Below are positions 1 through 64,000 of a stretch of 64,000 bases of DNA, one piece after another. The position numbers and the translations under genes were made by a program. Numbering within the stretch: the first letter of the stretch is position 1; each line of letters opens with the position of its first letter. The notes beneath the pieces were generated by a model. It was not told the DNA's origin. It was given only the letters and a program-made list of their open reading frames with translations, and did no database searches. The DNA is from Planctomycetota bacterium (GTDB lineage: Bacteria; Planctomycetota; UBA8742; UBA2392). The DNA lies in assembly GCA_019186845.1 (NCBI GenBank), contig JABARW010000021.1, positions 1-64,000 on the forward strand, given 5' to 3'.

Positions 1-9
1 TTCCGATCT
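1..9. other. Probable residual sequencing-adapter end at contig edge
   Basis: The first nine bases, TTCCGATCT, are identical to the 3' end of the widely used Illumina adapter. This suggests the window begins at an assembled contig end with untrimmed adapter. Bases 10-170 hold no gene I can support. The match is short, so chance is possible. Confidence 0.5.
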
Positions 10-170
10 TGTCCCGTTGCGCCACCGGACCAGTGCCGCGCAACCCAGACTCAGCTCTCCGTCACCCGCCGCCGATTCCTGGCGCTGGGCGCGTCCATGC
101 GCCCGGCAACAAACCTACCCCGGCGGCGGGAAACGGCAAATTCCCCAAATTGAATTGCTGCAACAATGGC

Positions 171-2123
<1,953 letters not shown>

Positions 2124-2224
2124 GGCGTGCCTCCACGGGTGCCGCTGGTTATACGTTTCACAAAACCTTAGGGGCAGGCCAAAAGCTCGTCAAGCGCGCC
2201 TGACCGGCGATCGAGGACCCCGCA

Positions 2225-2252
2225 TTGACAGTGGACGCCTGCTTGCTACCTT
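2225..2252 (+). promoter_or_regulatory. Sigma70-type promoter of tRNA-Leu
   Basis: A perfect -35 box TTGACA (2225-2230) is separated by 16 bases from TACCTT (2247-2252), a weak -10. The tRNA starts 10 bases after the -10 box, as expected for a stable RNA promoter. Confidence 0.6.
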
Positions 2253-2262
2253 TCGTCGCCTC

Positions 2263-2349
2263 GCGCAGGTGGCGGAATTGGCAGACGCGCTAGCTTGAGG
2301 TGCTAGAGCCCTAACCGGCGTGCGGGTTCAAGTCCCGCCCTGCGCACCA
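2263..2349 (+). tRNA. tRNA-Leu (anticodon GAG)
   Basis: The 7-bp acceptor stem GCGCAGG pairs with CCTGCGC, followed by discriminator A and an encoded CCA. The anticodon stem CTAGC/GCTAG closes the loop TTGAGGT, giving anticodon GAG, which reads CUC and CUU. A long variable arm and the T-loop GGTTCAAGTCC are present, as in class II tRNA-Leu. Confidence 0.97.
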
Positions 2350-2394
2350 GACTTCAAACCATGAGCGGCAATGCAAGGAGCCGCTCCGCTTGGG

Positions 2395-2420
2395 AACAGC
2401 CGCCCCGTGGCGGCTGTTCT
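2395..2420 (+). terminator. Intrinsic terminator after tRNA-Leu
   Basis: A perfect 10-bp stem, AACAGCCGCC (2395-2404) with GGCGGCTGTT (2409-2418), has a 4-base loop. It lies 45 bases after the tRNA and is followed by a weak T-rich stretch. The rest of the 2350-2761 interval contains only this hairpin and the probable promoter of the next gene. Confidence 0.65.
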
Positions 2421-2617
2421 GCTTTGCCCTAACCCTGCGCTATCGCCGCGCTGCGAAGTCCCATAGTTCTCCGGCGCAGGGCACCTGAAGTTTCTGACAC
2501 CTGTGGGCAACTTGCGGTTCATGCGCGCAAGATGCGAACCAACCCGTGTTTGCGCCAAGCCCCCTGACTTGCAAATTGTGGATAGGCTGTGAGCCCGCCC
2601 AAGCTGCGGGTTTGGCG

Positions 2618-2645
2618 TTGGCAGCACCGAAATCCTTGCTAGATT
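2618..2645 (+). promoter_or_regulatory. Probable promoter of glutamine synthetase
   Basis: TTGGCA (2618-2623) lies 16 bases before TAGATT (2640-2645), a reasonable sigma70-like pair. It leaves a leader of about 110 bases before the start codon. A similar TGGC/TAGATT arrangement precedes the gene at 34770. I saw no correctly spaced sigma54 motif. Confidence 0.4.
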
Positions 2646-2761
2646 CCCAGTCCCGTTCGGGGACCACTACCCAGAATAAGAACCTGCGCGAAGGAGACCG
2701 CCTGTGGCGGTGCCGCTCAGGTTTTTGGACGCGGAGGCTTAGCCTCCCTTTGGAGATGCCC

Positions 2762-4207
2762 ATGGCTCACGACCCGCTTTCTCCCTCCGGCAAGACCGTT
2801 GCCGACGTGCTGGACTTCGCGCGCAAGCGCGGCTGCACCATGCTCGACATTCGCTTCATGGACCTGCCGGGTCTGTGGCAGCACTACACATTTCCGATTC
2901 GCCGCCTGACACCCGAGTGCTTCGAAGAGGGTTTTCCCTTTGACGGCAGCTCGCTGCGCGGCTGGCAGAAGATCAATGAGTCGGACATGCTGGCAATTCC
3001 CGACCCGGCCACGGCCTTCATCGACCCCTTCATGAAGGAGCCAACCCTGGTCCTGATTGCCAACACCTACGACCCCATTGAACGCACGCCTTACCCGCGC
3101 GACCCCCGCAACATCGCCCGCCGCGTCGAGACCTACCTCAAGAGCACCGGCATCGGCGACACGATCTTCTTCGGCCCCGAGGCCGAGTTCTTTGTGTTCG
3201 ACAACGTACGCTTCAAGACGGGCATCAACGAGGGTTACTACTTTCTCGATTCCAAGGAAGGCGCCTGGAACACAGGCCGCGAGGAAGAGGGTGGCAACCT
3301 GGCCTACAAGCCGCGCGTCAAGGGCGGCTACTTCCCCGTTCCGCCCATGGACAGCCTGCACGACATCCGCACGGAGATGCTGCTGACCCTGGGACAGCTT
3401 GGCATGGTGCCCGAACTGCATCACCACGAGGTGGCCACGGGCGGCCAGTGCGAACTCTCGATCAAGTTCGACACGCTGGTGCGCGCCGCAGACAACCTGA
3501 TGATGTACAAGTATGTCGTCAAGAACGTGGCGCGCCGTCATGGCAAGACGGTCACGTTCATGCCCAAGCCTCTGTTTGGCGACAACGGCAGCGGCATGCA
3601 CTGCCACAGCTCGATCTGGAAGGAAAAGAAGAATACTTACGCGGGCGAAGGCTACGCGGGGCTGAGCCAGACGGCGATTTACGCCATTGGCGGCATTCTC
3701 AAGCACGCCCACGCCCTGTGCGCCATTACCAACCCCACTACGAACAGCTATCACCGCCTGGTGCCTGGTTATGAGGCGCCGGTGAACCTGGCCTATTCGT
3801 CGCGCAACCGTTCGGCCTGCGTGCGCATTCCGCTGGCGGGCGACAGCCCCGCGGCCAAGCGCTTTGAGTACCGCATTCCGGACCCGAGCTGCAACCCCTA
3901 CCTGGCCTTTGCCGCAATTACCATGGCCTCCATCGACGGCATCCAGAACAAGATTGATCCCGGCAAGCCCATGGACAAGGACCTCTACGATCTCCCGCCG
4001 GAGGAGTTGAAGGAGATTCCCCAGGCCCCGGGCAGCCTCGAACAGAGTTTGCGCGCGCTGGAGAAAGACCACGCCTTCCTGCTCAAGGGCGACGTGTTCT
4101 CGGCCGACGTGATCAACGAGTGGATCAGCTACAAAATGAAGAACGAAGTGGACGCCATGCGCTTCAGGCCCCACCCCCACGAGTTCGAACTGTATTTCGA
4201 TATCTAG
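2762..4207 (+). CDS. glnA: Type I glutamine synthetase
   Basis: This enzyme condenses glutamate and ammonia to glutamine using ATP in the cytoplasm. The 481-residue length fits GSI dodecamers. The start at 2762 is supported by GGAG six bases upstream; a longer open frame reaches further upstream but lacks homology. Recognisable elements include [11 protein letters not shown], the ATP/metal-loop [10 protein letters not shown] near residue 275, and the C-terminal DLYDLPPEE. The last is the adenylylation-loop motif, with the modifiable tyrosine at residue 409, so GlnE-type control is likely. The gene stands alone between two terminators, with its own promoter candidate. No glnB or ntrBC is visible nearby. 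Confidence 0.97.
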
Positions 4208-4252
4208 CGTCGGTCGCGGGTAGTCAGTCGTCGGCACAAACCAAAACAACAG

Positions 4253-4279
4253 AGCCCCCTCGGTCACGAGGGGGCTTTT
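4253..4279 (+). terminator. Intrinsic terminator after glnA
   Basis: AGCCCCCTCG (4253-4262) and CGAGGGGGCT (4267-4276) form a perfect 10-bp stem with a GTCA loop, followed by TTT. It also separates glnA from the convergent cassette. Confidence 0.85.
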
Positions 4280-4284
4280 GCATC

Positions 4285-4554
4285 TCATTCACCCTTCGCG
4301 CGACGAATCATCGTTGAGAGCCAGCGCTTGCCCTCCAGCGTGACGCGAACCGTACCCGCATCATGCTCGATCAGCCCTTCCATGGCGACCTGCTCAATGA
4401 CATTCGAAATCGCTGGAACGTGAGCCACATGGAGACCAAGCGTACGCACCAATCCGTCGATAGTGAGCGTTCTCTTGCCGATGCCAAATATCAGACAGGC
4501 CTTTTCGACCTCAGCGCGGGTCGGGCGACTGTGGCGTTGCGTTTGCGCGATCAT
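4285..4554 (-). CDS. Small winged-helix-like DNA-binding protein
   Basis: This is an 89-residue basic protein. The central segment, roughly residues 30-75, reads as a helix-turn-helix followed by a wing: TLTIDGLVRTLGLHVAHV, then a VIEQVAMEGLIEHD recognition region and VRVTLEGKRWL. AAGGACG lies six bases before the ATG. It is the last gene of the minus-strand cassette, 77 bases after the helicase, and could regulate it. No specific family was recognised; the DNA-binding role is inferred from the pattern. Confidence 0.55.
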   Translation of the reverse strand: MIAQTQRHSRPTRAEVEKACLIFGIGKRTLTIDGLVRTLGLHVAHVPAISNVIEQVAMEGLIEHDAGTVRVTLEGKRWLSTMIRRAKGE

Positions 4555-4631
4555 TGGTCGTCCTTTGTTTGAGAGAGTGGTTTCAACTTTGAAAGAGTTG
4601 TTGCGACACCTAGCCGCGATTCCATTGAAGA

Positions 4632-7343
4632 CTAGCCCGGCAAACCTCCTCGAATCTGACGGTCGTACTCTTCAATGATTCGCGCCAGCAGGCTCATGCG
4701 AACCGGCGCCTGCGAGCCTTGACGACCGGGCTTATTTCCTTCGCGCGCCCTTCGCCGGGCATCGCGGGCTTCCTTTCGGTAAGCGTCAATGTTGCCCAGG
4801 ATCAAAAGTCCCTTCTTGGCCCTTGTCAGCGCGACATTCCACCGCTTGGGGCTGTCCATGAACGCTGATGCACTCCTGCGGACCAAGTTGATAATGACGT
4901 TGTCCATCTCCCGGCCTTGGCACTTGTCCAACGTGCAGATTTCCGGTTCGGCTAGACTTGGAAACCTGGATTTCCAATTGGCGAATGTTTCCTTGAGCAG
5001 CGATTCATGCCTGCCGTAGGGCGTGATGATCATGACGCTGAAATCACTTTCCCTTTGCCTTGAAATTGCGGCCTCAGCCATCTGAGTCACCAAAGCGAAT
5101 GTCCGCTCTGCCTCCTCACGGTTCGCCTCGCCGTCGCCTTTGGAGTCCACCTGGCACAAGCCCGCGCCGCAATACTGATCCTTGCAGGATTTGCCGTCCA
5201 ATAGGGCTTCCCCGCCATAGAACAGCTTCCGCGGCACGCCGGAGATGCTGGGGTGCATTCGGTATTGCTTCTTCAAGCGGCCCACAAATGGCCGCACGAG
5301 GTCGATCAAGTCCGAGGGAAGCCGATCTTTCAACTGGCTTAAAGGCGGAGCCTTGAATGCCGAGGTCTGCACACCTGTGAGCCAATCGAACACCGAGAGG
5401 GAATTGACGGCGAAGCGCTGCGCAACTGTTGCCGCGAGACCAGCCGAAACGAGCAAGCCGAGCAGCTTTGGTTCACACGGCAGCTTGAGAACCTGGTTGT
5501 TCGCGCTCATCCAGGGCAGCGTGTGGAATTCGCCATACATTCCGTCAAACAGCACGGCTTGGCAGCGCCTGCCCTCATCCACCAGACGAATGCCCGATGC
5601 GAATGCCGGGCGATGAACTCCAATGCCGCGTTCAACAAGAAGGCTCGCTTCCCGAGAGGTGTTGGTTGCGTCCGAACTCGGCCCTGCTTGTGCCAGTGGC
5701 GGAATAGCTGAGTGAAGCTCCTGCGGCGAACAGACCAAGACTTCCGGCTGAGCGGTCAAGGACGCTGGATTGCGATCGTCGCCGGCGGCGTTGCTGAAAA
5801 CGCGAACCCGTGGCACAAGCATTTGCGGGCAGACTGACTGAACGGATTTCAATAGGCTGGAGAAACGATTGAGCAATCCTTGGGGTGAACGGGCAACGAC
5901 AACCAGGGAGGTGGAGGGCGTGTTTCCGGACTTTCGATTGGAATGATAGGTCAAAATGGATGCGGCAAGTTCTTGTTCGGAGTCAAATACGTCGTCGAGC
6001 GTGGCGCCGTTGTCCTCGGCGTTGCTGTATGGCGGCAATTGTTCGGGATCGCCGACAAGAACCCAGCGCTTCGCCTTGACGGCAATCGCCAGGAACTCCG
6101 GCAGCGTCATCTTCGAGACTTCGTCAACGATCAGAACGTCGAAAGTTCCTGGTGCAGCGTCCTTCACGCTACTGCAAGACAAAATGCCGATGGGCGTACC
6201 GCATACAACTTGTTCGCATTGCATGACTGCCGCCGTGATGCCCCCAGTAGTGGAATCCGTCGGCGTCTCGTCGGCAAACAAGCCGCGTGCTTCGGGAATG
6301 GCGTTCTCAAGGCAGTGCTGAACGCGCCGGGCAACTGTTGACGACCTGTTTTCCCTTTTTGAACTTACCCAGTACGGCTTTGCCTCGGGGAGAGAAACGG
6401 AAGTCTCGCGACTCGCGTAGCGAATCGGCAGCGACATGGGCGCCAGTGGGTCGCTCCCGCAATCTCCGTCCGCAGGTACGAGCTTCTTGACTACGTTATC
6501 GACGGCAACATGAGTCGGGGAGACAATCAGCACCCGTTCGTCCGCCTCGACGGCAAGGCGCACAATCTCCGTGATCACCGTCGTCTTTCCCGCTCCCGGC
6601 GGTCCCTGAATTACCGCGAAGTGCGGAGTTTTCCGGGAGAGCTGAATGCACTCGCGCTGGTACTCGTCAACTCCGGTCTTGATCGCATCAAGCGCGAGCG
6701 GGGCACGCGGTGCCATGTGCTCGGCCAGCGGAGATTCCGGAAGACCAACCAGCATCCGCAATGGCGACAGAATCGAACCAGGTGCTTGAGCTTCCAGCAC
6801 GTCGAGAGCTGCCAGTTGGCGTTCGATCTGCACCAGGTTGGGCACGACCGCAACTGCAGCGATCACATCGCGATTTTTCGGGCTTTCGGCGACGGTCAAC
6901 TCCGTCACCCGCTCACTCCCGCCAATGAACTCGCGCCGAAACGAGACGAGCGTGGCGTCTTCGGGGGCGGGGTTCAGCCCGAGAAACTCGCGTGGCGCCC
7001 GCATAAGAAGTTTCCTTTGCTGGTCCGTCAGAAACACAACCCTCTGGTCTATCGTGCCTTTGACAGCCTGGAGAATTTCCTTCTCACAGCCGCGCCATGC
7101 GTCATCGTAATCAATGCGGACTCTGAGGGACCAGTTTCCGGACTCGCCCTCCTCACGCCAGGAACGCTGCGCACTGTCCACCGCGTTGGCCGCATTGGCC
7201 AAAATGCCAAAGAGAAAGGGCACATTTCGCGGAGGTTCTTTGTCTGGAGCGCTTTGCTCAATGTCCGCGATCAGCGGATTCTTCAACAGGCCCTCCAGCT
7301 TCGCATGAAGGCTGGCTTTGATCGCCGGTACATGGTTTTCCAT
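4632..7343 (-). CDS. SF1 DNA2/NAM7-type helicase with large internal insertion
   Basis: A 903-residue superfamily 1 helicase that would unwind DNA or RNA using ATP. Motif I GPPGAGKT is at residues 247-254, motif Ia is VSPTHVAVDNVV, motif II DEVSK is near 405, motif III is GDPEQLPPY, motif IV QYRMHPSI is near 694, motif V is LDKCQGREMDNVI near 808, and motif VI is NVALTRAKKGLLIL near 838. About 250 residues with no obvious helicase sequence lie between motifs III and IV, more than in compact relatives. The N-terminal 230 residues are unrecognised. The ATG lies two bases after the upstream stop, and its GGAGG overlaps that stop, so translation is probably coupled. The context (unknown protein, DUF4258-like protein, winged helix) resembles a mobile or defence cassette, but this is inference. 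Confidence 0.88.
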   Translation of the reverse strand: MENHVPAIKASLHAKLEGLLKNPLIADIEQSAPDKEPPRNVPFLFGILANAANAVDSAQRSWREEGESGNWSLRVRIDYDDAWRGCEKEILQAVKGTIDQRVVFLTDQQRKLLMRAPREFLGLNPAPEDATLVSFRREFIGGSERVTELTVAESPKNRDVIAAVAVVPNLVQIERQLAALDVLEAQAPGSILSPLRMLVGLPESPLAEHMAPRAPLALDAIKTGVDEYQRECIQLSRKTPHFAVIQGPPGAGKTTVITEIVRLAVEADERVLIVSPTHVAVDNVVKKLVPADGDCGSDPLAPMSLPIRYASRETSVSLPEAKPYWVSSKRENRSSTVARRVQHCLENAIPEARGLFADETPTDSTTGGITAAVMQCEQVVCGTPIGILSCSSVKDAAPGTFDVLIVDEVSKMTLPEFLAIAVKAKRWVLVGDPEQLPPYSNAEDNGATLDDVFDSEQELAASILTYHSNRKSGNTPSTSLVVVARSPQGLLNRFSSLLKSVQSVCPQMLVPRVRVFSNAAGDDRNPASLTAQPEVLVCSPQELHSAIPPLAQAGPSSDATNTSREASLLVERGIGVHRPAFASGIRLVDEGRRCQAVLFDGMYGEFHTLPWMSANNQVLKLPCEPKLLGLLVSAGLAATVAQRFAVNSLSVFDWLTGVQTSAFKAPPLSQLKDRLPSDLIDLVRPFVGRLKKQYRMHPSISGVPRKLFYGGEALLDGKSCKDQYCGAGLCQVDSKGDGEANREEAERTFALVTQMAEAAISRQRESDFSVMIITPYGRHESLLKETFANWKSRFPSLAEPEICTLDKCQGREMDNVIINLVRRSASAFMDSPKRWNVALTRAKKGLLILGNIDAYRKEARDARRRAREGNKPGRQGSQAPVRMSLLARIIEEYDRQIRGGLPG

Positions 7344-7345
7344 AA

Positions 7346-7648
7346 CTACCTCCAGTGGCGCATGGGACGTGCGCGGCGATAGGCCGTTACGCAGCGGCCT
7401 TCGACGAACACCAGAACGATGTTTGTGAGGTGGTCCAGTCTGCGGCCGAGATCCCTGGCCGCCTCAACTACGGCCCGCCAGCCGAAGTGAAAAATCAGCG
7501 CGCCGCCCGGCCCGTGGTAGCAGCTTCCAAACCGGCACACGCAATCAACGTCGAGGGTTCGAATTCCCCGCTGCTGACAGCGGACCTTCAGGTGGAGCGT
7601 GTCGGTGTCCTTTGCGCGGCGCCGAAGTCCCGAGATATTCGCTTGCAT
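7346..7648 (-). CDS. DUF4258-like small protein
   Basis: A 100-residue protein. The pattern LHLKVRCQQRGI, CRFGSCYHG, IFHFGW and a final LVFVEGRCVTAYRR follows the order of the DUF4258 fold: HxxxRxxQRGI, a Gly turn, then a closing beta-hairpin ending VTxYR. Members of that fold often resemble RelE/BrnT-type nucleases. The usual histidine near the QRGI motif is present as HLKVR. The ATG at 7648 has AGGGGG upstream; a TTG at 7669 is a less likely start. It is coupled to the helicase gene. Assignment by pattern only; a toxin function is not shown. Confidence 0.55.
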   Translation of the reverse strand: MQANISGLRRRAKDTDTLHLKVRCQQRGIRTLDVDCVCRFGSCYHGPGGALIFHFGWRAVVEAARDLGRRLDHLTNIVLVFVEGRCVTAYRRARPMRHWR

Positions 7649-7711
7649 GGCATCCCCCTTGGATGCCAAGAGGATACATCGCCGCTTATACTATGTACAC
7701 ACTATTTTCAT

Positions 7712-7717
7712 ATTATA
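7712..7717 (-). promoter_or_regulatory. TATAAT -10 box in AT-rich spacer
   Basis: On the minus strand a consensus TATAAT lies about 64 bases before the DUF4258-like start, within an AT-rich spacer that is unusual for this GC-rich window. No good -35 box is placed at 17 bases. It may provide an internal promoter for the DUF4258-like, helicase and winged-helix genes. Confidence 0.35.
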
Positions 7718-7741
7718 TGCAGGTCGTTGGGCAACGCCGAC

Positions 7742-8218
7742 TTACGACTTTCTTTGACCGGATTCCGGCACGCGTTCCCACCAGCCGCGCGCGCCGCCTT
7801 CTTCGGCGCGCTGGAACTGGTCGGTGTTCGACTCCAGTATGCGCTCGATGCGCTCCTTGGGCTCATTGAGCAAGTAGGCCAAGTCTTGCGGGCGGCGATT
7901 CTTCTTGATCAACAAGCGGCGAATTTCGCCCACAAGTTCCTGATCGCTGAGGTGGCCCGCCGGGCGGCGCAACTCCGTGCTGGTGGAGTAGCCGGGCACT
8001 TCGAAGCCCGAGTCCTCCATCATTTGCTTTTCAAATGCCTGCGCCTGCGCACGCATGGATTCGAGTATGCCCGGCGGGATTGCGCCTGCCGCAGCCTTCA
8101 ACGTGTTGATGACGGGCTCCCAAGTCCCGACCATGTGCGTCCACAACTGCGCCCGGCGTTTCCACAAGCGCAGGAGTGCTTCCGCATCGCCTGGCTCGGC
8201 CGTTACAGAGTCTGTCAT
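7742..8218 (-). CDS. Protein of unknown function heading the helicase cassette
   Basis: This 158-residue protein is predicted to be mostly helical and soluble, with no signal peptide or membrane segment. Residues 10-80 are amphipathic and Trp/Ala-rich. Residues 95-140 (HLSDQELVGEIRRLLIKK, then DLAYLLNEPKERIERILE) look like a helix-turn-helix-type segment. I do not recognise the family. It starts the minus-strand cassette and is preceded by a pair of 10-base direct repeats that could be its operator. The gene looks real, but its function cannot be assigned. Confidence 0.6.
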   Translation of the reverse strand: MTDSVTAEPGDAEALLRLWKRRAQLWTHMVGTWEPVINTLKAAAGAIPPGILESMRAQAQAFEKQMMEDSGFEVPGYSTSTELRRPAGHLSDQELVGEIRRLLIKKNRRPQDLAYLLNEPKERIERILESNTDQFQRAEEGGARGWWERVPESGQRKS

Positions 8219-8227
8219 TGTTTTGCC

Positions 8228-8283
8228 CCATTGGTTAGACAGGCCATAAGATACAGATATCTAAGACTGTTCGCCATTGGTTA
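8228..8283. promoter_or_regulatory. Pair of 10-base direct repeats in the cassette promoter region
   Basis: CCATTGGTTA occurs at 8228-8237 and again at 8274-8283, flanking an AT-rich segment that includes the palindrome AGATATCT. The pair sits immediately upstream of the minus-strand gene starting at 8218. This suggests an operator, possibly for the cassette's own winged-helix protein. Confidence 0.35.
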
Positions 8284-8368
8284 AATGCTGGAAATCGCTC
8301 CATCAAGGCCGACGGAGGCTTGCACCCTTCAAGTTGAGGGAGCCTGGCCAAGCATTCGCTTTCAGGGG

Positions 8369-9457
8369 TCAGCCGACGACCACGCGGTTGCGGCCGCTTT
8401 CCTTGGCCTTGTAGAGCGCTTCGTCGGCCCGTTCCAGCGCGCTGAGGATGTCCTCACCCTGACTGTTCACCATCACCTCCGCGCAGCCAATGCTCACAGT
8501 GAACTTCAAAGTCGCCCCCATGGCACGCACCGTCAACTCCGAAAGCGACTTCCTCAAACGCTCGGCCAGCAACGCAGCCCCGTCGCCCCCCGTCTCCGAC
8601 AACAGCACCGCAAACTCCTCGCCGCCCAGGCGCGCCAGCACGTCAAGCTTTCGCAACTGCGGCGCGGCTTGCCTCGCCAGCAACTTGAGCACTTCGTCGC
8701 CCACGGGGTGGCCATAGGTGTCATTGATCTTCTTGAAATGGTCGATGTCGAGCATCAGCACCGAAAGAGGCTTGCTGTAGCGCCTTGCGCGGGCCAGCTC
8801 ACGCTCGGCGGTCTCAATGAAATAGCGGCGGTTGTAAAGCCCCGTGAGCGGGTCCGTGGTGGCTGCCCGCTCCAGCTGAACCTCCAGCAGGAACGCGCGC
8901 AGGTGGCGCTGCTCAAGAAAGAAACTCAAAAGCACGGCCAGCGCCATGGAGGCCACCAGAAAGCCGTTGATCTGCGCGAAGGTGAACCAGCCTTGACCTG
9001 TCAAGAGCACAACGAAGTTCGCCGCCGCCAGCACCACGAGCGAACCATTCAGTGCACCGCGCCACGACGGCGTAATCGCCACCCCGGCAAACACCACCAT
9101 GGTCAGGCCCGCGATGCCAAGGTCAAATCCCCTGGGCAGCAAGGCCAAGACGATGGCCACGCCAAAACCCGCCGTCAACGAGGCCAGCAGGTTCAGCAGA
9201 TTCAGGCGGCGCGAAGCGACAACCGAGCGCGAAAAGAAGTACAGGGCGGCAAAACTCGCGCTGCAGGCCGCGCGCACGGGCAGCGTGCGGAAGATCGCCC
9301 CGGAGTCGAGCAGGGCATCCCAGGCCACAAAGAGCAGCATGAGTGCCGCGCCGGCAAAGTAGGCCATTCGGGCGATGGGCAGCGTGCGCTCTCCTTGGGT
9401 ACGCCGGTAGCGTTCGAGCAATGCGCCGTCAAGTTGGGGCAGGGCGCCCGTGGTCAT
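8369..9457 (-). CDS. Membrane-bound diguanylate cyclase (GGDEF)
   Basis: Makes cyclic di-GMP from two GTP. The 362-residue protein has about five or six hydrophobic helices in residues 25-180, a short linker, and a C-terminal GGDEF domain. The domain carries DPLTGLYNRRYF at its start and an active GGEEF signature at about 278-282. An RxxD allosteric inhibition site (RKLD, about 269-272) lies five residues before GGEEF, so product feedback is expected. The ATG at 9457 is chosen over a TTG at 9475. No phosphodiesterase or sensory partner is adjacent. Confidence 0.93.
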   Translation of the reverse strand: MTTGALPQLDGALLERYRRTQGERTLPIARMAYFAGAALMLLFVAWDALLDSGAIFRTLPVRAACSASFAALYFFSRSVVASRRLNLLNLLASLTAGFGVAIVLALLPRGFDLGIAGLTMVVFAGVAITPSWRGALNGSLVVLAAANFVVLLTGQGWFTFAQINGFLVASMALAVLLSFFLEQRHLRAFLLEVQLERAATTDPLTGLYNRRYFIETAERELARARRYSKPLSVLMLDIDHFKKINDTYGHPVGDEVLKLLARQAAPQLRKLDVLARLGGEEFAVLLSETGGDGAALLAERLRKSLSELTVRAMGATLKFTVSIGCAEVMVNSQGEDILSALERADEALYKAKESGRNRVVVG

Positions 9458-9487
9458 CACCTGAGTCTGCCACAAGCGCGTCGGCGT

Positions 9488-10276
9488 TCAACGAGCCATT
9501 TCCTGCTCAAAGGCGCGTGTCAGCGCATACCACGAGGCAAAGCGGAAATAATCGGGCCAGGCGCGCTTGCGGATGGCTTCCTCGCGGCTGGCGTAGCCCG
9601 TGTTGTCGTTGCGCAGCCCATTGCCATAGCGCTCAAGGCTGGCGCGCACGCGCTCATGGCGGCAATCAATGATCTCGTCGCCCGCAAAGATCGGGCAGTT
9701 GCCGTCATGTCCCATGCGCAGGGGCCCGACGATGCCGCGCCGCTCCAGTTCGCGGATTTCGTCGGCGCTGGTCTGTCGATGACCGGCGTAGAAAAGCTGC
9801 CAGGCCAGGTTCAGGCGGGGAAACTCGAAGGGATCAAAGCTGCGCACCTCGCCTACAACGATGGCGTCGGCCTTCATGCGGCGCGCCAGCGCCCGGGCCG
9901 AGGCTGCGTCACTCAGAGGGTTCTGCTCGTCGCCTTCTCGCAGACTCTGCTGCCAGGCCTCCAGAACCTGGGCGGGCGGAAGAACTTCAAAACCTTCGAA
10001 CAGCGCCAGCTCTTCGGAGAACTGGCGGGCAATGTCCACACTGAAGATCAGGAAGCGGCCGTCGGAAAGCTCGGCCCCCTTGAGATCGAAGTCGTAGCGC
10101 TGTTCGGTGGTCTTCTCGCTGAACACAAAGGGCGCCACGGCCACCCGCCTGACGGCCGGATCTTTGAACGGGTTGGGCTGACGGTAATTGTCAGCGGGCC
10201 GATAATAGGCCGAGCAGGCGCTGATCCAGCACAGCGCGGCACACAAAAGCCACAGCAATCCCGTTTGAGCCTTCAT
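9488..10276 (-). CDS. Lipoprotein with LpoB/TolB-N-like fold pattern
   Basis: A 262-residue lipoprotein with a hydrophobic leader and lipobox ISAC, Cys21. The segment RRVAVAPFVF, followed by a helix and then ADAIVVGEVRSFD, resembles the beta-alpha-beta elements of LpoB or TolB N-terminal-like domains that sit in the outer membrane or periplasm. The rest is unassigned. The ATG overlaps the stop of the upstream TolB-like gene (ATGA), so the pair is translationally coupled. Confidence 0.7.
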   Translation of the reverse strand: MKAQTGLLWLLCAALCWISACSAYYRPADNYRQPNPFKDPAVRRVAVAPFVFSEKTTEQRYDFDLKGAELSDGRFLIFSVDIARQFSEELALFEGFEVLPPAQVLEAWQQSLREGDEQNPLSDAASARALARRMKADAIVVGEVRSFDPFEFPRLNLAWQLFYAGHRQTSADEIRELERRGIVGPLRMGHDGNCPIFAGDEIIDCRHERVRASLERYGNGLRNDNTGYASREEAIRKRAWPDYFRFASWYALTRAFEQEMAR

Positions 10277-11286
10277 CGGCCTCCTCCTTCGGCCGCCGGC
10301 TGCGGCAGCCTGAGCGCCACAGAGAAGATGTTCTGGGCGCCATCCCTCGAACTGACAAAGAAGCATCGCTCGGACCTCGGGTCATAGACCGGGTCCCAGT
10401 CGCGGAAGCCGCGCCAGGTGACACGGCTGGCCTGGGTTCCGTTTATGTTGACGAGCCAGATGTCGTCAGCCTTGGTGTAGCCCTCAAGGGGCCCGCCCAC
10501 GCGTCGACCGATGGTGGAAAACACAATCCAGTCCGGGCCGGCAAAGCTTGGCGTGATGGCGCCGAACTCATCACTGCGGAAGATCTCCTGCTGCGAGCGG
10601 CCATCGATGCTGATCGTCCAGACCGCGGGCCAGCCCGGGGCCCGCCTTGAGTTGCGGCTGAAAACAATCATGTCGCCAACGGGCGAGAAATCAGGCATGG
10701 CTCCCTCGCACAGCATCGTTCGGGTGCCCGCCTCGAGGTCCGCAAGGGCAATGGCCCAGGGGTCCGCCGCGTCGCGTCGCGTGCAGTAGGCCAGGACCTT
10801 GCCATCAGGGCTGAAGCTTGGGGCAAACGAGTCCCATCCGTCGTCGGTGACCTGAACCACGGGCACCGAACTGTCCAGCCCCGCCACGTAAACATTCCAG
10901 CGTCCGTCGCGGTTGCTGGCGAAGGCGATGCGCTTGCCGTCAGGGCAGAAGGCCGGAGTGACGTCATCGGCCGGGTGCGAAGCCACGGCCAAGGCGGCTT
11001 TGCCGTCCAGGCGCTGAGCAAAGACATCGCTTGACTTCCCGTTGATGGTGGCGGCGTAAGCAATCCACTTGCCGTCCGGCGAAACGGCCGGATGGGCGTA
11101 AGACGACTTCGTTGCAAAGGTGTGCTGTCGCGCCGCCACCCCCACACTCTCGTAGGGCCGCTCTTCACGCCAGGGCGGACGCGTAGCGGGCTGGGGTTGC
11201 TCCAGACCGGGGCCCGGGTATGTGCACGAAACAAGAAGCAGCGCCGGCATCCATGCCGCACCGCGCCAGAACTTGAAGTGTGCCAT
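10273..11286 (-). CDS. TolB-like beta-propeller lipoprotein
   Basis: 337 residues. The leader ends in LLVSC, with Cys21 as the lipid-modified residue. The remainder consists of WD40-like/PD40 blades: repeated SPDGKWIAY, CPDGKRIAFASNRDG, SPDGKVLAY and FSPVGDMIVFSRN motifs, as in the TolB C-terminal propeller. It probably works in the periplasm with the coupled downstream lipoprotein. It lacks a clear TolB N-terminal domain, which fits the idea that this domain is supplied by the partner gene. True Tol function is not demonstrated; no tolQRA or pal genes are nearby. Confidence 0.8.
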   Translation of the reverse strand: MAHFKFWRGAAWMPALLLVSCTYPGPGLEQPQPATRPPWREERPYESVGVAARQHTFATKSSYAHPAVSPDGKWIAYAATINGKSSDVFAQRLDGKAALAVASHPADDVTPAFCPDGKRIAFASNRDGRWNVYVAGLDSSVPVVQVTDDGWDSFAPSFSPDGKVLAYCTRRDAADPWAIALADLEAGTRTMLCEGAMPDFSPVGDMIVFSRNSRRAPGWPAVWTISIDGRSQQEIFRSDEFGAITPSFAGPDWIVFSTIGRRVGGPLEGYTKADDIWLVNINGTQASRVTWRGFRDWDPVYDPRSERCFFVSSRDGAQNIFSVALRLPQPAAEGGGR

Positions 11287-11511
11287 GACGGCCTCCCTGC
11301 CGACGAGTCCACGTATCTGGCTATCGACAGAAGACAGGGATGCACTTGAGATAATTCACTATTTTTTTTGTTCATTTGTTTGGATGGGCCTCTGCGGGTT
11401 CCCTGCGCCCTTACCCTGACTGAGTCGTCTTCATAGACTGGGCGGCGCCGCTTGGACCCGGCCGCAACTATGATTTTGGCCACGACCTGCCTTGGCCTTT
11501 GGGATGACCAC

Positions 11512-13866
11512 ATGAGCAAGACGCTTCCCGTTCTTCTTCTGCTGCTGGCCCCCTGCCTCCTGGCCCAGGAGAAGAAAGACCCCGGTCTCGCCACCGCCTA
11601 CCCGAGCACGACGATTGTCTACGTCGAGGGCAATGTCTCCTCGCTGTTCAAAAACCTTTCGGACCCCGGGCTGCTCAAAGGCATCGGAGCCAACGTGCAG
11701 GTGCCGGACCTGGGCCAGCTGGTAGAGGAGTCGCTGGAGATTGAGCTGACGGACGCCGAGGTGCGGCAAATCGTCGGCGGCATTCAACGCGGCAGTTTCG
11801 GGCTGCTGGACTTCGGCGTCGGCGGCCCCAAATTCCAACTCGTGGTGCGGCACGAGGACCCCTCGGTGCTCGCCAAGGCATTGGCGCGAGCCCTTGAGCA
11901 GGGTGCGGAAACGGTGGTGTCCGTTGAAGAATACGAAGGCGAAAAGGCCTACCAGATCAAGTTGCCAGTGCGCGCACCTGAAACCGACCCCGAGGGCATG
12001 GTGGACCGCAATCCCATTCTGGATTGGGCCGCCATCGAGACACTCTGGCTGACCGTGACATCCAGCCGCCACGTCATTGTCGCGACCAGCCTCAACGCGG
12101 CCAAAGATGCCATCGAGTTTCTGGCCTTCCCCGATGACCCTACGGACACCCTGCGCGGCAACAAGCGCTTCCAGGAAGCACTGGCCGAGTTCAAAGACCC
12201 CGACGGGCTGGTGTTCGTGAACACCACAGCCCTGATCAACACGCTGGAACGGGCCTCGGGCGACAAGGGCAACAGCCCCTTGGATGATTTCTTCGGCGGG
12301 GCCATTCGCTTCACCATCGAGCTGATGGAGTACAAACAGCTCAAGAGCTTTGCTGCAGGCTACTGGATTGACGATGCCACCAGCACCCTGCGCATGGACG
12401 CGAGGCTTCAGTTCCATAACGAGCCCGGCTGGTACAGCGCCGTCAGGCTGAAGCCCACGTCCCAGCCCCTTTCCGAGTTCATTCCTGCCGACACAATGTT
12501 CGGACTCACTTACGGCATCGAGGACCCCAAGTCGCTTTACACGCGCGTCATGGACCTGCTGCGCACCCGCGCCACCGATGGCGGTCAGGCCGAGGTGCTC
12601 AAGGAACTCAACAAGTTTGAGAGCCGCGCCAATTCGCAGGGCGTCGCGCTGACAGACGTCCTCGATCATCTGTCCAACGGCCAGGCCTATGTGGTGCTTC
12701 CGCCAGACCAGGACGATGAGGCCACTTACTCGAGGACGCCCAACTGGGCCCTTCTGCTGGCCCTGCGTGACAAAGCCAGGGCCGAGGAGTTTCTGTTCGA
12801 GAGGCTGCTCAAGAGCGATGTCGGCAGCCGACTTCGCAGGGCGGAACTGGAGGTCACGGTCCAGGGCGACGTTGAGATCCACCACGCTCCCTCCGCCGGA
12901 GACGCCAACCCCGTGGCTTTCACTATCTACGACGGCGTGTTCATGCTCGGAGACCTGCAGGGCGTGCGGCGCGTGGTGGCCGCCAAGCAGTCCGGCCGCA
13001 CCCTGGCCAAGATGAACACGTTCCAGCAGGCCCGCAACTTGTTGTGGGATAAATGCGGTGCGTCCGCCTACCTGAATATGGGCGCAATCGTGAAGGCGAT
13101 GGACTTCCGGAGCTATTTCACGGCGCAGCCCAAGGTCATCACCGACGCCACCGAGGCCGACGCCAACCCCATTCCTTACCTCTCCAGGTTCTTCAGTGGA
13201 ACCGTGATTACCATCGGCACCCAGGCCCGCGACAACGAGCTGGCCATGCGCGGAGCCGTGGCGGGCTGGCCCTCCCAGGAGCGGTTCAAGGCCCTGGCCG
13301 AGCACTTTCGCGATGTGGGCCGGAACAAGGAGGTTCGCAACGCCTTTGCCACGCTGCTTGAGGCCGCGACGACACACTACGCAATCAAGGGCAAACCGGC
13401 AGCCAAGGCCAATGAACTTGCCGCGGCCGGCTACATCCCCGAGTCCCTGCTCCAAGACCCCTTCCGCGGCGAGGGCGAGTTGCGGCCCTACGAGTTGGCG
13501 GAGGTGCCCGAGAACTTGGATATCCGGCAGGCCATCTTGCTGGCCTACCAGCAGAAGCCCGGCCTCGAAGGCATGCATCTTGGCGTGCTATGGAACGGCT
13601 ACATCGTCAAGCTTACGCCGGCCCAGCTGAAGGAAGCATTGGAACGCGCCAAGCAGGGCCTGCCGCTGGAGAATTATGAGGCACTGGAGCCTCTGTTCCT
13701 GGGGCCCAGCGCTGACTCGATGACCGAAGATCCGATGATCAGTGAAACCGATGTGGAGATCATCGATGACGACGGCACCGAGCGTGTGGTTTCCGTTCCC
13801 GAGGACAACCTAACGGCGGGAACCGAACACAAGCTCGACAATCCTCCACCGAAGGAAGACAGGTAA
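11512..13866 (+). CDS. Large secreted protein of unknown function, paralogue-like to next gene
   Basis: 784 residues with a signal peptide (MSKTLPVLLLLLAPCLLAQ, cleavage after AQ). The mature protein alternates beta-rich and helical segments with patterns such as VYVEGNVSSLF, PKFQLVVRHED and MLGDLQGVRRVV. These loosely recall DUF3352-type secreted proteins. The C-terminus is acidic and low in complexity. The start at 11512 is supported by the signal peptide and GGGATGA upstream. It is followed 30 bases later by a second large secreted protein of similar layout, suggesting a two-gene operon. No catalytic motif was found. Confidence 0.8.
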   Translation: MSKTLPVLLLLLAPCLLAQEKKDPGLATAYPSTTIVYVEGNVSSLFKNLSDPGLLKGIGANVQVPDLGQLVEESLEIELTDAEVRQIVGGIQRGSFGLLDFGVGGPKFQLVVRHEDPSVLAKALARALEQGAETVVSVEEYEGEKAYQIKLPVRAPETDPEGMVDRNPILDWAAIETLWLTVTSSRHVIVATSLNAAKDAIEFLAFPDDPTDTLRGNKRFQEALAEFKDPDGLVFVNTTALINTLERASGDKGNSPLDDFFGGAIRFTIELMEYKQLKSFAAGYWIDDATSTLRMDARLQFHNEPGWYSAVRLKPTSQPLSEFIPADTMFGLTYGIEDPKSLYTRVMDLLRTRATDGGQAEVLKELNKFESRANSQGVALTDVLDHLSNGQAYVVLPPDQDDEATYSRTPNWALLLALRDKARAEEFLFERLLKSDVGSRLRRAELEVTVQGDVEIHHAPSAGDANPVAFTIYDGVFMLGDLQGVRRVVAAKQSGRTLAKMNTFQQARNLLWDKCGASAYLNMGAIVKAMDFRSYFTAQPKVITDATEADANPIPYLSRFFSGTVITIGTQARDNELAMRGAVAGWPSQERFKALAEHFRDVGRNKEVRNAFATLLEAATTHYAIKGKPAAKANELAAAGYIPESLLQDPFRGEGELRPYELAEVPENLDIRQAILLAYQQKPGLEGMHLGVLWNGYIVKLTPAQLKEALERAKQGLPLENYEALEPLFLGPSADSMTEDPMISETDVEIIDDDGTERVVSVPEDNLTAGTEHKLDNPPPKEDR

Positions 13867-13896
13867 CACCCATTCAGGGGCCAAGGAGCACGATCC

Positions 13897-16413
13897 ATGA
13901 GACCACTGCTATTCGCGATGCTGGCGCTGCTGGCAACGCCGCTGCTGGCGCAGGGCTTCAAGCACGGCGACCTTCTGCCGCGCAACGACATTCTCACCTA
14001 TGCGGTCAGTGACCGCCCCCAGGCCGTTTATCGCCTCTTTGGCAAGAACGCCAAGGGCGAGTGGCGCATCAAGGCCTGGCCCTACGAGAAACTGGAGGAA
14101 GAAAGCAAGCGCGAGGGCGGCGACAGCGAAAAGGTGCGGCAGGCCCGCGCCATGATGGACTACTTCTACGGAGCGCTCGACAACACGGCGCGTCTGGAGA
14201 TGGGCTTTCTCGATGTGACTCTGGGAGGGGCCAAGTACGTGCTGGTGCTGCACGGAGCCGCCGGCTACAGCTACAACGCCAAGCCGGACTTCCTGAAGGA
14301 ACTGCTGAAGGAAGAACTCAAGATCCGCGAACAGCCCGTGCAGGTTTATGAAATCAAGGCCGAGGCCGATGAAGAGGGCGAAGACAAGTCTGACCCCAAG
14401 CGCGCCCGCCCCGCCTTCGAGATCCCCGGGTTTGACCGCTTTTACGTGGCGCAGATCCAGGGCGGGCTCGTCGTCACCAACTTTGAAAGCTCGATGCACG
14501 ACGTGATCGAGCGTTACACGACCAAGGATTACAGCGAAAGCCTCTCTTCGCGTGAGGAATTCGCCAAGTGGCGTGACGCCCGCTCACCCCACGACTTGAG
14601 CCTGTTCATCGTCGGTCGCGAAATCCAGAAAGCCGTCGAGCGCATGCTGCCGGACAAGAAGCAGACCGGGGGCCGTGATCTCGATGGGGCCTACACCGAG
14701 GCCGACCGCTGGATGCAGCTTCGCGAGTACCACAGCATCACCATCGACTTCGACTACGATGACGCGCGGCGCGGCTTTGCGATTGACGCCAAGCTCACCA
14801 CGCGGCGCAAGACCCGTCTGCTCGAGCAGCTGGCGATTGCCCCCTCCGAGTTCAAGCTGATGAAGTACCTGCCCGGCGACGCCATGCTCAGCATGGGCGC
14901 GCAACTGGGCGACCCCGCCAAGACCTGGGAAAGGTGGGTCGAGTTCGCGCGCGACGGCGAACGCATCGCCAAGATGACCATGAAGGAGACGGAAGAAGGC
15001 GCCACGCCCAGAGAAGACATGCCTCCCAAAGAGAAGTCCGTCGATCTGGGCAAGATCCTGCAGGGCATGCAGGAAGGCGAAAGCCATCCGGCCCCCGGCA
15101 GCTTTGACGAGAATCTGCGCGTGCTGGACGAGCAGCTCGCCAAGATGGGCACCAGCGTCAAGGAAATCCTGGCCGCGCTGGGCTCGGAAATCATCGGCCA
15201 TGTCACCGCCGCACCGGAGCGCACGCTGGCCATGGGCGGGCGCGGCATGGACGACATGTTCGAGTACTCGCACATGGGTGCGATCGTCGCCATCAAGGAC
15301 GCCAAGTCGGCGCGGGACATCCTGACCAAGATCCGTACAGGCGGGGACCCGGCCAAGGACACCTTTAAGACCTCCACCTACGGCAGCTTCGAGCTGCACA
15401 TCAACGCGGACCAGAGCTGGGGCTATTGCCTCACCTCAGACGCCGTACTGATTTCCTTCACGCGCCCCGGCGTTCAGGATGCCGCATCGCACATCGAGTC
15501 CGGTCTCAAGCGCATGCTGGATGCCGCCAAGTCCACAGGCGTGGAAGACCGCAAGTTCCTCAGCCCCAGTTCGAAGTTTGTCCGCTTCGACATCGGCCGG
15601 GGCCTGGCGGCCCACATGGAGCTTCGCAAGGCGCTCTCTGAGAAGCTGGACCGCTACGCCGAACCCCTCATGGACATGGACTTGGAGGACGCCTTCAGGG
15701 ACACCACCCTGGCTTTGCGCACCGTAGAAGATCCCATGAGTGTTGAAGTCGGGCTGCGGGCCTACGGCATGCCGGATTTCATCGGCCTGTTCGACAGCTT
15801 CTTCTCTGGCAGCAGAGGTGAATCATCGCGCGACGCCTGGCGCTACAGCCAGGACTCGCTTCGCGAGCTGGGCCGCGAGTTGGGCAGCCACTGCATCTCT
15901 TCGCGCGGCGATATCACACTCGAAGGCGTGGTCAAGGATCGCAAGCTGCGCCAAGGCCACCTCCAGACGCCCTTTGATTCGCGCTGGAAGGGCGGATACC
16001 GCAAGTTGGGCTGGACCAGCCTGAGCCAGATGCGCCCTGACAAGGAAGGTAAGCTGCCCGAGTGGGTGGACCAGGAGGCGGTGGCCCTCGTCGAAGCCAA
16101 CGAGAAGGAGGGCTTCGTTTCTTACACGCTGGCGCAGGGGGAAATCCGTAGCTGGGTCAACTCCGGCAAGGAAGGCTTCATCGTGCTCTATCAGACCAGC
16201 GCCGAAACACTGGGCGGCCACCTGGTGCTTTACGCCGACGGCCAGGTGGGCTGGCTCCACGCCTCCGTGATGAAGGACGCACTGGCGCTCAACGCCAAAG
16301 GCGAACCGGTGCCCGGTATCGATCCCTGGGCGTCCAAGATGCCGTCCAAGGATCCGCCGCCCAAGCGCCCGTCCACGGGCGACCCCGACGACCCCTGGGC
16401 GCCGGGCAAGTAG
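13897..16413 (+). CDS. Large secreted protein of unknown function
   Basis: 838 residues with a signal peptide ending LLAQG and AAGGAGC upstream of the ATG. The organisation resembles the preceding gene: strings such as YVLVLHGAAGYSYN and GAIVAIKDAKSARDIL parallel the HED/VVAAK segments there, hinting at ancient duplication. The C-terminus is Pro/Lys/Asp-rich. No known domain was recognised. It forms an operon with the gene at 11512 and ends at a strong hairpin. Confidence 0.8.
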   Translation: MRPLLFAMLALLATPLLAQGFKHGDLLPRNDILTYAVSDRPQAVYRLFGKNAKGEWRIKAWPYEKLEEESKREGGDSEKVRQARAMMDYFYGALDNTARLEMGFLDVTLGGAKYVLVLHGAAGYSYNAKPDFLKELLKEELKIREQPVQVYEIKAEADEEGEDKSDPKRARPAFEIPGFDRFYVAQIQGGLVVTNFESSMHDVIERYTTKDYSESLSSREEFAKWRDARSPHDLSLFIVGREIQKAVERMLPDKKQTGGRDLDGAYTEADRWMQLREYHSITIDFDYDDARRGFAIDAKLTTRRKTRLLEQLAIAPSEFKLMKYLPGDAMLSMGAQLGDPAKTWERWVEFARDGERIAKMTMKETEEGATPREDMPPKEKSVDLGKILQGMQEGESHPAPGSFDENLRVLDEQLAKMGTSVKEILAALGSEIIGHVTAAPERTLAMGGRGMDDMFEYSHMGAIVAIKDAKSARDILTKIRTGGDPAKDTFKTSTYGSFELHINADQSWGYCLTSDAVLISFTRPGVQDAASHIESGLKRMLDAAKSTGVEDRKFLSPSSKFVRFDIGRGLAAHMELRKALSEKLDRYAEPLMDMDLEDAFRDTTLALRTVEDPMSVEVGLRAYGMPDFIGLFDSFFSGSRGESSRDAWRYSQDSLRELGRELGSHCISSRGDITLEGVVKDRKLRQGHLQTPFDSRWKGGYRKLGWTSLSQMRPDKEGKLPEWVDQEAVALVEANEKEGFVSYTLAQGEIRSWVNSGKEGFIVLYQTSAETLGGHLVLYADGQVGWLHASVMKDALALNAKGEPVPGIDPWASKMPSKDPPPKRPSTGDPDDPWAPGK

Positions 16414-16422
16414 GAAAGTTCA

Positions 16423-16448
16423 GCGGGGCGGCCCTTGGGCCGCCCCGC
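16423..16448. terminator. Bidirectional hairpin between convergent genes
   Basis: GCGGGGCGGCCC (16423-16434) and GGGCCGCCCCGC (16437-16448) are perfect inverted repeats. They lie between the convergent secreted-protein gene and the AT-hook gene. There is no T-run, so efficiency is uncertain. Confidence 0.6.
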
Positions 16449-16455
16449 ATGGCTT

Positions 16456-17031
16456 TCAATTGATTTCAACCGTTACTTTGGTCTTCAGCGGATTGAGCCG
16501 GTAGTAGGCAATCTCTGTGGCAACGTGGCCGGCGTTCAGCAGCTCACGCACCTTCTGCTCGGCGCGATCGCGGGATTTGAACGTCTCTTGGCGCAGACCC
16601 TCGGCCGTGCGGAAAACGACGAGATGATCTGCAAAGTCGTCCAGCTGAATCTTGTTCTTGTCCGCCTTGCGACGGCCCCGGACATCGTAGCGGGCACGTC
16701 GTTCACCACGCTGCTTCTTGCCGGCAGGTTCCTGCTCCGGAGCGGCCGCCCCTTCCGACTGGGCGGCGGGTTCCGGCGCGGGTTCTGCCGCGGCTGCCTT
16801 CTCCTTGCGCGGACGCCCCGGCTTGCGTTTCACTGGCGCGTCAGCGGAGGCAAACAGGCTGTCATAGACGACGTCGTACTGGTCGGCGGCCAGGGCTTCC
16901 CGCAGCTTCTTAAGCTGGGGAAATGCGACGCCCTGTCCCGTCTGCTTCTTAATCTCCCGCGAGAGCTGAAGCTGGTTCAAATTGTTGTTGTTGCTGAGTA
17001 TCTGAAAAATCGTCTTCTTGCGGTCACTCAC
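16456..17031 (-). CDS. AT-hook-containing DNA-binding protein
   Basis: 191 residues, starting at GTG 17031 with GGAGAGGAG just upstream. Residues 8-60 form an Asn-rich, helical N-terminal domain (IFQILSNNNNLNQLQL and following). Residues 67-78 contain a classic AT-hook, KRKPGRPRKEKA, which binds the minor groove of AT-rich DNA. An Ala/Glu/Pro linker leads to a basic stretch and a beta-alpha C-terminal domain (LVVFRTAEGLRQ, then VTVEIN). AT-hooks are typical of eukaryotic chromatin proteins but also occur in some bacteria. Likely nucleoid-associated or regulatory; divergent from the radical SAM gene. Confidence 0.75.
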   Translation of the reverse strand: MSDRKKTIFQILSNNNNLNQLQLSREIKKQTGQGVAFPQLKKLREALAADQYDVVYDSLFASADAPVKRKPGRPRKEKAAAAEPAPEPAAQSEGAAAPEQEPAGKKQRGERRARYDVRGRRKADKNKIQLDDFADHLVVFRTAEGLRQETFKSRDRAEQKVRELLNAGHVATEIAYYRLNPLKTKVTVEIN

Positions 17032-17311
17032 GTGATCTCCTCTCCATCCTCGGCGTAGGCTTCCCTGACGGCGGGCAGGTTCGCACTTGTACCGCGCCCC
17101 GGCGTGGGACCAAAGGTTTTGTGTGGTTGGGGGAAAATCGTTGAAAACCTGACCATCGCAACGCCGACCATATTGCATGGGTGAATCCCGGACAAAATCT
17201 GTCTAGAATTCACGGCAAGGGCTGTGTTTCCTTAGTATCCTGCTGTCCACATTTCAGGCACAGGGAGTCCGTATCGAGTCGGCCAGTGCCGTACGCTGCG
17301 AAAGGCTGGAG

Positions 17312-19111
17312 ATGACAAACGCCGCTGTTTCCTCCGTTTCAACATCCCCTTCCACTGAACGACGCAAGAAGATCCTGCTGGTCCACCCCAAATTTCCGCC
17401 CTCCTTCTGGAGCTTTGGCTTCATCAAGGACATCGGCGGTTTCAAGACCGTCATGCCGCCTCTGGGCCTCTGCACGGTCGCGGCGCTGACGCCGCCCCAG
17501 TACGACATCGAGCTGCAGGACGAGAACATCGAAGACCTGAACTTCGACACTGATGCCGACATCATCGTCATCTCCTGCATGGCCATCCAGGAAAAGCGGA
17601 TGTTCGAGGTAGCGGACGAATTCCGCAAGCGCGGCAAGCTGGTGTGCATGGGCGGGCCCATCTGCAACGTGCTGCCCGAGCGCTGCCGCCCTCACTGCGA
17701 CGTGCTGTTTGAGGGCGAGGGCGAGTACACCTGGAAGCAGTTCCTGGGCGAGTGGGAGAAGGGCGAACACAAGGACCGCTACGTTCAGGTTGACAAGATC
17801 GACATGCGCGACAGCCCGCCGCCCCGCATCGATTTGTTGAAGCATCGCGCCTACCGCCTGGGCTGCATCCAGACCACGCGCGGCTGCCCCTTCACCTGCG
17901 AGTTCTGCGACATCATCGTGACCTACGGGCGCAAAGTGCGCGCCAAGCCGATCGAGAACGTCATCAAGGAATTGCAGGCCTGGGCCGACGCCGGCGTCGA
18001 CTTCATCACCATCGCTGACGACAACCTGGTGGGCGACCGCATCTACGCCAAGAAGATGCTCAAGGCCGTAGGCGACTGGAACCGCGCACGCAAAGTGCCG
18101 CTGAGTTTCTACGTCGAAATGAGCGTGGACTGCGTCAAGGATCCCGAGCTGCTTGAGCTGATGCGGCACGCCAACATCTGCGAGGCGTTTTTGGGCATCG
18201 AGACACCGCGCATGAGTTCGCTCAAGGAAACCAAGAAGATGCAGAACGTGGCGACGGACCTCGCCACGGCTATCAAGATCATCCAGAGTTACGGCATGGT
18301 CACGGTGGCGGGCATGATCGTGGGCTTTGACAGCGACGACAAGCTCATCTTCAACGACCAGTATGAGTTCCTGCAGAAGGCCGGCATTCCCATCGTCATG
18401 CTGGGCCTGCTCCAGGCCATTCCGCGCACGCCGCTGTACGAGCGTCTGGAAAAGGCCGGCCGTCTGCGCGCGGCAGCTCAGGGCAACAACACGCTGAGCT
18501 TCACCAACGTTGATCCGATCTGCATGAGCTATGAAGATCTCATCAACGGCTACCGCGACCTGTTCGCCCGGCTCTACACGTGGGAGGCCGTCGGCGACCG
18601 CTGGCTTTCAAACGTTGAGCAGTGGGGCAAGAAGGCCTACTACCTCTCGCAGCCCGGCAAGACGGGCCCCGACGGCAAAGAAATCAAGCCGCAGCCGCGC
18701 AAATGGATTCAGAAGCCCCTGGGGCGCTTCAAGCCATTCTTGGCGCTTCAGACCATCAAGATCTTCAAGTACTACTTCAATGGCAACGCGGCCCGAGCCA
18801 AGTTCGCCACGCGCATGCTCTGGGGCACGCTCAAGCGTGCGCCCAGCGCCCTGTTTCAGACCGTGAGCTACCTGGCCTACTTCATTCACCTGCGTGAGTA
18901 CGCGGACAAAGTCGTGGCCAAGGAATACAAGTTCAACTACGTGCTCGACCAGGTGAACACCAGCGGCAACAAGTTCGGCGAGGGTGGCAGCATCAACATG
19001 GTCAAGCTCGAGAAAGAGAAGAAAGAGAAGATCAACGTCTTCGACGCCTACAAAGGCGCCGAGAAGGAAGTGCCCAAGGAAATCGCCGAGGACCTCGTGG
19101 CGACGAAGTAA
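17312..19111 (+). CDS. B12-binding radical SAM enzyme (DUF4070-like)
   Basis: 599 residues. The N-terminal 140 residues form a Rossmann-like cobalamin-binding domain (ILLVHPKFPPSFWSF, then CMGGPICNVLPE). A radical SAM domain follows, with the cluster motif CPFTCEFC: C192, C196, C199. The leader MPPLGLCTVAAL and the long C-terminal helical region match the class B family that includes the hopanoid C-2 methylase HpnP and many uncharacterised methylases. It probably methylates or rearranges an unactivated carbon of a lipid or other metabolite. No hopanoid genes are adjacent, so the substrate is unknown. GGCTGGAG precedes the ATG, and a TAGAAT -10 candidate lies at 17204-17209. Confidence 0.88.
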   Translation: MTNAAVSSVSTSPSTERRKKILLVHPKFPPSFWSFGFIKDIGGFKTVMPPLGLCTVAALTPPQYDIELQDENIEDLNFDTDADIIVISCMAIQEKRMFEVADEFRKRGKLVCMGGPICNVLPERCRPHCDVLFEGEGEYTWKQFLGEWEKGEHKDRYVQVDKIDMRDSPPPRIDLLKHRAYRLGCIQTTRGCPFTCEFCDIIVTYGRKVRAKPIENVIKELQAWADAGVDFITIADDNLVGDRIYAKKMLKAVGDWNRARKVPLSFYVEMSVDCVKDPELLELMRHANICEAFLGIETPRMSSLKETKKMQNVATDLATAIKIIQSYGMVTVAGMIVGFDSDDKLIFNDQYEFLQKAGIPIVMLGLLQAIPRTPLYERLEKAGRLRAAAQGNNTLSFTNVDPICMSYEDLINGYRDLFARLYTWEAVGDRWLSNVEQWGKKAYYLSQPGKTGPDGKEIKPQPRKWIQKPLGRFKPFLALQTIKIFKYYFNGNAARAKFATRMLWGTLKRAPSALFQTVSYLAYFIHLREYADKVVAKEYKFNYVLDQVNTSGNKFGEGGSINMVKLEKEKKEKINVFDAYKGAEKEVPKEIAEDLVATK

Positions 19112-19164
19112 GCGTGGCGGCGCTTGGGCCACTCAGTCTGTAACCCGTGGCCGGGAGCAGTTGC

Positions 19165-21348
19165 ATGCGCGGCAGGACGCTGATGGCTGTCTTGATACTG
19201 GTAACGAGCCTGGCCCTTTGGGGGGCCTGGCTCGTTTTCGGTTCAGTACCCGACATCCAGCCCTCGCGGCCGGGAGATGACCCCGCACCGCGTACCGCCG
19301 CGACCCCCGAGTTGGAGGCCGCTGCCCCATCCCCCCTTCCCCCTGCGCTGAAGACCAATCCGGCCGTCCATGAGGCTGCCCGCCGGGAGGGCTCGCCTGC
19401 GGGATCCGGGTCCGGCGGCACAGAGCGGCCCGGCGATGCGGCTTCGGGAACTTCTCCGGGCAGCGGGCCCCAACCGGCCAATCCCCAAGGGCCAAAATCA
19501 AGTCCGGCCGCGCCCGCGCCGCCGCGGGCCCCGACGCCAGCCGAGCGCGAAGAGGCCGCCCGGCAAAACGGCGGGCGCGCGGCCTATAGGGCGAGGCTGG
19601 AAGCCTCCGCCCCGGACAACGGCAGGGCAGAAGCGGCCCTGCGCAAATCTCCAAAGGCTGAAGAATGGACCCAGCAATGGCGCGACGAGGGCATCGATCC
19701 TCCCGAAATGGTGCCCACGCAGGTCTCGGGCAAAATGATGTCGCCACTTTCACGTGAAGGAATCGCCCAGGCCAAGGTGGGTATACTCACATTCTTTCCC
19801 GTGAACGGACAGCGGGGCGGGTCCATCTGGCCCGTGGTGACGGAGCTTGTGGCAGATGCTCAGGGTAACTTCTCGGGCGAGGTGCCTGCCTCGCCCACGC
19901 CCCCGCTTTACTATCCGCCTGCGGCACTGTGCGTAAGCGCGGAGAACTACCGCGTGCTCGCCGGAACTCCGGTTTTGACTTTCGTGGCAGGCCAGCTCAA
20001 CGCCTTGGGCATTTTCTGGGCGCCTGAAACCCCCTTTGCCGTGGAGTGCGACGGCAGCCAGTTCGAAGGCAGCCTCGAAGTGGTCTGCACAGGAGAGCTC
20101 GATCCCCAGCGCTGGCACCCTCAGAAGCGAGGCGCTACCTTGGCCTACTTCCCGCGATTTGCCCTGCCTGCGCCCAAACCCGAGAATCCCGGCCGCGTCA
20201 CGAAGCTCACCTCAAACTGGGACGAGCGGGACACGCCGTTTGTCACCCTGATGAGCACGGGCGGGCCGCTTCAAACCAAGCGCTGCGCTCACGCTCGAAA
20301 GCAAAGCAGCAAGCGCAGCGGCGAGGCCGCCCAGGTTCAGGAGCCCTTTGAGCCGGTGGTGTTTGAGGCCGTCGGCTTTGCGGAGATCAGCGGCCAGGTC
20401 GTGGACGCCCAGGGAGCGGGCGTACCCAACGCCACGGTTTATGCGGCAGGAGACAACGAGACCCCCAGCGTGCTCTCGGACAGCCTGGGATTCTTCCGCT
20501 TCGAGAAACCCCCGAAGAAGACCTCGTTGCTGGCCGCGGCCCACGAAGACTACATCTCGACGACTCTGGCCAACGTAATTCCCGGCACCACAAGTGCCCG
20601 CATTGTGTTCAGCCACCGCAAGCCGGTCATTCGCTTTCGCCTGCGCGACCAGCTCACCCAACAGTTCATCACCAGCATCAGTGTCAAGCTGTTCCAGCCC
20701 GAGGATCCCAAGAGTAGCAGCACCCCCAGAGCTTCGCAGGTGCTGGAGCTGTCGAGCGCGGCCGGCGACTTCTTCGTGAAGAGCGAGACGCTGCTCAGTC
20801 GCATGACGCTCGAGAAGGTCGGGTATTTCCCGCTGACGGTGTCAGACCCCGTGGGCACCCAGGCACAACAGGCAGGCGAGTGGACGCTGTGGCTGAACCC
20901 GGGCCGCAAGCTCGAGGTGCGCCCCCGCGATCACAGCGGCACCGAACTCAGCGACCGCTGGTACAGCGAGCCAGACAAACCTGACGACCCCGCCATCTGG
21001 ACCTACTGGAGCCACCACTGGATCGAATACACCCTGGACTTCGGCGCAGCACCAGAACCCGGAGTAGAGGGCGGGCACTTTGACCTGGTGCTCGGCTGCC
21101 GCAACCAGGGCATCGTGGACAACAACTACCGATTCCAGGTCAAGATCTTCGTCGATGATGTTGATCGAGGCACTTTGAACATTCTGGCGAACACCCTCAC
21201 GGAGCAGTTCGGGCGCCTCAGCCTGGGGCAGCTCAACGGCATCCGACGCATCCGCTTGGTCTGGCAGAACGATTCATGGATACCCGACCAGCTTGACGCC
21301 AACATCCGCTATCAGTCCCTCAAGTTTCTGGAACAGCCGGGCCCCTGA
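19165..21348 (+). CDS. Membrane-anchored protein with carboxypeptidase-regulatory-like domain
   Basis: 727 residues. GGGAG seven bases before ATG 19165 decides the start. Residues 7-28 form one membrane anchor. Residues 30-150 are Pro/Ala/Gly/Ser-rich and disordered. Around residues 400-470, AEISGQVVDAQGAGVPNATV and a following GFFRFEKP match the CarboxypepD_reg beta-sandwich fold. The C-terminus appears beta-rich and includes a tryptophan-rich segment. Likely exposed in the periplasm or at the cell surface; function unknown. Confidence 0.75.
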   Translation: MRGRTLMAVLILVTSLALWGAWLVFGSVPDIQPSRPGDDPAPRTAATPELEAAAPSPLPPALKTNPAVHEAARREGSPAGSGSGGTERPGDAASGTSPGSGPQPANPQGPKSSPAAPAPPRAPTPAEREEAARQNGGRAAYRARLEASAPDNGRAEAALRKSPKAEEWTQQWRDEGIDPPEMVPTQVSGKMMSPLSREGIAQAKVGILTFFPVNGQRGGSIWPVVTELVADAQGNFSGEVPASPTPPLYYPPAALCVSAENYRVLAGTPVLTFVAGQLNALGIFWAPETPFAVECDGSQFEGSLEVVCTGELDPQRWHPQKRGATLAYFPRFALPAPKPENPGRVTKLTSNWDERDTPFVTLMSTGGPLQTKRCAHARKQSSKRSGEAAQVQEPFEPVVFEAVGFAEISGQVVDAQGAGVPNATVYAAGDNETPSVLSDSLGFFRFEKPPKKTSLLAAAHEDYISTTLANVIPGTTSARIVFSHRKPVIRFRLRDQLTQQFITSISVKLFQPEDPKSSSTPRASQVLELSSAAGDFFVKSETLLSRMTLEKVGYFPLTVSDPVGTQAQQAGEWTLWLNPGRKLEVRPRDHSGTELSDRWYSEPDKPDDPAIWTYWSHHWIEYTLDFGAAPEPGVEGGHFDLVLGCRNQGIVDNNYRFQVKIFVDDVDRGTLNILANTLTEQFGRLSLGQLNGIRRIRLVWQNDSWIPDQLDANIRYQSLKFLEQPGP

Positions 21349-21390
21349 GCCGCCGAGGCGGGCGAACGGCCCGCCTCGGCGGCAGCCCAG

Positions 21391-21627
21391 CTACTTCAGG
21401 GCCGAGAGATCGGCGCCGTGGTTGATGTGAAATGCCTGGCCATTCATCACCAGTGCCGGCACGCTCTTCACCCCGGCCTTCTCCGCCTCACTGAGCCGGG
21501 CCTTGGCCTTGCCAAGGTGCACAATCTCTACATCAAATTTGGAACGGTCCAGGGCGCCGGCAACCTGCTGCTCTGCAGCCACACACACCGGACAGCCCGC
21601 GTGGTAGAAAACTGCCTTCGTCTTCAT
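21391..21627 (-). CDS. Small thioredoxin/glutaredoxin-fold protein
   Basis: 78 residues beginning MKTKAVFYHAGCPVC. The redox motif is CPVC (C12, C15), and the KSVPALVMNGQ cis-proline segment typical of the fold follows. It probably reduces or shuttles disulphides in the cytoplasm, as there is no signal peptide. It is divergent from the HxlR regulator, with tandem operator-like repeats between them, so redox-responsive control is plausible. Confidence 0.85.
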   Translation of the reverse strand: MKTKAVFYHAGCPVCVAAEQQVAGALDRSKFDVEIVHLGKAKARLSEAEKAGVKSVPALVMNGQAFHINHGADLSALK

Positions 21628-21695
21628 ATTCTGGCTCCTTGTCAGTGCAGCCCCCCTTGGGCTGACACACGGCAAGCTAGCGTTCACCTGCCCCG

Positions 21696-21737
21696 CACCA
21701 AGCGGGCACCAAAAGGTGAGGCAGGCACCAAACGGTC
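21696..21737. promoter_or_regulatory. Tandem CACCAA operator-like repeats
   Basis: Three related 12-mers lie between the divergent thioredoxin-like and HxlR genes: CACCAAGCGGGC (21696), CACCAAAAGGTG (21707, itself palindromic) and CACCAAACGGTC (21726). They are good candidates for HxlR binding and autoregulation. Confidence 0.5.
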
Positions 21738-21746
21738 AGGATTGCG

Positions 21747-22082
21747 ATGGCACGCTCTTCTTCAGGCGACCGGAAAAAGTCGGGCATCTCCGCCAACGCC
21801 ATGGTCGAGAGCATCGTGGGCTGCAAGTGGTCACTCCATGTCCTGGCCCAGATTCGCAAGGGCATTGTCCGCCCCGGTGCGTTGGAGCGCACCGCCGCTG
21901 GCCTGACCACCAAGGTGCTCAACGAGCGTCTCTCCAAGTTCGTGCGCTACGGCATCGTGCGACGCGTAGCCTTTCCTGAAGTGCCGCCGCGCGTGGAGTA
22001 CCGTTTCACGCCCTTTGGGCGGCGGTTTCTCAAACTGCTCGATCAAATTGAGCAACTGCAGGCGGCCCTGGACCGGGACTGA
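21747..22082 (+). CDS. HxlR-family transcriptional regulator
   Basis: 111 residues, a typical length. The winged-helix pattern includes GCKWSLHVLAQI (usually GGKWxxLIL), LTTKVLNERLSKFVRYGIV and FPEVPPRVEYRFTPFG, the wing diagnostic of HxlR. HxlR proteins often sense redox-active or electrophilic compounds through a cysteine; here a Cys lies in the GCKW motif. It probably controls itself and the divergent CPVC protein. Confidence 0.9.
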   Translation: MARSSSGDRKKSGISANAMVESIVGCKWSLHVLAQIRKGIVRPGALERTAAGLTTKVLNERLSKFVRYGIVRRVAFPEVPPRVEYRFTPFGRRFLKLLDQIEQLQAALDRD

Positions 22083-22218
22083 TTCCGCCGCCCCCGTGGC
22101 ATGGAAGCCCTGGCCCGGGCTGCCGGGGTGATTGACACGCGTCACACAACATAAAAACTGTAAAATCCGCTTTCGGACCCGGCGGGACTTGAATACCCTT
22201 TCGGACAAGGGGTGCGGT

Positions 22219-22701
22219 TTGGCCATTTTGCGTAAACGTCTGCTTGGAATGACCTTACCCGGTTTGCTCCTGGGGCTGCTCTGCGGCATGTTCGCGGGCA
22301 TGAGCGCCTACACCTTCTACTTTGCCGAGGGGCTCAGCTACCTCTCGAACGATCCTGACGCCTGCATCAACTGCCACATCATGAACGAGCAGCACGACAG
22401 CTGGCTCAAAAGCCCGCACCACAACGTCGCCGTCTGTAATGACTGCCACGTGCCCCAGGAGTTCTTTGCCAAGTACTACACCAAGGCCGAGCACGGTTAC
22501 CGCCACAGCAAGGGATTCACCCTGCAGGATTTCCACGAGCCCATCCGCATGAAGGATTCAAGCCGGGAAATCGTGCAGCAGAACTGCCTGCGCTGCCATC
22601 AAAGCTTCGTCAGTGAGATCACCGGCCACAAGCCAGGGGACGGCGAAACTCCCGATTGTATCCGCTGCCACTCTCAGGCCGCGCACGGACCTGTCCGCTA
22701 G
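22219..22701 (+). CDS. nrfH: Cytochrome c nitrite reductase small subunit, tetrahaem quinol dehydrogenase
   Basis: Transfers electrons from menaquinol to NrfA at the membrane. From TTG 22219 it is 160 residues: a basic start, one membrane helix, then four CxxCH haem sites (CINCH, CNDCH, CLRCH, CIRCH). The segment GLSYLSNDPDACINCHIMN closely matches NrfH of epsilon-proteobacterial type. The start is uncertain: TTG 22219 has AAGGGG six bases upstream and keeps the positive residues before the helix, while ATG 22249 is the alternative. It precedes nrfA by nine bases. Confidence 0.92.
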   Translation: MAILRKRLLGMTLPGLLLGLLCGMFAGMSAYTFYFAEGLSYLSNDPDACINCHIMNEQHDSWLKSPHHNVAVCNDCHVPQEFFAKYYTKAEHGYRHSKGFTLQDFHEPIRMKDSSREIVQQNCLRCHQSFVSEITGHKPGDGETPDCIRCHSQAAHGPVR

Positions 22702-22710
22702 GGGACTGTC

Positions 22711-24174
22711 ATGGAAGAGAACACGAAACCCGCTGAACCCAATGCCGCCCCTTCAAGCCCGCCCGCTCCAACGCCAAAGCGCGGCTGGGTGGCCTATGCC
22801 GCCGTCGCGCTGGTGGTGGCTTTAGCCACGGCGGTGGTGATGTACCTGGGCCAGAACATCATGGAGCGCAAGGCCGAGGCCAGGCTGGCCAGCTTCAAGA
22901 TCGTTGAGCTAAGCGAGAGCGTGGTGGACCCCGCCGAGTGGGGCAAGAACTTCCCGCGCCAGTACGACAGTTACAAACGTACGGTCGATATCGAGCGGAC
23001 CAAGCACGGCGGCTCCGACGCCTTCCAGAAACTCGACGACGATCCGCGCTGGCGCATCCTTTTCAAGGGATACGCCTTTGGCGTGGACTACCGCGAAGAG
23101 CGCGGCCACGCCTACATGCTTTCGGATCAGGACATCACAGAGCGCCTACACGTGGTGAAGCAGCCGGGCGCATGCCTGCACTGCCACAGCTCCGTGATTC
23201 CCGCCTATCGCAAGGCGGGCAAGGAAGCCGGCGTACCGGACGCAGAGGGATTCAACTGGCCCCAGGTGATGGCCGGCTTTGAGAAGGTGTGCGCCATGCC
23301 CTACCCTGAGGCGCGCAAACTGGTCGAGCATCCCGTGACCTGCAATGACTGCCACGATCCCCAGAGCGTGGCGCTGCGAGTGACCCGCCCCGGCTTCATT
23401 TACGGCATGCGCGCCCTGGCGCGCAGCGACGATCCGGTCCCGCACATGCCAAGCGTGGAGCGCTGGCGCAAAGGCTCGCGCAAGGAAGAGTACGACCCGA
23501 ACAAGGAGGCCTCGCGGCAGGAGATGCGCAGCTTCGTCTGCGGCCAGTGCCATGTGGAGTACTACTTCAAGGGCCCGGAAAAACTGCTGACCTATCCCTG
23601 GCACAAAGGCCTGAAGATGGAGCAGGCCGAAGCCTACTACGATGAAGTCAAACACGTTGACTGGAAGCACGCACAGTCCGGCGCGGGCGTGCTCAAAGCG
23701 CAGCACCCGGAGTTCGAGCTCTGGAGCCAGGGCATTCACGCCCGCAGCGGCGTTTCCTGCGCCGACTGCCACATGCCCTACGTGCGTGAAGGCGCCATCA
23801 AGATCAGCGACCACCACATCCGCAGCCCGCTGTTGAACATCGCGCGGGCCTGCCAGCCCTGCCACAACTACAGCGAAGCCGAGATCAAGGCACGGGCCGA
23901 AACCATCCAGGACCGCACCAAGGCCATGATGCTCAGGGCCGAGGATGCCACGGTGGACCTGATTCAGGCGCTGGAGGCCCAGCGTAAGGCGGGCGTGAGC
24001 GACAGCGCGCTGGAAAAGGCCTTTGCCCTGCATCGCAAGGCCCAGTGGCGGCTGGATTACATCGCCGCGGAGAACTCCATGGGCTTCCACGCGCCGCAGG
24101 AGTCGGCCCGCATTCTGGCCGAGGCCATTGACTTCGCGCGCCAGGGCCAGATCGAGGCGCTCAAGGCGAAGTAG
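22711..24174 (+). CDS. nrfA: Cytochrome c nitrite reductase catalytic subunit, CxxCH active-site variant
   Basis: Reduces nitrite to ammonium in the periplasm with six electrons. 487 residues; residues 25-46 form an uncleaved or signal-anchor helix. Five haem motifs are visible: CLHCH (155-159), CNDCH (211-215), CGQCH (277-281), CADCH (350-354) and CQPCH (381-385). The first, active-site haem is normally bound by CxxCK; here it is CxxCH, a variant known in some NrfA lineages. The catalytic Tyr segment CGQCHVEYYF and the His segment AQHPEFE are conserved. Forms nrfHA with the upstream gene. The ccm-type haem lyase genes are elsewhere. Confidence 0.95.
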   Translation: MEENTKPAEPNAAPSSPPAPTPKRGWVAYAAVALVVALATAVVMYLGQNIMERKAEARLASFKIVELSESVVDPAEWGKNFPRQYDSYKRTVDIERTKHGGSDAFQKLDDDPRWRILFKGYAFGVDYREERGHAYMLSDQDITERLHVVKQPGACLHCHSSVIPAYRKAGKEAGVPDAEGFNWPQVMAGFEKVCAMPYPEARKLVEHPVTCNDCHDPQSVALRVTRPGFIYGMRALARSDDPVPHMPSVERWRKGSRKEEYDPNKEASRQEMRSFVCGQCHVEYYFKGPEKLLTYPWHKGLKMEQAEAYYDEVKHVDWKHAQSGAGVLKAQHPEFELWSQGIHARSGVSCADCHMPYVREGAIKISDHHIRSPLLNIARACQPCHNYSEAEIKARAETIQDRTKAMMLRAEDATVDLIQALEAQRKAGVSDSALEKAFALHRKAQWRLDYIAAENSMGFHAPQESARILAEAIDFARQGQIEALKAK

Positions 24175-25425
24175 CTACTTTGCCGGATCCAGAGTGATGC
24201 GCGCCTTGCTCCCGGCCTGCATCATGGCTTCGGCTATTGACGCGTCAAGTGTCTCGCTGCTGCGCACCAGGGTCACCAGGCGTTTGTCTCGCGCGCTGGC
24301 GCGCACGTCGGGCAGTTTGGCCAGTGCGGTGTGAAACTCCGCCGCCTCTTCCTCGCTGTCCCAGCTGGTAACCCAGAGCTTGACCACCTTGGCATCGCGT
24401 CCGGAAGTAGCCAGCGTCACTTCAGCATCGCCGCCCCAGCCGCGCGCCAAGGCTTCCGCCGCGTCAAACGTGGCGGGTTCGGCGGTGAACAGCATGCGCG
24501 TCGTCCATTCGCCCAGCGTATCCTCGCCCTTGAGTTCAAATCCCTTAGGCGCTGCCGCCTTGACAGCCTCAATGTCCAGCTCGATGCGGTCGGGCCAGTC
24601 AGGCTCGGTGGTGTACTTCTCGGGATGAAGGATCTGTTCGCTGGAAGCGGGCAGCGAACCGAAGGCCTTGTGCACATCGGCGTAACCGCCGCGCGCTTTC
24701 AGGGCCTGCACAAATTTGGCGCCCATAGCGTAGTAGAACACCGTGTGCCACGCGGCGGGGTTGTGCTTGTCGGTCGGCACGGTGACGTCGGCAATGCGCG
24801 CCACGTGGGGGCTGAGATCCGACAGACCGTCGATCATCACCTGCACGGCGTGACCCTCGATCACCGCCGTCAGCGCGTGGTCCTGGTCTGTCGTTTTCAC
24901 GCTCTGATGCAGCAGGATCAGATCGAAGTGCTGATCCTGCAGCGCATGAGTCGCTTCATGCACCCGCAGGCCGAAACTCCGCTTGTTGCCAGCCGCCTTG
25001 GGCACCAAATAGAAGGCCTTGGTCGAAGGCTTGTAAAAGCCCAGGATGTTCTCGGGCACAAAGTCGCCTCCCCACTCCTTCATCTCGGCCGCCAGGTCTT
25101 CAGGCGTGTAAACGTAGACAGGAATGGCCTTCTTGAACTTGAGCCCCGTCACGCGCTCAATGATCTCCAAGGCGCGCTTCTGCTCCGGTTCGTCGGGGTC
25201 CTCCAGCTTGCCACGCTTGACGTCCGCCGGTTTGTCATCGGGCTGCGCCGCCCTGGGTGTCTCGGCAGGTTGCGCGGCTTCAGGTTTCTCGGCGGGCCGA
25301 TTCTGCGGCTGCGCCGACCGCGCCTCGGAGGCCGTCTTGGGTGCGGCATCGGGCGCCGGTGTGCGGGCCGGGCCGGTGCATGCGGCGAGAAGTCCTGCCA
25401 TGGCGCAAAAAAGTGTGAGCCTCAT
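24175..25425 (-). CDS. Lipoprotein with HExxH zincin-type metallopeptidase domain
   Basis: 416 residues with lipobox LAAC (Cys16). A Pro/Ala/Glu-rich spacer occupies residues 20-75. The catalytic-type domain has HEATHALQDQHFDL, zinc ligands H156 and H160, with E157 as base. The likely third ligand is E190 in VIEGHA, about 30 residues later, the gluzincin arrangement. It ends with a beta-alpha region. It is immediately convergent with nrfA (stop next to stop) and lies 14 bases after the LOG gene, probably co-transcribed with it. The peptide substrate is unknown. Confidence 0.8.
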   Translation of the reverse strand: MRLTLFCAMAGLLAACTGPARTPAPDAAPKTASEARSAQPQNRPAEKPEAAQPAETPRAAQPDDKPADVKRGKLEDPDEPEQKRALEIIERVTGLKFKKAIPVYVYTPEDLAAEMKEWGGDFVPENILGFYKPSTKAFYLVPKAAGNKRSFGLRVHEATHALQDQHFDLILLHQSVKTTDQDHALTAVIEGHAVQVMIDGLSDLSPHVARIADVTVPTDKHNPAAWHTVFYYAMGAKFVQALKARGGYADVHKAFGSLPASSEQILHPEKYTTEPDWPDRIELDIEAVKAAAPKGFELKGEDTLGEWTTRMLFTAEPATFDAAEALARGWGGDAEVTLATSGRDAKVVKLWVTSWDSEEEAAEFHTALAKLPDVRASARDKRLVTLVRSSETLDASIAEAMMQAGSKARITLDPAK

Positions 25426-25439
25426 GCCTGCTCCAGGTT

Positions 25440-26231
25440 CTATCGCTCAAAGAGAAACCAGCGCCGACGAGCGCGCCGGCCTCTGGTCAGGCCGAACTGG
25501 CCCACCGTACGTTCAGCAATCACGCGCGCGGCTTCATCGGGTGAATCGGTCAGGAAGATGCGCTCCACATCTTCCGCACTGATGGCGCCGGCGGCCAGCA
25601 TTCTGTCGCGCAGGAAGTCCATGAGCGGGTTCCAGTAGTCCCGGCCCATCAGCACAATTGGAAAATTGCTGATCTTGCCCGTCTGCACCAGGGTGGCCGT
25701 TTCGAAGATCTCGTCCATGGTGCCAAAACCGCCGGGCAAAGCCACAAAGGCGTAGCTGTACTTGACCAGCATCATCTTGCGCACAAAGAAGTAGCGGAAC
25801 TCGACAAAGCGGTCGAGATAGGCGTTGGGCTTTTGCTCAAAGGGCAATTCAATGTTGCAGCCCACGCTGGGCGCCTTCACGTCGCGCGCCCCGCGATTGG
25901 CGGCTTCCATGATGCCCGGGCCGCCTCCTGTCATGATGGTGAAGCCCGAGGAGGCAATGCGCGCCGCAGCTTCGCGCGCCAGGGCATAATAGGGGTTGCC
26001 CTCTCCAAAGCGCGCCGAGCCGAAGATGGTCACGCAGGGGCCGACGAAATGCAGGGCGCGCAACCCGCGAAAGACGTCGCGCATGATGCGGTACATGCGC
26101 GCCAGCTCGCTCAGGCGTGATTGCGGGCCCTTGAGCAGCTCGGTGTCGTCACCCTGGCGCGCAACGTGCCCCCATTGGCCCTGCGGCGGGCCCTCCAGCG
26201 GCATGTCCGTGTCCTGTTCGTCGATGGACAT
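25440..26231 (-). CDS. LOG-family nucleotide phosphoribohydrolase
   Basis: 263 residues with the Rossmann-like LOG fold. Signatures are TGGGPGIMEA (101-110) and PGGFGTMDE (166-174), the active-site glutamate and phosphate-binding motifs of cytokinin riboside 5'-monophosphate phosphoribohydrolases. In bacteria these enzymes cleave AMP or related nucleotides to base and ribose 5-phosphate. The N-terminal 60 residues are an extension. It is placed between MarR and the zincin gene on the same strand, eight bases after MarR. Confidence 0.92.
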   Translation of the reverse strand: MSIDEQDTDMPLEGPPQGQWGHVARQGDDTELLKGPQSRLSELARMYRIMRDVFRGLRALHFVGPCVTIFGSARFGEGNPYYALAREAAARIASSGFTIMTGGGPGIMEAANRGARDVKAPSVGCNIELPFEQKPNAYLDRFVEFRYFFVRKMMLVKYSYAFVALPGGFGTMDEIFETATLVQTGKISNFPIVLMGRDYWNPLMDFLRDRMLAAGAISAEDVERIFLTDSPDEAARVIAERTVGQFGLTRGRRARRRWFLFER

Positions 26232-26238
26232 GGCGGCA

Positions 26239-26679
26239 TCAATTGAAGCGGAACTTGTTGAGGATGGCGGCCAACTGCCGGAGATCTTCGCTGCTCACTT
26301 CGCCCATGAACGTGTCCAGCATCGCTTCCCACTCCGGGTCGATCCGGGCCAGAAGCTTCTGCCCCGCCGCCGTGATTTCCACGATGTTCTTGCGGCGATC
26401 GTTGTGTTCCTTGCGCTGGACGAGCTTGCGCTCTTCCAGCTTGTCCAGAATCCAGGTGGTGTTGGCGCGGCTGGCGATGAGCCGCTCGGCCAGCTCAGCC
26501 TGGGTCAGGCGTTCTTCGCGCCGTTCGGCCCCGCGCAGGATGCGAAGGGCGTTGTACTGACTCTCAGTGAGTTCGTAGCGGCGGACCAGCCGGGTTACGA
26601 GACGGAACACCTGCTGGCCGGTGACGATGATCTTGCCGAGGGCTTGGCTGCGGGTGACGGGTTCAGTGCGGGATTCCAC
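26239..26679 (-). CDS. MarR-family transcriptional regulator
   Basis: 146 residues with the MarR winged helix: LTESQYNALRILRGA, the recognition region RLTQAELAERLIASRANTTW, and the wing RKEHNDRRKNIVEITAAGQ. It is first in an apparent marR-LOG-zincin operon and divergent from the large FAD/Fe-S oxidoreductase. An inverted repeat lies in the shared promoter region, so it probably represses both directions in the absence of a small-molecule ligand. Confidence 0.93.
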   Translation of the reverse strand: MESRTEPVTRSQALGKIIVTGQQVFRLVTRLVRRYELTESQYNALRILRGAERREERLTQAELAERLIASRANTTWILDKLEERKLVQRKEHNDRRKNIVEITAAGQKLLARIDPEWEAMLDTFMGEVSSEDLRQLAAILNKFRFN

Positions 26680-26690
26680 GGAGGTTCCTC

Positions 26691-26738
26691 AATCGTTCGG
26701 AACAATGTTAGCGCGCATTGAACGAACATGGAACGATT
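26691..26738. promoter_or_regulatory. Inverted repeat, candidate MarR operator
   Basis: AATCGTTC (26691-26698) and GAACGATT (26731-26738) are exact inverted repeats with GGAAC/GAACG half-sites repeated between them, including CATTGAACGAAC at 26716-26727. A TAAAAT -10 candidate for the rightward gene follows at 26767-26772. Confidence 0.5.
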
Positions 26739-26811
26739 CCGCCCAGAACCGCACCCAATTGCCTGCTAAAATCCTCTGGGCCGGGCAGGCTATGCATCCG
26801 ATAAGACATTC

Positions 26812-29800
26812 ATGACCGCGACAAAAGACCCAAGCGCCTATTCCGCCAAGCGCTTCAATCTTGATTACGGCCCTCTGCGCAAGGTGGTCAAAGGCCGCGT
26901 GCGCGACGACGAGTTGACCCGCGCGCTTTACGCCTCCAGCGCCAGCATCGTCGAGGTGTGGCCATCGTGCATCGTGGAGCCCCGCGACACCGATGACGTG
27001 CTCGCCACCGTAACTTTCGCGCGCGAGCGCGGCATCCCCGTCACCGCGCGCGGCGCGGGCAGCGGCGTAGCGGGCCAGAGCCTGGGCCAGGGCATCATCA
27101 TCGACTTCAGCGTGCACATGAACGGCCTGCTGGAGGTCAACCCGCAGCAGGGCTATGCGCGCGTGCAGCCCGGGCTGGTCAAGGATGACTTCGACGCAGA
27201 ACTGGGCACCTACGGCATGTTTTTCCCGCCCGACCCCTCGAGTTCTCCCTGGTGCACCCTCGGCGCGATGATTGCCAACAATTCCGGGGGCGCCAAGTCC
27301 ATCCGTTACGGCACCACCAAGGACTACCTGCTGGAGCTGGACGTCCTGCTCATGAGCGGCGAGCGCATCAAGCTGCGCGAGTTGGAAGTTCTGCCTGAAG
27401 GGAGAATTCTGTTTCCGCCCGACGCCAGCCCCGGCGAACGCCGCCTGGCCGAGAGCCTTCTGGAACTGCTGCGCTCGCGCCGGGCAGTCATCAGTGCCCA
27501 CCGCCCGGAGTCCTCGCGCAACGCCGCGGGCTACAACATCTTCGACGCCCTTCACAGGCCCCTGTCGCCCGCGCCCGGCGGCGAGCCCCCCCGCGACTAC
27601 TGGAGCGACGAAGACATCGGCGGAGGCAATATCGGCGGCGTGCTGGACATGCCCAAGCTCTTCTGCGGCAGCGAAGGCACCCTGGGGCTTCTGCTGGAAG
27701 CGCGCCTGCGCGTCGTAAACCAGCCGCGCTTCCAGGCCGGCGCTGAGCTTTACTTTGAGAGCAACGAGAGGATGGCCGAGGGCATCCTCAAGCTCAACGC
27801 GACGCGGCCCACAAAGCTGGAGGTCCTTGACCGGAGCTTCATTGACGTCGCCGCGCGCAGCGACCCCAAGCTGGCGGCCGGCATTCCCGAGCGTCTCAAG
27901 TCCATGCTCATCGTCGAGTATTGGGCTAACAGCGAGGAGGAGGCCCGCGCAAGCGTGGAGGCCGCCCTGGCCGCCGTGGCCGCGGGGCAGGGCCCGGCGT
28001 TTGCGGCCAAGCCCGCCTACAACGCAGCCGACCTCGAGCGTGCCTGGACGGTCCGGAAGGTGGCTTCACCCATTCTTTCGCGCGTCAAAGGCGACCTGAA
28101 GCCGACGCGCTGGATCGAAGATTGCGCCGTGCCGCCCTGGCGCCTGCCCCAGTTCATCGACGGCTTCAAGGCCATCTGTGACCGCCACGGCTTCTCGGCG
28201 GCCCTGTTTGGCCATGGCGGCGAGGGAAACCTACACGTCAACCCCTTCGTGAACGTCAAGGATGCCGAACATCGGCAGCGCATGCGCAGGGCCGCCGACG
28301 AATTGCTCGCACTGATCCAGCAGCTCAAGGGCACCGTGAGCGGAGAGCACGGCGACGGCATCATGCGCAGCCCCTATCTGGCGCGGCAGTACGGCGAGGC
28401 CTTCAGCGTGATGGTGCGGGTGAAGGAGCTGTTCGACCCGCGCTACCTGCTCAACCCCCTTACCAAGATCGTCCATACACCGCGCGAGATCACCGATTAC
28501 CTGCGCTGCGGCGAGGACTACGCCCGCGTGCCCACGGGCACAGCGCTGGACCGGCCCGAAGTACTCGAGGAAGTCGAGAAGTGCCACGGCTGCGGCAAGT
28601 GCCGCACCTACTGCCCCCTCATGCGCGTGGGCAAAGACGAAAAGTACACGGCGCGAGCCAAGGCCAACCTGCTGCGTGCCGTGGTGGGCGGCCGGCTGGA
28701 TGCCTCATTTTTGCTTGATGCCGAGTTCAAGGCCAACATGGACCTCTGCATCGCCTGCGGTCAGTGCCTCGTGGACTGCCCCACCCAAGTGGACATTCCC
28801 GGCATCGCCATGGCGTTTCGCGAGCAGTATGTAGAGCGCAAGGGCAAGGGCGGCGTCGTGGCCGACCTCATGAGCAAGCCAGACCGCATCGGCAAGACCG
28901 GGGCCGCCCTGGCTGGAGTGACGAACACCCTGCTCAAGAATCGCTTCCTGCGGGGCCTGGCCCAGCAGATTACGGGGCTGGATGAGCGGCGCAAGCTGCC
29001 CAAGCTGGCAAAGTCCAAGGGGCTCAGGCCCCTGGCACCCCTGCAGGTGCCTGCGGAGCTGCGCGCCAAGCTGCCCAAGGAAGCCGTCGTGTTTCCCGGC
29101 TGCTTTGCCGAGTACTACGACCCCGACGGCGAGCGCAACACACTCATCGAGATTCTTTCAGTACTGGGCATCGTCGTTCATGCGCCGGAGCTGAACTGCT
29201 GCGGCATTTCCAAGATCACGCAGGGCGACGTCAAGGGCGCAAAACCCGACCTGACGGAAAACGTGCAGCGGCTCGTCGACTTCGTGGAGCGCGGCGCCAG
29301 GGTCATGTTCTCCGCGCCGAGCTGCATGCTGGCCGCCAAACGCGAATGGCCGCGCATCGTGGGCTCGGCGGCAGCGCAGAAGGTTGCTGATGCCTGCACA
29401 GACGCCCACGTGCTGCTGCTGGAGGTGTTCGCCCATGAAGCCATGCGCGCGCAGCTTACGCCGCAGGGGCGGAGCGTGGCCTATCATGTGCCCTGCCACA
29501 GCCGCGTGCTGGGCGTCGCCCAGCCGGCCATGAAGCTGCTGGATCTCGTGGATGGGGGCAAGACGGTGAACCTGGATGCCGGCTGCTGCGGCCTCTCAGG
29601 CACCTTCGGCCTCAAAACGGACAACTTCGACATGAGCATGAAGATTGCCATGCCGCTTTATAACCGCATCAACCGGGTCAAGCCCGAAGTCGTGAGTTCG
29701 AGCTGTGGCGTGTGCCAGACGCAGATCCGGCAGGGCGTGGAGAACTACGACGGCAGCAAGGTCAGCCCCGACTCGCCCGACGTGATGCACCCACTGCGGC

Positions 29801-29829
29801 TGTTGTACGAAGCCCTGCCCAAACGCTGA
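26812..29829 (+). CDS. FAD-linked oxidase/Fe-S (CCG) fusion, D-2-hydroxyacid dehydrogenase type
   Basis: A single 1005-residue protein combining GlcD-like and GlcF-like parts. Residues 50-240 form an FAD_binding_4 domain (PVTARGAGSGVAGQSLGQG). The FAD-oxidase C domain follows, with GHGGEGNLHVNPFV. Two 4Fe-4S motifs come next: CHGCGKCRTYCP near residue 590 and CIACGQCLVDCP near 646. Two CCG modules end the protein, with LNCCG near 795 and GCCG near 923. The architecture fits quinone-linked oxidation of D-lactate, glycolate or D-2-hydroxyglutarate at the membrane face; the exact substrate cannot be told. It is divergent from MarR, which may regulate it. Confidence 0.92.
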   Translation: MTATKDPSAYSAKRFNLDYGPLRKVVKGRVRDDELTRALYASSASIVEVWPSCIVEPRDTDDVLATVTFARERGIPVTARGAGSGVAGQSLGQGIIIDFSVHMNGLLEVNPQQGYARVQPGLVKDDFDAELGTYGMFFPPDPSSSPWCTLGAMIANNSGGAKSIRYGTTKDYLLELDVLLMSGERIKLRELEVLPEGRILFPPDASPGERRLAESLLELLRSRRAVISAHRPESSRNAAGYNIFDALHRPLSPAPGGEPPRDYWSDEDIGGGNIGGVLDMPKLFCGSEGTLGLLLEARLRVVNQPRFQAGAELYFESNERMAEGILKLNATRPTKLEVLDRSFIDVAARSDPKLAAGIPERLKSMLIVEYWANSEEEARASVEAALAAVAAGQGPAFAAKPAYNAADLERAWTVRKVASPILSRVKGDLKPTRWIEDCAVPPWRLPQFIDGFKAICDRHGFSAALFGHGGEGNLHVNPFVNVKDAEHRQRMRRAADELLALIQQLKGTVSGEHGDGIMRSPYLARQYGEAFSVMVRVKELFDPRYLLNPLTKIVHTPREITDYLRCGEDYARVPTGTALDRPEVLEEVEKCHGCGKCRTYCPLMRVGKDEKYTARAKANLLRAVVGGRLDASFLLDAEFKANMDLCIACGQCLVDCPTQVDIPGIAMAFREQYVERKGKGGVVADLMSKPDRIGKTGAALAGVTNTLLKNRFLRGLAQQITGLDERRKLPKLAKSKGLRPLAPLQVPAELRAKLPKEAVVFPGCFAEYYDPDGERNTLIEILSVLGIVVHAPELNCCGISKITQGDVKGAKPDLTENVQRLVDFVERGARVMFSAPSCMLAAKREWPRIVGSAAAQKVADACTDAHVLLLEVFAHEAMRAQLTPQGRSVAYHVPCHSRVLGVAQPAMKLLDLVDGGKTVNLDAGCCGLSGTFGLKTDNFDMSMKIAMPLYNRINRVKPEVVSSSCGVCQTQIRQGVENYDGSKVSPDSPDVMHPLRLLYEALPKR

Positions 29830-29840
29830 CGCCACCAATG

Positions 29841-29868
29841 AAACACCCTCGCTCGCGCGAGGGTGTTT
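29841..29868. terminator. Bidirectional intrinsic terminator
   Basis: AAACACCCTCGC (29841-29852) and GCGAGGGTGTTT (29857-29868) form a perfect 12-bp stem with a TCGC loop. The terminal A/T pairs give a U-tract in either direction. It sits between convergent genes. Confidence 0.85.
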
Positions 29869-29888
29869 GGTTCGAAGCAGGCTGAGGC

Positions 29889-30929
29889 CTAGAAGCCTTC
29901 GTTCTCGCCGCCGCCGCTGCTGCCGCCTTCGCTCTTGCCTTCGAGGGGCTTGAGGTCGTCATCGCTGACGTCCTTGTTTCCCTTGGGGTTGGTGATGACG
30001 AGGCTGGCGGGAATGCTCAACTGCATGGGGCCCATCTTGACGTCGATGGTGACCTCCATTTTGCTGCAGATTTCGGCCTTACCGATGGTGGCGAACTCCG
30101 TGAGCTTGACGCTCATGTCGATGCCGCCCTCCTGGTCGCCTTCACCTTCGCCCTCACCTTCACCTTCGGGCTGTTCTTCGCTCTCGGGCTTTTTGGGGTC
30201 GGGGGCGCCGTCGCCGCCGGGCATGGCGCCGGCGGGAATCGTCATCTTCGAGGAGAGATTGACTTCCTTGATCTTGAGTTCCTTGCCCTTGTCCTCATAG
30301 ACGAAGGTGTACTGAACCAGCTGCTTCTGGCCCTGCAGGGTGCGCTCAGCGGCCATACCGACTACCTTGTTTTCCTCGATGCTGTAGGTCTCGGAAGGCT
30401 GAGTCTCATCCTTGTACTTGACGATAACGTAGGTCTTCTTCTTCTTGGCGTCCTTCTCCGCGGCAGGAACTTCACCATACTTGAAGTTGGCTTCCTTGAA
30501 GCGGCTGTCCCAGGCTTCAACGCCAAACACGAAGCTCATGAAGGGAGCAAAGGCCTGCTGCGCAATCTGCGAGGGGTCCATGCCGCCGGGGCCCGCGCCA
30601 CCGCTGGCCTTGTCGGCCTCAAAGTGAACGGGCTTGCCCGCCTTCCAGAGCACCTTGCCGGTCTGCGGCGGAATCTGGATGGGAAGGCCCGTGCTGGAAG
30701 TATCGATCACGATCTTGCCGTCGCCCTTGAACCGCTCGAGGCCCTTGCTTTCCGCGCTGATGATGCGCGTGTAAGCCTTCTTGAGTTCCTTCTCGGCCTT
30801 CTCATCGCCGCGGTCAAACTTCTCGGCGGCGGGCTTCTCCTCGCCCTTAGGCTTCTCCTGGGCGACAACACTGACCGCGCCCACCAGCATCAGGGCCATC
30901 AGCGCGCTTGCAAAGGTCACCAGCTTCAT
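29889..30929 (-). CDS. Secreted protein of unknown function
   Basis: 346 residues from ATG 30929, with a signal peptide ending SVVAQ. The mature protein is beta-rich (GKIVIDTSSTGLPIQIPPQ, KTYVIVKYKDETQPSE and following) with an acidic GEGEGEG linker near residue 270 and a disordered Gly/Ser/Glu C-terminus. The pattern suggests a periplasmic beta-sheet protein of LolA or outer-membrane-associated type, but I could not assign it. A small lipoprotein gene lies upstream on the same strand beyond a terminator. Confidence 0.7.
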   Translation of the reverse strand: MKLVTFASALMALMLVGAVSVVAQEKPKGEEKPAAEKFDRGDEKAEKELKKAYTRIISAESKGLERFKGDGKIVIDTSSTGLPIQIPPQTGKVLWKAGKPVHFEADKASGGAGPGGMDPSQIAQQAFAPFMSFVFGVEAWDSRFKEANFKYGEVPAAEKDAKKKKTYVIVKYKDETQPSETYSIEENKVVGMAAERTLQGQKQLVQYTFVYEDKGKELKIKEVNLSSKMTIPAGAMPGGDGAPDPKKPESEEQPEGEGEGEGEGDQEGGIDMSVKLTEFATIGKAEICSKMEVTIDVKMGPMQLSIPASLVITNPKGNKDVSDDDLKPLEGKSEGGSSGGGENEGF

Positions 30930-31032
30930 TCGCTCTCTCCGTAGTATGCGGCCCGCAGGCCCGTCGTGCACTTCCAGCAAAGGGGACGGGTGTAGTGTGC
31001 AGTCTGAACAAAGTCTCACGCAAAAAAGCGAA

Positions 31033-31056
31033 GCGGGAGGGCCGTCGCCCTCCCGC
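31033..31056 (-). terminator. Intrinsic terminator after small lipoprotein
   Basis: GCGGGAGGGC (31033-31042) and GCCCTCCCGC (31047-31056) form a 10-bp stem. Read on the minus strand it is followed by TTCGCTTTTTTG, a proper U-tract. Confidence 0.85.
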
Positions 31057-31076
31057 CTGAACGCTTCAGCTCAGAA

Positions 31077-31214
31077 CTACTTGTTGGTCGGAGCTTCGTT
31101 CGTCGCCGGGGCCGTGTTGCTGGGGGTGTTGGAAGCAGTGTTCTTGGCCGGGCAGCCGAGGACGAAGGTGGCGCCGAAAGCAACCAGGACAGCGAGGAGA
31201 GCGAACTTCTTCAT
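31077..31214 (-). CDS. Very small lipoprotein
   Basis: 45 residues: MKKFALLAVLVAFGATFVLGC, a basic n-region, hydrophobic core and lipobox VLGC (Cys21). It is followed by a short Asn/Thr/Pro/Ala tail (AKNTASNTPSNTAP). The mature part is only about 25 disordered residues. It has its own terminator. The function is unknown; such peptides may act as envelope spacers. Confidence 0.7.
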   Translation of the reverse strand: MKKFALLAVLVAFGATFVLGCPAKNTASNTPSNTAPATNEAPTNK

Positions 31215-31424
31215 GTCTTGACTCCAGAGTTTAAGAAACGTTTGGTGGGATCCCGTACTTCCTGCGCCCGACCAAGCGTTTGTCATGCCAATCGGCAGCC
31301 ATCCATTTCGTTTGTGTGCAAGTGCCTGAAATTACTAGTCTTATGATAATGGAATTCCGTGGGTTACTTTGGCTTCAATTAACACAACGTTGCAAACTTC
31401 TGAGCGAGTAACATTTCTTTACGG

Positions 31425-32441
31425 CTACTCATCTTCCTCCTCCACGGGGTCGGCTCCCTCGGCTGCAACGGGCAATGGCGGCACTTCGACGGCGCAGCCG
31501 CGCAACGCGGCCAAGCAGCGCTCGATATCGTCAGCCAGGGGTGCCTCGAACTGAACTCGCAGACCGGTGACAGGGTGCTCAAAACTCAGGCGTGCGGCGT
31601 GCAGAGCCTGCCGCGCGATCAGCGGTGGCTCGCCGGGCTCGGGAGCGCGCCCCTGAATCTCGCTGAGCGTGAGGAAGGGCCGGCGGGAGTAAAGCCGGTC
31701 ACTCACGACAGGATGGCCTATGCAATTGAGGTGGACGCGAATCTGGTGAGTGCGTCCCGTGCGAGGCCGGCAGCGCAAGAAAGTGAAGCCCGCAAAGCGC
31801 TCAAGCACTTCGTACTCTGTGACGGCGCTGCGACCGGTTCCCGCCCCCACACGCATCATCTCCCGGTGGTTGGGGTCGCGCTCGATGGGCTTATCAATGA
31901 CTTCCCGGTCCGCCCTGACTACGCCGCGCACAAGGGTCAGGTACTCCTTTGAGACGGAGCGCTGCTCAAACTGCCGCGCCAGCTTGAAATGGGCGCTGTC
32001 GTCCTTGGCGCAGACCATGACGCCCGTGGTATCGGCGTCGAGGCGATGAACGATACCGGGACGCGCACTACCCTTGCCCGACAGGGCCTCAAAGTGAAAA
32101 AGCAGCGCATTGGCCAGGGTTCCACCCCTACCCGCCCTTGGTGGGTGGCAAGCCAGGGCCGCCTGTTTGTTGACGACGATAATGGCGTCATCTTCAAACA
32201 GAATTTGCAGAGGAATCTCTTCGGCTTCCAGGTCCAGTTCCTCTATGGCTGGAAGCTCAAGCGATATGGCCTCTCCGCCCTCAAGCTTCAACGCGGGCTT
32301 GATCCTGTTGGGTTTGAGGTTGCCCACACGGACACAGCCGTCTTTCACCAGAGCGGCGAGCAGAGTCCGCGAATAGTCTGAGAACTGCAGCGCCAGAAAC
32401 TTGTCCAGGCGCAGTCCCGCTGACTGAGGCGGGACAAGCAC
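31425..32441 (-). CDS. RluD-type 23S rRNA pseudouridine synthase
   Basis: Converts uridine to pseudouridine in rRNA. An S4 RNA-binding domain (GLRLDKFLALQF and following) leads to the PseudoU_synth_2 catalytic domain with HRLDADTTGVM, in which the Asp is the catalytic nucleophile. The SRRP-like LYSRRPFLTLS and HAARLSFEHPVTG motifs are present. An acidic tail ends the protein. The start is uncertain: GTG 32441 begins 12 residues before the RLD motif (338 residues); GTG 32480 or TTG 32585 would add sequence without homology. The family includes RluC, RluD and TruC, so the target site is not certain. Confidence 0.9.
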   Translation of the reverse strand: MLVPPQSAGLRLDKFLALQFSDYSRTLLAALVKDGCVRVGNLKPNRIKPALKLEGGEAISLELPAIEELDLEAEEIPLQILFEDDAIIVVNKQAALACHPPRAGRGGTLANALLFHFEALSGKGSARPGIVHRLDADTTGVMVCAKDDSAHFKLARQFEQRSVSKEYLTLVRGVVRADREVIDKPIERDPNHREMMRVGAGTGRSAVTEYEVLERFAGFTFLRCRPRTGRTHQIRVHLNCIGHPVVSDRLYSRRPFLTLSEIQGRAPEPGEPPLIARQALHAARLSFEHPVTGLRVQFEAPLADDIERCLAALRGCAVEVPPLPVAAEGADPVEEEDE

Positions 32442-32647
32442 GTCAAACTTCTTCAGATGTTTGAAGTTGGGCGCGAGCACGGGCGGATTGTGGTAACTGC
32501 CGGCCCCCTTGTCGATTGCCTGCCTCAGCCCCGCCGCCAAGGCCTGCTTCGCCGGCGATGTGGGGCCCCTTGCCACGGAGGCCAAGAATGCATATCTTCT
32601 CTGTCCCGAACAGCGGGGCCTTTGACCACCTTCCAGGACGACAGAAC

Positions 32648-33271
32648 ATGAGCAAGACCAGCCTTTTGAGCCTTTTGATTCTCCTCTTCATGGGTTTGAG
32701 CGTGACGGCGTGCGGCAATGAGAGCACCCGCGTGGACCCTGAAGATGACGAAGAAGACCCGATCCAGTCCTCGGGCCCCTACTCGAGCGACCTGATCGAG
32801 GTGACCAACAAGGTCATTGAGCAGTTCAAGAAGCAGAAGATTTCCGACAACTTCCGGGCGCGCTACAACGACGCGCCGATCATCGCCGTGATCCGCCCGC
32901 AGAACGACACCCGCTTCCCCGAGGTCACCCAGATCTTCCAGGAAAACCTCGTGGCGGAACTGCTGGGACGCACCACCCGCCAGGAAGTGCGCTTCTCTCA
33001 GCGTGACAGCGACGTTCAGGCTGAGATCAGCAAGGAAAAGGAAGCCAAAGAAGGCGGTGAGCGCACAGACCGTACCGGCCGCCGCACCAAGCTGGGCGCT
33101 GACTACTTCCTCAAGGCCAAGTTCAGCTCCCTGAGCATGACCGATGGCGAGTACGAATCGGACAGCATCCTGTACACGTTTGAGCTGATTGACACGGAAA
33201 CAGACGAGCTGATTTTCAAGGGCAAGCACCTGATCAAGCGCGTCTCCGAGAAGAGCGCGGTTTATCGCTAA
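32648..33271 (+). CDS. LpoB-like penicillin-binding-protein activator lipoprotein
   Basis: 207 residues with a leader and lipobox VTAC. An acidic linker is followed by the LpoB-type fold: DAPIIAVIRPQNDTRFPEVT (the RPxVxVxxxxNxT pattern), then GADYFLKAKFSSLSM, YTFELIDTETDELIF and a final KHLIKR. LpoB anchors in the outer membrane and reaches through peptidoglycan to stimulate PBP1b. The next gene encodes a COG3014-like TPR lipoprotein, the usual neighbour of such LpoB homologues. A partner PBP is not in the window. Confidence 0.8.
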   Translation: MSKTSLLSLLILLFMGLSVTACGNESTRVDPEDDEEDPIQSSGPYSSDLIEVTNKVIEQFKKQKISDNFRARYNDAPIIAVIRPQNDTRFPEVTQIFQENLVAELLGRTTRQEVRFSQRDSDVQAEISKEKEAKEGGERTDRTGRRTKLGADYFLKAKFSSLSMTDGEYESDSILYTFELIDTETDELIFKGKHLIKRVSEKSAVYR

Positions 33272-33287
33272 GCGCCTGCTGGAACCA

Positions 33288-33325
33288 GGGCGTGGGGCGC
33301 GCGGCTGCGCACTCCACGCCCTTTT
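33288..33325 (+). terminator. Intrinsic terminator/attenuator inside the LpoB operon
   Basis: GGGCGTGG (33288-33295) and CCACGCCC (33314-33321) close a GC-rich loop and are followed by TTTT. It lies between the LpoB-like gene and the co-directional TPR lipoprotein, so it may lower expression of the latter. Confidence 0.7.
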
Positions 33326-33359
33326 CGCATGACGGGGACCGACTGCGAGGGAGACTCCA

Positions 33360-34610
33360 ATGAGATGGTTCAGCCTGCTCCTGCTGCCGCTGCTGCTGAC
33401 CGGCTGCGTGGGCGCGACATACAACGTAGCCGAGTCCATGAAGAAGGGCGGCTACAGGCAAGTGATTGAAGATACGCGCAACATCGAAGAATTCCCGGAA
33501 CGCGATCAGACGCTGATTCTGAACTGGCGGGCCCAGGCCAAGCTTGGCTTGGGATACCAGGAAAGCGCGCGCAACGACTTCATGCGCTCCTGGAACATGA
33601 TGAACAACAGCCAGGGTGGCAACGTTGCTGCAGCTTACATGTGGAACGAGAAGTCGAAGTACTACCTCGGCGAGCCCTATGAGCGCATGATGAACAGCTA
33701 TTACCTCGGCTTGCTCTTTTACATGCACGGCAAGCCCGAGGACGCCATGGCCTGCTTCAAGAACGCCCTCTATGTGGACACGGGCGATCTCGAAGCCAAC
33801 GAGTACGCTGCGGACTTCGTGCCCAACATGATCATGCGCTCGCGGGTCTACATCGACCGGCGCGATGATAACGGTCTGAAGACCCAGCTTGACGAACTCA
33901 ATCGGCTGCCCAAGGATGCTCGTAACTTTGACCCGAACTGTCCCTGGTTCACGCCCGAAGCCCAGAAGGAGGCCAACACGCTGATCTGGGTTGAACTGGG
34001 CTGGGGTCCCTACATGACAGCCGAGGGCCGCCACGGGGAAATCCGCGTCATTCGCGAGCCCGAGTACGCCGAGCGCTACGCCGAGGTATTCATCAACGGC
34101 CAGAGCCTGGGCAAGACCTACAAGCTGGGCGACACCTATTACCAGGCCACCACGCGCGGCGGCCGGCCCATGGAGGAGTACCTCAAAGCCAAGGGCATCG
34201 CCAAGGACGTCACTACCGTCGCCGGCGCCGTTGCCATCGGCGTGGGCGCTGAGCTCGCGCGTGAGGGCCACGGCGCGGCAGGCGCGATTACTGCCGGCGT
34301 GGGTCTGGGGCTGTTGCTCTGGGGTGCACTTTCCAGCGCCGAGGCGGACACGCGCTGCAATGTTCTGCTGCCCGGCCAAATCCATCTCATGATGGCCAAA
34401 GTGCCGCCGGGCAAACACGAAGTTGAAGTGCGCTATTACGACGGCAGCGGCCGCGAGCTCGGTCGCCAGCGCCAGCGTGCCCTGCCCCTCAACGTCCCGG
34501 AGCGCGGCGACGCCGTCATGGTAGTTCGCAGTGATCCCCATTACGTAGTGCCGCGCAACGAGAAAGAGCGGGCCGCCGACCCCTACGCCAAGGCTCCCGC
34601 GCTGCGCTAA
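33360..34610 (+). CDS. TPR-containing lipoprotein (COG3014-like)
   Basis: 416 residues: leader and lipobox LTGC, then helical TPR-like repeats (GKPEDAMACFKNALYVDTGD), a middle domain, a glycine-rich hydrophobic segment (AGAVAIGVGAELAREG, AGAITAGVGLGLLLWGAL) and a beta-rich C-terminus. This matches the organisation of the COG3014 lipoproteins that accompany LpoB. The Gly-rich hydrophobic part may be a membrane hairpin. GGGAGACTCC precedes the ATG. Its role in cell-wall synthesis is inferred from the neighbour only. Confidence 0.78.
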   Translation: MRWFSLLLLPLLLTGCVGATYNVAESMKKGGYRQVIEDTRNIEEFPERDQTLILNWRAQAKLGLGYQESARNDFMRSWNMMNNSQGGNVAAAYMWNEKSKYYLGEPYERMMNSYYLGLLFYMHGKPEDAMACFKNALYVDTGDLEANEYAADFVPNMIMRSRVYIDRRDDNGLKTQLDELNRLPKDARNFDPNCPWFTPEAQKEANTLIWVELGWGPYMTAEGRHGEIRVIREPEYAERYAEVFINGQSLGKTYKLGDTYYQATTRGGRPMEEYLKAKGIAKDVTTVAGAVAIGVGAELAREGHGAAGAITAGVGLGLLLWGALSSAEADTRCNVLLPGQIHLMMAKVPPGKHEVEVRYYDGSGRELGRQRQRALPLNVPERGDAVMVVRSDPHYVVPRNEKERAADPYAKAPALR

Positions 34611-34637
34611 TGCAAGTCAATCTCTCGTTGGGTTGAG

Positions 34638-34661
34638 CCAACCGGCCTTGGTGCCGGTTGG
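34638..34661 (+). terminator. Hairpin terminator after TPR lipoprotein
   Basis: CCAACCGGC (34638-34646) and GCCGGTTGG (34653-34661) form a 9-bp stem, followed by a short T-rich stretch. Confidence 0.6.
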
Positions 34662-34691
34662 TTCGCTTTGAGACGAAATCCATGCCCAATA

Positions 34692-34720
34692 TGGCGAAAA
34701 ACCCGACTCCGCGTTAGATT
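34692..34720 (+). promoter_or_regulatory. Possible promoter with TAGATT -10
   Basis: TGGCGA (34692-34697) precedes TAGATT (34715-34720) by 17 bases. The -10 box is identical to the one proposed for glnA. The -35 match is weak. Confidence 0.3.
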
Positions 34721-34769
34721 CTTGTTTTCGGGACTTCCCACGCTTTAGCCGCCCCTGCCGGTGCTAGTC

Positions 34770-36737
34770 ATGGCTGTCGTCGAGATTACTTGCCCCCACT
34801 GCTCTGCCCGAACCTACGTCACGTTCGTGCGGCAAACGGGCACTGGCTCATGCCCTGAGTGCGGCACCGAGATTGCCAACGTTTTTCAGTACTCAAACAA
34901 AGGCGGGTCCGGCATCGGCACGATGCTGGGCGACACGACGTTCAGCGACTCCTCCGCGACCATCATCGCCTCAGGCCCTTCGGCAGAGAAGCGCGGCACG
35001 GCCCCCCTTGAACTCAGCGGAGCTGATTTCGGCAGTCCCACGAATGAAATGCCTGTGCTGGCCGATGATGCCCCCGCACTGAGCCCGTCGCTCAGTGGGC
35101 CTTCCCTGATGCCCCTGGAAAGCGCGCCCATGCTTGCGCCTTCCACCAGCGCGCCGTCGCTCATACCCAGCAACAGCGCCCCGGCGCTGGAACCGTCCAA
35201 CAGTGCGCCCTCTCTGAATACGGCGGGAAGCCTGCTAACGCCTCCGCCCCCGAAACTTCGCCAGTTCGCGGTGGAAGACCTGCCGGAGCCTGCCGTAGTC
35301 AGCGAGATTCCCGCCCCCAAGCCCACGCGGCGCCCCACCGGCTCCCTGGGGGCTGCCGCGAAATCCGAGCCTGAAAAGGCCACCCGGCCTACCCTGCCTT
35401 TGGTAAATCTGGGGGAGACTCGCCGACCCACAGCCCCCGTGGCTGCAAAGCGCCCCACTGCACCCGTAGCGGTGCCGACGCGTAGGCCCACGGCGCCCAT
35501 TGCGCTGCCCACAAGACGGCCCACCGGGGCAGTCGCAAAGCCCGCCACGGCCACTCTGCCCAGGCCCATGATGCGGCGCCCCACTGCCTCCTTGGCTGCC
35601 TCTGCGGCGCCGTCCCCCGTTGCGCCTGCGCCCCTCGCTGCCGCGCCCACGCGCAAGCCCACGGCCACTTTGCCCGCACCAGCTCGCCGCCCCACGAAGC
35701 CATTGCCCCCGCGCGATGAACTGGGACCCGTCGAAGAACTCTCTCTGCTGACGCCGCCCCCGGCCCAGGTGCCGGCACCCGCCACGCGCGCAGCAACGGC
35801 CAAGCGGCCAACATCGGCGCTGCCCAAGAGTGAACCCATCTCCGATGCGGGCGGCCGCTCCTACCCGCCCATTCGGGCTCCGGGCGTGCCCAGCCCGCCG
35901 GGACCCACGCGAACGCTTACTGTGGTCGGGTTGGGTGAAGCTCCACGCTTGCCGGGCCCGCCAAAGCCTGAAAACTTCGGCACCAAGAAGTTCGACCCCG
36001 GCCTGACCAAACTGGGCTACACCATGCCGGGCAGCGACGTCTCACATTTCGACTTGCCGCCCCCCAGCCCGGTACCTTTCAGCGCAGTGAGTGACGCCAG
36101 CGAAGACGCCCCCGTGGCCTTGCCCCCTCCGGGCCCCAAGCCCGGCACCCGCATTGCCATGAAGGCGCCGCCGCCACCGCCGCCCAAAACAGGCACACGA
36201 GTGGCCCCGGCCTCGCTGCAGGAAGCGGATTTCGAGGTCGTCGATGACGCCGATGACGCCGATGATGCTCCGGCGGCGGTGGTTTCTCAGGCCTCCATTG
36301 ACGAGGGATGGGCCGAAGAAGGGCCGGCCTCCGGCATCGGAAAGGTGGACATTCCAGACATTGGGCTCGACGAAGACCCCTCCGGCGAAGCCGAGACCAA
36401 TCCAAGTTTGACCCCGCCGGACGGCGACGACGAAATGCAGGACGAACTGGAAGATGAAGGCTTCGTGCCGGGCCCGCCCGCCAAGCCCCTTCCAGCCCCA
36501 CAGAAGCAGGCCCCGGCAGCCGCGAAACCCGCACCGGCCAAGCCCCCCAAGGCGCCGACTGCCCGCTTGGAGCCGCCCGCCGAGGCCGTGCGCTATCGCC
36601 CCGTTCGCCGATTTGATGCCGAGGAGTTCTGGACCCGGGCCTTGATCTACGGGCTCTACACCGTTTGCGCGGCAGGCGCCGTGGCCTTCCTCTGGCTCAT
36701 GTACAAGGTCCACGTCCTCAAGGAAGCCGTGTTTTAG
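34770..36737 (+). CDS. Zinc-ribbon, low-complexity, C-terminally anchored protein
   Basis: 655 residues. An N-terminal zinc ribbon has C8, C11, C28 and C31 (CPHC...CPEC). A long Pro/Ala/Ser/Thr-rich disordered region follows, with about ten degenerate copies of (R/K)RPT(A/G)xx between residues 190 and 360. Acidic stretches come next, and a single hydrophobic helix ends the chain (LIYGLYTVCAAGAVAFLWLM). The topology is cytoplasmic with a C-terminal anchor. The head-and-tail layout resembles the double zinc-ribbon protein in the ESCRT-like operon 7 kb away. No known family; the repeats could be phosphorylation or binding sites. Confidence 0.8.
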   Translation: MAVVEITCPHCSARTYVTFVRQTGTGSCPECGTEIANVFQYSNKGGSGIGTMLGDTTFSDSSATIIASGPSAEKRGTAPLELSGADFGSPTNEMPVLADDAPALSPSLSGPSLMPLESAPMLAPSTSAPSLIPSNSAPALEPSNSAPSLNTAGSLLTPPPPKLRQFAVEDLPEPAVVSEIPAPKPTRRPTGSLGAAAKSEPEKATRPTLPLVNLGETRRPTAPVAAKRPTAPVAVPTRRPTAPIALPTRRPTGAVAKPATATLPRPMMRRPTASLAASAAPSPVAPAPLAAAPTRKPTATLPAPARRPTKPLPPRDELGPVEELSLLTPPPAQVPAPATRAATAKRPTSALPKSEPISDAGGRSYPPIRAPGVPSPPGPTRTLTVVGLGEAPRLPGPPKPENFGTKKFDPGLTKLGYTMPGSDVSHFDLPPPSPVPFSAVSDASEDAPVALPPPGPKPGTRIAMKAPPPPPPKTGTRVAPASLQEADFEVVDDADDADDAPAAVVSQASIDEGWAEEGPASGIGKVDIPDIGLDEDPSGEAETNPSLTPPDGDDEMQDELEDEGFVPGPPAKPLPAPQKQAPAAAKPAPAKPPKAPTARLEPPAEAVRYRPVRRFDAEEFWTRALIYGLYTVCAAGAVAFLWLMYKVHVLKEAVF

Positions 36738-36764
36738 ATCCGCTATCGGACGCGCTCCGATGGA

Positions 36765-37376
36765 TCAATCCATCTCGCACGCGCGCCAGAGATACCAGCT
36801 GGCCACGCTGCGCCAAGGCGCCCAAACCTGGCCGGCCTCTGCCAGTTCCCTGGGCTTGACCAGTTGGCGCCGACCCCACAGTCGCGTGAAGCCCTTGCGC
36901 ACGCCGTAGTCTGAAAGCGGCAACACATCCGGCCTGCCCAGCCCGAAGATTAGCAGCATCTCTACCGTCCAGCGCCCGATGCCCCGCACCTCCGTCAGGC
37001 ACGAAACGATTTCTTCGTCGCTGAGGCTTGCCAGCTTGCGCGGCGGAGGCACCACGCCTTCCAGTGCTTTGGCTGCCAGGTCCTGCATGGCCATCGCCTT
37101 GGCCTGGCTCAGGCCGCAGGCGCGCAACTCAGGCAAGGGCAGGGCAAGAACTCTGCGTGGCGTCAGGCGGCCCACACGCTTCTTGAACCGCCCGAAGATC
37201 GTCGCAGCTGCCTTGCCCGTGAGCTGCTGATAAGCGATGGATTCCGCCAACGCCCCAAAGGTGCTGGCCAGCGGGGGACGCGGCAGCAGCCGGCAGGGGC
37301 CTACCTCGTCGATGATTCGGGCCAGGCGCCGGTCTACGCGGCGAAGGTGAGTCTCTGCTTCGCCGTGGTGCTTCAT
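36765..37376 (-). CDS. AlkA-like DNA-3-methyladenine glycosylase
   Basis: 203 residues of the HhH-GPD superfamily. Removes alkylated purines from DNA. ESIAYQQLTGKAA is the N-terminal signature, the helix-hairpin-helix EVRGIGRWTVEM is at 129-140, and the catalytic aspartate is D156 in LSDYG. No iron-sulphur motif follows, as expected for the AlkA group. The ATG overlaps the ABC exporter stop (ATGA), so the two are translationally coupled even though functionally unrelated. Confidence 0.93.
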   Translation of the reverse strand: MKHHGEAETHLRRVDRRLARIIDEVGPCRLLPRPPLASTFGALAESIAYQQLTGKAAATIFGRFKKRVGRLTPRRVLALPLPELRACGLSQAKAMAMQDLAAKALEGVVPPPRKLASLSDEEIVSCLTEVRGIGRWTVEMLLIFGLGRPDVLPLSDYGVRKGFTRLWGRRQLVKPRELAEAGQVWAPWRSVASWYLWRACEMD

Positions 37377-39202
37377 ACCGCCTCCCGGGGAGCGGAGGCC
37401 GAAGCCGCTTCCTCCGCGCCGAACTGCAACCGGTAGAGCTTGCTGTAGCGGCCTCCCAGCGCCAGCAGCTCGCCGTGGCTGCCGCGCTCCACGATTTCGC
37501 CATGGTGCAGCACGAGAATCTGATCGCTGGCCGTAATGGTGCTGAGGCGATGGGCCACGGCAATGGCCGTGCGCCCCTTCATCAAGCGCGCCAGGGCGTC
37601 CTGAATCAGGGCCTCGGTTTCACTGTCGATGTTGCTGGTGGCTTCATCCAGCAGCAGGATGCGGGGGTCAAACGCGAGTGCCCGCGCAAATGCCAGAAGC
37701 TGCCTCTGCCCGGCGCTGAAGGTCACCCCGCGCTCGGCCACTTCGGCGTCGAGGCCCTTGTCCAGGGAGCGAATGAAGCTGTCCGCGTGCACCACTTCGG
37801 CCGCCCTTTGCACCCGCTCGCGGGAAATGCCTTCCTCGCCCAAGCGGATGTTGTCCAGCACGTTGCCGGCGAACAAGAACACGTCCTGCAGCACCAGCGC
37901 AAAGGCGCGGCGCAGGTGGTCAAGCGACATCTCGCGCACATCCACGCCGTCCAGCAGCACCTGGCCTTTCTGCACGTCGTAGAAGCGCATCACCAGCGAA
38001 ATAATGGTGCTCTTGCCGCTGCCCGTGGCCCCCACCAGCGCAAGCGAAGTGCCGGCCGGAACCTTGAAGCTCACGTCCTTGAGCACCCAGTTTTCGCCCT
38101 CGTAGGCAAACCAGACGTTTCTGAACTCGATTTCGCCCGCGATGGACGGGTTGCGTGGCAAGACCGGACTGGTGATTGAGTTGGGCGTGTCGAGAATGCC
38201 AAACAGCCTTTCGGCGCTGGCCATGGCGCTTTGCAGCACGTTGTACTTCTCGCTCATTTCGCGAATCGGGTTGAACATCATCTGCGTGTAGCTGAAGAAC
38301 GCGAAGAAGCTGCCGAAGTCGAGCTCGTGCGCGAGGATCTGGCGCGAGCCGTACCAGACCAGCGCCGCCAGGGCCAGCGTCGTCGCGATTTCGACCGCGG
38401 GAAAGAACATCGCGAAGTTGAACACCGTGCGATAGGTGGCCTCGCGGTAGTCGCTGGAACGCTCGTCAAAGCGCCGCGCCTGCCGCTTTTCCGTGCTGAA
38501 AATGCGAGTCACGCGCCAACCCTGGATGGTCTCGTTGAGAAAAGAGTTCACGCTGGCGAGCTTGAGGCGCATATCGCGAAAGGCGTTCCGGGCGCGGCCC
38601 TTGAACACCCAGGAAATCACTCCCACAGCCACCATGGCCCCCAGCACGATGCTGGTCAGACCCGGCGAGATGAAGAACATCATCGCCAGCGCGCCCAGCA
38701 CGATGAGCAGATCGCCCACAAGCTGCACCAGACCCGACGCAAACACTTCACCCACGGCCTCGACGTCGCTCGTCACGCGCGTGACCAGGCGCCCCACCGG
38801 GTTGCGGTCAAAGAACTTCAGGGGTTGGTGTTGGATGCGGGTGTAAACGTCCTTGCGCAGGTCAAAGACGGCGCGCGCACCCAAGGCCTGAAACCAGTAG
38901 CCGTTGCCGAACTGCGCCACAAACTGCACCACGACGAGCACGAAATAGCCCAGGGCCAGCCAGCCGAGAGCCTCCAGGGCTGCCTCATCCGAACCCTTGA
39001 GGGACAGGGATGTGAAAGGCCCGTTGATGATTTCGCGAATAATCAGGGGCAGCACCAGGGCGACGCCGCCGGCCACCAGCATGCAGGCCGCGCCGCCGGT
39101 CACCAACCCAAGTTTGCGCCTGGCATAGGGCAGCAGGCGCTTGATCAGGCGGGCGTCGTAGGCCTTTCCCAGGACTTCTTCTTCATGAATGTTGTTGCTC
39201 AA
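37373..39202 (-). CDS. ABC exporter, fused membrane and ATPase half-transporter
   Basis: 609 residues. Six membrane helices span residues 30-330, followed by an ABC ATPase domain with Walker A GATGSGKST, signature FSAGQRQ and Walker B ILLLDEATSNID. The signature has Ser-Ala-Gly rather than Ser-Gly-Gly, common in the MsbA/Bmr-like exporter group. It works as a homodimer, exporting lipids or drugs. It is transcribed divergently from the ESCRT-like operon with only 159 bases between them. Confidence 0.93.
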   Translation of the reverse strand: MSNNIHEEEVLGKAYDARLIKRLLPYARRKLGLVTGGAACMLVAGGVALVLPLIIREIINGPFTSLSLKGSDEAALEALGWLALGYFVLVVVQFVAQFGNGYWFQALGARAVFDLRKDVYTRIQHQPLKFFDRNPVGRLVTRVTSDVEAVGEVFASGLVQLVGDLLIVLGALAMMFFISPGLTSIVLGAMVAVGVISWVFKGRARNAFRDMRLKLASVNSFLNETIQGWRVTRIFSTEKRQARRFDERSSDYREATYRTVFNFAMFFPAVEIATTLALAALVWYGSRQILAHELDFGSFFAFFSYTQMMFNPIREMSEKYNVLQSAMASAERLFGILDTPNSITSPVLPRNPSIAGEIEFRNVWFAYEGENWVLKDVSFKVPAGTSLALVGATGSGKSTIISLVMRFYDVQKGQVLLDGVDVREMSLDHLRRAFALVLQDVFLFAGNVLDNIRLGEEGISRERVQRAAEVVHADSFIRSLDKGLDAEVAERGVTFSAGQRQLLAFARALAFDPRILLLDEATSNIDSETEALIQDALARLMKGRTAIAVAHRLSTITASDQILVLHHGEIVERGSHGELLALGGRYSKLYRLQFGAEEAASASAPREAV

Positions 39203-39331
39203 ACATCCGCCTCATTCGACACCGAACGGCCCAGCATAGACCAGCTTGCGCCCTCCGCAACCGCACAGGCCAGGCCGGGGGCATCCGAGAAAACGCGGGA
39301 CTGCGCCTGCTACGGTGTCGCTTCTTCAAGC

Positions 39332-39337
39332 TATACT
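39332..39337 (+). promoter_or_regulatory. TATACT -10 box upstream of the ESCRT-like operon
   Basis: TATACT lies 24 bases before the first start codon of the operon, in the short divergent region shared with the ABC exporter. No convincing -35 box was found. Confidence 0.4.
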
Positions 39338-39361
39338 CGTGGCAGGGGTTGCGAGAAGGCC

Positions 39362-40162
39362 ATGGCGGATGAGTCGACAGCAGCGAGGGCTTCCGCCCTT
39401 ACAGCGATGCAGGGTCTATTTTCGGGCCTGGAGTCGCGCTTGATGCGGCAGCGCATGTTGCCGCACCCCCTCGATGGCTCGCTCTACGACTTTGACGCTA
39501 ACCGTGTATCGCGGCGCAGCCACATTGCGGGGGATTTGAGTCCCGGCGGCCAAAGCGCGTTCACGCGTCGAGAGGCCCTGGGCCTCCTGCACAAGCCGCT
39601 GCTGGGCGCCACCACGCTCAAGGTCTGTGTGGTGCTGGACTTTGCGTGGGCCCCTGCGGAGTCCAGCCGCTTCACCCCCCGCGCCGTGGAGCAGGCGGCG
39701 AACTGGGCTTTGACCTCAATGAGGCCCGACATCTACTTCATCCTTGGCGTCGCCGGGCTTTCGAGCACTCCTCAGCTCGGCCCCAGTGATGAGGCTTTGC
39801 GCTCGCTTTCGGGAGGCACAAACTGGCGCGCCGGCTTTGTGGAGTTCCTCAATCCTGGCTGGCGCGTGTCGGCGCCGCGCGACGGCGTGATTCTGCCGGC
39901 GCTGTTCGAGAACCTCTTTGACCCCGAACCCCATGAACAGAAAGCCGCCCGCGTGGATGCCGCCCTGCAGGCCGCCCAAGAACTGAAAGAGCCCGGCGGT
40001 TTCCTGCTGTTGGAGGAGCTGGCAAGGCGCGCGGCCGTCAGCGGGGAACTGGTTACGGACCGGGCCATGCTTTATGCGGGACGAACCCCGGGATTGGACG
40101 TGAAGGACGTCGAAGGAAATCTCATTATCCAGCGGAACAGGTTTACAAGCGTGGGAGCGTAA
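39362..40162 (+). CDS. Unknown protein heading the ESCRT-like operon
   Basis: 266 residues, ATG 39362 with GAGAAGG upstream. No signal peptide or membrane segment. The centre has two hydrophobic strands in a Rossmann-like rhythm (TLKVCVVLDFAW and PDIYFILGVAGL). The C-terminal 60 residues (FLLLEELARRAAVSGELV, then LDVKDVEGNLIIQR) read like a winged helix. Winged helices are the building block of ESCRT-II, so a bridging role is conceivable, but no sequence match can be claimed. The stop is immediately followed by the GTG of the first ESCRT-III-like gene. Confidence 0.65.
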   Translation: MADESTAARASALTAMQGLFSGLESRLMRQRMLPHPLDGSLYDFDANRVSRRSHIAGDLSPGGQSAFTRREALGLLHKPLLGATTLKVCVVLDFAWAPAESSRFTPRAVEQAANWALTSMRPDIYFILGVAGLSSTPQLGPSDEALRSLSGGTNWRAGFVEFLNPGWRVSAPRDGVILPALFENLFDPEPHEQKAARVDAALQAAQELKEPGGFLLLEELARRAAVSGELVTDRAMLYAGRTPGLDVKDVEGNLIIQRNRFTSVGA

Positions 40163-40897
40163 GTGGGACTCGGCGACTTCTTTCGCAGGTTATTCGGCCG
40201 CGGCGGTGACCCCGACGAAGAGAGGCCCGTGGACAAAGCCGCCATGCGCGAAGAGCTTGACCGCTATGACGAGCTGATCACCCGCAACGAAGTCGAATTG
40301 CGCAAAGTCATGCAGGAGCTGCAGCGCCTTGAGATGCAGGAGAAAGCGCAGGCCGAAGCCCTCAAGGCCGGCAAGATCGGCGACCAGGAAAAGGAAGTTG
40401 TACTGCTCAGCGTTAAGCGCAACCGCACGCGCATCGAATCGCTGAAGCACCGCATCCACGTTTACAACAAAAACATCGAAGTGCTGCAAAGCATGGTCGA
40501 CAAGCACCAGACCATCGCGGCCATGAACCTGCGCGGCATCGAAAACCAGATGGTCGAACGTCTGGCCATGGATTTTGACGAGCGCAAAGACAAGTACATG
40601 GAGTCCATCGAGACCGCCAACGCGATGAAGGGCACCGACACCGGCATCCTTTCCCTGGCCGAGAAAGAAGACCTCAAGAAGCTCGAACGCGAGTTGCTGG
40701 GCAACAAACCCGTCGAAGAAAAGCCCCAAGCAGTCCCCAACGCAAGCGAGAGGTCCGAAACGTCGAAGAAGCAGCCCGAGAAAGTGATGAGCGAAGCTGA
40801 GATGGAAGCGGAGATGGCCAAGCTCGAGGCCGAAATGGCGCAGCGAGAACAGGATTTGAAAGCTGCCGAGGTCAAGGAAAGGCCGCAAACGGAGTGA
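40163..40897 (+). CDS. ESCRT-III (Snf7/CHMP)-like protein 1
   Basis: 244 residues, entirely charged and helical, with start GTG 40163 directly after the preceding TAA. GGGAG five bases upstream supports it and implies coupling. The N-terminus MGLGDFFRRLFGRGG is an amphipathic anchor like that of CHMP4/Snf7. Residues 25-110 form a long basic hairpin with its turn near LKAGKIGDQEKE. Residues 115-180 correspond to the later core helices. An Asp/Glu-Pro linker leads to an acidic C-terminus with a MIM1-like run, EAEMEAEMAKL (M214, M218, L221). It lacks PspA/Vipp1 N-terminal signatures. Proposed to polymerise on membranes and be disassembled by the Vps4-like ATPase of the same operon. Confidence 0.72.
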   Translation: MGLGDFFRRLFGRGGDPDEERPVDKAAMREELDRYDELITRNEVELRKVMQELQRLEMQEKAQAEALKAGKIGDQEKEVVLLSVKRNRTRIESLKHRIHVYNKNIEVLQSMVDKHQTIAAMNLRGIENQMVERLAMDFDERKDKYMESIETANAMKGTDTGILSLAEKEDLKKLERELLGNKPVEEKPQAVPNASERSETSKKQPEKVMSEAEMEAEMAKLEAEMAQREQDLKAAEVKERPQTE

Positions 40898-40900
40898 GTA

Positions 40901-40980
40901 GGTATCGGGTATCAGGTTCCGGGTTTCAGGTGAGGCAAGCGATCCTGATTCCTGAAACCTGATACCCGGCATCTGATACC
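40901..40980. repeat. Long imperfect palindrome between ESCRT-III-like genes 1 and 2
   Basis: GGTATC (40901) pairs with GATACC (40975-40980). GGGTATCAGGTT (40907-40918) pairs exactly with AACCTGATACCC (40956-40967). GTTTCAGG (40923-40930) can alternatively pair with CCTGAAAC (40951-40958). The whole spacer could fold into one long stem or two competing hairpins. It may be a REP-like element or an mRNA processing or attenuation structure. Confidence 0.8.
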
Positions 40981-41012
40981 TTCAGGCAAGTCAGGCAAAG
41001 TGGACGGTGCAC

Positions 41013-41624
41013 ATGGGCTTTTTCCAACTGCTTTTCGGACAGAAGATCGACTCGCGCACACTCAAGGTCAAGTTGCGCGAGGTGGAGCGCGAGCGCCGCA
41101 AATACTTCATGGAGGTGCGCAAGCTGTCCACACGCCAGAGCAGCATCATCGACCAGATCAAAGCCGCGCGCAAAGAGGGCAACCAGATCGAGGTGGATTA
41201 CCTCTGGGAGGAACTCAAAGATCTCAAGCACGACTTCGCCTTCAACAAGCGCGCGGCGAAAGTCGCCAATCTTGAGGGCATCGCGCTGAAGAAGTACACG
41301 CGAGGCCTTGAGCGCCTTGAGAAACGGAAGGACAAGAACAGTATCCAGAAGCTGATCACGCGCATTCGCAACAGCGGCCTCGATGCCAAGCTTGCCCTGG
41401 CCCAGATCGACGAAGAGGGCTACATCGACGAACTCAATGCCACCCTCGATGCCTTGGGGCTCGAAGTGGAAGAGGCCATGACGGACGACGACCCGGAGAA
41501 GAAGAAGTTTCTCGAGGAGATCGACAGCATCGTGGAGGCCGAAAGCTCTGGCAGCTTCGACGAGGCGTTGAAGAGCGAACAGGAGCTCAAGCGCAAGCTG
41601 GAGTCCGACGAGAAGGCGGTCTAG
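41013..41624 (+). CDS. ESCRT-III (Snf7/CHMP)-like protein 2
   Basis: 203 residues from ATG 41013 (GGACGG five bases upstream); GTG 41007 is an alternative. The N-terminus MGFFQLLFGQK again fits a short membrane-inserting element. A basic hairpin spans residues 15-85, with its turn at AARKEGNQIEVDYLWEE. This closely parallels the CHMP2 turn (lysine-rich, then Gly-Gln, then a hydrophobic helix). Residues 95-160 form the later helices and the chain then becomes acidic. The C-terminal EQELKRKLESDEK fits the MIM1 consensus (D/E)xxLxxRLxxLK well, apart from the last Leu. Likely partner of proteins 1 and 3 in mixed filaments. Confidence 0.75.
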   Translation: MGFFQLLFGQKIDSRTLKVKLREVERERRKYFMEVRKLSTRQSSIIDQIKAARKEGNQIEVDYLWEELKDLKHDFAFNKRAAKVANLEGIALKKYTRGLERLEKRKDKNSIQKLITRIRNSGLDAKLALAQIDEEGYIDELNATLDALGLEVEEAMTDDDPEKKKFLEEIDSIVEAESSGSFDEALKSEQELKRKLESDEKAV

Positions 41625-41757
41625 GCCGTTCGCGGCTGCTGGATCGCGCCGCGGGGAGCCTGGAACTGTTCTTCGGCTTGCCTGCTGTCTTGAGTGAGCA
41701 CGCGAGCGTCACATTACTGGTTACAAACCAAGCGATACGACTTCCCAGATAGGACCC

Positions 41758-42849
41758 ATGGCCAAGGCCCCCCACTCATCGAACACTCAACTCGGCATCA
41801 GCGAGCAGACAGCGCGCGAGTTCAAGCGCATCGCCGAGCAGGAAGAGCAGGCCGGCACCGAAGCCTGGAACGACGGTGAATACGACACCGCCGCGTCTCA
41901 TTTCGAGCGCGCCGCCAGCACCCTCAAGAAGTACGCGGCCCATGTTCAGGCGGCGGCCCAGGCCCAGGTCATCAAGCGCAAGGCGGCCAAGCTCCTCGAT
42001 CTCTGTCGCCAGTTGCGGGACCTCACCCAGGACGGCAAACCCGACGAAAGCAAGGCGCGCAAGCTGCGCACCGAAAGCCAGAGCGAACTCGCCGTCATCA
42101 ACGCCGACCTAGAGGCGGCCACGCCCAAAGAGGCCGCCCCGGCCAGGCACAAGAGCAAGGCCGAGAACCTGACCTCGGCGCCGACGCAGCCGCCCACGCG
42201 CAAGGAAGCTCCGGACGACAAGCCCGCGCCTGCGGAGCCCCAATCTGAAAGCAAGCCCAACTTGCGGCTTGTCGGCTCCAAGCATGACGGCGGAGAGGTG
42301 CTGGAGCTGGATTTCGCGGGCGTTGCCCCAAAGGCGGAGGGCTCGGGCCGCAGTGCGCCCGCCCTGGCCGACCCCAGCGAGCAGAAGACGGCGCCGAGCC
42401 TGCAGCGCATCATTGAAGGCCAGACCGCCCTGAAGCCCGAGCGTGTCGTTGAGCTGTCTCGCGCTCTGGGTCGCTGCGACTTTGAAGTGATGGCGAAGGC
42501 CTTTGACGCCATAAGCGACGATTTCTCGGCGGGCCACGCCCCGGACCCGGGCGTTGAAATCGAGCGCCTGCTGAGCAGCGTCTTTGCCCGAGAAATCGCG
42601 CAGGTCTTGCGCAAGGCCCCCGGCGACCTGAGCCAGGGCGCCATGGAACTGGCCCGCCGCGCCTACGGCGAAGGCAATTTCAAGGGTGCCGCGGAGCACT
42701 TCAAGCAGGCGGCCATGGAACTGCTGGGGACCGGCGCCGACGGCCGCAGCGACGAGGACGTGGCGGCCAGCGAGATGAAGGCCAGCAAGCTGCTGACGTT
42801 CAGCAGCCGGTTGCGCAAAGCCGTCAGTGACGGCAAACCCACGACCTGA
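41758..42849 (+). CDS. Protein with MIT-like domains at both ends
   Basis: 363 residues. Residues 25-90 (GTEAWNDGEYDTAASHFERA, then a Lys/Arg-rich third helix) fit the three-helix MIT fold, with the G-(D/N)-x3-A-x3-(Y/F)-x2-A spacing. Residues 292-356 repeat the pattern (ARRAYGEGNFKGAAEHFKQA). Between them lie a disordered Pro/Lys linker (125-210) and a helical block (212-290). Two MIT domains in one chain recall the Vps4 activator LIP5/Vta1, although domain order differs. It could bind ESCRT-III tails and the ATPase at once. The downstream Vps4-like gene starts 43 bases later. Confidence 0.7.
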   Translation: MAKAPHSSNTQLGISEQTAREFKRIAEQEEQAGTEAWNDGEYDTAASHFERAASTLKKYAAHVQAAAQAQVIKRKAAKLLDLCRQLRDLTQDGKPDESKARKLRTESQSELAVINADLEAATPKEAAPARHKSKAENLTSAPTQPPTRKEAPDDKPAPAEPQSESKPNLRLVGSKHDGGEVLELDFAGVAPKAEGSGRSAPALADPSEQKTAPSLQRIIEGQTALKPERVVELSRALGRCDFEVMAKAFDAISDDFSAGHAPDPGVEIERLLSSVFAREIAQVLRKAPGDLSQGAMELARRAYGEGNFKGAAEHFKQAAMELLGTGADGRSDEDVAASEMKASKLLTFSSRLRKAVSDGKPTT

Positions 42850-42892
42850 CGGCGGGTCAGTTTTCAGCCACTTCGGCCAGGCGGCATACGAC

Positions 42893-44140
42893 ATGTCTCT
42901 CGATCTCGGTCCCAAACTGAAGTCCGCCTGCGACGATTCGCTGCACAAGGCCAAGATGGCCTGGAAAGCCGGCGATTCGGAGCAGGCCGCTCAGCACTTC
43001 GACCAGGCCAGCAAACTGATGCTGAAGTTTGCCGAGTACGCCAACAGCCGCGCCCAGGAGTATCAGCGCAAGCGCAAGGCCATCGAGTATCGCGAGTTTG
43101 CGGGCCGCCTGCGTGAGTTGCACAACGAGCAGGCCGTCGGCGCCAAGGCAGCGAAGCTGCCGGCGCCTCCCAGCAACGACGAGGATGTCGACTCCCGGCA
43201 GACCGAGCAGGCGGGTAACAAGAGCGAGCTGTCCAACGCCGTCAACTCGCTGATTCACGTTTCACCCGTAACATGGGAAGACATCGGCGGCCTGGAGCAA
43301 ACCAAGCGCGACATCAAGTACACGCTGGGTCTCTCGCTCGCCACGCCGCCCAAGGGCGTCAAGATCGCCACCTTTCGAAACATCATGTTCTACGGGCCGC
43401 CGGGCACGGGCAAAACGCTGATCGCCGCAGCCACCAGCAACGCCCTGAAGGTAACAAGCGATGGGCAGGCGTTGTTTTTCAACGTGAAGGTCAGCGGCGT
43501 GATGAGCAAGTATTTCGGTGAGAGTTCGAAGATCATCAGCGAGATATACGGTACTGCGCGCGACAACAGCCCAAGCGTGGTCTTTCTTGATGAGTTCGAA
43601 TCACTCACGGCCTCGCGCGGCTCTGACGAACAAAGCGGCGCAGAGCGAAGGATACTGAGCACCATCCTGAGCGAGCTTGACGGCCTGACCGAGAAGGGCC
43701 GCACCGACATTTTCGTGCTCACCATCGCGGCCACCAACCGCCCATGGGAAATCGACAACGCCGTGCTGTCGCGCTTTGAGAAGCAGATTCTGATTCCGCT
43801 GCCCGACCCGGTTACGCGCGAAGCCATCCTCCGGATCCAGACCGAGAAAAAGGGTTTCGTGCTGGAGTGCGAATTGGCCGAGCTCGTGAAGCTGACCGAG
43901 GGCTACTCAGGCCGCGAGATCGAGCGCCTTGTAAAGCAGGTTACTAGCACCATGATCAGCGAACTCAACGCCGATCTGCCCGATGTAATCGACAAAGGCC
44001 TGGCGCAAGCCAAGAGTTATCAGGTAAAGGTGCGCCCGCTGAATCTGCGCGATTTCCAGGTCGCTGCCGAAGGCATCCGCCCGGTCACCTCGCCCGAAGA
44101 AGCCGCGCGCTATCTCGATTGGCGGCAGGACCAGGATTGA
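42893..44140 (+). CDS. Vps4-like MIT-AAA ATPase
   Basis: 415 residues from ATG 42893; GTG 42827, overlapping the previous gene, is an alternative start. Residues 8-78 match an MIT domain (AKMAWKAGDSEQAAQHFDQA, third helix ending REFAGRLREL). After a linker, the AAA domain begins at VTWEDIGGLEQTK. Walker A GPPGTGKT is at 168-175, the aromatic pore loop SKYFGES at 205-211, Walker B VVFLDEFES at 229-237, sensor 1 ATNRPWEID at 280-288, and SRFEKQILIPLPDP carries the arginine-finger candidate R294. The last segment closely matches Vps4 (ATN-PW, RFEK-IPLP-P). The beta domain inserted in eukaryotic Vps4 is missing; after the small helical domain the chain passes directly to a C-terminal helix (LNLRDFQVAAEGI). 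Predicted to unfold the ESCRT-III-like proteins encoded around it. Confidence 0.88.
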   Translation: MSLDLGPKLKSACDDSLHKAKMAWKAGDSEQAAQHFDQASKLMLKFAEYANSRAQEYQRKRKAIEYREFAGRLRELHNEQAVGAKAAKLPAPPSNDEDVDSRQTEQAGNKSELSNAVNSLIHVSPVTWEDIGGLEQTKRDIKYTLGLSLATPPKGVKIATFRNIMFYGPPGTGKTLIAAATSNALKVTSDGQALFFNVKVSGVMSKYFGESSKIISEIYGTARDNSPSVVFLDEFESLTASRGSDEQSGAERRILSTILSELDGLTEKGRTDIFVLTIAATNRPWEIDNAVLSRFEKQILIPLPDPVTREAILRIQTEKKGFVLECELAELVKLTEGYSGREIERLVKQVTSTMISELNADLPDVIDKGLAQAKSYQVKVRPLNLRDFQVAAEGIRPVTSPEEAARYLDWRQDQD

Positions 44141-44149
44141 CCGGAGTGA

Positions 44150-44168
44150 CATCGGCCTCCGGCCGATG
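44150..44168. repeat. Mini-palindrome 1
   Basis: CATCGGCC-TCC-GGCCGATG, an exact 8-bp inverted repeat ten bases after the Vps4-like stop. It shares its design with the palindromes at 44211 and 44741. Confidence 0.8.
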
Positions 44169-44210
44169 TTCGCCGGGCTGCGCGCGCCACGAGTCGCGCC
44201 TTGCGCGACA

Positions 44211-44229
44211 CATTGGCCAGAGGCCAATG
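44211..44229. repeat. Mini-palindrome 2
   Basis: CATTGGCC-AGA-GGCCAATG, an exact 8-bp inverted repeat with the same GGCC core and loop length as the one at 44150. Confidence 0.8.
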
Positions 44230-44244
44230 CCACAAGCGTGCACC

Positions 44245-44279
44245 CAATCGACAATCGTCAATCGACAATCGACAATCGC
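44245..44279. repeat. Five tandem CAATCGN heptamers
   Basis: Heptamers CAATCGA, CAATCGT, CAATCGA, CAATCGA and CAATCGC follow without gaps, ending four bases before the ATG of the zinc-ribbon gene. They occupy the position where a ribosome-binding site would be, and copy number could change by slippage. Confidence 0.85.
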
Positions 44280-44282
44280 CGC

Positions 44283-44735
44283 ATGGTAGATCATGAGCGC
44301 CAACTGATTCGCCTCGCCAAGAAGCACCTGACGCGCTGCCCCTATTGCGCAAAGGACTACAGCGAGATCCCCCACCCCAAGCTCAAACAGTTCCGCTGCC
44401 TGGGGTGCTCGGCGTTCATTTCAAACGAGATGATGGTCGAGGACCTCGACGACGAAGTCTTTGACCGCGACACGCAGAATGTTTGTTCAAACTGCGGCTA
44501 CCACTGGCCCGAAGACCTGCTGCCGCCCGCGAAATGCCCCGGCTGCTCCCAGGAAAACGCCCTGGCGGACCTCATCACTGAGCGCGACTTCGCCGCCCAT
44601 CACGCCAATTTTACTGTGACGGGTCCCATCCCCAACCAAACCGGCACCAACGCGCGCGGCTGCATGCTCCTGGCTGCCGTGCTGATCTTGCTGCTAATGT
44701 TCCAGGGCCTGATTTTCAAGGGCTGTTTGGGTTGA
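44283..44735 (+). CDS. Double zinc-ribbon protein with C-terminal membrane anchor
   Basis: 150 residues. CxxC pairs at C19/C22, C39/C42, C68/C71 and C85/C88 suggest two zinc ribbons. Residues 127-147 (CMLLAAVLILLLMFQGLIF) form a C-terminal hydrophobic anchor, placing the ribbons in the cytoplasm. There is no Shine-Dalgarno motif; the upstream region is the heptamer repeat. Because it lies inside the ESCRT-like operon, it is a candidate membrane receptor or recruitment factor. Zinc-ribbon assignment is by cysteine spacing only. Confidence 0.75.
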   Translation: MVDHERQLIRLAKKHLTRCPYCAKDYSEIPHPKLKQFRCLGCSAFISNEMMVEDLDDEVFDRDTQNVCSNCGYHWPEDLLPPAKCPGCSQENALADLITERDFAAHHANFTVTGPIPNQTGTNARGCMLLAAVLILLLMFQGLIFKGCLG

Positions 44736-44740
44736 ACCGA

Positions 44741-44759
44741 CACTGGCCACAGGCCATGG
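44741..44759. repeat. Mini-palindrome 3 (imperfect)
   Basis: CACTGGCC-ACA-GGCCATGG, with a perfect inner TGGCC/GGCCA. It matches the layout of the palindromes at 44150 and 44211 and lies just after the zinc-ribbon stop. Confidence 0.6.
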
Positions 44760-44865
44760 GCTCGCGCAGACGCCGCAGCCCGGCATTGGCCACATACCGA
44801 AATCCGGAATCCGATGACAGTAGCTGCCGGCTTCCTGCAATAATGAGCGTCCGAGGTGCATCGCC

Positions 44866-45474
44866 ATGGGGATATTCAAATCCAAAGAAGAACGTCGCCT
44901 GCAGCGCGACATGGAAATCAAGAAGGGCATCCAGCGCATCAAGCGCCAGCTCACCGATTTGGGCCGCAACGAAGAGGAGTGGCTTGAAAAAGCTAGGCGA
45001 GCCCAGCGCATGGGCGCCAACGACCAGCTCGCGTTCATTCGCAAATCGCTAAAGGCCACAGCCACGCAGCGCCGCGCCATAGAGCGGCAGCTGCTGACGA
45101 TCGAAGCCGCGTTCCAGATGAAGAACCAGGCGGAGAGTTACGCCACGTTTGCCGAGAGCATGGGTGTCGTGGCCAAGAGCATCAACGACGTCTACAAGAA
45201 CACTGACCTCGAGAAAACGCAGCGCAACTTCGAGCATGCCATGATGCAGGCGGAGACTATGAGCCAGCGCATGGATTTGTTCCTGGACATGAGCAAGGAC
45301 ACGCTCTTCTCAGGCGAGACGGCCAGCGGCGAGCAGCTGGTCAGCGACGAAGAAATCGACCAAATGATCGGCATCTCCAGCACGGAGCGCAAAAAGAAGA
45401 CGCGCGAAGAGCTCGACAAAGAAATCGCCAAAGAACTCGGCGAAATGGGCGCCGACGAAGAAAAGGCGAAGTAA
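44866..45474 (+). CDS. ESCRT-III (Snf7/CHMP)-like protein 3
   Basis: 202 residues, the most CHMP2-like of the three. It starts MGIFKSKEERRLQRDMEIKK and forms a basic hairpin to residue 85, with its turn at RAQRMGANDQLAFIRK. Residues 88-112 form a helix with AESMGVVAKSINDVYK, comparable to the repeated MAxxMKGVxKAM of CHMP2. Residues 114-147 (TDLEKTQRNFEHAMMQAETM) match the helix-5 region. The acidic DEEIDQMI segment and the tail EELDKEIAKELGEM (L183, I187, L191) complete the layout as a MIM1-like end. It closes the operon; a weak ATGACA/AATAAT pair upstream might add a promoter. Confidence 0.8.
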   Translation: MGIFKSKEERRLQRDMEIKKGIQRIKRQLTDLGRNEEEWLEKARRAQRMGANDQLAFIRKSLKATATQRRAIERQLLTIEAAFQMKNQAESYATFAESMGVVAKSINDVYKNTDLEKTQRNFEHAMMQAETMSQRMDLFLDMSKDTLFSGETASGEQLVSDEEIDQMIGISSTERKKKTREELDKEIAKELGEMGADEEKAK

Positions 45475-45478
45475 GTGG

Positions 45479-45521
45479 CGCAGCCATCTTGGCTGCGGGC
45501 GAACGGGCATCCTGCCCGTTC
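45479..45521. terminator. Two adjacent hairpins closing the ESCRT-like operon
   Basis: CGCAGCCA (45479) pairs with TGGCTGCG (45490), and GAACGGGCA (45501-45509) pairs with TGCCCGTTC (45513-45521). They lie between the convergent ESCRT-III-like gene 3 and murD. Confidence 0.65.
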
Positions 45522-45544
45522 GTGTTCTTGCCGGCGAGACGCCG

Positions 45545-47134
45545 TCAAGCCCGCAGGCGGGACGCCTGCGCCACCAGCGCTTTGAAATGCTTGCCGCGCT
45601 CTTCGAAGTTGGCGAACTTCTTGCCCGGGGCGTACTCGTAGAAACTCGTGCTCGCGGGCGACATGAGCAGGACATCGCCGGGCGCAAGCGCCTTGAAAGC
45701 GCGCTCGCAGGCTTCGTCAAACGTGGCGCACTCATTCAGGGGCGCAGCATGCTGCACCCCTACTGCTGACGCGATCGCGGCTTTGAGGACGGGCGCGGTT
45801 GTTCCTTGCAAGTAGACGGCCTTGATGCCGCCATGCGTCGCGATGCGTTTGCCCAGCTCCGTGTAATCAATGTTCTTGGTGCCGCCACCCAGGATCAGGT
45901 GGATGCCCTTGTCGAAGGCACTCAGCGCGGCCAGCGTGGCTGCGGGGTCCGTTGCGATGCTGTCGTTGTAGACTCGCGCGCCATTTACTTCACCACAGGG
46001 CTCCAGCCGATGCTCCACACCCCGAAAAGTGCGCATGGCCCTGCTGACATTGCCCAGATCTTCGGGGTCCAATACCCGGCTCACGAGCGCGGCGGCTGCC
46101 ACGGCATTTGCCCAGTTAAACTCGCCCGGCAGGCGCAAGTCAGCCCGTTGCGCCACCTGAATGATCGAAGGTGAAGTGTTCCCCTCCTGCGGCTCAACAC
46201 AAAGCTTCAGCTGACCGCGCACTCCCGACGCAACTACCTGCCCATCTCGCCGACCGAGACGCAACTTCCCCGCCGGCAGCTTCAGGGAAAACAGTCTCAC
46301 GTGCTCCGGCACGTCGCCAAACATTCTGGTTGTTTCACCATCGTCGGCATTGAGCAGCGCCTGGCAGCCCCCATAGCGAAAGATCGCCTGCTTTGCCCAG
46401 GAGTACTCTGCAAAATCGCGGTGCCAGTCCAGGTGATTGGGAGTGATGTTCGTGATCAGGGAGTAGTCGCAGGACTTGCAGATACGGTGCCAATCCATCA
46501 GTTGAAAGCTGCTCAGCTCCAGCACAACAATGTCGCGGGACCTGATTTCGTCGAGCCGGTTTATGAGGGGCGTGCCCAGATTGCCGCCCAGCCAGACGTT
46601 TGGCGGCTGCTCAGGAGGCTCAACGCAATCCGGAACGTCGCTTGAAGGAATGGGATCAGCCCATTGCGTCCAGAGTGAAGCCTGCCCGGGCGCGTAAGAC
46701 CAGCGCAGCATCTCATAGGTAAGCGTGGTCGTCGTAGTCTTGCCGTTGCTTCCCGTAATGCCGACGGTTTTCGCCGGGCAGGCTTCGATGAAGAGCGACA
46801 TCTCCTGCGTGACTTCAGCCCCAGCCTCACGCGCGGCTACCAGGAACCTGTTATCCGGGCGCACGGCAGGGGAGTGGATCACGACTTGCGCTCGCGCGAA
46901 ATCGGCTTCGCGGTGTTCGCCCAGTCGCAGCGTGACGGGAATGTAGCTGATGGCTTCGAGGCTGGGCGCAAGCGTTTTTTCGTCGCGCAAATCGGTCACA
47001 AGGATTTCGCTGGCCCCCCACCGGTGCAGAAACTTTACGGCCTCCACGCCGCCCTGCCACAGGCCCAGGCCCATGACCAGTGCGCGCTTGCCTTTGAAGC
47101 GGGCGAACTTCTCTGCGATTGCGGGGTTTGCCAT
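45545..47134 (-). CDS. murD: UDP-N-acetylmuramoylalanine--D-glutamate ligase
   Basis: Adds D-glutamate to UDP-MurNAc-L-Ala with ATP in the cytoplasm, so the organism makes peptidoglycan precursors. 529 residues, longer than the usual 440-460, with an insertion near residues 150-180 (WADPIPSSDVPDCVE). The N-terminal nucleotide fold is MGLGLWQGGVEAV; the Mur ligase P-loop GSNGKTTT is at 128-135. GVEHRLEPCGEVNGARVYNDS and the ATDPAATLAAL element of MurD follow. It lies nine bases after the PEGA lipoprotein gene and away from any dcw cluster. Confidence 0.95.
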   Translation of the reverse strand: MANPAIAEKFARFKGKRALVMGLGLWQGGVEAVKFLHRWGASEILVTDLRDEKTLAPSLEAISYIPVTLRLGEHREADFARAQVVIHSPAVRPDNRFLVAAREAGAEVTQEMSLFIEACPAKTVGITGSNGKTTTTTLTYEMLRWSYAPGQASLWTQWADPIPSSDVPDCVEPPEQPPNVWLGGNLGTPLINRLDEIRSRDIVVLELSSFQLMDWHRICKSCDYSLITNITPNHLDWHRDFAEYSWAKQAIFRYGGCQALLNADDGETTRMFGDVPEHVRLFSLKLPAGKLRLGRRDGQVVASGVRGQLKLCVEPQEGNTSPSIIQVAQRADLRLPGEFNWANAVAAAALVSRVLDPEDLGNVSRAMRTFRGVEHRLEPCGEVNGARVYNDSIATDPAATLAALSAFDKGIHLILGGGTKNIDYTELGKRIATHGGIKAVYLQGTTAPVLKAAIASAVGVQHAAPLNECATFDEACERAFKALAPGDVLLMSPASTSFYEYAPGKKFANFEERGKHFKALVAQASRLRA

Positions 47135-47143
47135 GGTGGCTGC

Positions 47144-47608
47144 TCAGCGTCGCCAGCTTCCCTTGCTGGCAGCAAACTCGAAGCGTTCCGCCAACGTTGT
47201 TTCCTCGCGGAAGTCCGCGGCCCGCTTGCGCAATTCCTCAACATCGCCGGGTTCCGCCTTTACGAGCTTCTGGCTGATCTCGTGCCTGTCGACAATTTTC
47301 CAGGGCGCCAGAACCTCTGCGAAGAAGTCGATGGGCGGATACTCGTACCAGGGCGTGACCAGTTCGATCTCCCCGCTGGCCGTGCGATATCCCGGCTTGC
47401 GCAGCGTCCACTCCCGCCGACCGTAATAGGAGAAATTGACATAAAAGGGGCCGTCCGGGTGCTGCTCGGGGCGCGTTTGCCCCACCAGCTCGCCGTCGAT
47501 GTAAACGTCAGCGCCGGGGGGATCACTGCGGACGTATATGCGGCGCTCCACGCATCCCGTGCACAGGAGCAGGCAAAGGCAAAGCAGACTGACGGTTCGC
47601 CGCAACAT
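47144..47608 (-). CDS. PEGA-domain lipoprotein
   Basis: 154 residues with lipobox CTGC. Residues 22-75 form a PEGA domain (VRSDPPGADVYIDGELVGQT), a small beta-fold used in surface and envelope proteins. A WYEYPPIDFFAEVLAPW segment and a helical tail follow. It precedes murD with nine bases between, suggesting co-transcription and an envelope role. Confidence 0.85.
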   Translation of the reverse strand: MLRRTVSLLCLCLLLCTGCVERRIYVRSDPPGADVYIDGELVGQTRPEQHPDGPFYVNFSYYGRREWTLRKPGYRTASGEIELVTPWYEYPPIDFFAEVLAPWKIVDRHEISQKLVKAEPGDVEELRKRAADFREETTLAERFEFAASKGSWRR

Positions 47609-47693
47609 GGCGGCATGCTAGCAAGGTGCTTGGCCGGACCACCCGATTTCCGGCGTCCCGCCCCGGCCTCTATGAAACCCCTCGAATTGCCAA

Positions 47694-47721
47694 TTGAGAA
47701 CCGCCCGCGCGCTGCTATGTT
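47694..47721 (+). promoter_or_regulatory. Sigma70-like promoter of the Usp gene
   Basis: TTGAGA (47694-47699) and TATGTT (47716-47721) are separated by 16 bases, 35 bases before the start codon. Confidence 0.5.
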
Positions 47722-47755
47722 TGCGGCCTGACCGCGCCGCAACGGAGACCCTGCC

Positions 47756-48817
47756 ATGATGAACAAATTCAAGCGAATCGTCTTCCCCACCGACTTCGGC
47801 GAGACCGCCCAGAGCGCCTTGCGCGTGGCCAGCGCCATGGCCGCCTACTACCGCGCGCAGCTCGACATCGTCTCCGTCGTGGACAGCACGGTCTATGCCT
47901 ATGCGGGCTACCCCTTCGCCACCCTGGCCGCCGACCTGATGAAGAGCGCCGAGGAGCAGCTCAACAAGCTCAAGCTGCCGGAGGAGGCCAAGGGCGTCGA
48001 GGTCAAGCGCTTCGTGCTCTCCGGCAACGCCGCACACGAAATCGCGGATCACGCCCAGCGCCACAGTGCCGACTTGATCTGCATGTCCACCCACGCGCGC
48101 GGGGCCATTGGTCGTTTCTTCCTCGGCAGCGTGGCAGACAAGGTTTTGCACATCGCGCCCTGTCCCGTGCTGGTACTGCGCAAGCCCGAGGGCATCGCAA
48201 AGGCCCACGCCACCGCGGCCAGGAAGGATGAAAAGCCCTTCCGCAAGATCCTGTTCCCCACCGACTTCTCGCCCACGGCCAACCTGGCCCTGCGGCGCGC
48301 CATTGCCCTTACCGAAGATTACGACGCCGAACTCGTCGTGCTGCATATCGTGGATGACTCGCTGATCAGCACTCACGTCGAGAGCGAGCGCGACATCATC
48401 CTGAAAGGATTGCGCGAGCACGCCCTGGCTGAAATGAAGGCCGGCCTGCCCACGGATCTGGTCGAGAACTTCCATACCGTTGGCGTAGTCAAGCGCGGCG
48501 ACCCCACCAAGGTCATCCCGGCCTACGCCGAGTCGAACCATTGCGATCTGATCGTCATGGGCAGCCACGGTCGCACAGGTCTTGGCCGCGTCCTGCTGGG
48601 CAGCGTGGCGGACAAAGTCGTGCGCAACGCCAAGTGCCCGGTATTCATTGAGCGCGCGAAACAATCCATCGAGATGCAGAGCGAAATGGCGAAGAAGGCA
48701 CAGAAACTCGGTGCGAAGATACTTGCCAAGGGCCAGGGAGTGCTTAAGGGCGCCGCCGCCGGAAGCTCCGGCCGCAATGACGCAATCAAGCCCATGCGTT
48801 CAGGACCTCGCACCTGA
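47756..48817 (+). CDS. Tandem universal stress protein
   Basis: 353 residues containing two UspA domains (about 5-145 and 160-305). Each starts with RIVFPTDFGETAQ or KILFPTDFSPTA and ends with the ATP-binding loop, ARGAIGRFFLGSVADKV and HGRTGLGRVLLGSVADKV, followed by CPVLVLR or CPVFIE. A basic, glycine-rich tail of about 45 residues follows. Nucleotide-binding stress protein; stands alone with its own promoter and terminator. Confidence 0.95.
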   Translation: MMNKFKRIVFPTDFGETAQSALRVASAMAAYYRAQLDIVSVVDSTVYAYAGYPFATLAADLMKSAEEQLNKLKLPEEAKGVEVKRFVLSGNAAHEIADHAQRHSADLICMSTHARGAIGRFFLGSVADKVLHIAPCPVLVLRKPEGIAKAHATAARKDEKPFRKILFPTDFSPTANLALRRAIALTEDYDAELVVLHIVDDSLISTHVESERDIILKGLREHALAEMKAGLPTDLVENFHTVGVVKRGDPTKVIPAYAESNHCDLIVMGSHGRTGLGRVLLGSVADKVVRNAKCPVFIERAKQSIEMQSEMAKKAQKLGAKILAKGQGVLKGAAAGSSGRNDAIKPMRSGPRT

Positions 48818-48839
48818 CGCTAGTCAAAGTTACAAGGAA

Positions 48840-48864
48840 AAGGGACGCGCCAGGCGCGTCCCTT
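48840..48864. terminator. Bidirectional terminator hairpin
   Basis: AAGGGACGCG and CGCGTCCCTT form a perfect stem with a small loop and T/A flanks, between the convergent Usp and thioredoxin genes. Confidence 0.8.
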
Positions 48865-48888
48865 GTTCTTTCGCAGTCACCGTCAGTG

Positions 48889-49872
48889 CTACTTCTCGTC
48901 CTTCTCAAGATGTTCCAGCAGTTCCTTGGCCTGCTTGACCCAATCATGATCCGCGGGCCCGGCCTCAATCACGGCCTTGGTTTCCTTGATGGCCCCTGCC
49001 TTGTCGCCGGACTGGAACAACAGGTAGGCGGCATAGACACGGTACTCGATGGCCTTGGCATGCTTGGGAAACGCGGCCACGCAGGTCAACAGCACTTCGC
49101 GGGCTTCCTTGTACTCTTCCTTCTGCCAGTGACCCATCATCACGCCATGTACGGACTCCATGGCCCGCTCATCTTTGGCCTCAAGAAACACCTTCGTCAG
49201 CTCCTTGCACAACTCGACGCCGCGCTCGCTGTCGAGCTCGCCCTTGAACAGCGCATCGGCAAGCTTGAGCTTCACATCGTTGACGCGCTTGTCGTCCTTG
49301 GCAAGGCCGGCCAGAACCGTGTCAAGCAGCTTGGCCGCGTCGGCGTGACGGGAGAGTTTGGCGTAGGTGTCCGCCAGCTTGAGGGAGAGGTCGACGTTCT
49401 TGGAGTCCTTGGCCAGCTCCGCTTCCAGCTTCTCGACATCCTTCAGCGCGGTCGAGATGTCGTCGAACCACTTCAGGGCCTCTTCGGCCGTAGAAAACGG
49501 AGCGCCCACCTGTGTGATGAGGGCCTTCTCCTTGGCGTCAGCGATGACCAGCGTCGGCATGGCCGATACGCCGTACTTCTTGGGCGTAGCCTGATCCTTG
49601 TCCACGTCGATCAAAATGGCTACGAAGTCTTTCGCGATGCGCTCTCCGAGCGCCTTGTCCGGCCACACGTTCTTGGCCAGCCGCTTGCAGGGACCTCACC
49701 ACTCCGCCGTGAACTCGATGAACATCAGCTTGTTGGACTTGGCAGCCGCCTCGAGACCCTTCTTGTAGTCGGTCTCCCATTTGACTCCCCCGGCACTGTC
49801 GCCGGCAAGGAGCGGGGCGCAGCAAAGCACCACAAGCAGGGCCGCCAGGCCCGCCGTAACCGCATTGCGCAT
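48889..49872 (-). CDS. Secreted selenocysteine-type thioredoxin with TPR region
   Basis: 327 codons from ATG 49872 (AGGAG seven bases upstream) with an in-frame TGA at 49696-49698, codon 59. The surrounding product reads FIEFTAEW-TGA-GPCKRLAKN. The TGA therefore replaces the first Cys of the canonical thioredoxin WCGPCK motif, and the frame stays open on both sides with full homology (AILIDVDKDQATPKKYGVSA, then cis-Pro PTLVI). Residues 1-23 form a signal peptide. Residues 150-325 are helical TPR-like repeats. A hairpin with a G in its apical loop lies 22 bases after the TGA. Selenocysteine insertion is the best explanation; a nonsense mutation or a C-to-A sequencing error is the alternative. 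No sel genes are in the window. Confidence 0.78.
49659..49680 (-). promoter_or_regulatory. SECIS-like hairpin downstream of the in-frame TGA
   Basis: On the minus strand CTGGCCA (49680-49674) pairs with TGGCCGG (49665-49659) around the loop AGAACGTG. One pair is U-G. The loop begins 22 bases after the TGA and has G as its second base. Both features agree with the published bacterial SECIS pattern (loop 16-37 bases from UGA, G in the first two loop positions). Confidence 0.55.
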
Positions 49873-50001
49873 GCAGCATCTCCTGAAAAGTGAACGGCCC
49901 GCAGCCCCTGCTGCGGACCCTCTGTTCATACGAAATTGAACGGTTCGGGCGCAGGTTTTTCTGATAAAGGCACGGCACCCACAGGGCCCCGTTGCGCCGC
50001 G

Positions 50002-51024
50002 CTACTCGGAAAGAAGCTTGACCAACAGGGCCTTCTGCGCGTGCAGGCGGTTCTCGGCCTGCTGGTACACCACGCAATCTTCGCCGTCAAGCACAGCATC
50101 GTCCACCACCACGTTGCGGCGTACCGGCAGGCAGTGCATGAACTTGGCGCGGCTGGTGGCGGCCATTTTTTCTTCCGTGACCGTCCAGCTTGGAAGGGTG
50201 GCGCGATAGGCCATCTCGTCCTTGGGGCGGCCGTAGAACTCGCGGGACAACCAGCTCTTGGCGTAGATGACCTCAGCGCCGTCAAAGGCCGCCGACTGGT
50301 CGTGGGTAACTTCGACCTTGCCCCCCGCCTGCCTGGCGACCTGCTTGGCCTGCTCCACCAGCCCGGGTTCCAGGTCCATCTTCGGCGGGTGGGCGACCAC
50401 CACGTTGCAGCCGCCCATGGCCGCGGCCATCAGAAAGGAGTGGGGCACCGCCAGAGGCAGGGGCTTGATGTGGGGAGCCCAGGTCAGCACAACTTTCTTT
50501 CTGCGCGTGACCCCATTGAAGACTTCGCGCAGGGTCATGAGGTCCGCCAGGCCCTGGCAGGGATGCTCAACAGCGCTCTCCAGGTTGATCAGGGGCGTGC
50601 TGCTGTAGTTGGAGAACGCCGAGAGAATGGGATCGGCCCGATCTTCCTCGTAGCTCTGCATCTTGGGAAAGCTGCGCACGGCGATCACGTCGCCGTAGCG
50701 CGAGAGTACCTTGGCCGCGTCCTTGATGTGCTCGGGGCGGTCGCCGTTCATGACGATGCCCTCTTTCCACTCGAGGTCCCAGGAATCCTGGCCGACGTTG
50801 AGCACCACGGGATGAGCGCCGAGCTGATAGGTTCCGATTTCAAAGCTGGTGCGGGTGCGCAGGCTGCTGTTGAAGAACAGCATGATGACCGTCTTGCCGG
50901 CGAGCGACCAGGAGCGCTGCTCCTTCTTCATCTCCGAAGCGAGGTCGATGATCGAGTTGATTTCCTCGGCTGAGAAGTCCGACAGGCGAAGAAAGTCGCG
51001 TCCGCGAATGTCCACTTTCGGCAT
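50002..51024 (-). CDS. N-acetyl- or N-succinylornithine carbamoyltransferase-like transcarbamylase
   Basis: 340 residues from ATG 51024 (AGGGGAC upstream). The carbamoyl-phosphate site FNSSLRTRTSFE corresponds to SxRT. The DLEWKEGIVMNG and VRSFP segments and the closing HCLPVRRNVVVDDAVLD are typical of the acetylornithine/succinylornithine group rather than canonical ArgF, which has HCLP followed by other residues. It would carbamoylate an acylated ornithine for arginine synthesis. No other arg genes are adjacent. Substrate specificity should be considered provisional. Confidence 0.85.
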   Translation of the reverse strand: MPKVDIRGRDFLRLSDFSAEEINSIIDLASEMKKEQRSWSLAGKTVIMLFFNSSLRTRTSFEIGTYQLGAHPVVLNVGQDSWDLEWKEGIVMNGDRPEHIKDAAKVLSRYGDVIAVRSFPKMQSYEEDRADPILSAFSNYSSTPLINLESAVEHPCQGLADLMTLREVFNGVTRRKKVVLTWAPHIKPLPLAVPHSFLMAAAMGGCNVVVAHPPKMDLEPGLVEQAKQVARQAGGKVEVTHDQSAAFDGAEVIYAKSWLSREFYGRPKDEMAYRATLPSWTVTEEKMAATSRAKFMHCLPVRRNVVVDDAVLDGEDCVVYQQAENRLHAQKALLVKLLSE

Positions 51025-51179
51025 GGCTGCGTCCCCTGAAGATTGCGCGGGAATCATGCGATTAATCCGGCGCGTGTAAAGCGGCCCTGTCCCCCGACAC
51101 CGCAGCCAAGCGGCCCCTTTGATGGAACCTAGCACCTGCCCCCCGCTTTCTTACACTGTGGCCTCGCTGAGGGGCAGCC

Positions 51180-52586
51180 ATGGGGATTTTCAAGGCTTAT
51201 GACGTGCGCGGTATCGTGCCCGCCGAGCTGAACGCGGAGACGGCTTACCGCATCGGCTTTGGCTTTGCCAAGCTTCTCTCCGAGGATGCCGACAATCCGC
51301 TGATTGTGGTTGGCGTGGATGCCCGCCCCACCGGACCCTGGCTGGCCGCCTGGCTGTGCGACGGCATTCTGGCCGGGGGCGGGCGGCCAGAGTTCATCGG
51401 GCCCAGCACCTCACCCATGCTCTATTGGGCCGTTGCGGGGCGGAGTGGCGAGTTTTCCGGCGGCGCCATGATTACGGCCAGCCACAATCCCGCCCGCTAT
51501 AACGGCGTGAAGTTCTGCCGTGAGAAGGCCATTCCCATCTCCCTCGAAACCGGCATGCGCGACATCGAGGCCGCCATGCCCCAGGCGCCGGCACCCGGTT
51601 CGCAGCCTTCTTACATGCCGCGCGTTACCCTGTTTGACGGCGCGCGCATGAGAATGCCGGAAAGCGTGACGCCCCTGGGCCTCGACCCCATGCTGTATCA
51701 GGGCTACATGCAGCATGTGCGGCGCTTTGCCAAGCGCATGCCCGAGCACTTGAAATTGGCACTGGACACGGCCAACGGAATGGGCGGCATCTATCTACCC
51801 CTGCTGCGCAGTCTGGGACTCAACGTCGTCGCCATTAACAGTGAGTGCGACGGCACCTTTCCCAACCATGAGGCGAACCCCAGCAAGCTTGACAACCTGA
51901 GGCCGCTGGTAGATCTGGTAAGGCGCGAGAAGTGCGCCCTGGGCGTGGCCATTGACGGTGACGGTGACCGAGCAGTGTTTGTCGACGAAGTCGGCGCGCC
52001 CGTGGGGCAGGACATGATCACGGCGCTTCTGGCGCGCGAGTTTTTGTCGCGCGAAAAGGGCGCCCTGGTGCTCTATGACCTGCGCAGCTCGCGCGCCGTC
52101 GCCGAAATCGTCGAGGAAGCCGGGGGCCGCGCCATCCGCGAGCGCGTAGGCCACAGCTTCATGAAGGCCACCATGCGCAAGGTGGGTTGCGTGTTCGGCG
52201 GAGAGCTGGCCGGGCACTATTACTTCCGCGACAGCTTCTACGCCGACAGTGCCATCATAACGGTGATAGAGGTGCTCAATGCAATGGGCCTGCGGGACGA
52301 AACGCTATCCAACCTGATCAAGCCTTTGCGCCGCTATTTCCAAAGCGGAGAAGTGAACTTCAAGCTCGACAAGGCCGCGGCCTTCAAGGCCGTAAAGGAG
52401 CGCTACGCAGACGGCCGCATCGACGAACTCGACGGCGTCACCGTGCAGTATGACGACTGGTGGTTCAACCTGCGCGGCAGTAACACCGAGCCCCTGGTGC
52501 GCCTGAACCTCGAGGCCTCCAGCCGTGAACAGTTGGGGGAAAAGTTCGCCGAGCTGCGCAAGATCCTGGGGGATCCGGCTGAGTAG
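51180..52586 (+). CDS. Phosphomannomutase/phosphoglucomutase
   Basis: 468 residues of the alpha-D-phosphohexomutase family. Phosphoserine loop TASHNP is at 99-104 (Ser101), metal-binding DGDGDR lies in AIDGDGDRAVFVDE, the sugar-binding loop is GGELAGHYYF, and the phosphate-binding loop near the end is RGSNTEPLVRLN. Interconverts hexose 1- and 6-phosphates for polysaccharide synthesis. Ends four bases before a small membrane protein gene. Confidence 0.95.
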   Translation: MGIFKAYDVRGIVPAELNAETAYRIGFGFAKLLSEDADNPLIVVGVDARPTGPWLAAWLCDGILAGGGRPEFIGPSTSPMLYWAVAGRSGEFSGGAMITASHNPARYNGVKFCREKAIPISLETGMRDIEAAMPQAPAPGSQPSYMPRVTLFDGARMRMPESVTPLGLDPMLYQGYMQHVRRFAKRMPEHLKLALDTANGMGGIYLPLLRSLGLNVVAINSECDGTFPNHEANPSKLDNLRPLVDLVRREKCALGVAIDGDGDRAVFVDEVGAPVGQDMITALLAREFLSREKGALVLYDLRSSRAVAEIVEEAGGRAIRERVGHSFMKATMRKVGCVFGGELAGHYYFRDSFYADSAIITVIEVLNAMGLRDETLSNLIKPLRRYFQSGEVNFKLDKAAAFKAVKERYADGRIDELDGVTVQYDDWWFNLRGSNTEPLVRLNLEASSREQLGEKFAELRKILGDPAE

Positions 52587-52590
52587 CGCG

Positions 52591-53124
52591 ATGCTTGCCA
52601 ATGTCCAGTCCGAGTTCTCCCCGGCCGGAACACTGTTCGTGCTGGCCCTGATGTTTCTGCCGCTGCTTTTCGCCTGGGCGGCCAGCGTCTATGAGAACCG
52701 GCTAAGCGTCTATTTCAGCGAGCAGCTTGCCGAGCCGGTCAACCTCGCCCGAGGGCATCTCGTCTTAAGTGTGATCATCAGCTACAGCGTGCCGCTGACG
52801 GCCATTTCCTTCGGCCTGCTGGGGCTTTACCAGGTCACCGGGGAAATCTGGGGCACCGAAGTAGTGGAAGGCAAACCCCTGCACAGCACGGAGAAACTTC
52901 TGACGTTCTTTGCCTTCACGCTGGTCACGAGTTGCCTCGGGGCGGTACTGGCCAAGCGCCTGTTGTTTCGCAAACACCTGGCTGAGCCCTCCTACAGTGA
53001 GGCGCGCGGCCTGTTCCTGCGCTGGGTGGACCGGGTCAACCTGGCCTGCGCGGTCTTGACCATCGGGCTCTACTGGATTGCGCTCTGGCTGTTTCCCGAA
53101 CTCGCGCTCAAGACGCTTAATTGA
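52591..53124 (+). CDS. Membrane protein of unknown function
   Basis: 177 residues with about four hydrophobic helices (roughly 12-32, 50-75, 98-120, 145-168), connected by short polar loops. No recognisable motif. The start ATG 52591 lies just after the phosphohexomutase stop, indicating one transcript. Confidence 0.7.
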   Translation: MLANVQSEFSPAGTLFVLALMFLPLLFAWAASVYENRLSVYFSEQLAEPVNLARGHLVLSVIISYSVPLTAISFGLLGLYQVTGEIWGTEVVEGKPLHSTEKLLTFFAFTLVTSCLGAVLAKRLLFRKHLAEPSYSEARGLFLRWVDRVNLACAVLTIGLYWIALWLFPELALKTLN

Positions 53125-53127
53125 AGC

Positions 53128-53146
53128 GGGGCGACATCGTCGCCCC
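53128..53146. terminator. Hairpin after membrane protein gene
   Basis: GGGGCGAC (53128-53135) and GTCGCCCC (53139-53146) with an ATC loop, just after the stop at 53124. No T-run. Confidence 0.6.
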
Positions 53147-53169
53147 ACTGAACCCCAGCAGGCAGCCCA

Positions 53170-54294
53170 TCAAAGGCGTGGGCTGCGCAGCAGGGCGGCA
53201 GCGCCTCCCAGCTTCCTGCGGAAATCGTTGTTCTTTACGAACTCAAGCTTGGTGCCGTACTTGAGCGCGGTGCGGGTGACGGCCTCCTTCAGGTCCACCT
53301 CGACGACCTTCTTGCTCTCGCAAGCCAGGCAGGTCTTGGTGGGAGAGCTGAAAAGAGCGCCGCAGTCATCGCACTGAGCGCCGGACTGCTTCAAGTCCAC
53401 GGGCAGCAGGACTTCATAGGCCTGGCCGCGCGACAGGTAGGTCAGTACATCTTCAAGGCCTGAGACTCCCATCGTGGTCGAGTGGATTTCGCGAATGATG
53501 CGATCCATCTTGTGTGTTTCTTCCTCGTCCTCGGCCTTGTGGAAGTAGTCCACAGCGTTCTGCAGCAATTCGTGCTCGGCGATGCGTGAGTCCACACGCT
53601 CTCCCCCCACCACACGGCGTCGCAGGTCGGAAGTCATGGCCTCAAGAAGGGTCGAGCGAGTCTTGTCCGGGCCGGCCACAACAATGCGCTTGTAGCGGTG
53701 CTTGGCAACGAGGTCCGCCAGGATGTCCGCCACTTCCTGCACGTGGGCAAGCTTCTCGCCTTCAATGCGGCGCTGGAAACGCATCTGACTCCAGCCTCCG
53801 CGATGGATACGGCGATGGACTTCGCTGCGCACGTCGGCGCTGTCCACCAACTCGCCCAGAGCCACCTCAAAGATGCGCGCACTGCGGCTGTCAATCTGAA
53901 CGACGGCGTAGGGCTCGAACTCCTCGGCCACGAACGCAAGCTGCGCAACCCAGGGGAAGCGGCGATAGGCCACCTGGTCCTCGAAGGGGACGGCCGTCTC
54001 AAAGCGTTCAACCACCTCGCCGCCCTTGAGGAAGAGGGCCAAGCCAATGACGTTGGGTTTGACTTCCTGCTCGCGGATCAGGCTGACCTTCTCGATGGCC
54101 GCGCGAAGGAAGTCGCGGCCCTTGGCGTCGTCGCCGAGCACGCGCTCGATCTCGGCGGCCCGGTTCTTGACGAAGATGAGGTTTTCCTTGCGGCGGTCAT
54201 GGCCTCCCTCACGGCAACGCAGATACACCGAAAGCACGTGAGGATACTGCGACTCCATCGTTGCAAGCGACTGCAGGCGGCGCTTCAGGTCCAT
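53170..54294 (-). CDS. baeRF-like protein (bacterial archaeo-eukaryotic release-factor homologue)
   Basis: 374 residues from ATG 54294 with AAGGAG upstream. The central motif GGWSQMRFQRR (about residues 166-176) occupies the place of the GGQ or GGS-Q catalytic loop of eRF1/Vms1-type proteins and matches the GGWSQ-RFQR form seen in bacterial baeRF families. A C-terminal zinc ribbon is visible: CDDC then CLAC. The family is predicted to act in peptidyl-tRNA hydrolysis or ribosome rescue. It is divergent from lipA. Confidence 0.75.
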   Translation of the reverse strand: MDLKRRLQSLATMESQYPHVLSVYLRCREGGHDRRKENLIFVKNRAAEIERVLGDDAKGRDFLRAAIEKVSLIREQEVKPNVIGLALFLKGGEVVERFETAVPFEDQVAYRRFPWVAQLAFVAEEFEPYAVVQIDSRSARIFEVALGELVDSADVRSEVHRRIHRGGWSQMRFQRRIEGEKLAHVQEVADILADLVAKHRYKRIVVAGPDKTRSTLLEAMTSDLRRRVVGGERVDSRIAEHELLQNAVDYFHKAEDEEETHKMDRIIREIHSTTMGVSGLEDVLTYLSRGQAYEVLLPVDLKQSGAQCDDCGALFSSPTKTCLACESKKVVEVDLKEAVTRTALKYGTKLEFVKNNDFRRKLGGAAALLRSPRL

Positions 54295-54395
54295 AATCAC
54301 TCCTTGTCAACAAGGCGCGAAAGGATAGCCCCGAAGGCGCTCTTGGCAACGGGCAGCGCCTACCCAAGGCGCCTCAATTGGCTATGATTCCCGCC

Positions 54396-55271
54396 ATGAA
54401 CAGCCAGGTCGCGCCAAGACTGCGTAAACCCGAGTGGCTCAAGCGGGCCCTGCCCGCCTCCGGCGGCCAAAAGCCCCTGGAAAACCTGCTCCAGGACAAG
54501 GGCCTCGTGACCGTTTGCGAGGAAGCCCGCTGTCCCAACAAGGCCGAATGCTACAGCCACGGCACGGCGACCTTCATGATTCTCGGCGATGTCTGCACGC
54601 GGCGCTGCGCGTTCTGCAGCGTAGGCAAGGGACGCCCCCTGCCGCCGGACCCCAGCGAGCCGGCCCGTCTGGCCGATGCCGTGGCCGCCATGAAACTGAC
54701 CCATGTGGTCATCACCAGCGTGGACCGCGACGACCTCCACGACGGCGGCTCGAACCACTGGGCCTCGGTCGTGCGTGAGGTAAAGCAGCGCTTTCCGGAG
54801 GTCATCGTCGAAGTCCTCACGCCGGACTTTCAGGGCCGTAAGGATCAGATTGACCGCGTGGTGGAGGCCAAGCCACGCGTTTTCAACCATAACGTGGAGA
54901 CGGTGCCGGCGCTCTATCGGCGCATTCGCCCCGGCAGCATCTACGAGCGCAGCCTGGAACTGCTGCGCCACGTCAAGCAGCGCGACGGCAGCATGACCAC
55001 CAAGAGTGGCGTCATGCTCGGCCTGGGCGAAACCCGCGATGAGTTGCGCGTCGTCATGAAAGACCTGCGCGCGGCGGGCGTGGACATGCTGACGGTGGGC
55101 CAGTACCTCAGACCGGCGGGGCAGTGCGCAGAGGTGGTCCGCTATGTGCCTCCGGCCGAGTTCTCCGAAATCAAGCAGGAGGCCCTGGCCATGGGCTTTC
55201 CCCTGGTGGCCAGCGGCCCCTTTGTGCGCTCAAGTTACAACGCCAGGGAGCAGTTTCTGGGCCAGGCCTAG
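54396..55271 (+). CDS. lipA: Lipoyl synthase
   Basis: 291 residues. A radical SAM enzyme that inserts two sulphurs into octanoyl groups. The auxiliary cluster motif is CEEARCPNKAEC and the radical SAM motif CTRRCAFC. The Arg-Ser-containing C-terminal end (VRSSYNAREQF) is present. Start ATG 54396 is preferred; ATG 54384 is possible. lipB is not adjacent; the next gene is a B12-binding protein. Confidence 0.96.
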   Translation: MNSQVAPRLRKPEWLKRALPASGGQKPLENLLQDKGLVTVCEEARCPNKAECYSHGTATFMILGDVCTRRCAFCSVGKGRPLPPDPSEPARLADAVAAMKLTHVVITSVDRDDLHDGGSNHWASVVREVKQRFPEVIVEVLTPDFQGRKDQIDRVVEAKPRVFNHNVETVPALYRRIRPGSIYERSLELLRHVKQRDGSMTTKSGVMLGLGETRDELRVVMKDLRAAGVDMLTVGQYLRPAGQCAEVVRYVPPAEFSEIKQEALAMGFPLVASGPFVRSSYNAREQFLGQA

Positions 55272-55301
55272 GCGGTGTGGCGACGGCGCAGGAAGTGAAG
55301 C

Positions 55302-55718
55302 ATGGGCGAGGAACGCAAAATCAGGGTTCTGGTGGCCAAGGCCGGCCTCGACGGTCATGACCGCGGCGCAAAGATCGTCGCGGCGAGCCTGCGCGACAGC
55401 GGCATGGAGGTCATTTACACCGGCTTGCGCCAGACGCCGGAGATGATCGTGGCGGCCGCGATCCAAGAGGACGTAGACGCTATCGGCCTGTCTTCTCTCT
55501 CAGGCGCCCACATGACGCTGTTTCCACGCGTGCTTGAACTGCTCAAGAGTCACGGCGCCGAAAACATTCTGCTCTTTGGCGGAGGCATTATTCCGGATGC
55601 CGATGCCAAGGCCCTGCAGGCGATGGGCATGGGCCGCATGTTCGGGCCCGGCAGTGACACCCGTGACATCGCGGCCTACATCCATTCCGAAGTCGTGAAG
55701 CGCCGCGCCCTGGCCTGA
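55302..55718 (+). CDS. Stand-alone cobalamin-binding subunit (methylmalonyl-CoA mutase C-terminal type)
   Basis: 138 residues. The fold is that of the C-terminal domain of methylmalonyl-CoA mutase: [19 protein letters not shown], where DxHxxG carries the cobalt-binding His, then SSLSGAHM and the GGGIIPDAD nucleotide-tail loop. In many bacteria this domain is a separate small subunit. No catalytic large subunit is adjacent. It follows lipA by 30 bases. Confidence 0.93.
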
Positions 55719-55795
55719 CGGCCCGAGGCCTGCAATCTCGCGGCGGCCTGTCATAATCATGTTATGCTTCTGCGTTGCCCGAAGAGGAACGAGCC

Positions 55796-56956
55796 ATGAC
55801 CGACCCCAACACGCCCAAGCCTGACTTTCACCGTCCTCCGCCCGGGGCCTGGAGTGGACCGTTGCCGCCGCCGCCCCCGCCGGGCATGGCGCCACCTCCT
55901 CCTCCGGGTATGGGCATGCCGCCCCAGTACCGTATGAATCGCGGCCAGAACAGCTTCTGGAAGGTGGCAGGCATAGTGGTGATGGTGGGTGTTATCGGCT
56001 TCAACCTGCTGATCTTCATGGCCATGTTCGGCGGCATGGGCGGCGGATATGACCCCCACGGCCTGACGGAGCACACGCGCGCCAGCGGCGGCAATGACAA
56101 GATCGCGGTCATTGAGGTCAGCGGCGTCATTATGGAAAGCGAAAGCTCACTGTTTTCGCCCGGCGCCAACCCCGTGGCCTTTGTGCAGGACGGCCTAAGG
56201 CGCGCCCGACAGGACGATAGCGTCAAGGCGGTCATCATTGAGGTGAACAGCCCCGGTGGAGGCATCACCGCCAGCGATCTGATCTATCACGAGATTGTGG
56301 AGTTCAAGAAATCCAGCGGTAAGCCCGTCATCATCTACATGAAGGATCTGGCAGCCAGCGGAGGCTACTACGTCTCGGCCCCGGCCGATGTCATCGTCGC
56401 CAACCGCACGACGCTGACCGGAAGCATCGGGGTCATCATGCAGGGCTTCAACCTGCACGGCACCTTGACTGAAATCCTCAAGGGCCGCGACATGACCATT
56501 AAGGCCGGTGACAACAAGGACATGGGCTCCATGTTCTCCGACCCTGAGAGCGAACAGGCCAAAGAGAGCCGCCGCCTGCTGCAGCAACTCGTCGATGAAA
56601 TGCACGTCCAGTTCAAGCAGGTGGTAAAGGACGGGCGCGGCAGCAAGCTCAAGCCCGACTGGGATAGCTACTGCGACGGACGGATTTTCAGCGCCCAGAC
56701 CGCATTGAAACAGGGCTTCATTGACAAGATCGGCTACTTTGAAGATGCCTTGGCTGAGGCCTCCCGCCTCAGCGGCGCCTCAGACCCGACGGTGGTCGAG
56801 TATGGTCGCCAGAGCGGCCTGGCCGCGCTTTTTGGCGCAAGTTCGAGCACCAAGGGCGCCCAGGCTGAAGAGGCCGTGGCCGATGCGCTGGCCGGACGTC
56901 TGGAGGAGCATCTGAGGCTCTACCCTGGCAAGCCCCTGGCGCTGTGGGTTCCCTAG
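55796..56956 (+). CDS. sppA: Signal peptide peptidase SppA (S49 family)
   Basis: 386 residues. A Pro-rich cytoplasmic N-terminus (PPPPPPGMAPPPPPGMGM) precedes one membrane helix (about 57-77). The S49 domain carries VNSPGGGITASD and the catalytic serine S188 in KDLAASGGYY, then TGSIGVIMQG. Cleaves signal peptides remaining in the membrane after secretion. Start ATG 55796. Single-domain form, as in Bacillus-type SppA. Confidence 0.92.
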   Translation: MTDPNTPKPDFHRPPPGAWSGPLPPPPPPGMAPPPPPGMGMPPQYRMNRGQNSFWKVAGIVVMVGVIGFNLLIFMAMFGGMGGGYDPHGLTEHTRASGGNDKIAVIEVSGVIMESESSLFSPGANPVAFVQDGLRRARQDDSVKAVIIEVNSPGGGITASDLIYHEIVEFKKSSGKPVIIYMKDLAASGGYYVSAPADVIVANRTTLTGSIGVIMQGFNLHGTLTEILKGRDMTIKAGDNKDMGSMFSDPESEQAKESRRLLQQLVDEMHVQFKQVVKDGRGSKLKPDWDSYCDGRIFSAQTALKQGFIDKIGYFEDALAEASRLSGASDPTVVEYGRQSGLAALFGASSSTKGAQAEEAVADALAGRLEEHLRLYPGKPLALWVP

Positions 56957-57013
56957 CAGGCCGCCAACATAGTCGCCATGCCGCTTTTCAGGGCAGGCCA
57001 GGGCCAGCTCGCG

Positions 57014-57796
57014 TCAGAACATGTACTTGACAGCCAGGAATCCCGCCAGAGCCAGCAGACAGAATGCCACGGTCAGCCACTCAAAGTAGCGTTCGATGAA
57101 GGGCTTGATGCGGTCGCCGAAGGAATAGGCCAGAAGCGCCACGCCCATCATGCGGGTGCCGCGGCCTGCGATGCTTCCTGTAACCAGTGCCGTGAAACTG
57201 ACCTCGAACACACCGCCTGCAATCGTGAACACCTTGTAGGGAATAGGCGTGAGTGCCGCCGAGAAATAGGCCCAGAAGGCGTTCTCATCGAACTTCTGCT
57301 TGACCTTGTAGAAGAGACCGTCGGAGTAGAACTCGACACCGCCCGCGCGAATAGGACTTGACGTGTCAACTCCTGAGCCCGGCGTGCCAAACCAGCTCGC
57401 GGCCCAGCCCATGCGCTCGATCAGGGGCACGGCCACGTTCTCGAACAGCGCATAGCCGATGTACCAACCCGCAATGCCGCCCAGTACCGAGGCCGCGGTA
57501 CAAACGGCACCAAAGTAGAGGCTCCTGCGCCGCTTTCCGAAACACAGGGCCAACAGCAGAGGATCCGGAGGAATGGGGAAGAAGCTGGCCTCGGCGAAGC
57601 TGATTAGGGCAAGTGCCGCGACGCCATAGCGGGACTCCGCCCAGCTCAAGACCCATGCATACAAGCCTTTTACCAGCCGGAAGGGCCAAAGCAGTGCGCC
57701 GAGCAGGCCACCTTTGGGAAGCCTGGAAGCCTCGATGGCGGCAGGGCCCGCGCCCCCTGGCGCGCGCTCCCGCGCGGACTGAGGCTCATCAGTCAC
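57014..57796 (-). CDS. VTT/DedA-superfamily membrane protein
   Basis: 260 residues. GTG 57796 has GGGAGAGG upstream and overlaps the hemD end by eight bases. About five membrane segments. EASFFPIPPDPLLLAL is the glutamate-proline re-entrant motif of the VTT (SNARE-associated/YqaA) domain, and ALTPIPYKVFTIAGG is the second conserved loop. A roughly 40-residue soluble insertion lies between them. The family is implicated in lipid scrambling or transport across membranes. Confidence 0.88.
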   Translation of the reverse strand: MTDEPQSARERAPGGAGPAAIEASRLPKGGLLGALLWPFRLVKGLYAWVLSWAESRYGVAALALISFAEASFFPIPPDPLLLALCFGKRRRSLYFGAVCTAASVLGGIAGWYIGYALFENVAVPLIERMGWAASWFGTPGSGVDTSSPIRAGGVEFYSDGLFYKVKQKFDENAFWAYFSAALTPIPYKVFTIAGGVFEVSFTALVTGSIAGRGTRMMGVALLAYSFGDRIKPFIERYFEWLTVAFCLLALAGFLAVKYMF

Positions 57797-58586
57797 GGGC
57801 GACCTCTCCCTTGACGACGGCGGCAATCAACCCCGACATGTCGTGCTGCTCTGCCTCGACTGTGGGCTCAATTCCAAGGTCACGCAGTGCGCGCGACGTC
57901 ATGGGTCCGATGCTGTAGGTGCGCAGCCCCTTGAGCCAGTCACGGGCCATGTCTCCCAGCGCCTTAATAGCGTTGACGGCCGTGCTCGGGCTCGAAAAGC
58001 AGACCACGTCTACCCGTCCCTCGCCGACCTCCCGGCGCAGCACTTCGCCGCCCTCGATATCAGGCGTGTTCCGGTACACCACGGGGTCCACCACAGTAGC
58101 GCCCTGTTTGCGCAGCCCATCCCTTAACAGGGGGCTGGCCAAATCGCCGCGCGGCAGCAGCAGTCGCTGCCCCGCCAGCTTCATCATGCGGCTCAGCGCG
58201 GCAAGCAGTTCCTCCGAGGACTGCTGCTCGGGAATGTAATCCGGCGTCACCCCATACTTATGCAGCTCCGCGGCCGTGGCCTCCCCCACGCAGGCGATGC
58301 GATGCGACTTGATGTCGTTCATGGGGATGCCGCGCTCTTTGGCGCGGGAGCAGAAGTACATGACGCCGTTGATGCTGGTGAAAATGATCCAGGAGAAGGT
58401 GGGGAGTTTGGCCAGGGCCTCATCGGCCTGGGTCCAGTCCTGGGGCGGCAGGAAGGTGATCATGGGACAGATGACGGGATGGGCGCCCAAGGCCGCCAGC
58501 GCGTCCGCCATTTCCTGGGCGCGGCCACGCTCGCGCGTGATGGCGATGCGCAGGCCATTGAGTGGTTTGCCGTTCACGGGTGTCAT
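57789..58586 (-). CDS. hemD: Uroporphyrinogen-III synthase
   Basis: 265 residues of the HemD two-lobed fold: GLRIAITRERGRAQEMADAL at the start, then IIFTSINGVMYF, ACVGEATAAEL, LLPRGDLASPLL and DVVCFSSPSTAVNAI, with YSIGPMTSRAL near the end. Cyclises hydroxymethylbilane for haem, sirohaem and B12 synthesis, consistent with the haem-rich Nrf and B12 proteins in the window. Other hem genes are not adjacent. Confidence 0.93.
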   Translation of the reverse strand: MTPVNGKPLNGLRIAITRERGRAQEMADALAALGAHPVICPMITFLPPQDWTQADEALAKLPTFSWIIFTSINGVMYFCSRAKERGIPMNDIKSHRIACVGEATAAELHKYGVTPDYIPEQQSSEELLAALSRMMKLAGQRLLLPRGDLASPLLRDGLRKQGATVVDPVVYRNTPDIEGGEVLRREVGEGRVDVVCFSSPSTAVNAIKALGDMARDWLKGLRTYSIGPMTSRALRDLGIEPTVEAEQHDMSGLIAAVVKGEVARD

Positions 58587-58751
58587 GCCAATCTTTTACA
58601 AGCTCGCGTGAGCGCGACAATGCGAAGTCCGGCTCCGGCCGCAATCAGGTTGCGGATTCGAGAGGCCTGTGCCCGGCGGTTTATCACATCCAATGCATGG
58701 TATGTTCATTGGCCAACTCTAAGATGGCGCCCATCTGATCAGGAGAAGCCA

Positions 58752-59393
58752 ATGGCCGGACCCCGACCCATGCCCGGGCAGCAACCCCAGGGATTTCCGC
58801 AGCAGTACGCCCCGCCGCCCGGCTATCAGCCGCCCAAGGCTGGTGGAAGCGGGGTGCTTAAAGGCTGCATCATCGCCTTCGTGGTCATGTTCATTCTGGG
58901 AAGCCTGGCCGTTGCGGGTATTGGCGGACTCGCATGGTTTGGCGTGTCCAAGGCGTCCCAGGCCCTGGGCCAGGAAGTCGATGCCGCGATTACGGTCTCT
59001 GACCAGTTCATGGCCAAACTGGCCGCAGGCGACATCAAGGGCGCACACAGCCTTTGCGACCCTGTGATCAAGGAAGAAGCCCTCAACGCCTATTTCCAGG
59101 CCAACGAGAAGTACCTCAAGGCCAATAAGGGCGTCACGTACAAGACGGAGGAACTGATGGGCATCTCCGTCCGCGGCGCCGTCAGCGTCCATAACAATGA
59201 GGGCTGGGTCATGCTCAACCCGGCCGACCTCAACGGACACAGCGGAGTGCAGGTGCGCTTTGTGCTCTATCGTTCGGGCGGAACCTACCGGGTCAAGGGC
59301 TTCTGGCTCGACAACGTTCCCGGCGCCAGTGAGGCCCCTCTGGGCGAGCAGCACATGCCGGCTTCAAGCTCGGGCAGCCAGAAGTGGGATTGA
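58752..59393 (+). CDS. Membrane-anchored protein with Pro-rich N-terminus
   Basis: 213 residues with AGGAG six bases upstream of ATG 58752. A proline/glutamine-rich segment (PMPGQQPQGFPQQYAPPPGY) precedes a membrane helix at about residues 38-60. The outer part (70-195) has the helix-then-curved-sheet pattern of cystatin/NTF2-like accessory domains (AAITVSDQFMAKLAAGDIKG, then VQVRFVLYRSGGTYRVKGFW). The domain guess is weak. Its Pro-rich head resembles that of the SppA protein upstream. Confidence 0.7.
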   Translation: MAGPRPMPGQQPQGFPQQYAPPPGYQPPKAGGSGVLKGCIIAFVVMFILGSLAVAGIGGLAWFGVSKASQALGQEVDAAITVSDQFMAKLAAGDIKGAHSLCDPVIKEEALNAYFQANEKYLKANKGVTYKTEELMGISVRGAVSVHNNEGWVMLNPADLNGHSGVQVRFVLYRSGGTYRVKGFWLDNVPGASEAPLGEQHMPASSSGSQKWD

Positions 59394-59394
59394 G

Positions 59395-60033
59395 ATGGAC
59401 CTGCCACGCGTCCTTTTGAGTGGCTTTGAGCCCTTTGGCTCCTTCAGCTTCAATCCAAGCTGGCAGGCGCTGCTGCGTGCCAGCCAGGGCAGCCTGCTGC
59501 CGCCCGGTGCTCGCTTTGGCCTCGTCGAAGTCCCGGTGACATTCGACCGCGCCTTTGCCGTCTTCAAGCATGCCCTTGTGGGTTTCTGCCCGGACGTCGC
59601 GCTGTGCTTTGGCGTCCATGCAGGCATGGCGGGTCGAGGTGCGGAGACCATCTACATCGAGCGCCTGGCGCGCAACCGCGACGCCGCGACTAAAGCGGAC
59701 AACCAGGGCCAGATTCGCAAGCAGAGCGCCATTCACCCCGATGCCCCCCTCGAGATCTCGACCCGCTTTGCCGTGGAGCCCTTTCTTTCGACCCTGGCTG
59801 CCGAGGGTTTTGAGGCTGAAGTCTCCGATGACGCAGGCGGGTATCTGTGCAACCACCTCTATTTCCGCGCCGCCCACGCCTTTGGTGCCGAGATTCCAAT
59901 CCTGTTTGTGCATGTGCCGCCCGTAGAAGGTGCAGGCGGAACCATGAAATTGAGTCGCCTGGCATCAGCGGTAAGCCTTCTGGCCGGGGAAGCCGCGCGG
60001 GTTGCCGCCACGATCTCGAAGGAACAAGCGTGA
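59395..60033 (+). CDS. pcp: Pyroglutamyl-peptidase I (C15)
   Basis: 212 residues. Removes N-terminal pyroglutamate from peptides in the cytoplasm. LLSGFEPFG is the N-terminal signature. The catalytic triad is E84 (GAETIYIER), C152 (GYLCNHLYF) and H173 (FVHVPP), at near-normal spacing. The ATG sits one base after the previous stop, and the gene overlaps the next start (GTGA). Confidence 0.93.
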   Translation: MDLPRVLLSGFEPFGSFSFNPSWQALLRASQGSLLPPGARFGLVEVPVTFDRAFAVFKHALVGFCPDVALCFGVHAGMAGRGAETIYIERLARNRDAATKADNQGQIRKQSAIHPDAPLEISTRFAVEPFLSTLAAEGFEAEVSDDAGGYLCNHLYFRAAHAFGAEIPILFVHVPPVEGAGGTMKLSRLASAVSLLAGEAARVAATISKEQA

Positions 60034-61403
60034 ATCGAATCATCCTGGGCCTTGGATTGCTGACGGTCGCCTTCTTGACGGCCTGCGGAGGTTCTGCCAA
60101 CTGGGGCGAGAAGAAGGCCCCCCAGGAAGGAGAGAAAAAGGACCCCATCGTGGACGTGCTGGCGCTGAGGCGCTCGAACATTGCGCTCTACGAGAGAAGC
60201 ACGGGGCGTATCGACGCCCACGACGCGGCAGACGTCTATGCCCGGGTATCGGAAGTGGCGCTGGCAGTGCACGTGGAAGTCGGCGACCAGGTGCAGGCCG
60301 GCCAGTTGCTCGTTCAGCTCGATGAGCGCAACGTCCAGATTCAGCTGACTTCGGCCCGGCTGGCCGCAGAGGAATCCCGCCTGTCACTGGCCAAGCTGCG
60401 CCTGGACCTCGACAAGACCGAGGCCGACCTCAAGCGCATCATGGAGTACTACGACCCGGCCAAGCCGGAGTCATCCAAGGTCTTCACCAAGGACGCCTAC
60501 GACAATGCCCTGCTCGCACGCGACAAGGCCAGGAACGCCCTGGACGCGGCCGAGGTCCAGCAGAAAAAGGCTCAGAGCGATGTTGACAAGGCTGAGCTAG
60601 CACTCAGCCAGTGCAAAATCTTCGCCCCGATTTCCGGCACGGTGGTTGAGCGCAACGTTCGCGCCAACGAATTGGTCAATGCCTCCACCAAGCTATACCG
60701 CATTACGGACTTCTCGCTCCTGGAACTCAAACTTGAGGTGCCAGAAGCCAGCATGCGCAACCTTCGCGAGCCCGCGCGCACGGCCGTCAACGGCGGCCAG
60801 CCCCAGCCCGACATCAGCACGGCTCAGGCCGCCTTCTTCACCCTGACGGCTTACCGCAACCCCAAGTTTGAGGAGCGCTTTCTGGGTTTCGTCGATCGCG
60901 TGGCCCCCACCGTAGATCAAGCCCGGGGCATGGTCGCGGTAACGGTTCGCGTTGTGCCCCCGTTACAGGTCGATGGAGAAACGCACAAGGCAATCCTGGC
61001 CCAACTGGACGCCGACAGCCGAAAGGCAGTACTGGAAACGGCGGCAGCAGCAAAGTCCGGCAAGGGCAGCTACACCATCAAGCCCGGCATGTGGGCGGAC
61101 GCCCGCGTGGCGTCAGAGGTTCGTGAAGGCGTCCTGGTAGCGCCGGGCGCCGGCCTTGTGGGCGACACGGAGGTGCTCTGGATCATCAGCAAGCCCAAGA
61201 GCAGCGACGAGAAGACCGGGGTGGCCCGCCGCGTTGAAATTCGCGGCCGGCGCGGAGTCACCAGCGAAGGCGTGTTCGAGATTCTGATGCCGCGGCCGTC
61301 GAGGGAAGAAGGCGACCTGCGCGAGGGCGACCTCGTAGTGGTGCGCGGGCAGACCCTGTTGCGTGACGGCCAGAACGTCAGGCTGAACTACCTCGGCCAG
61401 TAA
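60030..61403 (+). CDS. RND/HlyD-type periplasmic adaptor lipoprotein
   Basis: 457 residues starting GTG 60030, overlapping the pcp stop. Leader with lipobox LTAC (Cys19). Membrane-fusion protein layout: VYARVSEVALAVHVEVGDQV lipoyl half, alpha-hairpin coiled coil (about 105-190), second lipoyl half (CKIFAPISGTVVERNVRANE), then beta-barrel and membrane-proximal domains. It would link an inner-membrane pump to an outer-membrane channel. No pump gene follows on this strand; the next genes are convergent. Confidence 0.9.
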   Translation: MNRIILGLGLLTVAFLTACGGSANWGEKKAPQEGEKKDPIVDVLALRRSNIALYERSTGRIDAHDAADVYARVSEVALAVHVEVGDQVQAGQLLVQLDERNVQIQLTSARLAAEESRLSLAKLRLDLDKTEADLKRIMEYYDPAKPESSKVFTKDAYDNALLARDKARNALDAAEVQQKKAQSDVDKAELALSQCKIFAPISGTVVERNVRANELVNASTKLYRITDFSLLELKLEVPEASMRNLREPARTAVNGGQPQPDISTAQAAFFTLTAYRNPKFEERFLGFVDRVAPTVDQARGMVAVTVRVVPPLQVDGETHKAILAQLDADSRKAVLETAAAAKSGKGSYTIKPGMWADARVASEVREGVLVAPGAGLVGDTEVLWIISKPKSSDEKTGVARRVEIRGRRGVTSEGVFEILMPRPSREEGDLREGDLVVVRGQTLLRDGQNVRLNYLGQ

Positions 61404-61408
61404 AGGCT

Positions 61409-62020
61409 TTACTGGGCAGGGCGCGCCACGCTCCTGGGCGGGCCAAACCAGCGAAGCATGAACGTGACGTTCCACAGGCTACCGTCGCTGTTCTCGCGCT
61501 CCATCTCCGAGATTTTGTCGTAACGCTGGTCCGTGCGGTCAATGCGCAGGTCAGTGATCCAGGCGTACTTGAACATGCGGTTTTCTACTTCCGTGATATA
61601 GGCCTCCCACTGGCCCAGGGTCACGTTCTTCAGCTTCACCTCTACCTGATACTCCATGTAATTGCGCTTGTCGGTCATCTTTGGCGCAACCTGGATGTCA
61701 ATCTGGTCCTCAGGCCCCTGCGTGTCACGCAGCTTCTGAAGTTCGGCGATCTCCACAAGCTGGCTGGGCGTCTGGGCCTTTGTTTCGAGATTGATGGGCT
61801 TGATGACGTCATCGCGAACCAGCAGATAGTAGCGGTTGATGTTGTAGGAGAGTTCCTGCCCGATCTTCTGGTTCAGGGCGTAGAGGCGGGGGTAGTCCTG
61901 TGCCAGTTCTTCACGCTGGTCCATCTTCAGCTTGTAGCCCACACCGGCTGCCCCCGCGAGCAGGAAGCAGATCACGATGTAAGCCGTCATGGCGTTAGAG
62001 CCTTCTTTGTCGGCAGCCAT
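61409..62020 (-). CDS. GspM/PilO-like membrane protein
   Basis: 203 residues from ATG 62020, overlapping the upstream stop by one base (TGATG). GTG 62023 is an alternative start. One membrane helix at 12-31 is followed by a coiled stretch and a ferredoxin-like periplasmic part (EVKLKNVTLGQWEAYITEVE). This layout is shared by GspM and PilO, partners of GspL or PilM/N in secretion or pilus platforms. Assigned from layout and its coupling to the GspL-like gene. Confidence 0.6.
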   Translation of the reverse strand: MAADKEGSNAMTAYIVICFLLAGAAGVGYKLKMDQREELAQDYPRLYALNQKIGQELSYNINRYYLLVRDDVIKPINLETKAQTPSQLVEIAELQKLRDTQGPEDQIDIQVAPKMTDKRNYMEYQVEVKLKNVTLGQWEAYITEVENRMFKYAWITDLRIDRTDQRYDKISEMERENSDGSLWNVTFMLRWFGPPRSVARPAQ

Positions 62021-63966
62021 CACTTGCTCCCCGCGGGACGGGCCGCCGCTGCTCTGGCTGGCTCCTTCACTTTCTGCAACTTCAGATTCAGCCGCATCTC
62101 GTTTGCCACGCGCTCTCCATTGCGCACGCCCTTGGCCGTACCGGAAGCAGGCTGGGGCTCGCCGTCATAGACCTCCGGCTTGGCCGCCATCAGTTTCTTG
62201 AGCGCGTCCACCATGCGGAGGTCTTCGCGCTTGCCGCCGCGCTTGGAGATCTCCTCTGCTGTTTCGCTCGTGGAGGCAAAGAATGTGACGCTGGCCATGT
62301 CCTGGTTCACGTCAATCTTGACCAGGGCAAAGTCGTAGCTGGGTTGTCCGTCTTTGAGTGCGCCGATGACATCCGAAACGATGACGTCCGCGCGGTGAGG
62401 AATCGGGTGGTCTGTGACCACATCGCCGCGCAGTTTCTTCTGGTGGTCTTCCAGCCGTTTGGCCACAGCGCGGATCTCCGCCGCGGGCTCTCCCTCGATA
62501 ACCGGGTATACCAGCTCCTGCTTGTCCTTGGCCGAAAGTTTGCTCTTGTCCATATTCTTGAAGGCCTGCCCGAAATACTGCTGGAGATCGTTGGGCATGA
62601 CAAGCAGGTCGGCCGTGGCGCGCTCCAGGCTCTGGACCTGAGTATACGCCACGAGAAACATGATGCCGGCGAACAGGAACACAAGCGTGGCCGTAAACGC
62701 CAGAGGCGTCTTGGCGTAGTCAAACAGTGTGCCCGCCGCCAGGTCGCCCGTGCGATAGTCGACTCCCGTAAAGTCCCGCCCCAGCCCCTTGAGCGCGACA
62801 CCCGTCAGGAAGGTGATCTCACCGAGGTCCGGCGCCTTGACGCCCCGCTCGCCGTCGCGCCCCACCGGATTGACCGTGTCCATCAGGTCAATGGCGCTGA
62901 AGTTCTCGATCTGAAGCTCATTGGCTAGTGCCGCCGCCAGGTGCTGGCCTTCGGGGCCCAATCCGCTGACCACGAGACGCAGAACGGGCACTTCGAGTCG
63001 CATCATGTAAAGGCTGCGACGGGCCTCCGCGGCCACGCGGCCTACGAACTTGAGCAGTTCCTCTCGGCTCATCTTGCGGATTCGGTCAGCGACCTGCTGA
63101 GCGCCCAGGTTCACGCTTTCGCTCTTGGGCAAGCCGACGTTGGCTGTGTCAGCGGCCGGAAGCGTGGCGGGCTCATTGCCGGAATCCGTGTCATCTCGCT
63201 CCGGCTCGCCTGTAAGAAGCACGTACTCGTCGCGCGGAGCCTGCTGGGCCGTACCGATGGCCTGGGCCTCCAGTTGCTTCAACTGGGCCTTGGACTGCTC
63301 GGCCGTCGGGGCCGCCCCGCCTGCACCCGCCACGTAAGGACTTACAAACACGCGGGTGCTCAAAACCTTGCCATCTGACAACAGCGAGACAGCGGCCGTG
63401 TTGCCGGCGAAGTCAAGCCACAGCGTGGCCGGCTTGTCGGCGGACAACTCTTCGTGCAGCAGGCCCAGATTGAGCGTGCCCGAAAGGTTGCAGTCCACGC
63501 TGTCCACGCCCACGCCGGCCATTTCCAGGGCGTCGAGGCGCTTCTTGATGTAGTCCTTGTCGGCCGCCATCACCAGTACGCGAGATCCCGCCGCGTCGCT
63601 GGAAAGAATGGAGTAACCCACGGCCAGATCTTCGATGGGAACGCTGGGAATGGCGCCTTCCACCTGAAACTGGATGACCTTGTTTATCTGGCGCCGGTCC
63701 GAGAAGGCCAGGCGCAGTTCCCGATAGCGCATGGCATCGGGGCCCACGAGCAGGATCTTGTGTCCGCTACCCAGCTTGTTGGCCTTGAGGAAGGCTGCCA
63801 CCTGGTCCGCCAGGTGTTTGGTGCGATCGACGACAACAGCGCCATCTTCCGTGCGCGCTTCGGCCAGGGCACCCGTCGCCACGCTCTTGAGACGCGGCTT
63901 CCTGGCGCTGCCGCCGACCGTAACAGCCAGAATCTGGGTTTGGTTGATGTAAAGAGCAGTAGCCAA
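62020..63966 (-). CDS. GspL-like protein: actin-fold domain, membrane helix and PilN-like domain
   Basis: 648 residues, likely TTG start at 63966 with AAGGTG upstream. Residues 1-400 show the PilM/GspL actin-like fold (IKKRLDALEMAGVGVDSVDC, LWLDFAGNTAAVSLL, LRLVVSGLGPEGQHL). An extra Gln/Pro/acidic insertion lies near 225-300. A membrane helix lies at about 423-443, followed by a periplasmic PilN-like ferredoxin domain. A type II secretion or type IV pilus platform is likely; further genes may continue past the window end. Confidence 0.75.
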   Translation of the reverse strand: MATALYINQTQILAVTVGGSARKPRLKSVATGALAEARTEDGAVVVDRTKHLADQVAAFLKANKLGSGHKILLVGPDAMRYRELRLAFSDRRQINKVIQFQVEGAIPSVPIEDLAVGYSILSSDAAGSRVLVMAADKDYIKKRLDALEMAGVGVDSVDCNLSGTLNLGLLHEELSADKPATLWLDFAGNTAAVSLLSDGKVLSTRVFVSPYVAGAGGAAPTAEQSKAQLKQLEAQAIGTAQQAPRDEYVLLTGEPERDDTDSGNEPATLPAADTANVGLPKSESVNLGAQQVADRIRKMSREELLKFVGRVAAEARRSLYMMRLEVPVLRLVVSGLGPEGQHLAAALANELQIENFSAIDLMDTVNPVGRDGERGVKAPDLGEITFLTGVALKGLGRDFTGVDYRTGDLAAGTLFDYAKTPLAFTATLVFLFAGIMFLVAYTQVQSLERATADLLVMPNDLQQYFGQAFKNMDKSKLSAKDKQELVYPVIEGEPAAEIRAVAKRLEDHQKKLRGDVVTDHPIPHRADVIVSDVIGALKDGQPSYDFALVKIDVNQDMASVTFFASTSETAEEISKRGGKREDLRMVDALKKLMAAKPEVYDGEPQPASGTAKGVRNGERVANEMRLNLKLQKVKEPARAAAARPAGSK

Positions 63967-64000
63967 GGCGACACCTTTAGTCGGGGCTGGTGAATGTAAC

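Follow-up and report, generated by a model that had tools for sequence, protein, structure and literature searches.

A predicted ESCRT-III/Vps4-like membrane-remodelling gene cluster in a planctomycete bacterium

We analysed a stretch of 64,000 nucleotides from a planctomycete metagenome-assembled genome (hereafter, the window). A cluster of seven genes at positions 39362-45474, all on the plus strand, very probably encodes a bacterial module for membrane remodelling that is of the ESCRT-III/Vps4 kind and related to the ESCRT systems of archaea. An earlier note on this DNA had read the locus as a bacterial ESCRT-III/Vps4-like operon and had named the grouping of the ATPase, the folds of the small proteins and the co-conservation of the genes as the points on which that reading could fail; the core reading withstood all of them. 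The note's description of the module as "complete" was too strong, because no cargo or targeting subunit was identified.

A conserved gene cluster in Planctomycetota

The order, coordinates and shared strand of the genes listed in the earlier note were borne out (Table 1). However, the first gene of the cluster, P0001, had been overlooked, though it is among the most conserved members.

Table 1. Genes and sequence features of the cluster, in positions of the window
Feature	Position	Strand	Evidence
P0001, conserved protein, homologous to C-terminal part of archaeal ESCRT-cluster protein	39362..40162	+	Family HMM, hhalign
P0002, small helical protein, amphipathic-looking N-terminus	40163..40897	+	Position and short hydrophobic start only
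P0003, predicted ESCRT-III-like subunit	41013..41624	+	AF2 model, Foldseek, family HMM
EQELKRKL, candidate MIM1-like half-motif near P0003 C-terminus	41577..41600	+	Weak pattern match
P0004, tandem MIT-like protein, putative accessory	41758..42849	+	hhalign
P0005, predicted Vps4-class MIT-AAA ATPase	42893..44140	+	Pfam AAA, Vps4_C, phmmer, tree, AU test
MIT-like domain of P0005	42932..43132 (approximate)	+	hhalign
AAA module of P0005: GPPGTGKT, pore loop SKYFGES, Walker B VVFLDEF, ATNRPW, SRFEKQILIPLPDP	43382..43801	+	Sequence, Pfam AAA
Vps4_C-like C-terminal region of P0005	44000..44131	+	PF09336, residues 370-413
P0006, zinc-ribbon protein, C-terminal hydrophobic segment, putative accessory	44283..44735	+	CxxC pairs and hydrophobic stretch in sequence
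P0007, predicted Snf7/CHMP-like ESCRT-III subunit	44866..45474	+	Pfam, PDB profile, hhalign, Foldseek
DKEIAKELGEMG, MIM1-like hydrophobic spacing at P0007 C-terminus	45415..45450	+	D184 nearly invariant

Synteny in related genomes, which the earlier note had suggested as a check, was recovered, with the gene order recurring across dozens of Planctomycetota loci, far beyond chance. The Snf7-like gene (the P0007 family) occurred in 55 of the 392 Planctomycetota genomes, at one copy per genome, and the named carriers are all metagenome assemblies. Co-conservation of the module genes was strong: among 44 non-redundant Snf7-like loci, 39 had a Vps4-like ATPase gene on the same strand no more than 9 kb away, and three of the five loci without such a neighbour lay on short contigs. 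P0001 (34/44, on the same strand), P0003 (33/44) and P0002 (31/44, kept between P0001 and P0003) were also found nearby. The cluster genes are under purifying selection, with dN/dS of about 0.09-0.37.

The genes flanking the cluster are ordinary bacterial genes that are common to other members of the family, and the G+C content at 40-46 kb (58.6-63.3%) is near that of the rest of the window. The locus is therefore not archaeal contamination. Rfam and tRNA scans returned nothing relevant. Besides a further Vps4-like ATPase, larger, distant versions of the cluster encode a Ser/Thr kinase along with an SPFH (Band_7) protein, whereas the window's own cluster is without SPFH and kinase genes.

Two of the window's genes, P0004 and P0006, appear to be lineage-restricted accessories rather than core members. 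Both ends of P0004 matched the MIT-like N-terminus of P0005 by hhalign (96.3%, E 1.9e-9, and 90.5%, E 1.3e-6; reversed controls below 0.3%), in agreement with its earlier description as a dual-MIT protein. Among the loci examined, clear whole-length P0004 homologs were confined to this genus (L002, L003 and the window). P0006, whose start was corrected to the ATG at 44283, had been described as a tail-anchored zinc-ribbon protein, and its sequence shows CxxC pairs and a hydrophobic stretch at the C-terminus. Its homologs were found, among the same loci, only in L002, L003, L004/L055 and the window, that is, in this genus and one sister genus.

The Vps4-class ATPase

P0005 is a predicted Vps4-class ATPase, as the Vps4-specific motifs pointed out in the earlier note had indicated. 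Its conserved start is the ATG at 42893, and the ORF may begin at a GTG at 42827. The protein matched Pfam AAA with an E-value of 2.9e-33, and the motif residues of its AAA module were invariant or nearly so in the ATPase alignment (A4). The Vps4_C domain (PF09336) was detected in 15 of 15 family members, at best with 4.8e-5; the window copy alone gave E 0.03, under the cut-off.

The N-terminus of P0005 is assigned as MIT-like by profile comparison. Pfam MIT did not match P0005. In hhalign comparisons, the N-terminus matched the MIT domains of human VPS4B, yeast Vps4 and CdvC at 52% (E 1.4e-4; reversed control 0.2%) and the N-termini of archaeal Vps4-like proteins at 96.5% (E 9e-10). The phmmer alignment with human VPS4B spanned residues 28-373, with the MIT domain included.

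In a phylogenetic tree whose Vps4 and CdvC references were database letters from PDB alignments, window-type ATPases formed one clade with archaeal MIT-AAA ATPases (100/100), and CDC48, PAN and FtsH were set apart together (99/95). The nearest relatives of the P0005 type were MIT-AAA ATPases of Halobacteriota. Support for the deep order among the Vps4 groups was weak (82/38). Phylogeny had been proposed in the earlier note as a check on the ATPase, and grouping of the P0005 type with CDC48, PAN or FtsH was rejected by the AU test (p=0.00017). A single clade for both planctomycete ATPase types was likewise rejected (p=0.0001), while archaeal monophyly of the ATPases was compatible with the test (p=0.37), with relatives sampled from one archaeal phylum. 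On viral contigs, the ATPase matches were to distantly related AAA proteins; three of these were included in the tree, where they fell with FtsH.

These results bear on whether the cluster is ESCRT at all. It might instead encode a chaperone of the CDC48/PAN kind beside unrelated coiled-coil proteins, as the top-scoring phmmer matches of P0005 were two-domain CDC48 chains, helical hairpins draw false fold matches, and P0002 is without homology. However, each CDC48 score adds up two domains, the tree and the AU test argue against such a grouping, Vps4_C is present in all members, and P0007 matches Snf7, CHMP3 and archaeal ESCRT-III-like proteins where reversed-sequence controls fail, so we regard a chaperone as very improbable. 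An IetAS-type ATPase module for defence against phages is hardly credible: P0005 matched PADLOC IetA (1e-32) and NCBIfam IteA (8e-30), but its scores were below those for CDC48 and CdvC models, only the ATPase domain matched, the other six proteins matched no PADLOC family, the protease partner was recognised neither in the cluster nor by PADLOC, and P0007 was not found in phage, plasmid and viral collections.

The small helical proteins and P0001

The ESCRT-III/Vps4 reading depends equally on the small proteins. The earlier note had counted three ESCRT-III-like small proteins, which held strongly for P0007 and moderately for P0003. P0002 showed no detectable homology, and therefore three ESCRT-III proteins are not fully shown.

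P0007 is assigned to ESCRT-III by its sequence. It scored 25.2 bits against Pfam Snf7 (E 1.5e-5), just under the cut-off of 27.3, and 13 of 18 members of its family matched the same profile at E<=0.1. A PDB profile search with P0007 matched only CHMP3 (E 0.036) and CHMP2A (E 0.14). Comparison with archaeal ESCRT-III-like proteins by hhalign gave 98.4% (E 9e-15). The PspA_IM30 profile found no match in P0002, P0003 or P0007.

In structure prediction, P0007 and P0003 were both modelled as helical hairpins, with CdvB and CHMP chains as their best matches. For P0007 (model pLDDT 72), the top four Foldseek matches were CdvB, CHMP2A, CHMP3 and CdvB2, all weak at E>=0.086. The AF2 model of P0003 (pLDDT 75.8) has a long N-terminal helical hairpin, and its top four PDB matches were all ESCRT-III (CdvB2, CdvB2, CHMP2A-CHMP3 and CdvB), again with weak E-values of 0.18-0.25; Vipp1 and PspA were among the lower-ranked matches. 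Pfam Snf7 did not match P0003, but the P0003 family HMM matched an archaeal ESCRT-cluster protein (L120:16823-17434) at 2e-7. By fold search, P0003 is considered ESCRT-III-like with moderate support.

The C-terminal tails of both proteins carry possible docking motifs. A full MIM1-like motif was present in 11 of 18 P0007-family tails, compared with 3% of shuffled tails. In the window's P0007, the last charged residue is missing and the full pattern is unmatched. The pattern [DE]xx@xx[RK]@ occurred in 39% of P0003-family tails against 3% of shuffled ones, a weak signal.

P0002 is proposed as a third ESCRT-III-like subunit from its position and short hydrophobic start only. Searches of P0002 against Pfam and PDB found no ESCRT match, and its profile comparisons, including those with the other small proteins, either did not rise above the reversed controls or had too little strength to be counted.

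P0001, with a conserved start nearer 39407, is homologous to a protein of archaeal ESCRT clusters. Its family HMM matched the archaeal cluster proteins L123 (5e-13), L128 (1e-10) and L118 (1e-7), and hhalign aligned it with an archaeal cluster protein over 211 columns (98.4%, E 6.8e-15; reversed controls 0.06-0.08%). The archaeal homolog resembles the winged-helix arCOG09748, in which its membership is presumed by anatomy only.

Relation to known systems and possible role

The closest parallel is the archaeal "main clade" and related ESCRT systems (Makarova et al. 2024, PMC10936438), which share with the planctomycete cluster a Vps4-class AAA ATPase with an MIT or MIT-like domain, ESCRT-III proteins, the arCOG09748-resembling homolog of P0001 and, in larger versions, the kinase and SPFH neighbours described for archaeal ESCRT loci in that survey. 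Unlike these, the planctomycete cluster has a bacterial host, its P0001 corresponds to the C-terminal part only of the archaeal protein, and many planctomycete loci encode an additional Vps4-like ATPase of a distinct type. The window also has the tandem-MIT and zinc-ribbon accessories, and no arCOG08177-like neighbour was noticed among the genes of the bacterial clusters.

Crenarchaeal CdvB/CdvC systems likewise combine ESCRT-III with a Vps4 bearing an MIT or MIT-like domain in an FtsZ-less host, and CdvB was the top structural match of P0007. However, CdvA was not recognised here, and the planctomycete ATPase groups apart from CdvC. Eukaryotic ESCRT-III/Vps4 (CHMP, VPS4) shares the Snf7 domain, Vps4_C and a predicted MIT-MIM1-like pairing, but the nearest tree relatives of the ATPase are archaeal, and ESCRT-0/I and ubiquitin components were not seen. 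Bacterial PspA and Vipp1 have the ESCRT-III superfamily fold that is tentatively predicted for P0007 and P0003 and appear among the lower-ranked matches of P0003, whereas P0007 matches Snf7/CHMP rather than PspA, and no PspA (PspA_IM30) match was found anywhere in the genome.

Reviews describe a clear Vps4 as missing in bacteria (PMC7615534), and according to a 2024 survey the combination of Vps4 and ESCRT-III is confined to archaea and eukaryotes. Ravi et al. 2024 (PMC11237479) reported VPS4-like ATPases of the archaeal type and, as a separate finding, homologs of Snf7 in some bacteria, with snf7 displaced by an unrelated gene beside bacterial VPS4; Planctomycetes were not mentioned. In contrast to those systems, the planctomycete Snf7-like and Vps4-like genes lie in one conserved cluster, and we found no report in the literature of a bacterial Vps4 plus ESCRT-III cluster of this type. 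A conserved bacterial cluster with both components contradicts the published confinement, indicates that an ESCRT machine persists under selection in bacteria, and bears on the spread of ESCRT.

The analysis establishes the Vps4 class of P0005, the assignment of P0007 to ESCRT-III by sequence, an ESCRT-III-like predicted structure for P0003, the homology of P0001 with a protein from archaeal ESCRT clusters, and the conserved proximity of the genes. We infer from these that the proteins bind membranes and polymerise, that MIT and MIM make contact, that subunits are extracted, and what the module does in the cell. P0007, P0003 and perhaps P0002 would attach to the cytoplasmic membrane by their short hydrophobic starts and helical hairpins and form curved filaments by polymerisation, which P0001, apparently corresponding to the winged-helix protein of archaea, might nucleate or position. 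Hexameric P0005 would dock through its MIT domain on the C-terminal MIM1-like tails and pull subunits out through its pore; the filament would thereby constrict and change in composition, driving fission or repair. P0004 and membrane-anchored P0006 could act as lineage-specific adaptors.

Vesiculation, internal membranes or division, the roles proposed in the earlier note, are candidate functions of the module. A different role, also compatible with ESCRT identity, is SPFH-linked, kinase-regulated protein sorting or membrane-platform maintenance rather than fission or division, with scaffold turnover by the ATPase at internal or cytoplasmic membranes. The SPFH/Band_7 and Ser/Thr kinase genes of the larger clusters suggest it, similar archaeal clusters have been read as protein-sorting systems (PMC10936438), and the patchy distribution fits an optional rather than essential function. 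These genes are missing from the window's cluster, and we give this role somewhat less than an even chance. It is possible, though we hold it only tentatively, that FtsZ-less planctomycete carriers use an ESCRT-III/Vps4 machine, shared with archaea via gene exchange and in many lineages equipped with two different Vps4-like ATPases, for division or internal-membrane cutting.

A division machine replacing the missing FtsZ, like CdvABC in Sulfolobales, is an unlikely role for the module. A search that detected FtsZ/tubulin in 13 of 14 control genomes found no match in this genome, the seven FtsZ-positive genomes of the 392 include none of the 55 carriers, and P0005 matches the CdvC model, though far under the cut-off. 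However, about one overlap is expected by chance, so the correlation of the cluster with FtsZ loss was uninformative. FtsZ is absent from 385 of the 392 genomes and most of these are also without the cluster; the module is therefore not a general FtsZ replacement. The only neighbouring division gene, in this family, encodes a MurD-type ligase.

The mode of division in this almost FtsZ-less phylum is a long-standing question (PMC6952346), and the cluster lets the use of ESCRT for division or membrane shaping be tested in a bacterium without detectable FtsZ. For biochemical work, the distant cluster versions offer a system that has two ATPases of the Vps4 type.

The gene cluster and its conservation

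All genes described in the earlier note were present, on the same strand and between 39362 and 45474 (Table). Conservation placed the start of the ATPase P0005 at 42893, with GTG at 42827 as a possible earlier ORF start, and that of the zinc-ribbon protein P0006 at 44283. The window is contig C14 of a genome assembly that comprised 3.74 Mb in 89 contigs and was 88% complete; the nearest named records were Planctomycetota MAGs, with an ATPase identity of 98% to QEVF01000007.1. The G+C content of the cluster was unremarkable, and its flanks were common bacterial genes (HhH-GPD glycosylase, ABC transporter, MurD-type ligase, PEGA protein, and Usp protein). Both here and in same-family relatives, the ligase gene lay right beside the cluster.

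Gene order was compared across homologs gathered from Planctomycetota genomes. The Snf7-like protein P0007 was present in 55 of 392 genomes, scattered phylum-wide and in single copy, and in 16/16 searched genomes of the window's family (the window's genome counted). The cluster, previously read as an operon, proved co-conserved: a Vps4-like ATPase lay within 9 kb on the same strand in 39 of 44 non-redundant P0007 loci, and P0001, P0003, and P0002 co-occurred in 34, 33, and 31. Three of the five ATPase-less loci were short contigs of ~7 kb. The dN/dS between the window and relatives was ~0.09-0.37. Among the loci examined, P0004 was seen in the window's genus only and P0006 there and in one sister genus, so both are accessories.

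Coordinates of cluster genes and of features at homologous loci (L, loci from other genomes)
Feature	Location	Remark
P0001, homolog of archaeal ESCRT-cluster protein	39362-40162, +	
P0002, small protein proposed as ESCRT-III-like	40163-40897, +	
P0003, ESCRT-III-like	41013-41624, +	
P0004, tandem MIT-like protein	41758-42849, +	
P0005, ATPase	42893-44140, +	
P0006, zinc-ribbon protein	44283-44735, +	
P0007, Snf7-like	44866-45474, +	
MurD-type ligase	45545-47134, -	
Tandem P0003-like genes	L048:10635-11258, 11292-11918	place of P0002-P0003 pair
Kdo/WaaP-like kinase	L005:9371-10126	between ATPase and P0007
Ser/Thr protein kinase and SPFH/Band_7 proteins	L017:11912-13315, L017:13257-15284, L019:7299-9203, L048:4414-6267	downstream of ESCRT genes
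Archaeal member of second-ATPase clade	L128:7513-8646	adjoins P0007- and P0001-like genes
MIT-like/TIR-type-like gene	L021:8974-9738	3' of archaeal Vps4-like ATPase
MIM1-like tail example	L018 P0007 family member	DDKVGGRLESLR

ESCRT-III-like proteins

P0007 matched Pfam Snf7 at E 1.5e-5 (25.2 bits, slightly below the 27.3 cut-off), as did 13/18 family members at E<=0.1. CHMP3 and CHMP2A were the sole matches under E 1 for the family profile among all PDB sequences. The AlphaFold model had the helix order expected for ESCRT-III, and its best four Foldseek matches were CdvB, CHMP2A, CHMP3, and CdvB2, at weak E-values (0.086-0.28). In hhalign, ESCRT-III-like proteins of archaeal clusters, one of which also matched Snf7, aligned at 98.4% (E 9e-15) vs 0.3% for the reversed control; judged by sequence, P0007 is clearly homologous to them.

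The earlier note had counted three small ESCRT-III-like proteins. P0007 bears this out, and P0003 does so more weakly: it had no Pfam Snf7 match, its best four Foldseek matches were ESCRT-III, with PspA and Vipp1 ranking lower, and its family HMM matched a small protein of an archaeal ESCRT cluster at 2e-7 (35% in hhalign). P0002, however, found no profile support, as comparisons were no better than reversed controls or too weak to count; its cluster position and hydrophobic start are what speak for it. The tandem P0003-like genes of L048 suggest that P0002 and P0003 are replaceable or duplicable.

Vps4-class ATPases and archaeal relatives

P0005 contains an AAA module, and Vps4_C was matched in 15/15 family members. 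A maximum-likelihood tree built on the AAA region placed P0005-type ATPases in a single clade (100/99) that joined archaeal MIT-AAA ATPases (100/100), and a 99/95 branch separated them from CDC48, PAN, and FtsH; grouping with the latter was rejected (AU p=0.00017). Placement relative to eukaryotic Vps4 and CdvC was weakly resolved (82/38). Two-domain CDC48 chains lead the phmmer list for P0005 because two domains' scores are summed. Of the proposed MIT-AAA architecture, the Vps4-class part held; the N-terminus is MIT-like by profile alignment (52% with known MITs, 96.5% with archaeal N-termini), with no Pfam MIT match. At L013 and L014, a P0005-type ATPase stood with no other cluster gene within the stretch examined.

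Two ATPases occurred at 13/44 non-redundant P0007 loci. The second formed a separate group including one archaeal ATPase, and a single group for both planctomycete types was rejected (p=0.0001). This distinct Vps4-like ATPase was common downstream of P0007 (L015, L017, L018, L019, L048, L050, L134, L136, L142, L143).

About 12 of 197 Halobacteriota genomes searched had an ATPase matching over most of its length at 287-376 bits (CDC48 <=228). Several archaeal loci join it to two small ESCRT-III-like proteins, kinase genes, other neighbours, and a large protein homologous to P0001 (98.4%, E 6.8e-15, hhalign). These loci agree in anatomy with the archaeal "main clade", whose arCOG09748 protein has a C-terminal winged helix (Makarova et al. 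2024, PMC10936438); the likeness of the P0001 homolog to arCOG09748 is by anatomy, its winged helix being putative. In Methanomicrobiales, the L021 gene had, by eye, an MIT-like N-terminus and a TIR-type-like remainder.

Snf7 homologs have been described in some bacteria, as have VPS4-like ATPases where another gene displaces snf7 (Ravi et al. 2024, PMC11237479). A word search of that paper gave no mention of Planctomycetes, and a literature search outside preprints and most subscription papers found no published account of this operon, although one may exist.

Possible mechanism and role

Of the P0007 family tails, 11/18 had the MIM1-like pattern [DE]xx@xxx@xx@[charged], picked after the alignment had been viewed, vs 3% of shuffled tails. 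The tail of the window's P0007, DKEIAKELGEMG, keeps the hydrophobic positions and lacks the final charged residue. We take the pattern to be a relaxed version of known MIM1. MIT-MIM1 pairing is documented (PMC7240154). P0004, with two MIT-like repeats, is a second cluster protein with MIT-like sequence. Taken together, the predicted hairpin, the hydrophobic start, and the MIM-like tail, along with a Vps4-class ATPase that bears an MIT-like domain and a protein with two MIT-like repeats, argue that the module may assemble ESCRT-type filaments and use ATP to turn them over.

In lineages other than the window's family, larger clusters repeatedly carry Ser/Thr kinase and SPFH/Band_7 genes 3' of their ESCRT genes; these partners suggest a role in protein sorting or in maintaining membrane platforms. 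A vesicle or endomembrane function is possible, and the module may act in division within carrier lineages. Neither FtsZ/tubulin nor PspA was detected in the window's genome (88% complete assembly). FtsZ was found in 7/392 Planctomycetota genomes vs 55/392 for P0007, which rules out the module as a general FtsZ replacement; its absence from all 55 carriers matches chance expectation because FtsZ is so rare in the phylum. The Kdo/WaaP-like kinase gene of L005 (Pfam E 1.3e-28) occupies the place of the window's zinc-ribbon gene.

Follow-up and report, generated by a model that had tools for sequence, protein, structure and literature searches.

From the reading frame, the selenocysteine (Sec) machinery of the genome, conservation, domains and a predicted fold, we infer that a gene of an uncultured Planctomycetota lineage very probably encodes an exported selenoprotein, in which UGA codon 59 specifies Sec in the U-G-P-C active site of a thioredoxin fold followed by a TPR-like domain, and which would have a redox role on client proteins. 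The gene occupies 48889..49872 of the window, by which we mean the whole stretch of 64,000 nucleotides that was analysed (contig JABARW010000021.1, assembly GCA_019186845.1). An earlier note on this DNA had placed a probable selenoprotein at these coordinates with no strand given; the coordinates hold, with the gene encoded by the minus strand, and the reading is supported by the machinery, the conserved TGA and the exchange of Cys and Sec among homologues. The case for Sec rests on these three, not on the hairpin that follows the UGA.

Read on the minus strand from 49872 to 48889, the translated frame runs from ATG to TAG (stop at 48889-48891), its sole interruption being the TGA of codon 59 (49696..49698), and with this codon as Sec the protein has 327 residues, in keeping with the orthologue alignment. 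The predicted Sec is the first residue of the UGPC site and stands at the position of the catalytic Cys of thioredoxins (EFTAEW-U-GPCKRL), and the resolving Cys, codon 62 (49687..49689, minus), is invariant in the orthologue alignment. A Shine-Dalgarno sequence, AGGAG, lies 7 nt 5' of the ATG (49880..49884, minus). The earlier note had read the motif as W-TGA-GPCK, described a good ribosome site before the start and predicted that automatic annotation would split the gene, all of which agrees with what we see: standard-code ORF calling breaks it into a 77-aa ORF that ends at 49696 and a 259-aa ORF that starts from GTG at 49668. Just upstream, on the same strand, lies a gene that we named by eye as ornithine/aspartate carbamoyltransferase-like (50002-51135), and part of apparently the same gene is found upstream of the orthologues in two other loci (L022 and L031).

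The existence of these two ORFs might suggest two products: a small secreted peptide terminated by the UGA, and a downstream protein initiated at the internal GTG. Yet the break lies within the thioredoxin active site, the codons between the TGA and the GTG (60-68) belong to the conserved active-site stretch, and the downstream ORF would have neither a signal peptide nor half of the fold. We regard this arrangement as very improbable.

A single protein read through the TGA fits the coding signal on both sides of it. When 319 TGAs of the window were scored by codon usage (six frames on both strands, with open flanks of at least 25 codons before and at least 40 after), and ranked by the lower of the two sides, the TGA at 49698 came first, and no other of the 319 had a comparable score on both sides; the score was trained on 36 long ORFs of the window picked by length alone, some of which may be shadow ORFs. 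Comparisons of the source genome with two relatives of the same genus gave dN/dS values 3' of the TGA of 0.085 (267 codons) and 0.105 (266 codons). Strong purifying selection thus acts downstream of the TGA, which indicates that this part is translated and constrained. The in-frame UGA is therefore flanked by homologous, constrained coding sequence on both sides, as expected of a bacterial selenoprotein, and the open and homologous frame described in the earlier note is borne out by the top two-sided score and by the retention of the TGA in orthologues.

In a protein search of 149 genomes, 12 genomes of the source family, its own included, had an orthologue, either full or partial (G000 to G004, G006 to G010, G012 and G013); the other family genomes, G005, G011, G014 and G015, gave weak matches, to which no orthologue was assigned. 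All 12 orthologues have TGA at codon 59, and their identity to the window protein ranges from 92 to 33%. At the same column, Cys is found in all six aligned homologues from Bacteroidota and Fimbriimonadaceae, and G010 also has it, in a match of 43% identity, a paralogue within the family. This is the exchange between Cys and Sec that characterizes bacterial selenoproteins and that the earlier note had proposed to look for. The same data bear on the idea that a TGC or TGT codon was mutated or misread to TGA, leaving a dead or split gene. Such a change takes one substitution, and the source is a single draft assembly in 89 contigs, but an error at 49696-49698, which the earlier note had named as a possible refutation, is contradicted by the same TGA in 12 separate genomes, with orthologues down to 33% identity, and a dead gene is at odds with dN/dS of about 0.1 downstream of the TGA. 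We consider a pseudogene or sequencing error extremely unlikely. Genome-wide reassignment of UGA to Trp, Gly or Cys, for which we found nothing in favour, is just as improbable, because 13 of the 32 genes mapped in the window are terminated by TGA, so that UGA is still a stop here, as the earlier note had stated, and because no second TGA of the window reaches a comparable score on both of its sides.

The machinery to make and insert Sec, whose absence the earlier note had named as a refutation of the reading, is also present. The source genome (G000; 3.74 Mb, 87.7% complete) encodes tRNA-Sec, SelA, SelB and SelD. The tRNA scores 73.7 bits, over the cut-off, and is also called SeC(tca) by ARAGORN; SelA (E 2.3e-139) is encoded within 1 kb of the tRNA gene, on the contig that carries both; SelB scores 318.9 bits, over its cut-off. 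SelD (E 8.8e-113; L065:458-1390, contig C2) has an in-frame TGA of its own and is a predicted selenoprotein with the active site GAG-U-GCK, as in most of the SelD-bearing relatives listed. Among the 149 genomes, comprising the source and its relatives, SelA is over the cut-off in 111 and SelD in 107, the latter with one in-frame TGA in most of those listed. As judged by eye, the TGA-bearing homologues among the matches listed all belong to genomes whose SelA passes the cut-off.

The hairpin downstream of the UGA is consistent with Sec decoding and does not prove it. The putative bSECIS element of the mRNA (49659..49680, minus) is CUGGCCA-AGAACGUG-UGGCCGG, with a 7-bp stem and an 8-nt loop that has G at its second position and begins 22 nt 3' of the UGA. 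This geometry fits the published bSECIS model, which, in the available text of a 2026 review (PMC13188914), sets a distance of 16 to 37 nt between the UGA and the loop and has G at loop position 1 or 2. The hairpin at 22 bases with a suitable loop reported in the earlier note does exist, but in this single gene it does not reach significance: its fold z-score is +0.24 and the synonymous-codon p is 0.15. We found no covariation among eight aligned family orthologues, some of which have lost pairing at four of the seven stem positions. Comparing 23 Sec with 11 Cys homologues, neither folding energy relative to synonymous variants (p = 0.47) nor the energy of the best local hairpin (p = 0.11) separated the groups, whereas a score of uninterrupted stems, the distance between UGA and loop being restricted to 16 to 37 nt, was higher in the Sec group (p = 0.001), a measure that was modelled on the bSECIS description and chosen third, after the other two had failed. 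With this stem score, the combined p against synonymous variants was 3e-10 for the Sec group and 0.45 for the Cys group; the Sec sequences are related, so that the p-values for hairpins are optimistic and overstate independence. A G among the first two loop nucleotides occurs in 21 of the 23 Sec and 2 of the 11 Cys homologues. A consensus folding of the RNA of six phylum-level Sec thioredoxins was dropped, as it placed the stem in two registers one base apart.

The protein has a two-domain organization. Residues 43-121 (49510..49746, minus) form a thioredoxin domain (PF00085, E 1.2e-15, 57.8 bits against a cut-off of 23.5), modelled with pLDDT of about 95, and residues 129-324 (48901..49488, minus) a TPR-like helical domain, part of which is over the cut-off for TPR_19. 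The AlphaFold2 model, built from eight sequences (mean pLDDT 88), shows a thioredoxin fold and then ten helices, and places residue 59 between the strand 49-55 and the helix 60-68. Consistent with a thioredoxin active site, residue 59, P61, C62 and P106-T107 are invariant in the orthologue alignment, W58 and G60 are nearly so, and P106 is, by its position, presumably the cis-Pro of the fold. The N-terminus, MRNAVTAGLAALLVVLCCAPLLAG (49801..49872, minus), resembles a signal peptide when read by eye, includes a low-confidence helix in the model (residues 4-17) and suggests that the protein is exported. The best Foldseek matches include YbbN, which has a thioredoxin domain and TPR, DsbH and many thioredoxins.

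How does this protein relate to known systems? The CnoX/YbbN chaperedoxins also have a thioredoxin domain followed by TPR in one chain, and E. coli YbbN (3qou) heads the Foldseek matches, but with 16% identity, TM 0.25 and rmsd 18.8 over the whole chain, values that indicate a different arrangement of the domains. CnoX is cytoplasmic and is not known to be a selenoprotein. The Trx7/PDZ selenoprotein (NF041199) is also of thioredoxin type, but the match is weak (E 2.2e-6; 26.8 against a cut-off of 300) and there is no PDZ among the Pfam matches of the window protein. The thiol:disulfide interchange selenoproteins (PF13098) share UxxC in a Thioredoxin_2-type domain, and this profile too is over its cut-off, but PF00085 is the better match. 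The window protein shares with the Sec-thioredoxins of PF00085 a thioredoxin domain in which U-x-x-C replaces C-x-x-C; it looks exported and has a C-terminal TPR-like domain. Sec-thioredoxin is an experimentally verified family in the available text of the 2026 review (PMC13188914), and selenoproteins and Sec machinery of Planctomycetes are already in print (PMC4807772, as far as its text was available). We found no description of a Sec thioredoxin-TPR form in what was accessible of the open-licence literature on thioredoxin or TPR selenoproteins and on Planctomycetes or Planctomycetota, which makes this a new member of a known family. Judging from its sequence, the window protein looks like an exported thioredoxin-TPR form of Sec-thioredoxin in Planctomycetota.

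In the mechanism that we propose, SelA and SelD would make the Sec-tRNA(Sec) UCA, SelB would deliver it, and UGA codon 59 would be decoded as Sec with the aid of a hairpin located some 15 to 40 nt further 3'. Sec59 would then attack as the nucleophile in thiol-disulfide exchange with extracytoplasmic proteins, leaving Cys62 to resolve the mixed selenide-sulfide. The TPR part may bind partners or clients, as in chaperedoxins. The most likely function is thus thiol-disulfide exchange outside the cytoplasm, with the TPR part holding or recruiting the substrate proteins.

The relatives of the window protein show diverse active sites. Within the phylum these include WUGPCK, WUGACK, UxxU (UGPU, in G016) and vicinal UU (GGGUUG, in G001 and G004). 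The vicinal TGA-TGA pair stands at the expected thioredoxin active site of two paralogues of the window protein (L051, contig C48 of G004; L057, contig C18 of G001), and G004 has three tandem copies, one with UVPC and two with UU. In two homologues of G016 (L034 and L058), both active-site residues of UGPU are encoded by TGA, and a hairpin with the loop GGUC follows. Two secreted proteins (L060 in G015 and L061 in G012) have RCVP-U-VPC and a longer C-terminal part with a CVHCHH motif; they look as if they might be of the Trx7/PDZ selenoprotein type. A paralogue in the source genome (contig C11), marked with one TGA, was rejected as an ordinary Cys thioredoxin (WCGPC) with the TGA outside the active site. 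A search with a back-translated Cys pattern gave one full-length relative, 75% identical, in a Planctomycetota MAG (JADLFN010000002.1, isolate SJ383) that is apparently the G001 sequence; such a pattern cannot match TGA forms, so that most Sec orthologues are invisible to it. Scans of viral sequences gave distant thioredoxins only, and scans of plasmid sequences six short partial matches only.

A second group of genes in the source genome is more unusual than the Sec-thioredoxin of the window. Beside selA lie three genes (L067:5722-6606, 6673-7590 and 8001-8846, minus, contig C40; further copies at L273-L304) for secreted proteins, in which TGA comes right after the signal peptide, in SAG-U-C-GPSGGG or KAG-U-U-KGNG. 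A Gly-rich stretch follows the pair, and then comes a domain that is thioredoxin-like but lacks CxxC; in Pfam and NCBIfam, these three copies matched no family over its cut-off. Matches were found in 20 of the 99 genomes searched, namely all 16 of the source family, at 3 to 8 places per genome, with fragments or weak hits possibly among them, and four others, at E 2.5e-5 to 5e-4 only. Seventy distinct copies with E <1e-40 were retrieved from the 16 genomes, in stretches chosen from the stronger matches. By a motif rule, the pair at the putative mature N-terminus is UU in 25, UC in 23 and CU in one; six more have a single U, six a multi-Cys form, and in nine none was found. The available text of the 2026 review (PMC13188914) makes no mention of GUC or of a signal peptide, and the accessible literature on adjacent or consecutive Sec held nothing that fits. 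Going by its sequences, the group appears to be an undescribed selenoprotein family in which the putative mature protein starts with Sec-Sec or Sec-Cys. It is conceivable, if rather doubtful, that the two groups belong to one exported redox system, based on selenium and specific to this lineage, in which the Sec-thioredoxin reduces, or is reduced by, the vicinal pairs of the selA-linked proteins, present in several copies per genome and having lost CxxC.

Overall, when TGA is read only as a stop, this gene and its TGA-bearing orthologues would be split, with the consequence that the selenium use of this uncultured Planctomycetota family is probably under-counted. The gene of the window is a clean worked case of an annotation split at Sec. 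The source lineage seems to use unusually many selenoproteins of the exported thioredoxin-like kind, and its genome points to a far less ordinary set of exported selenoproteins adjoining selA.
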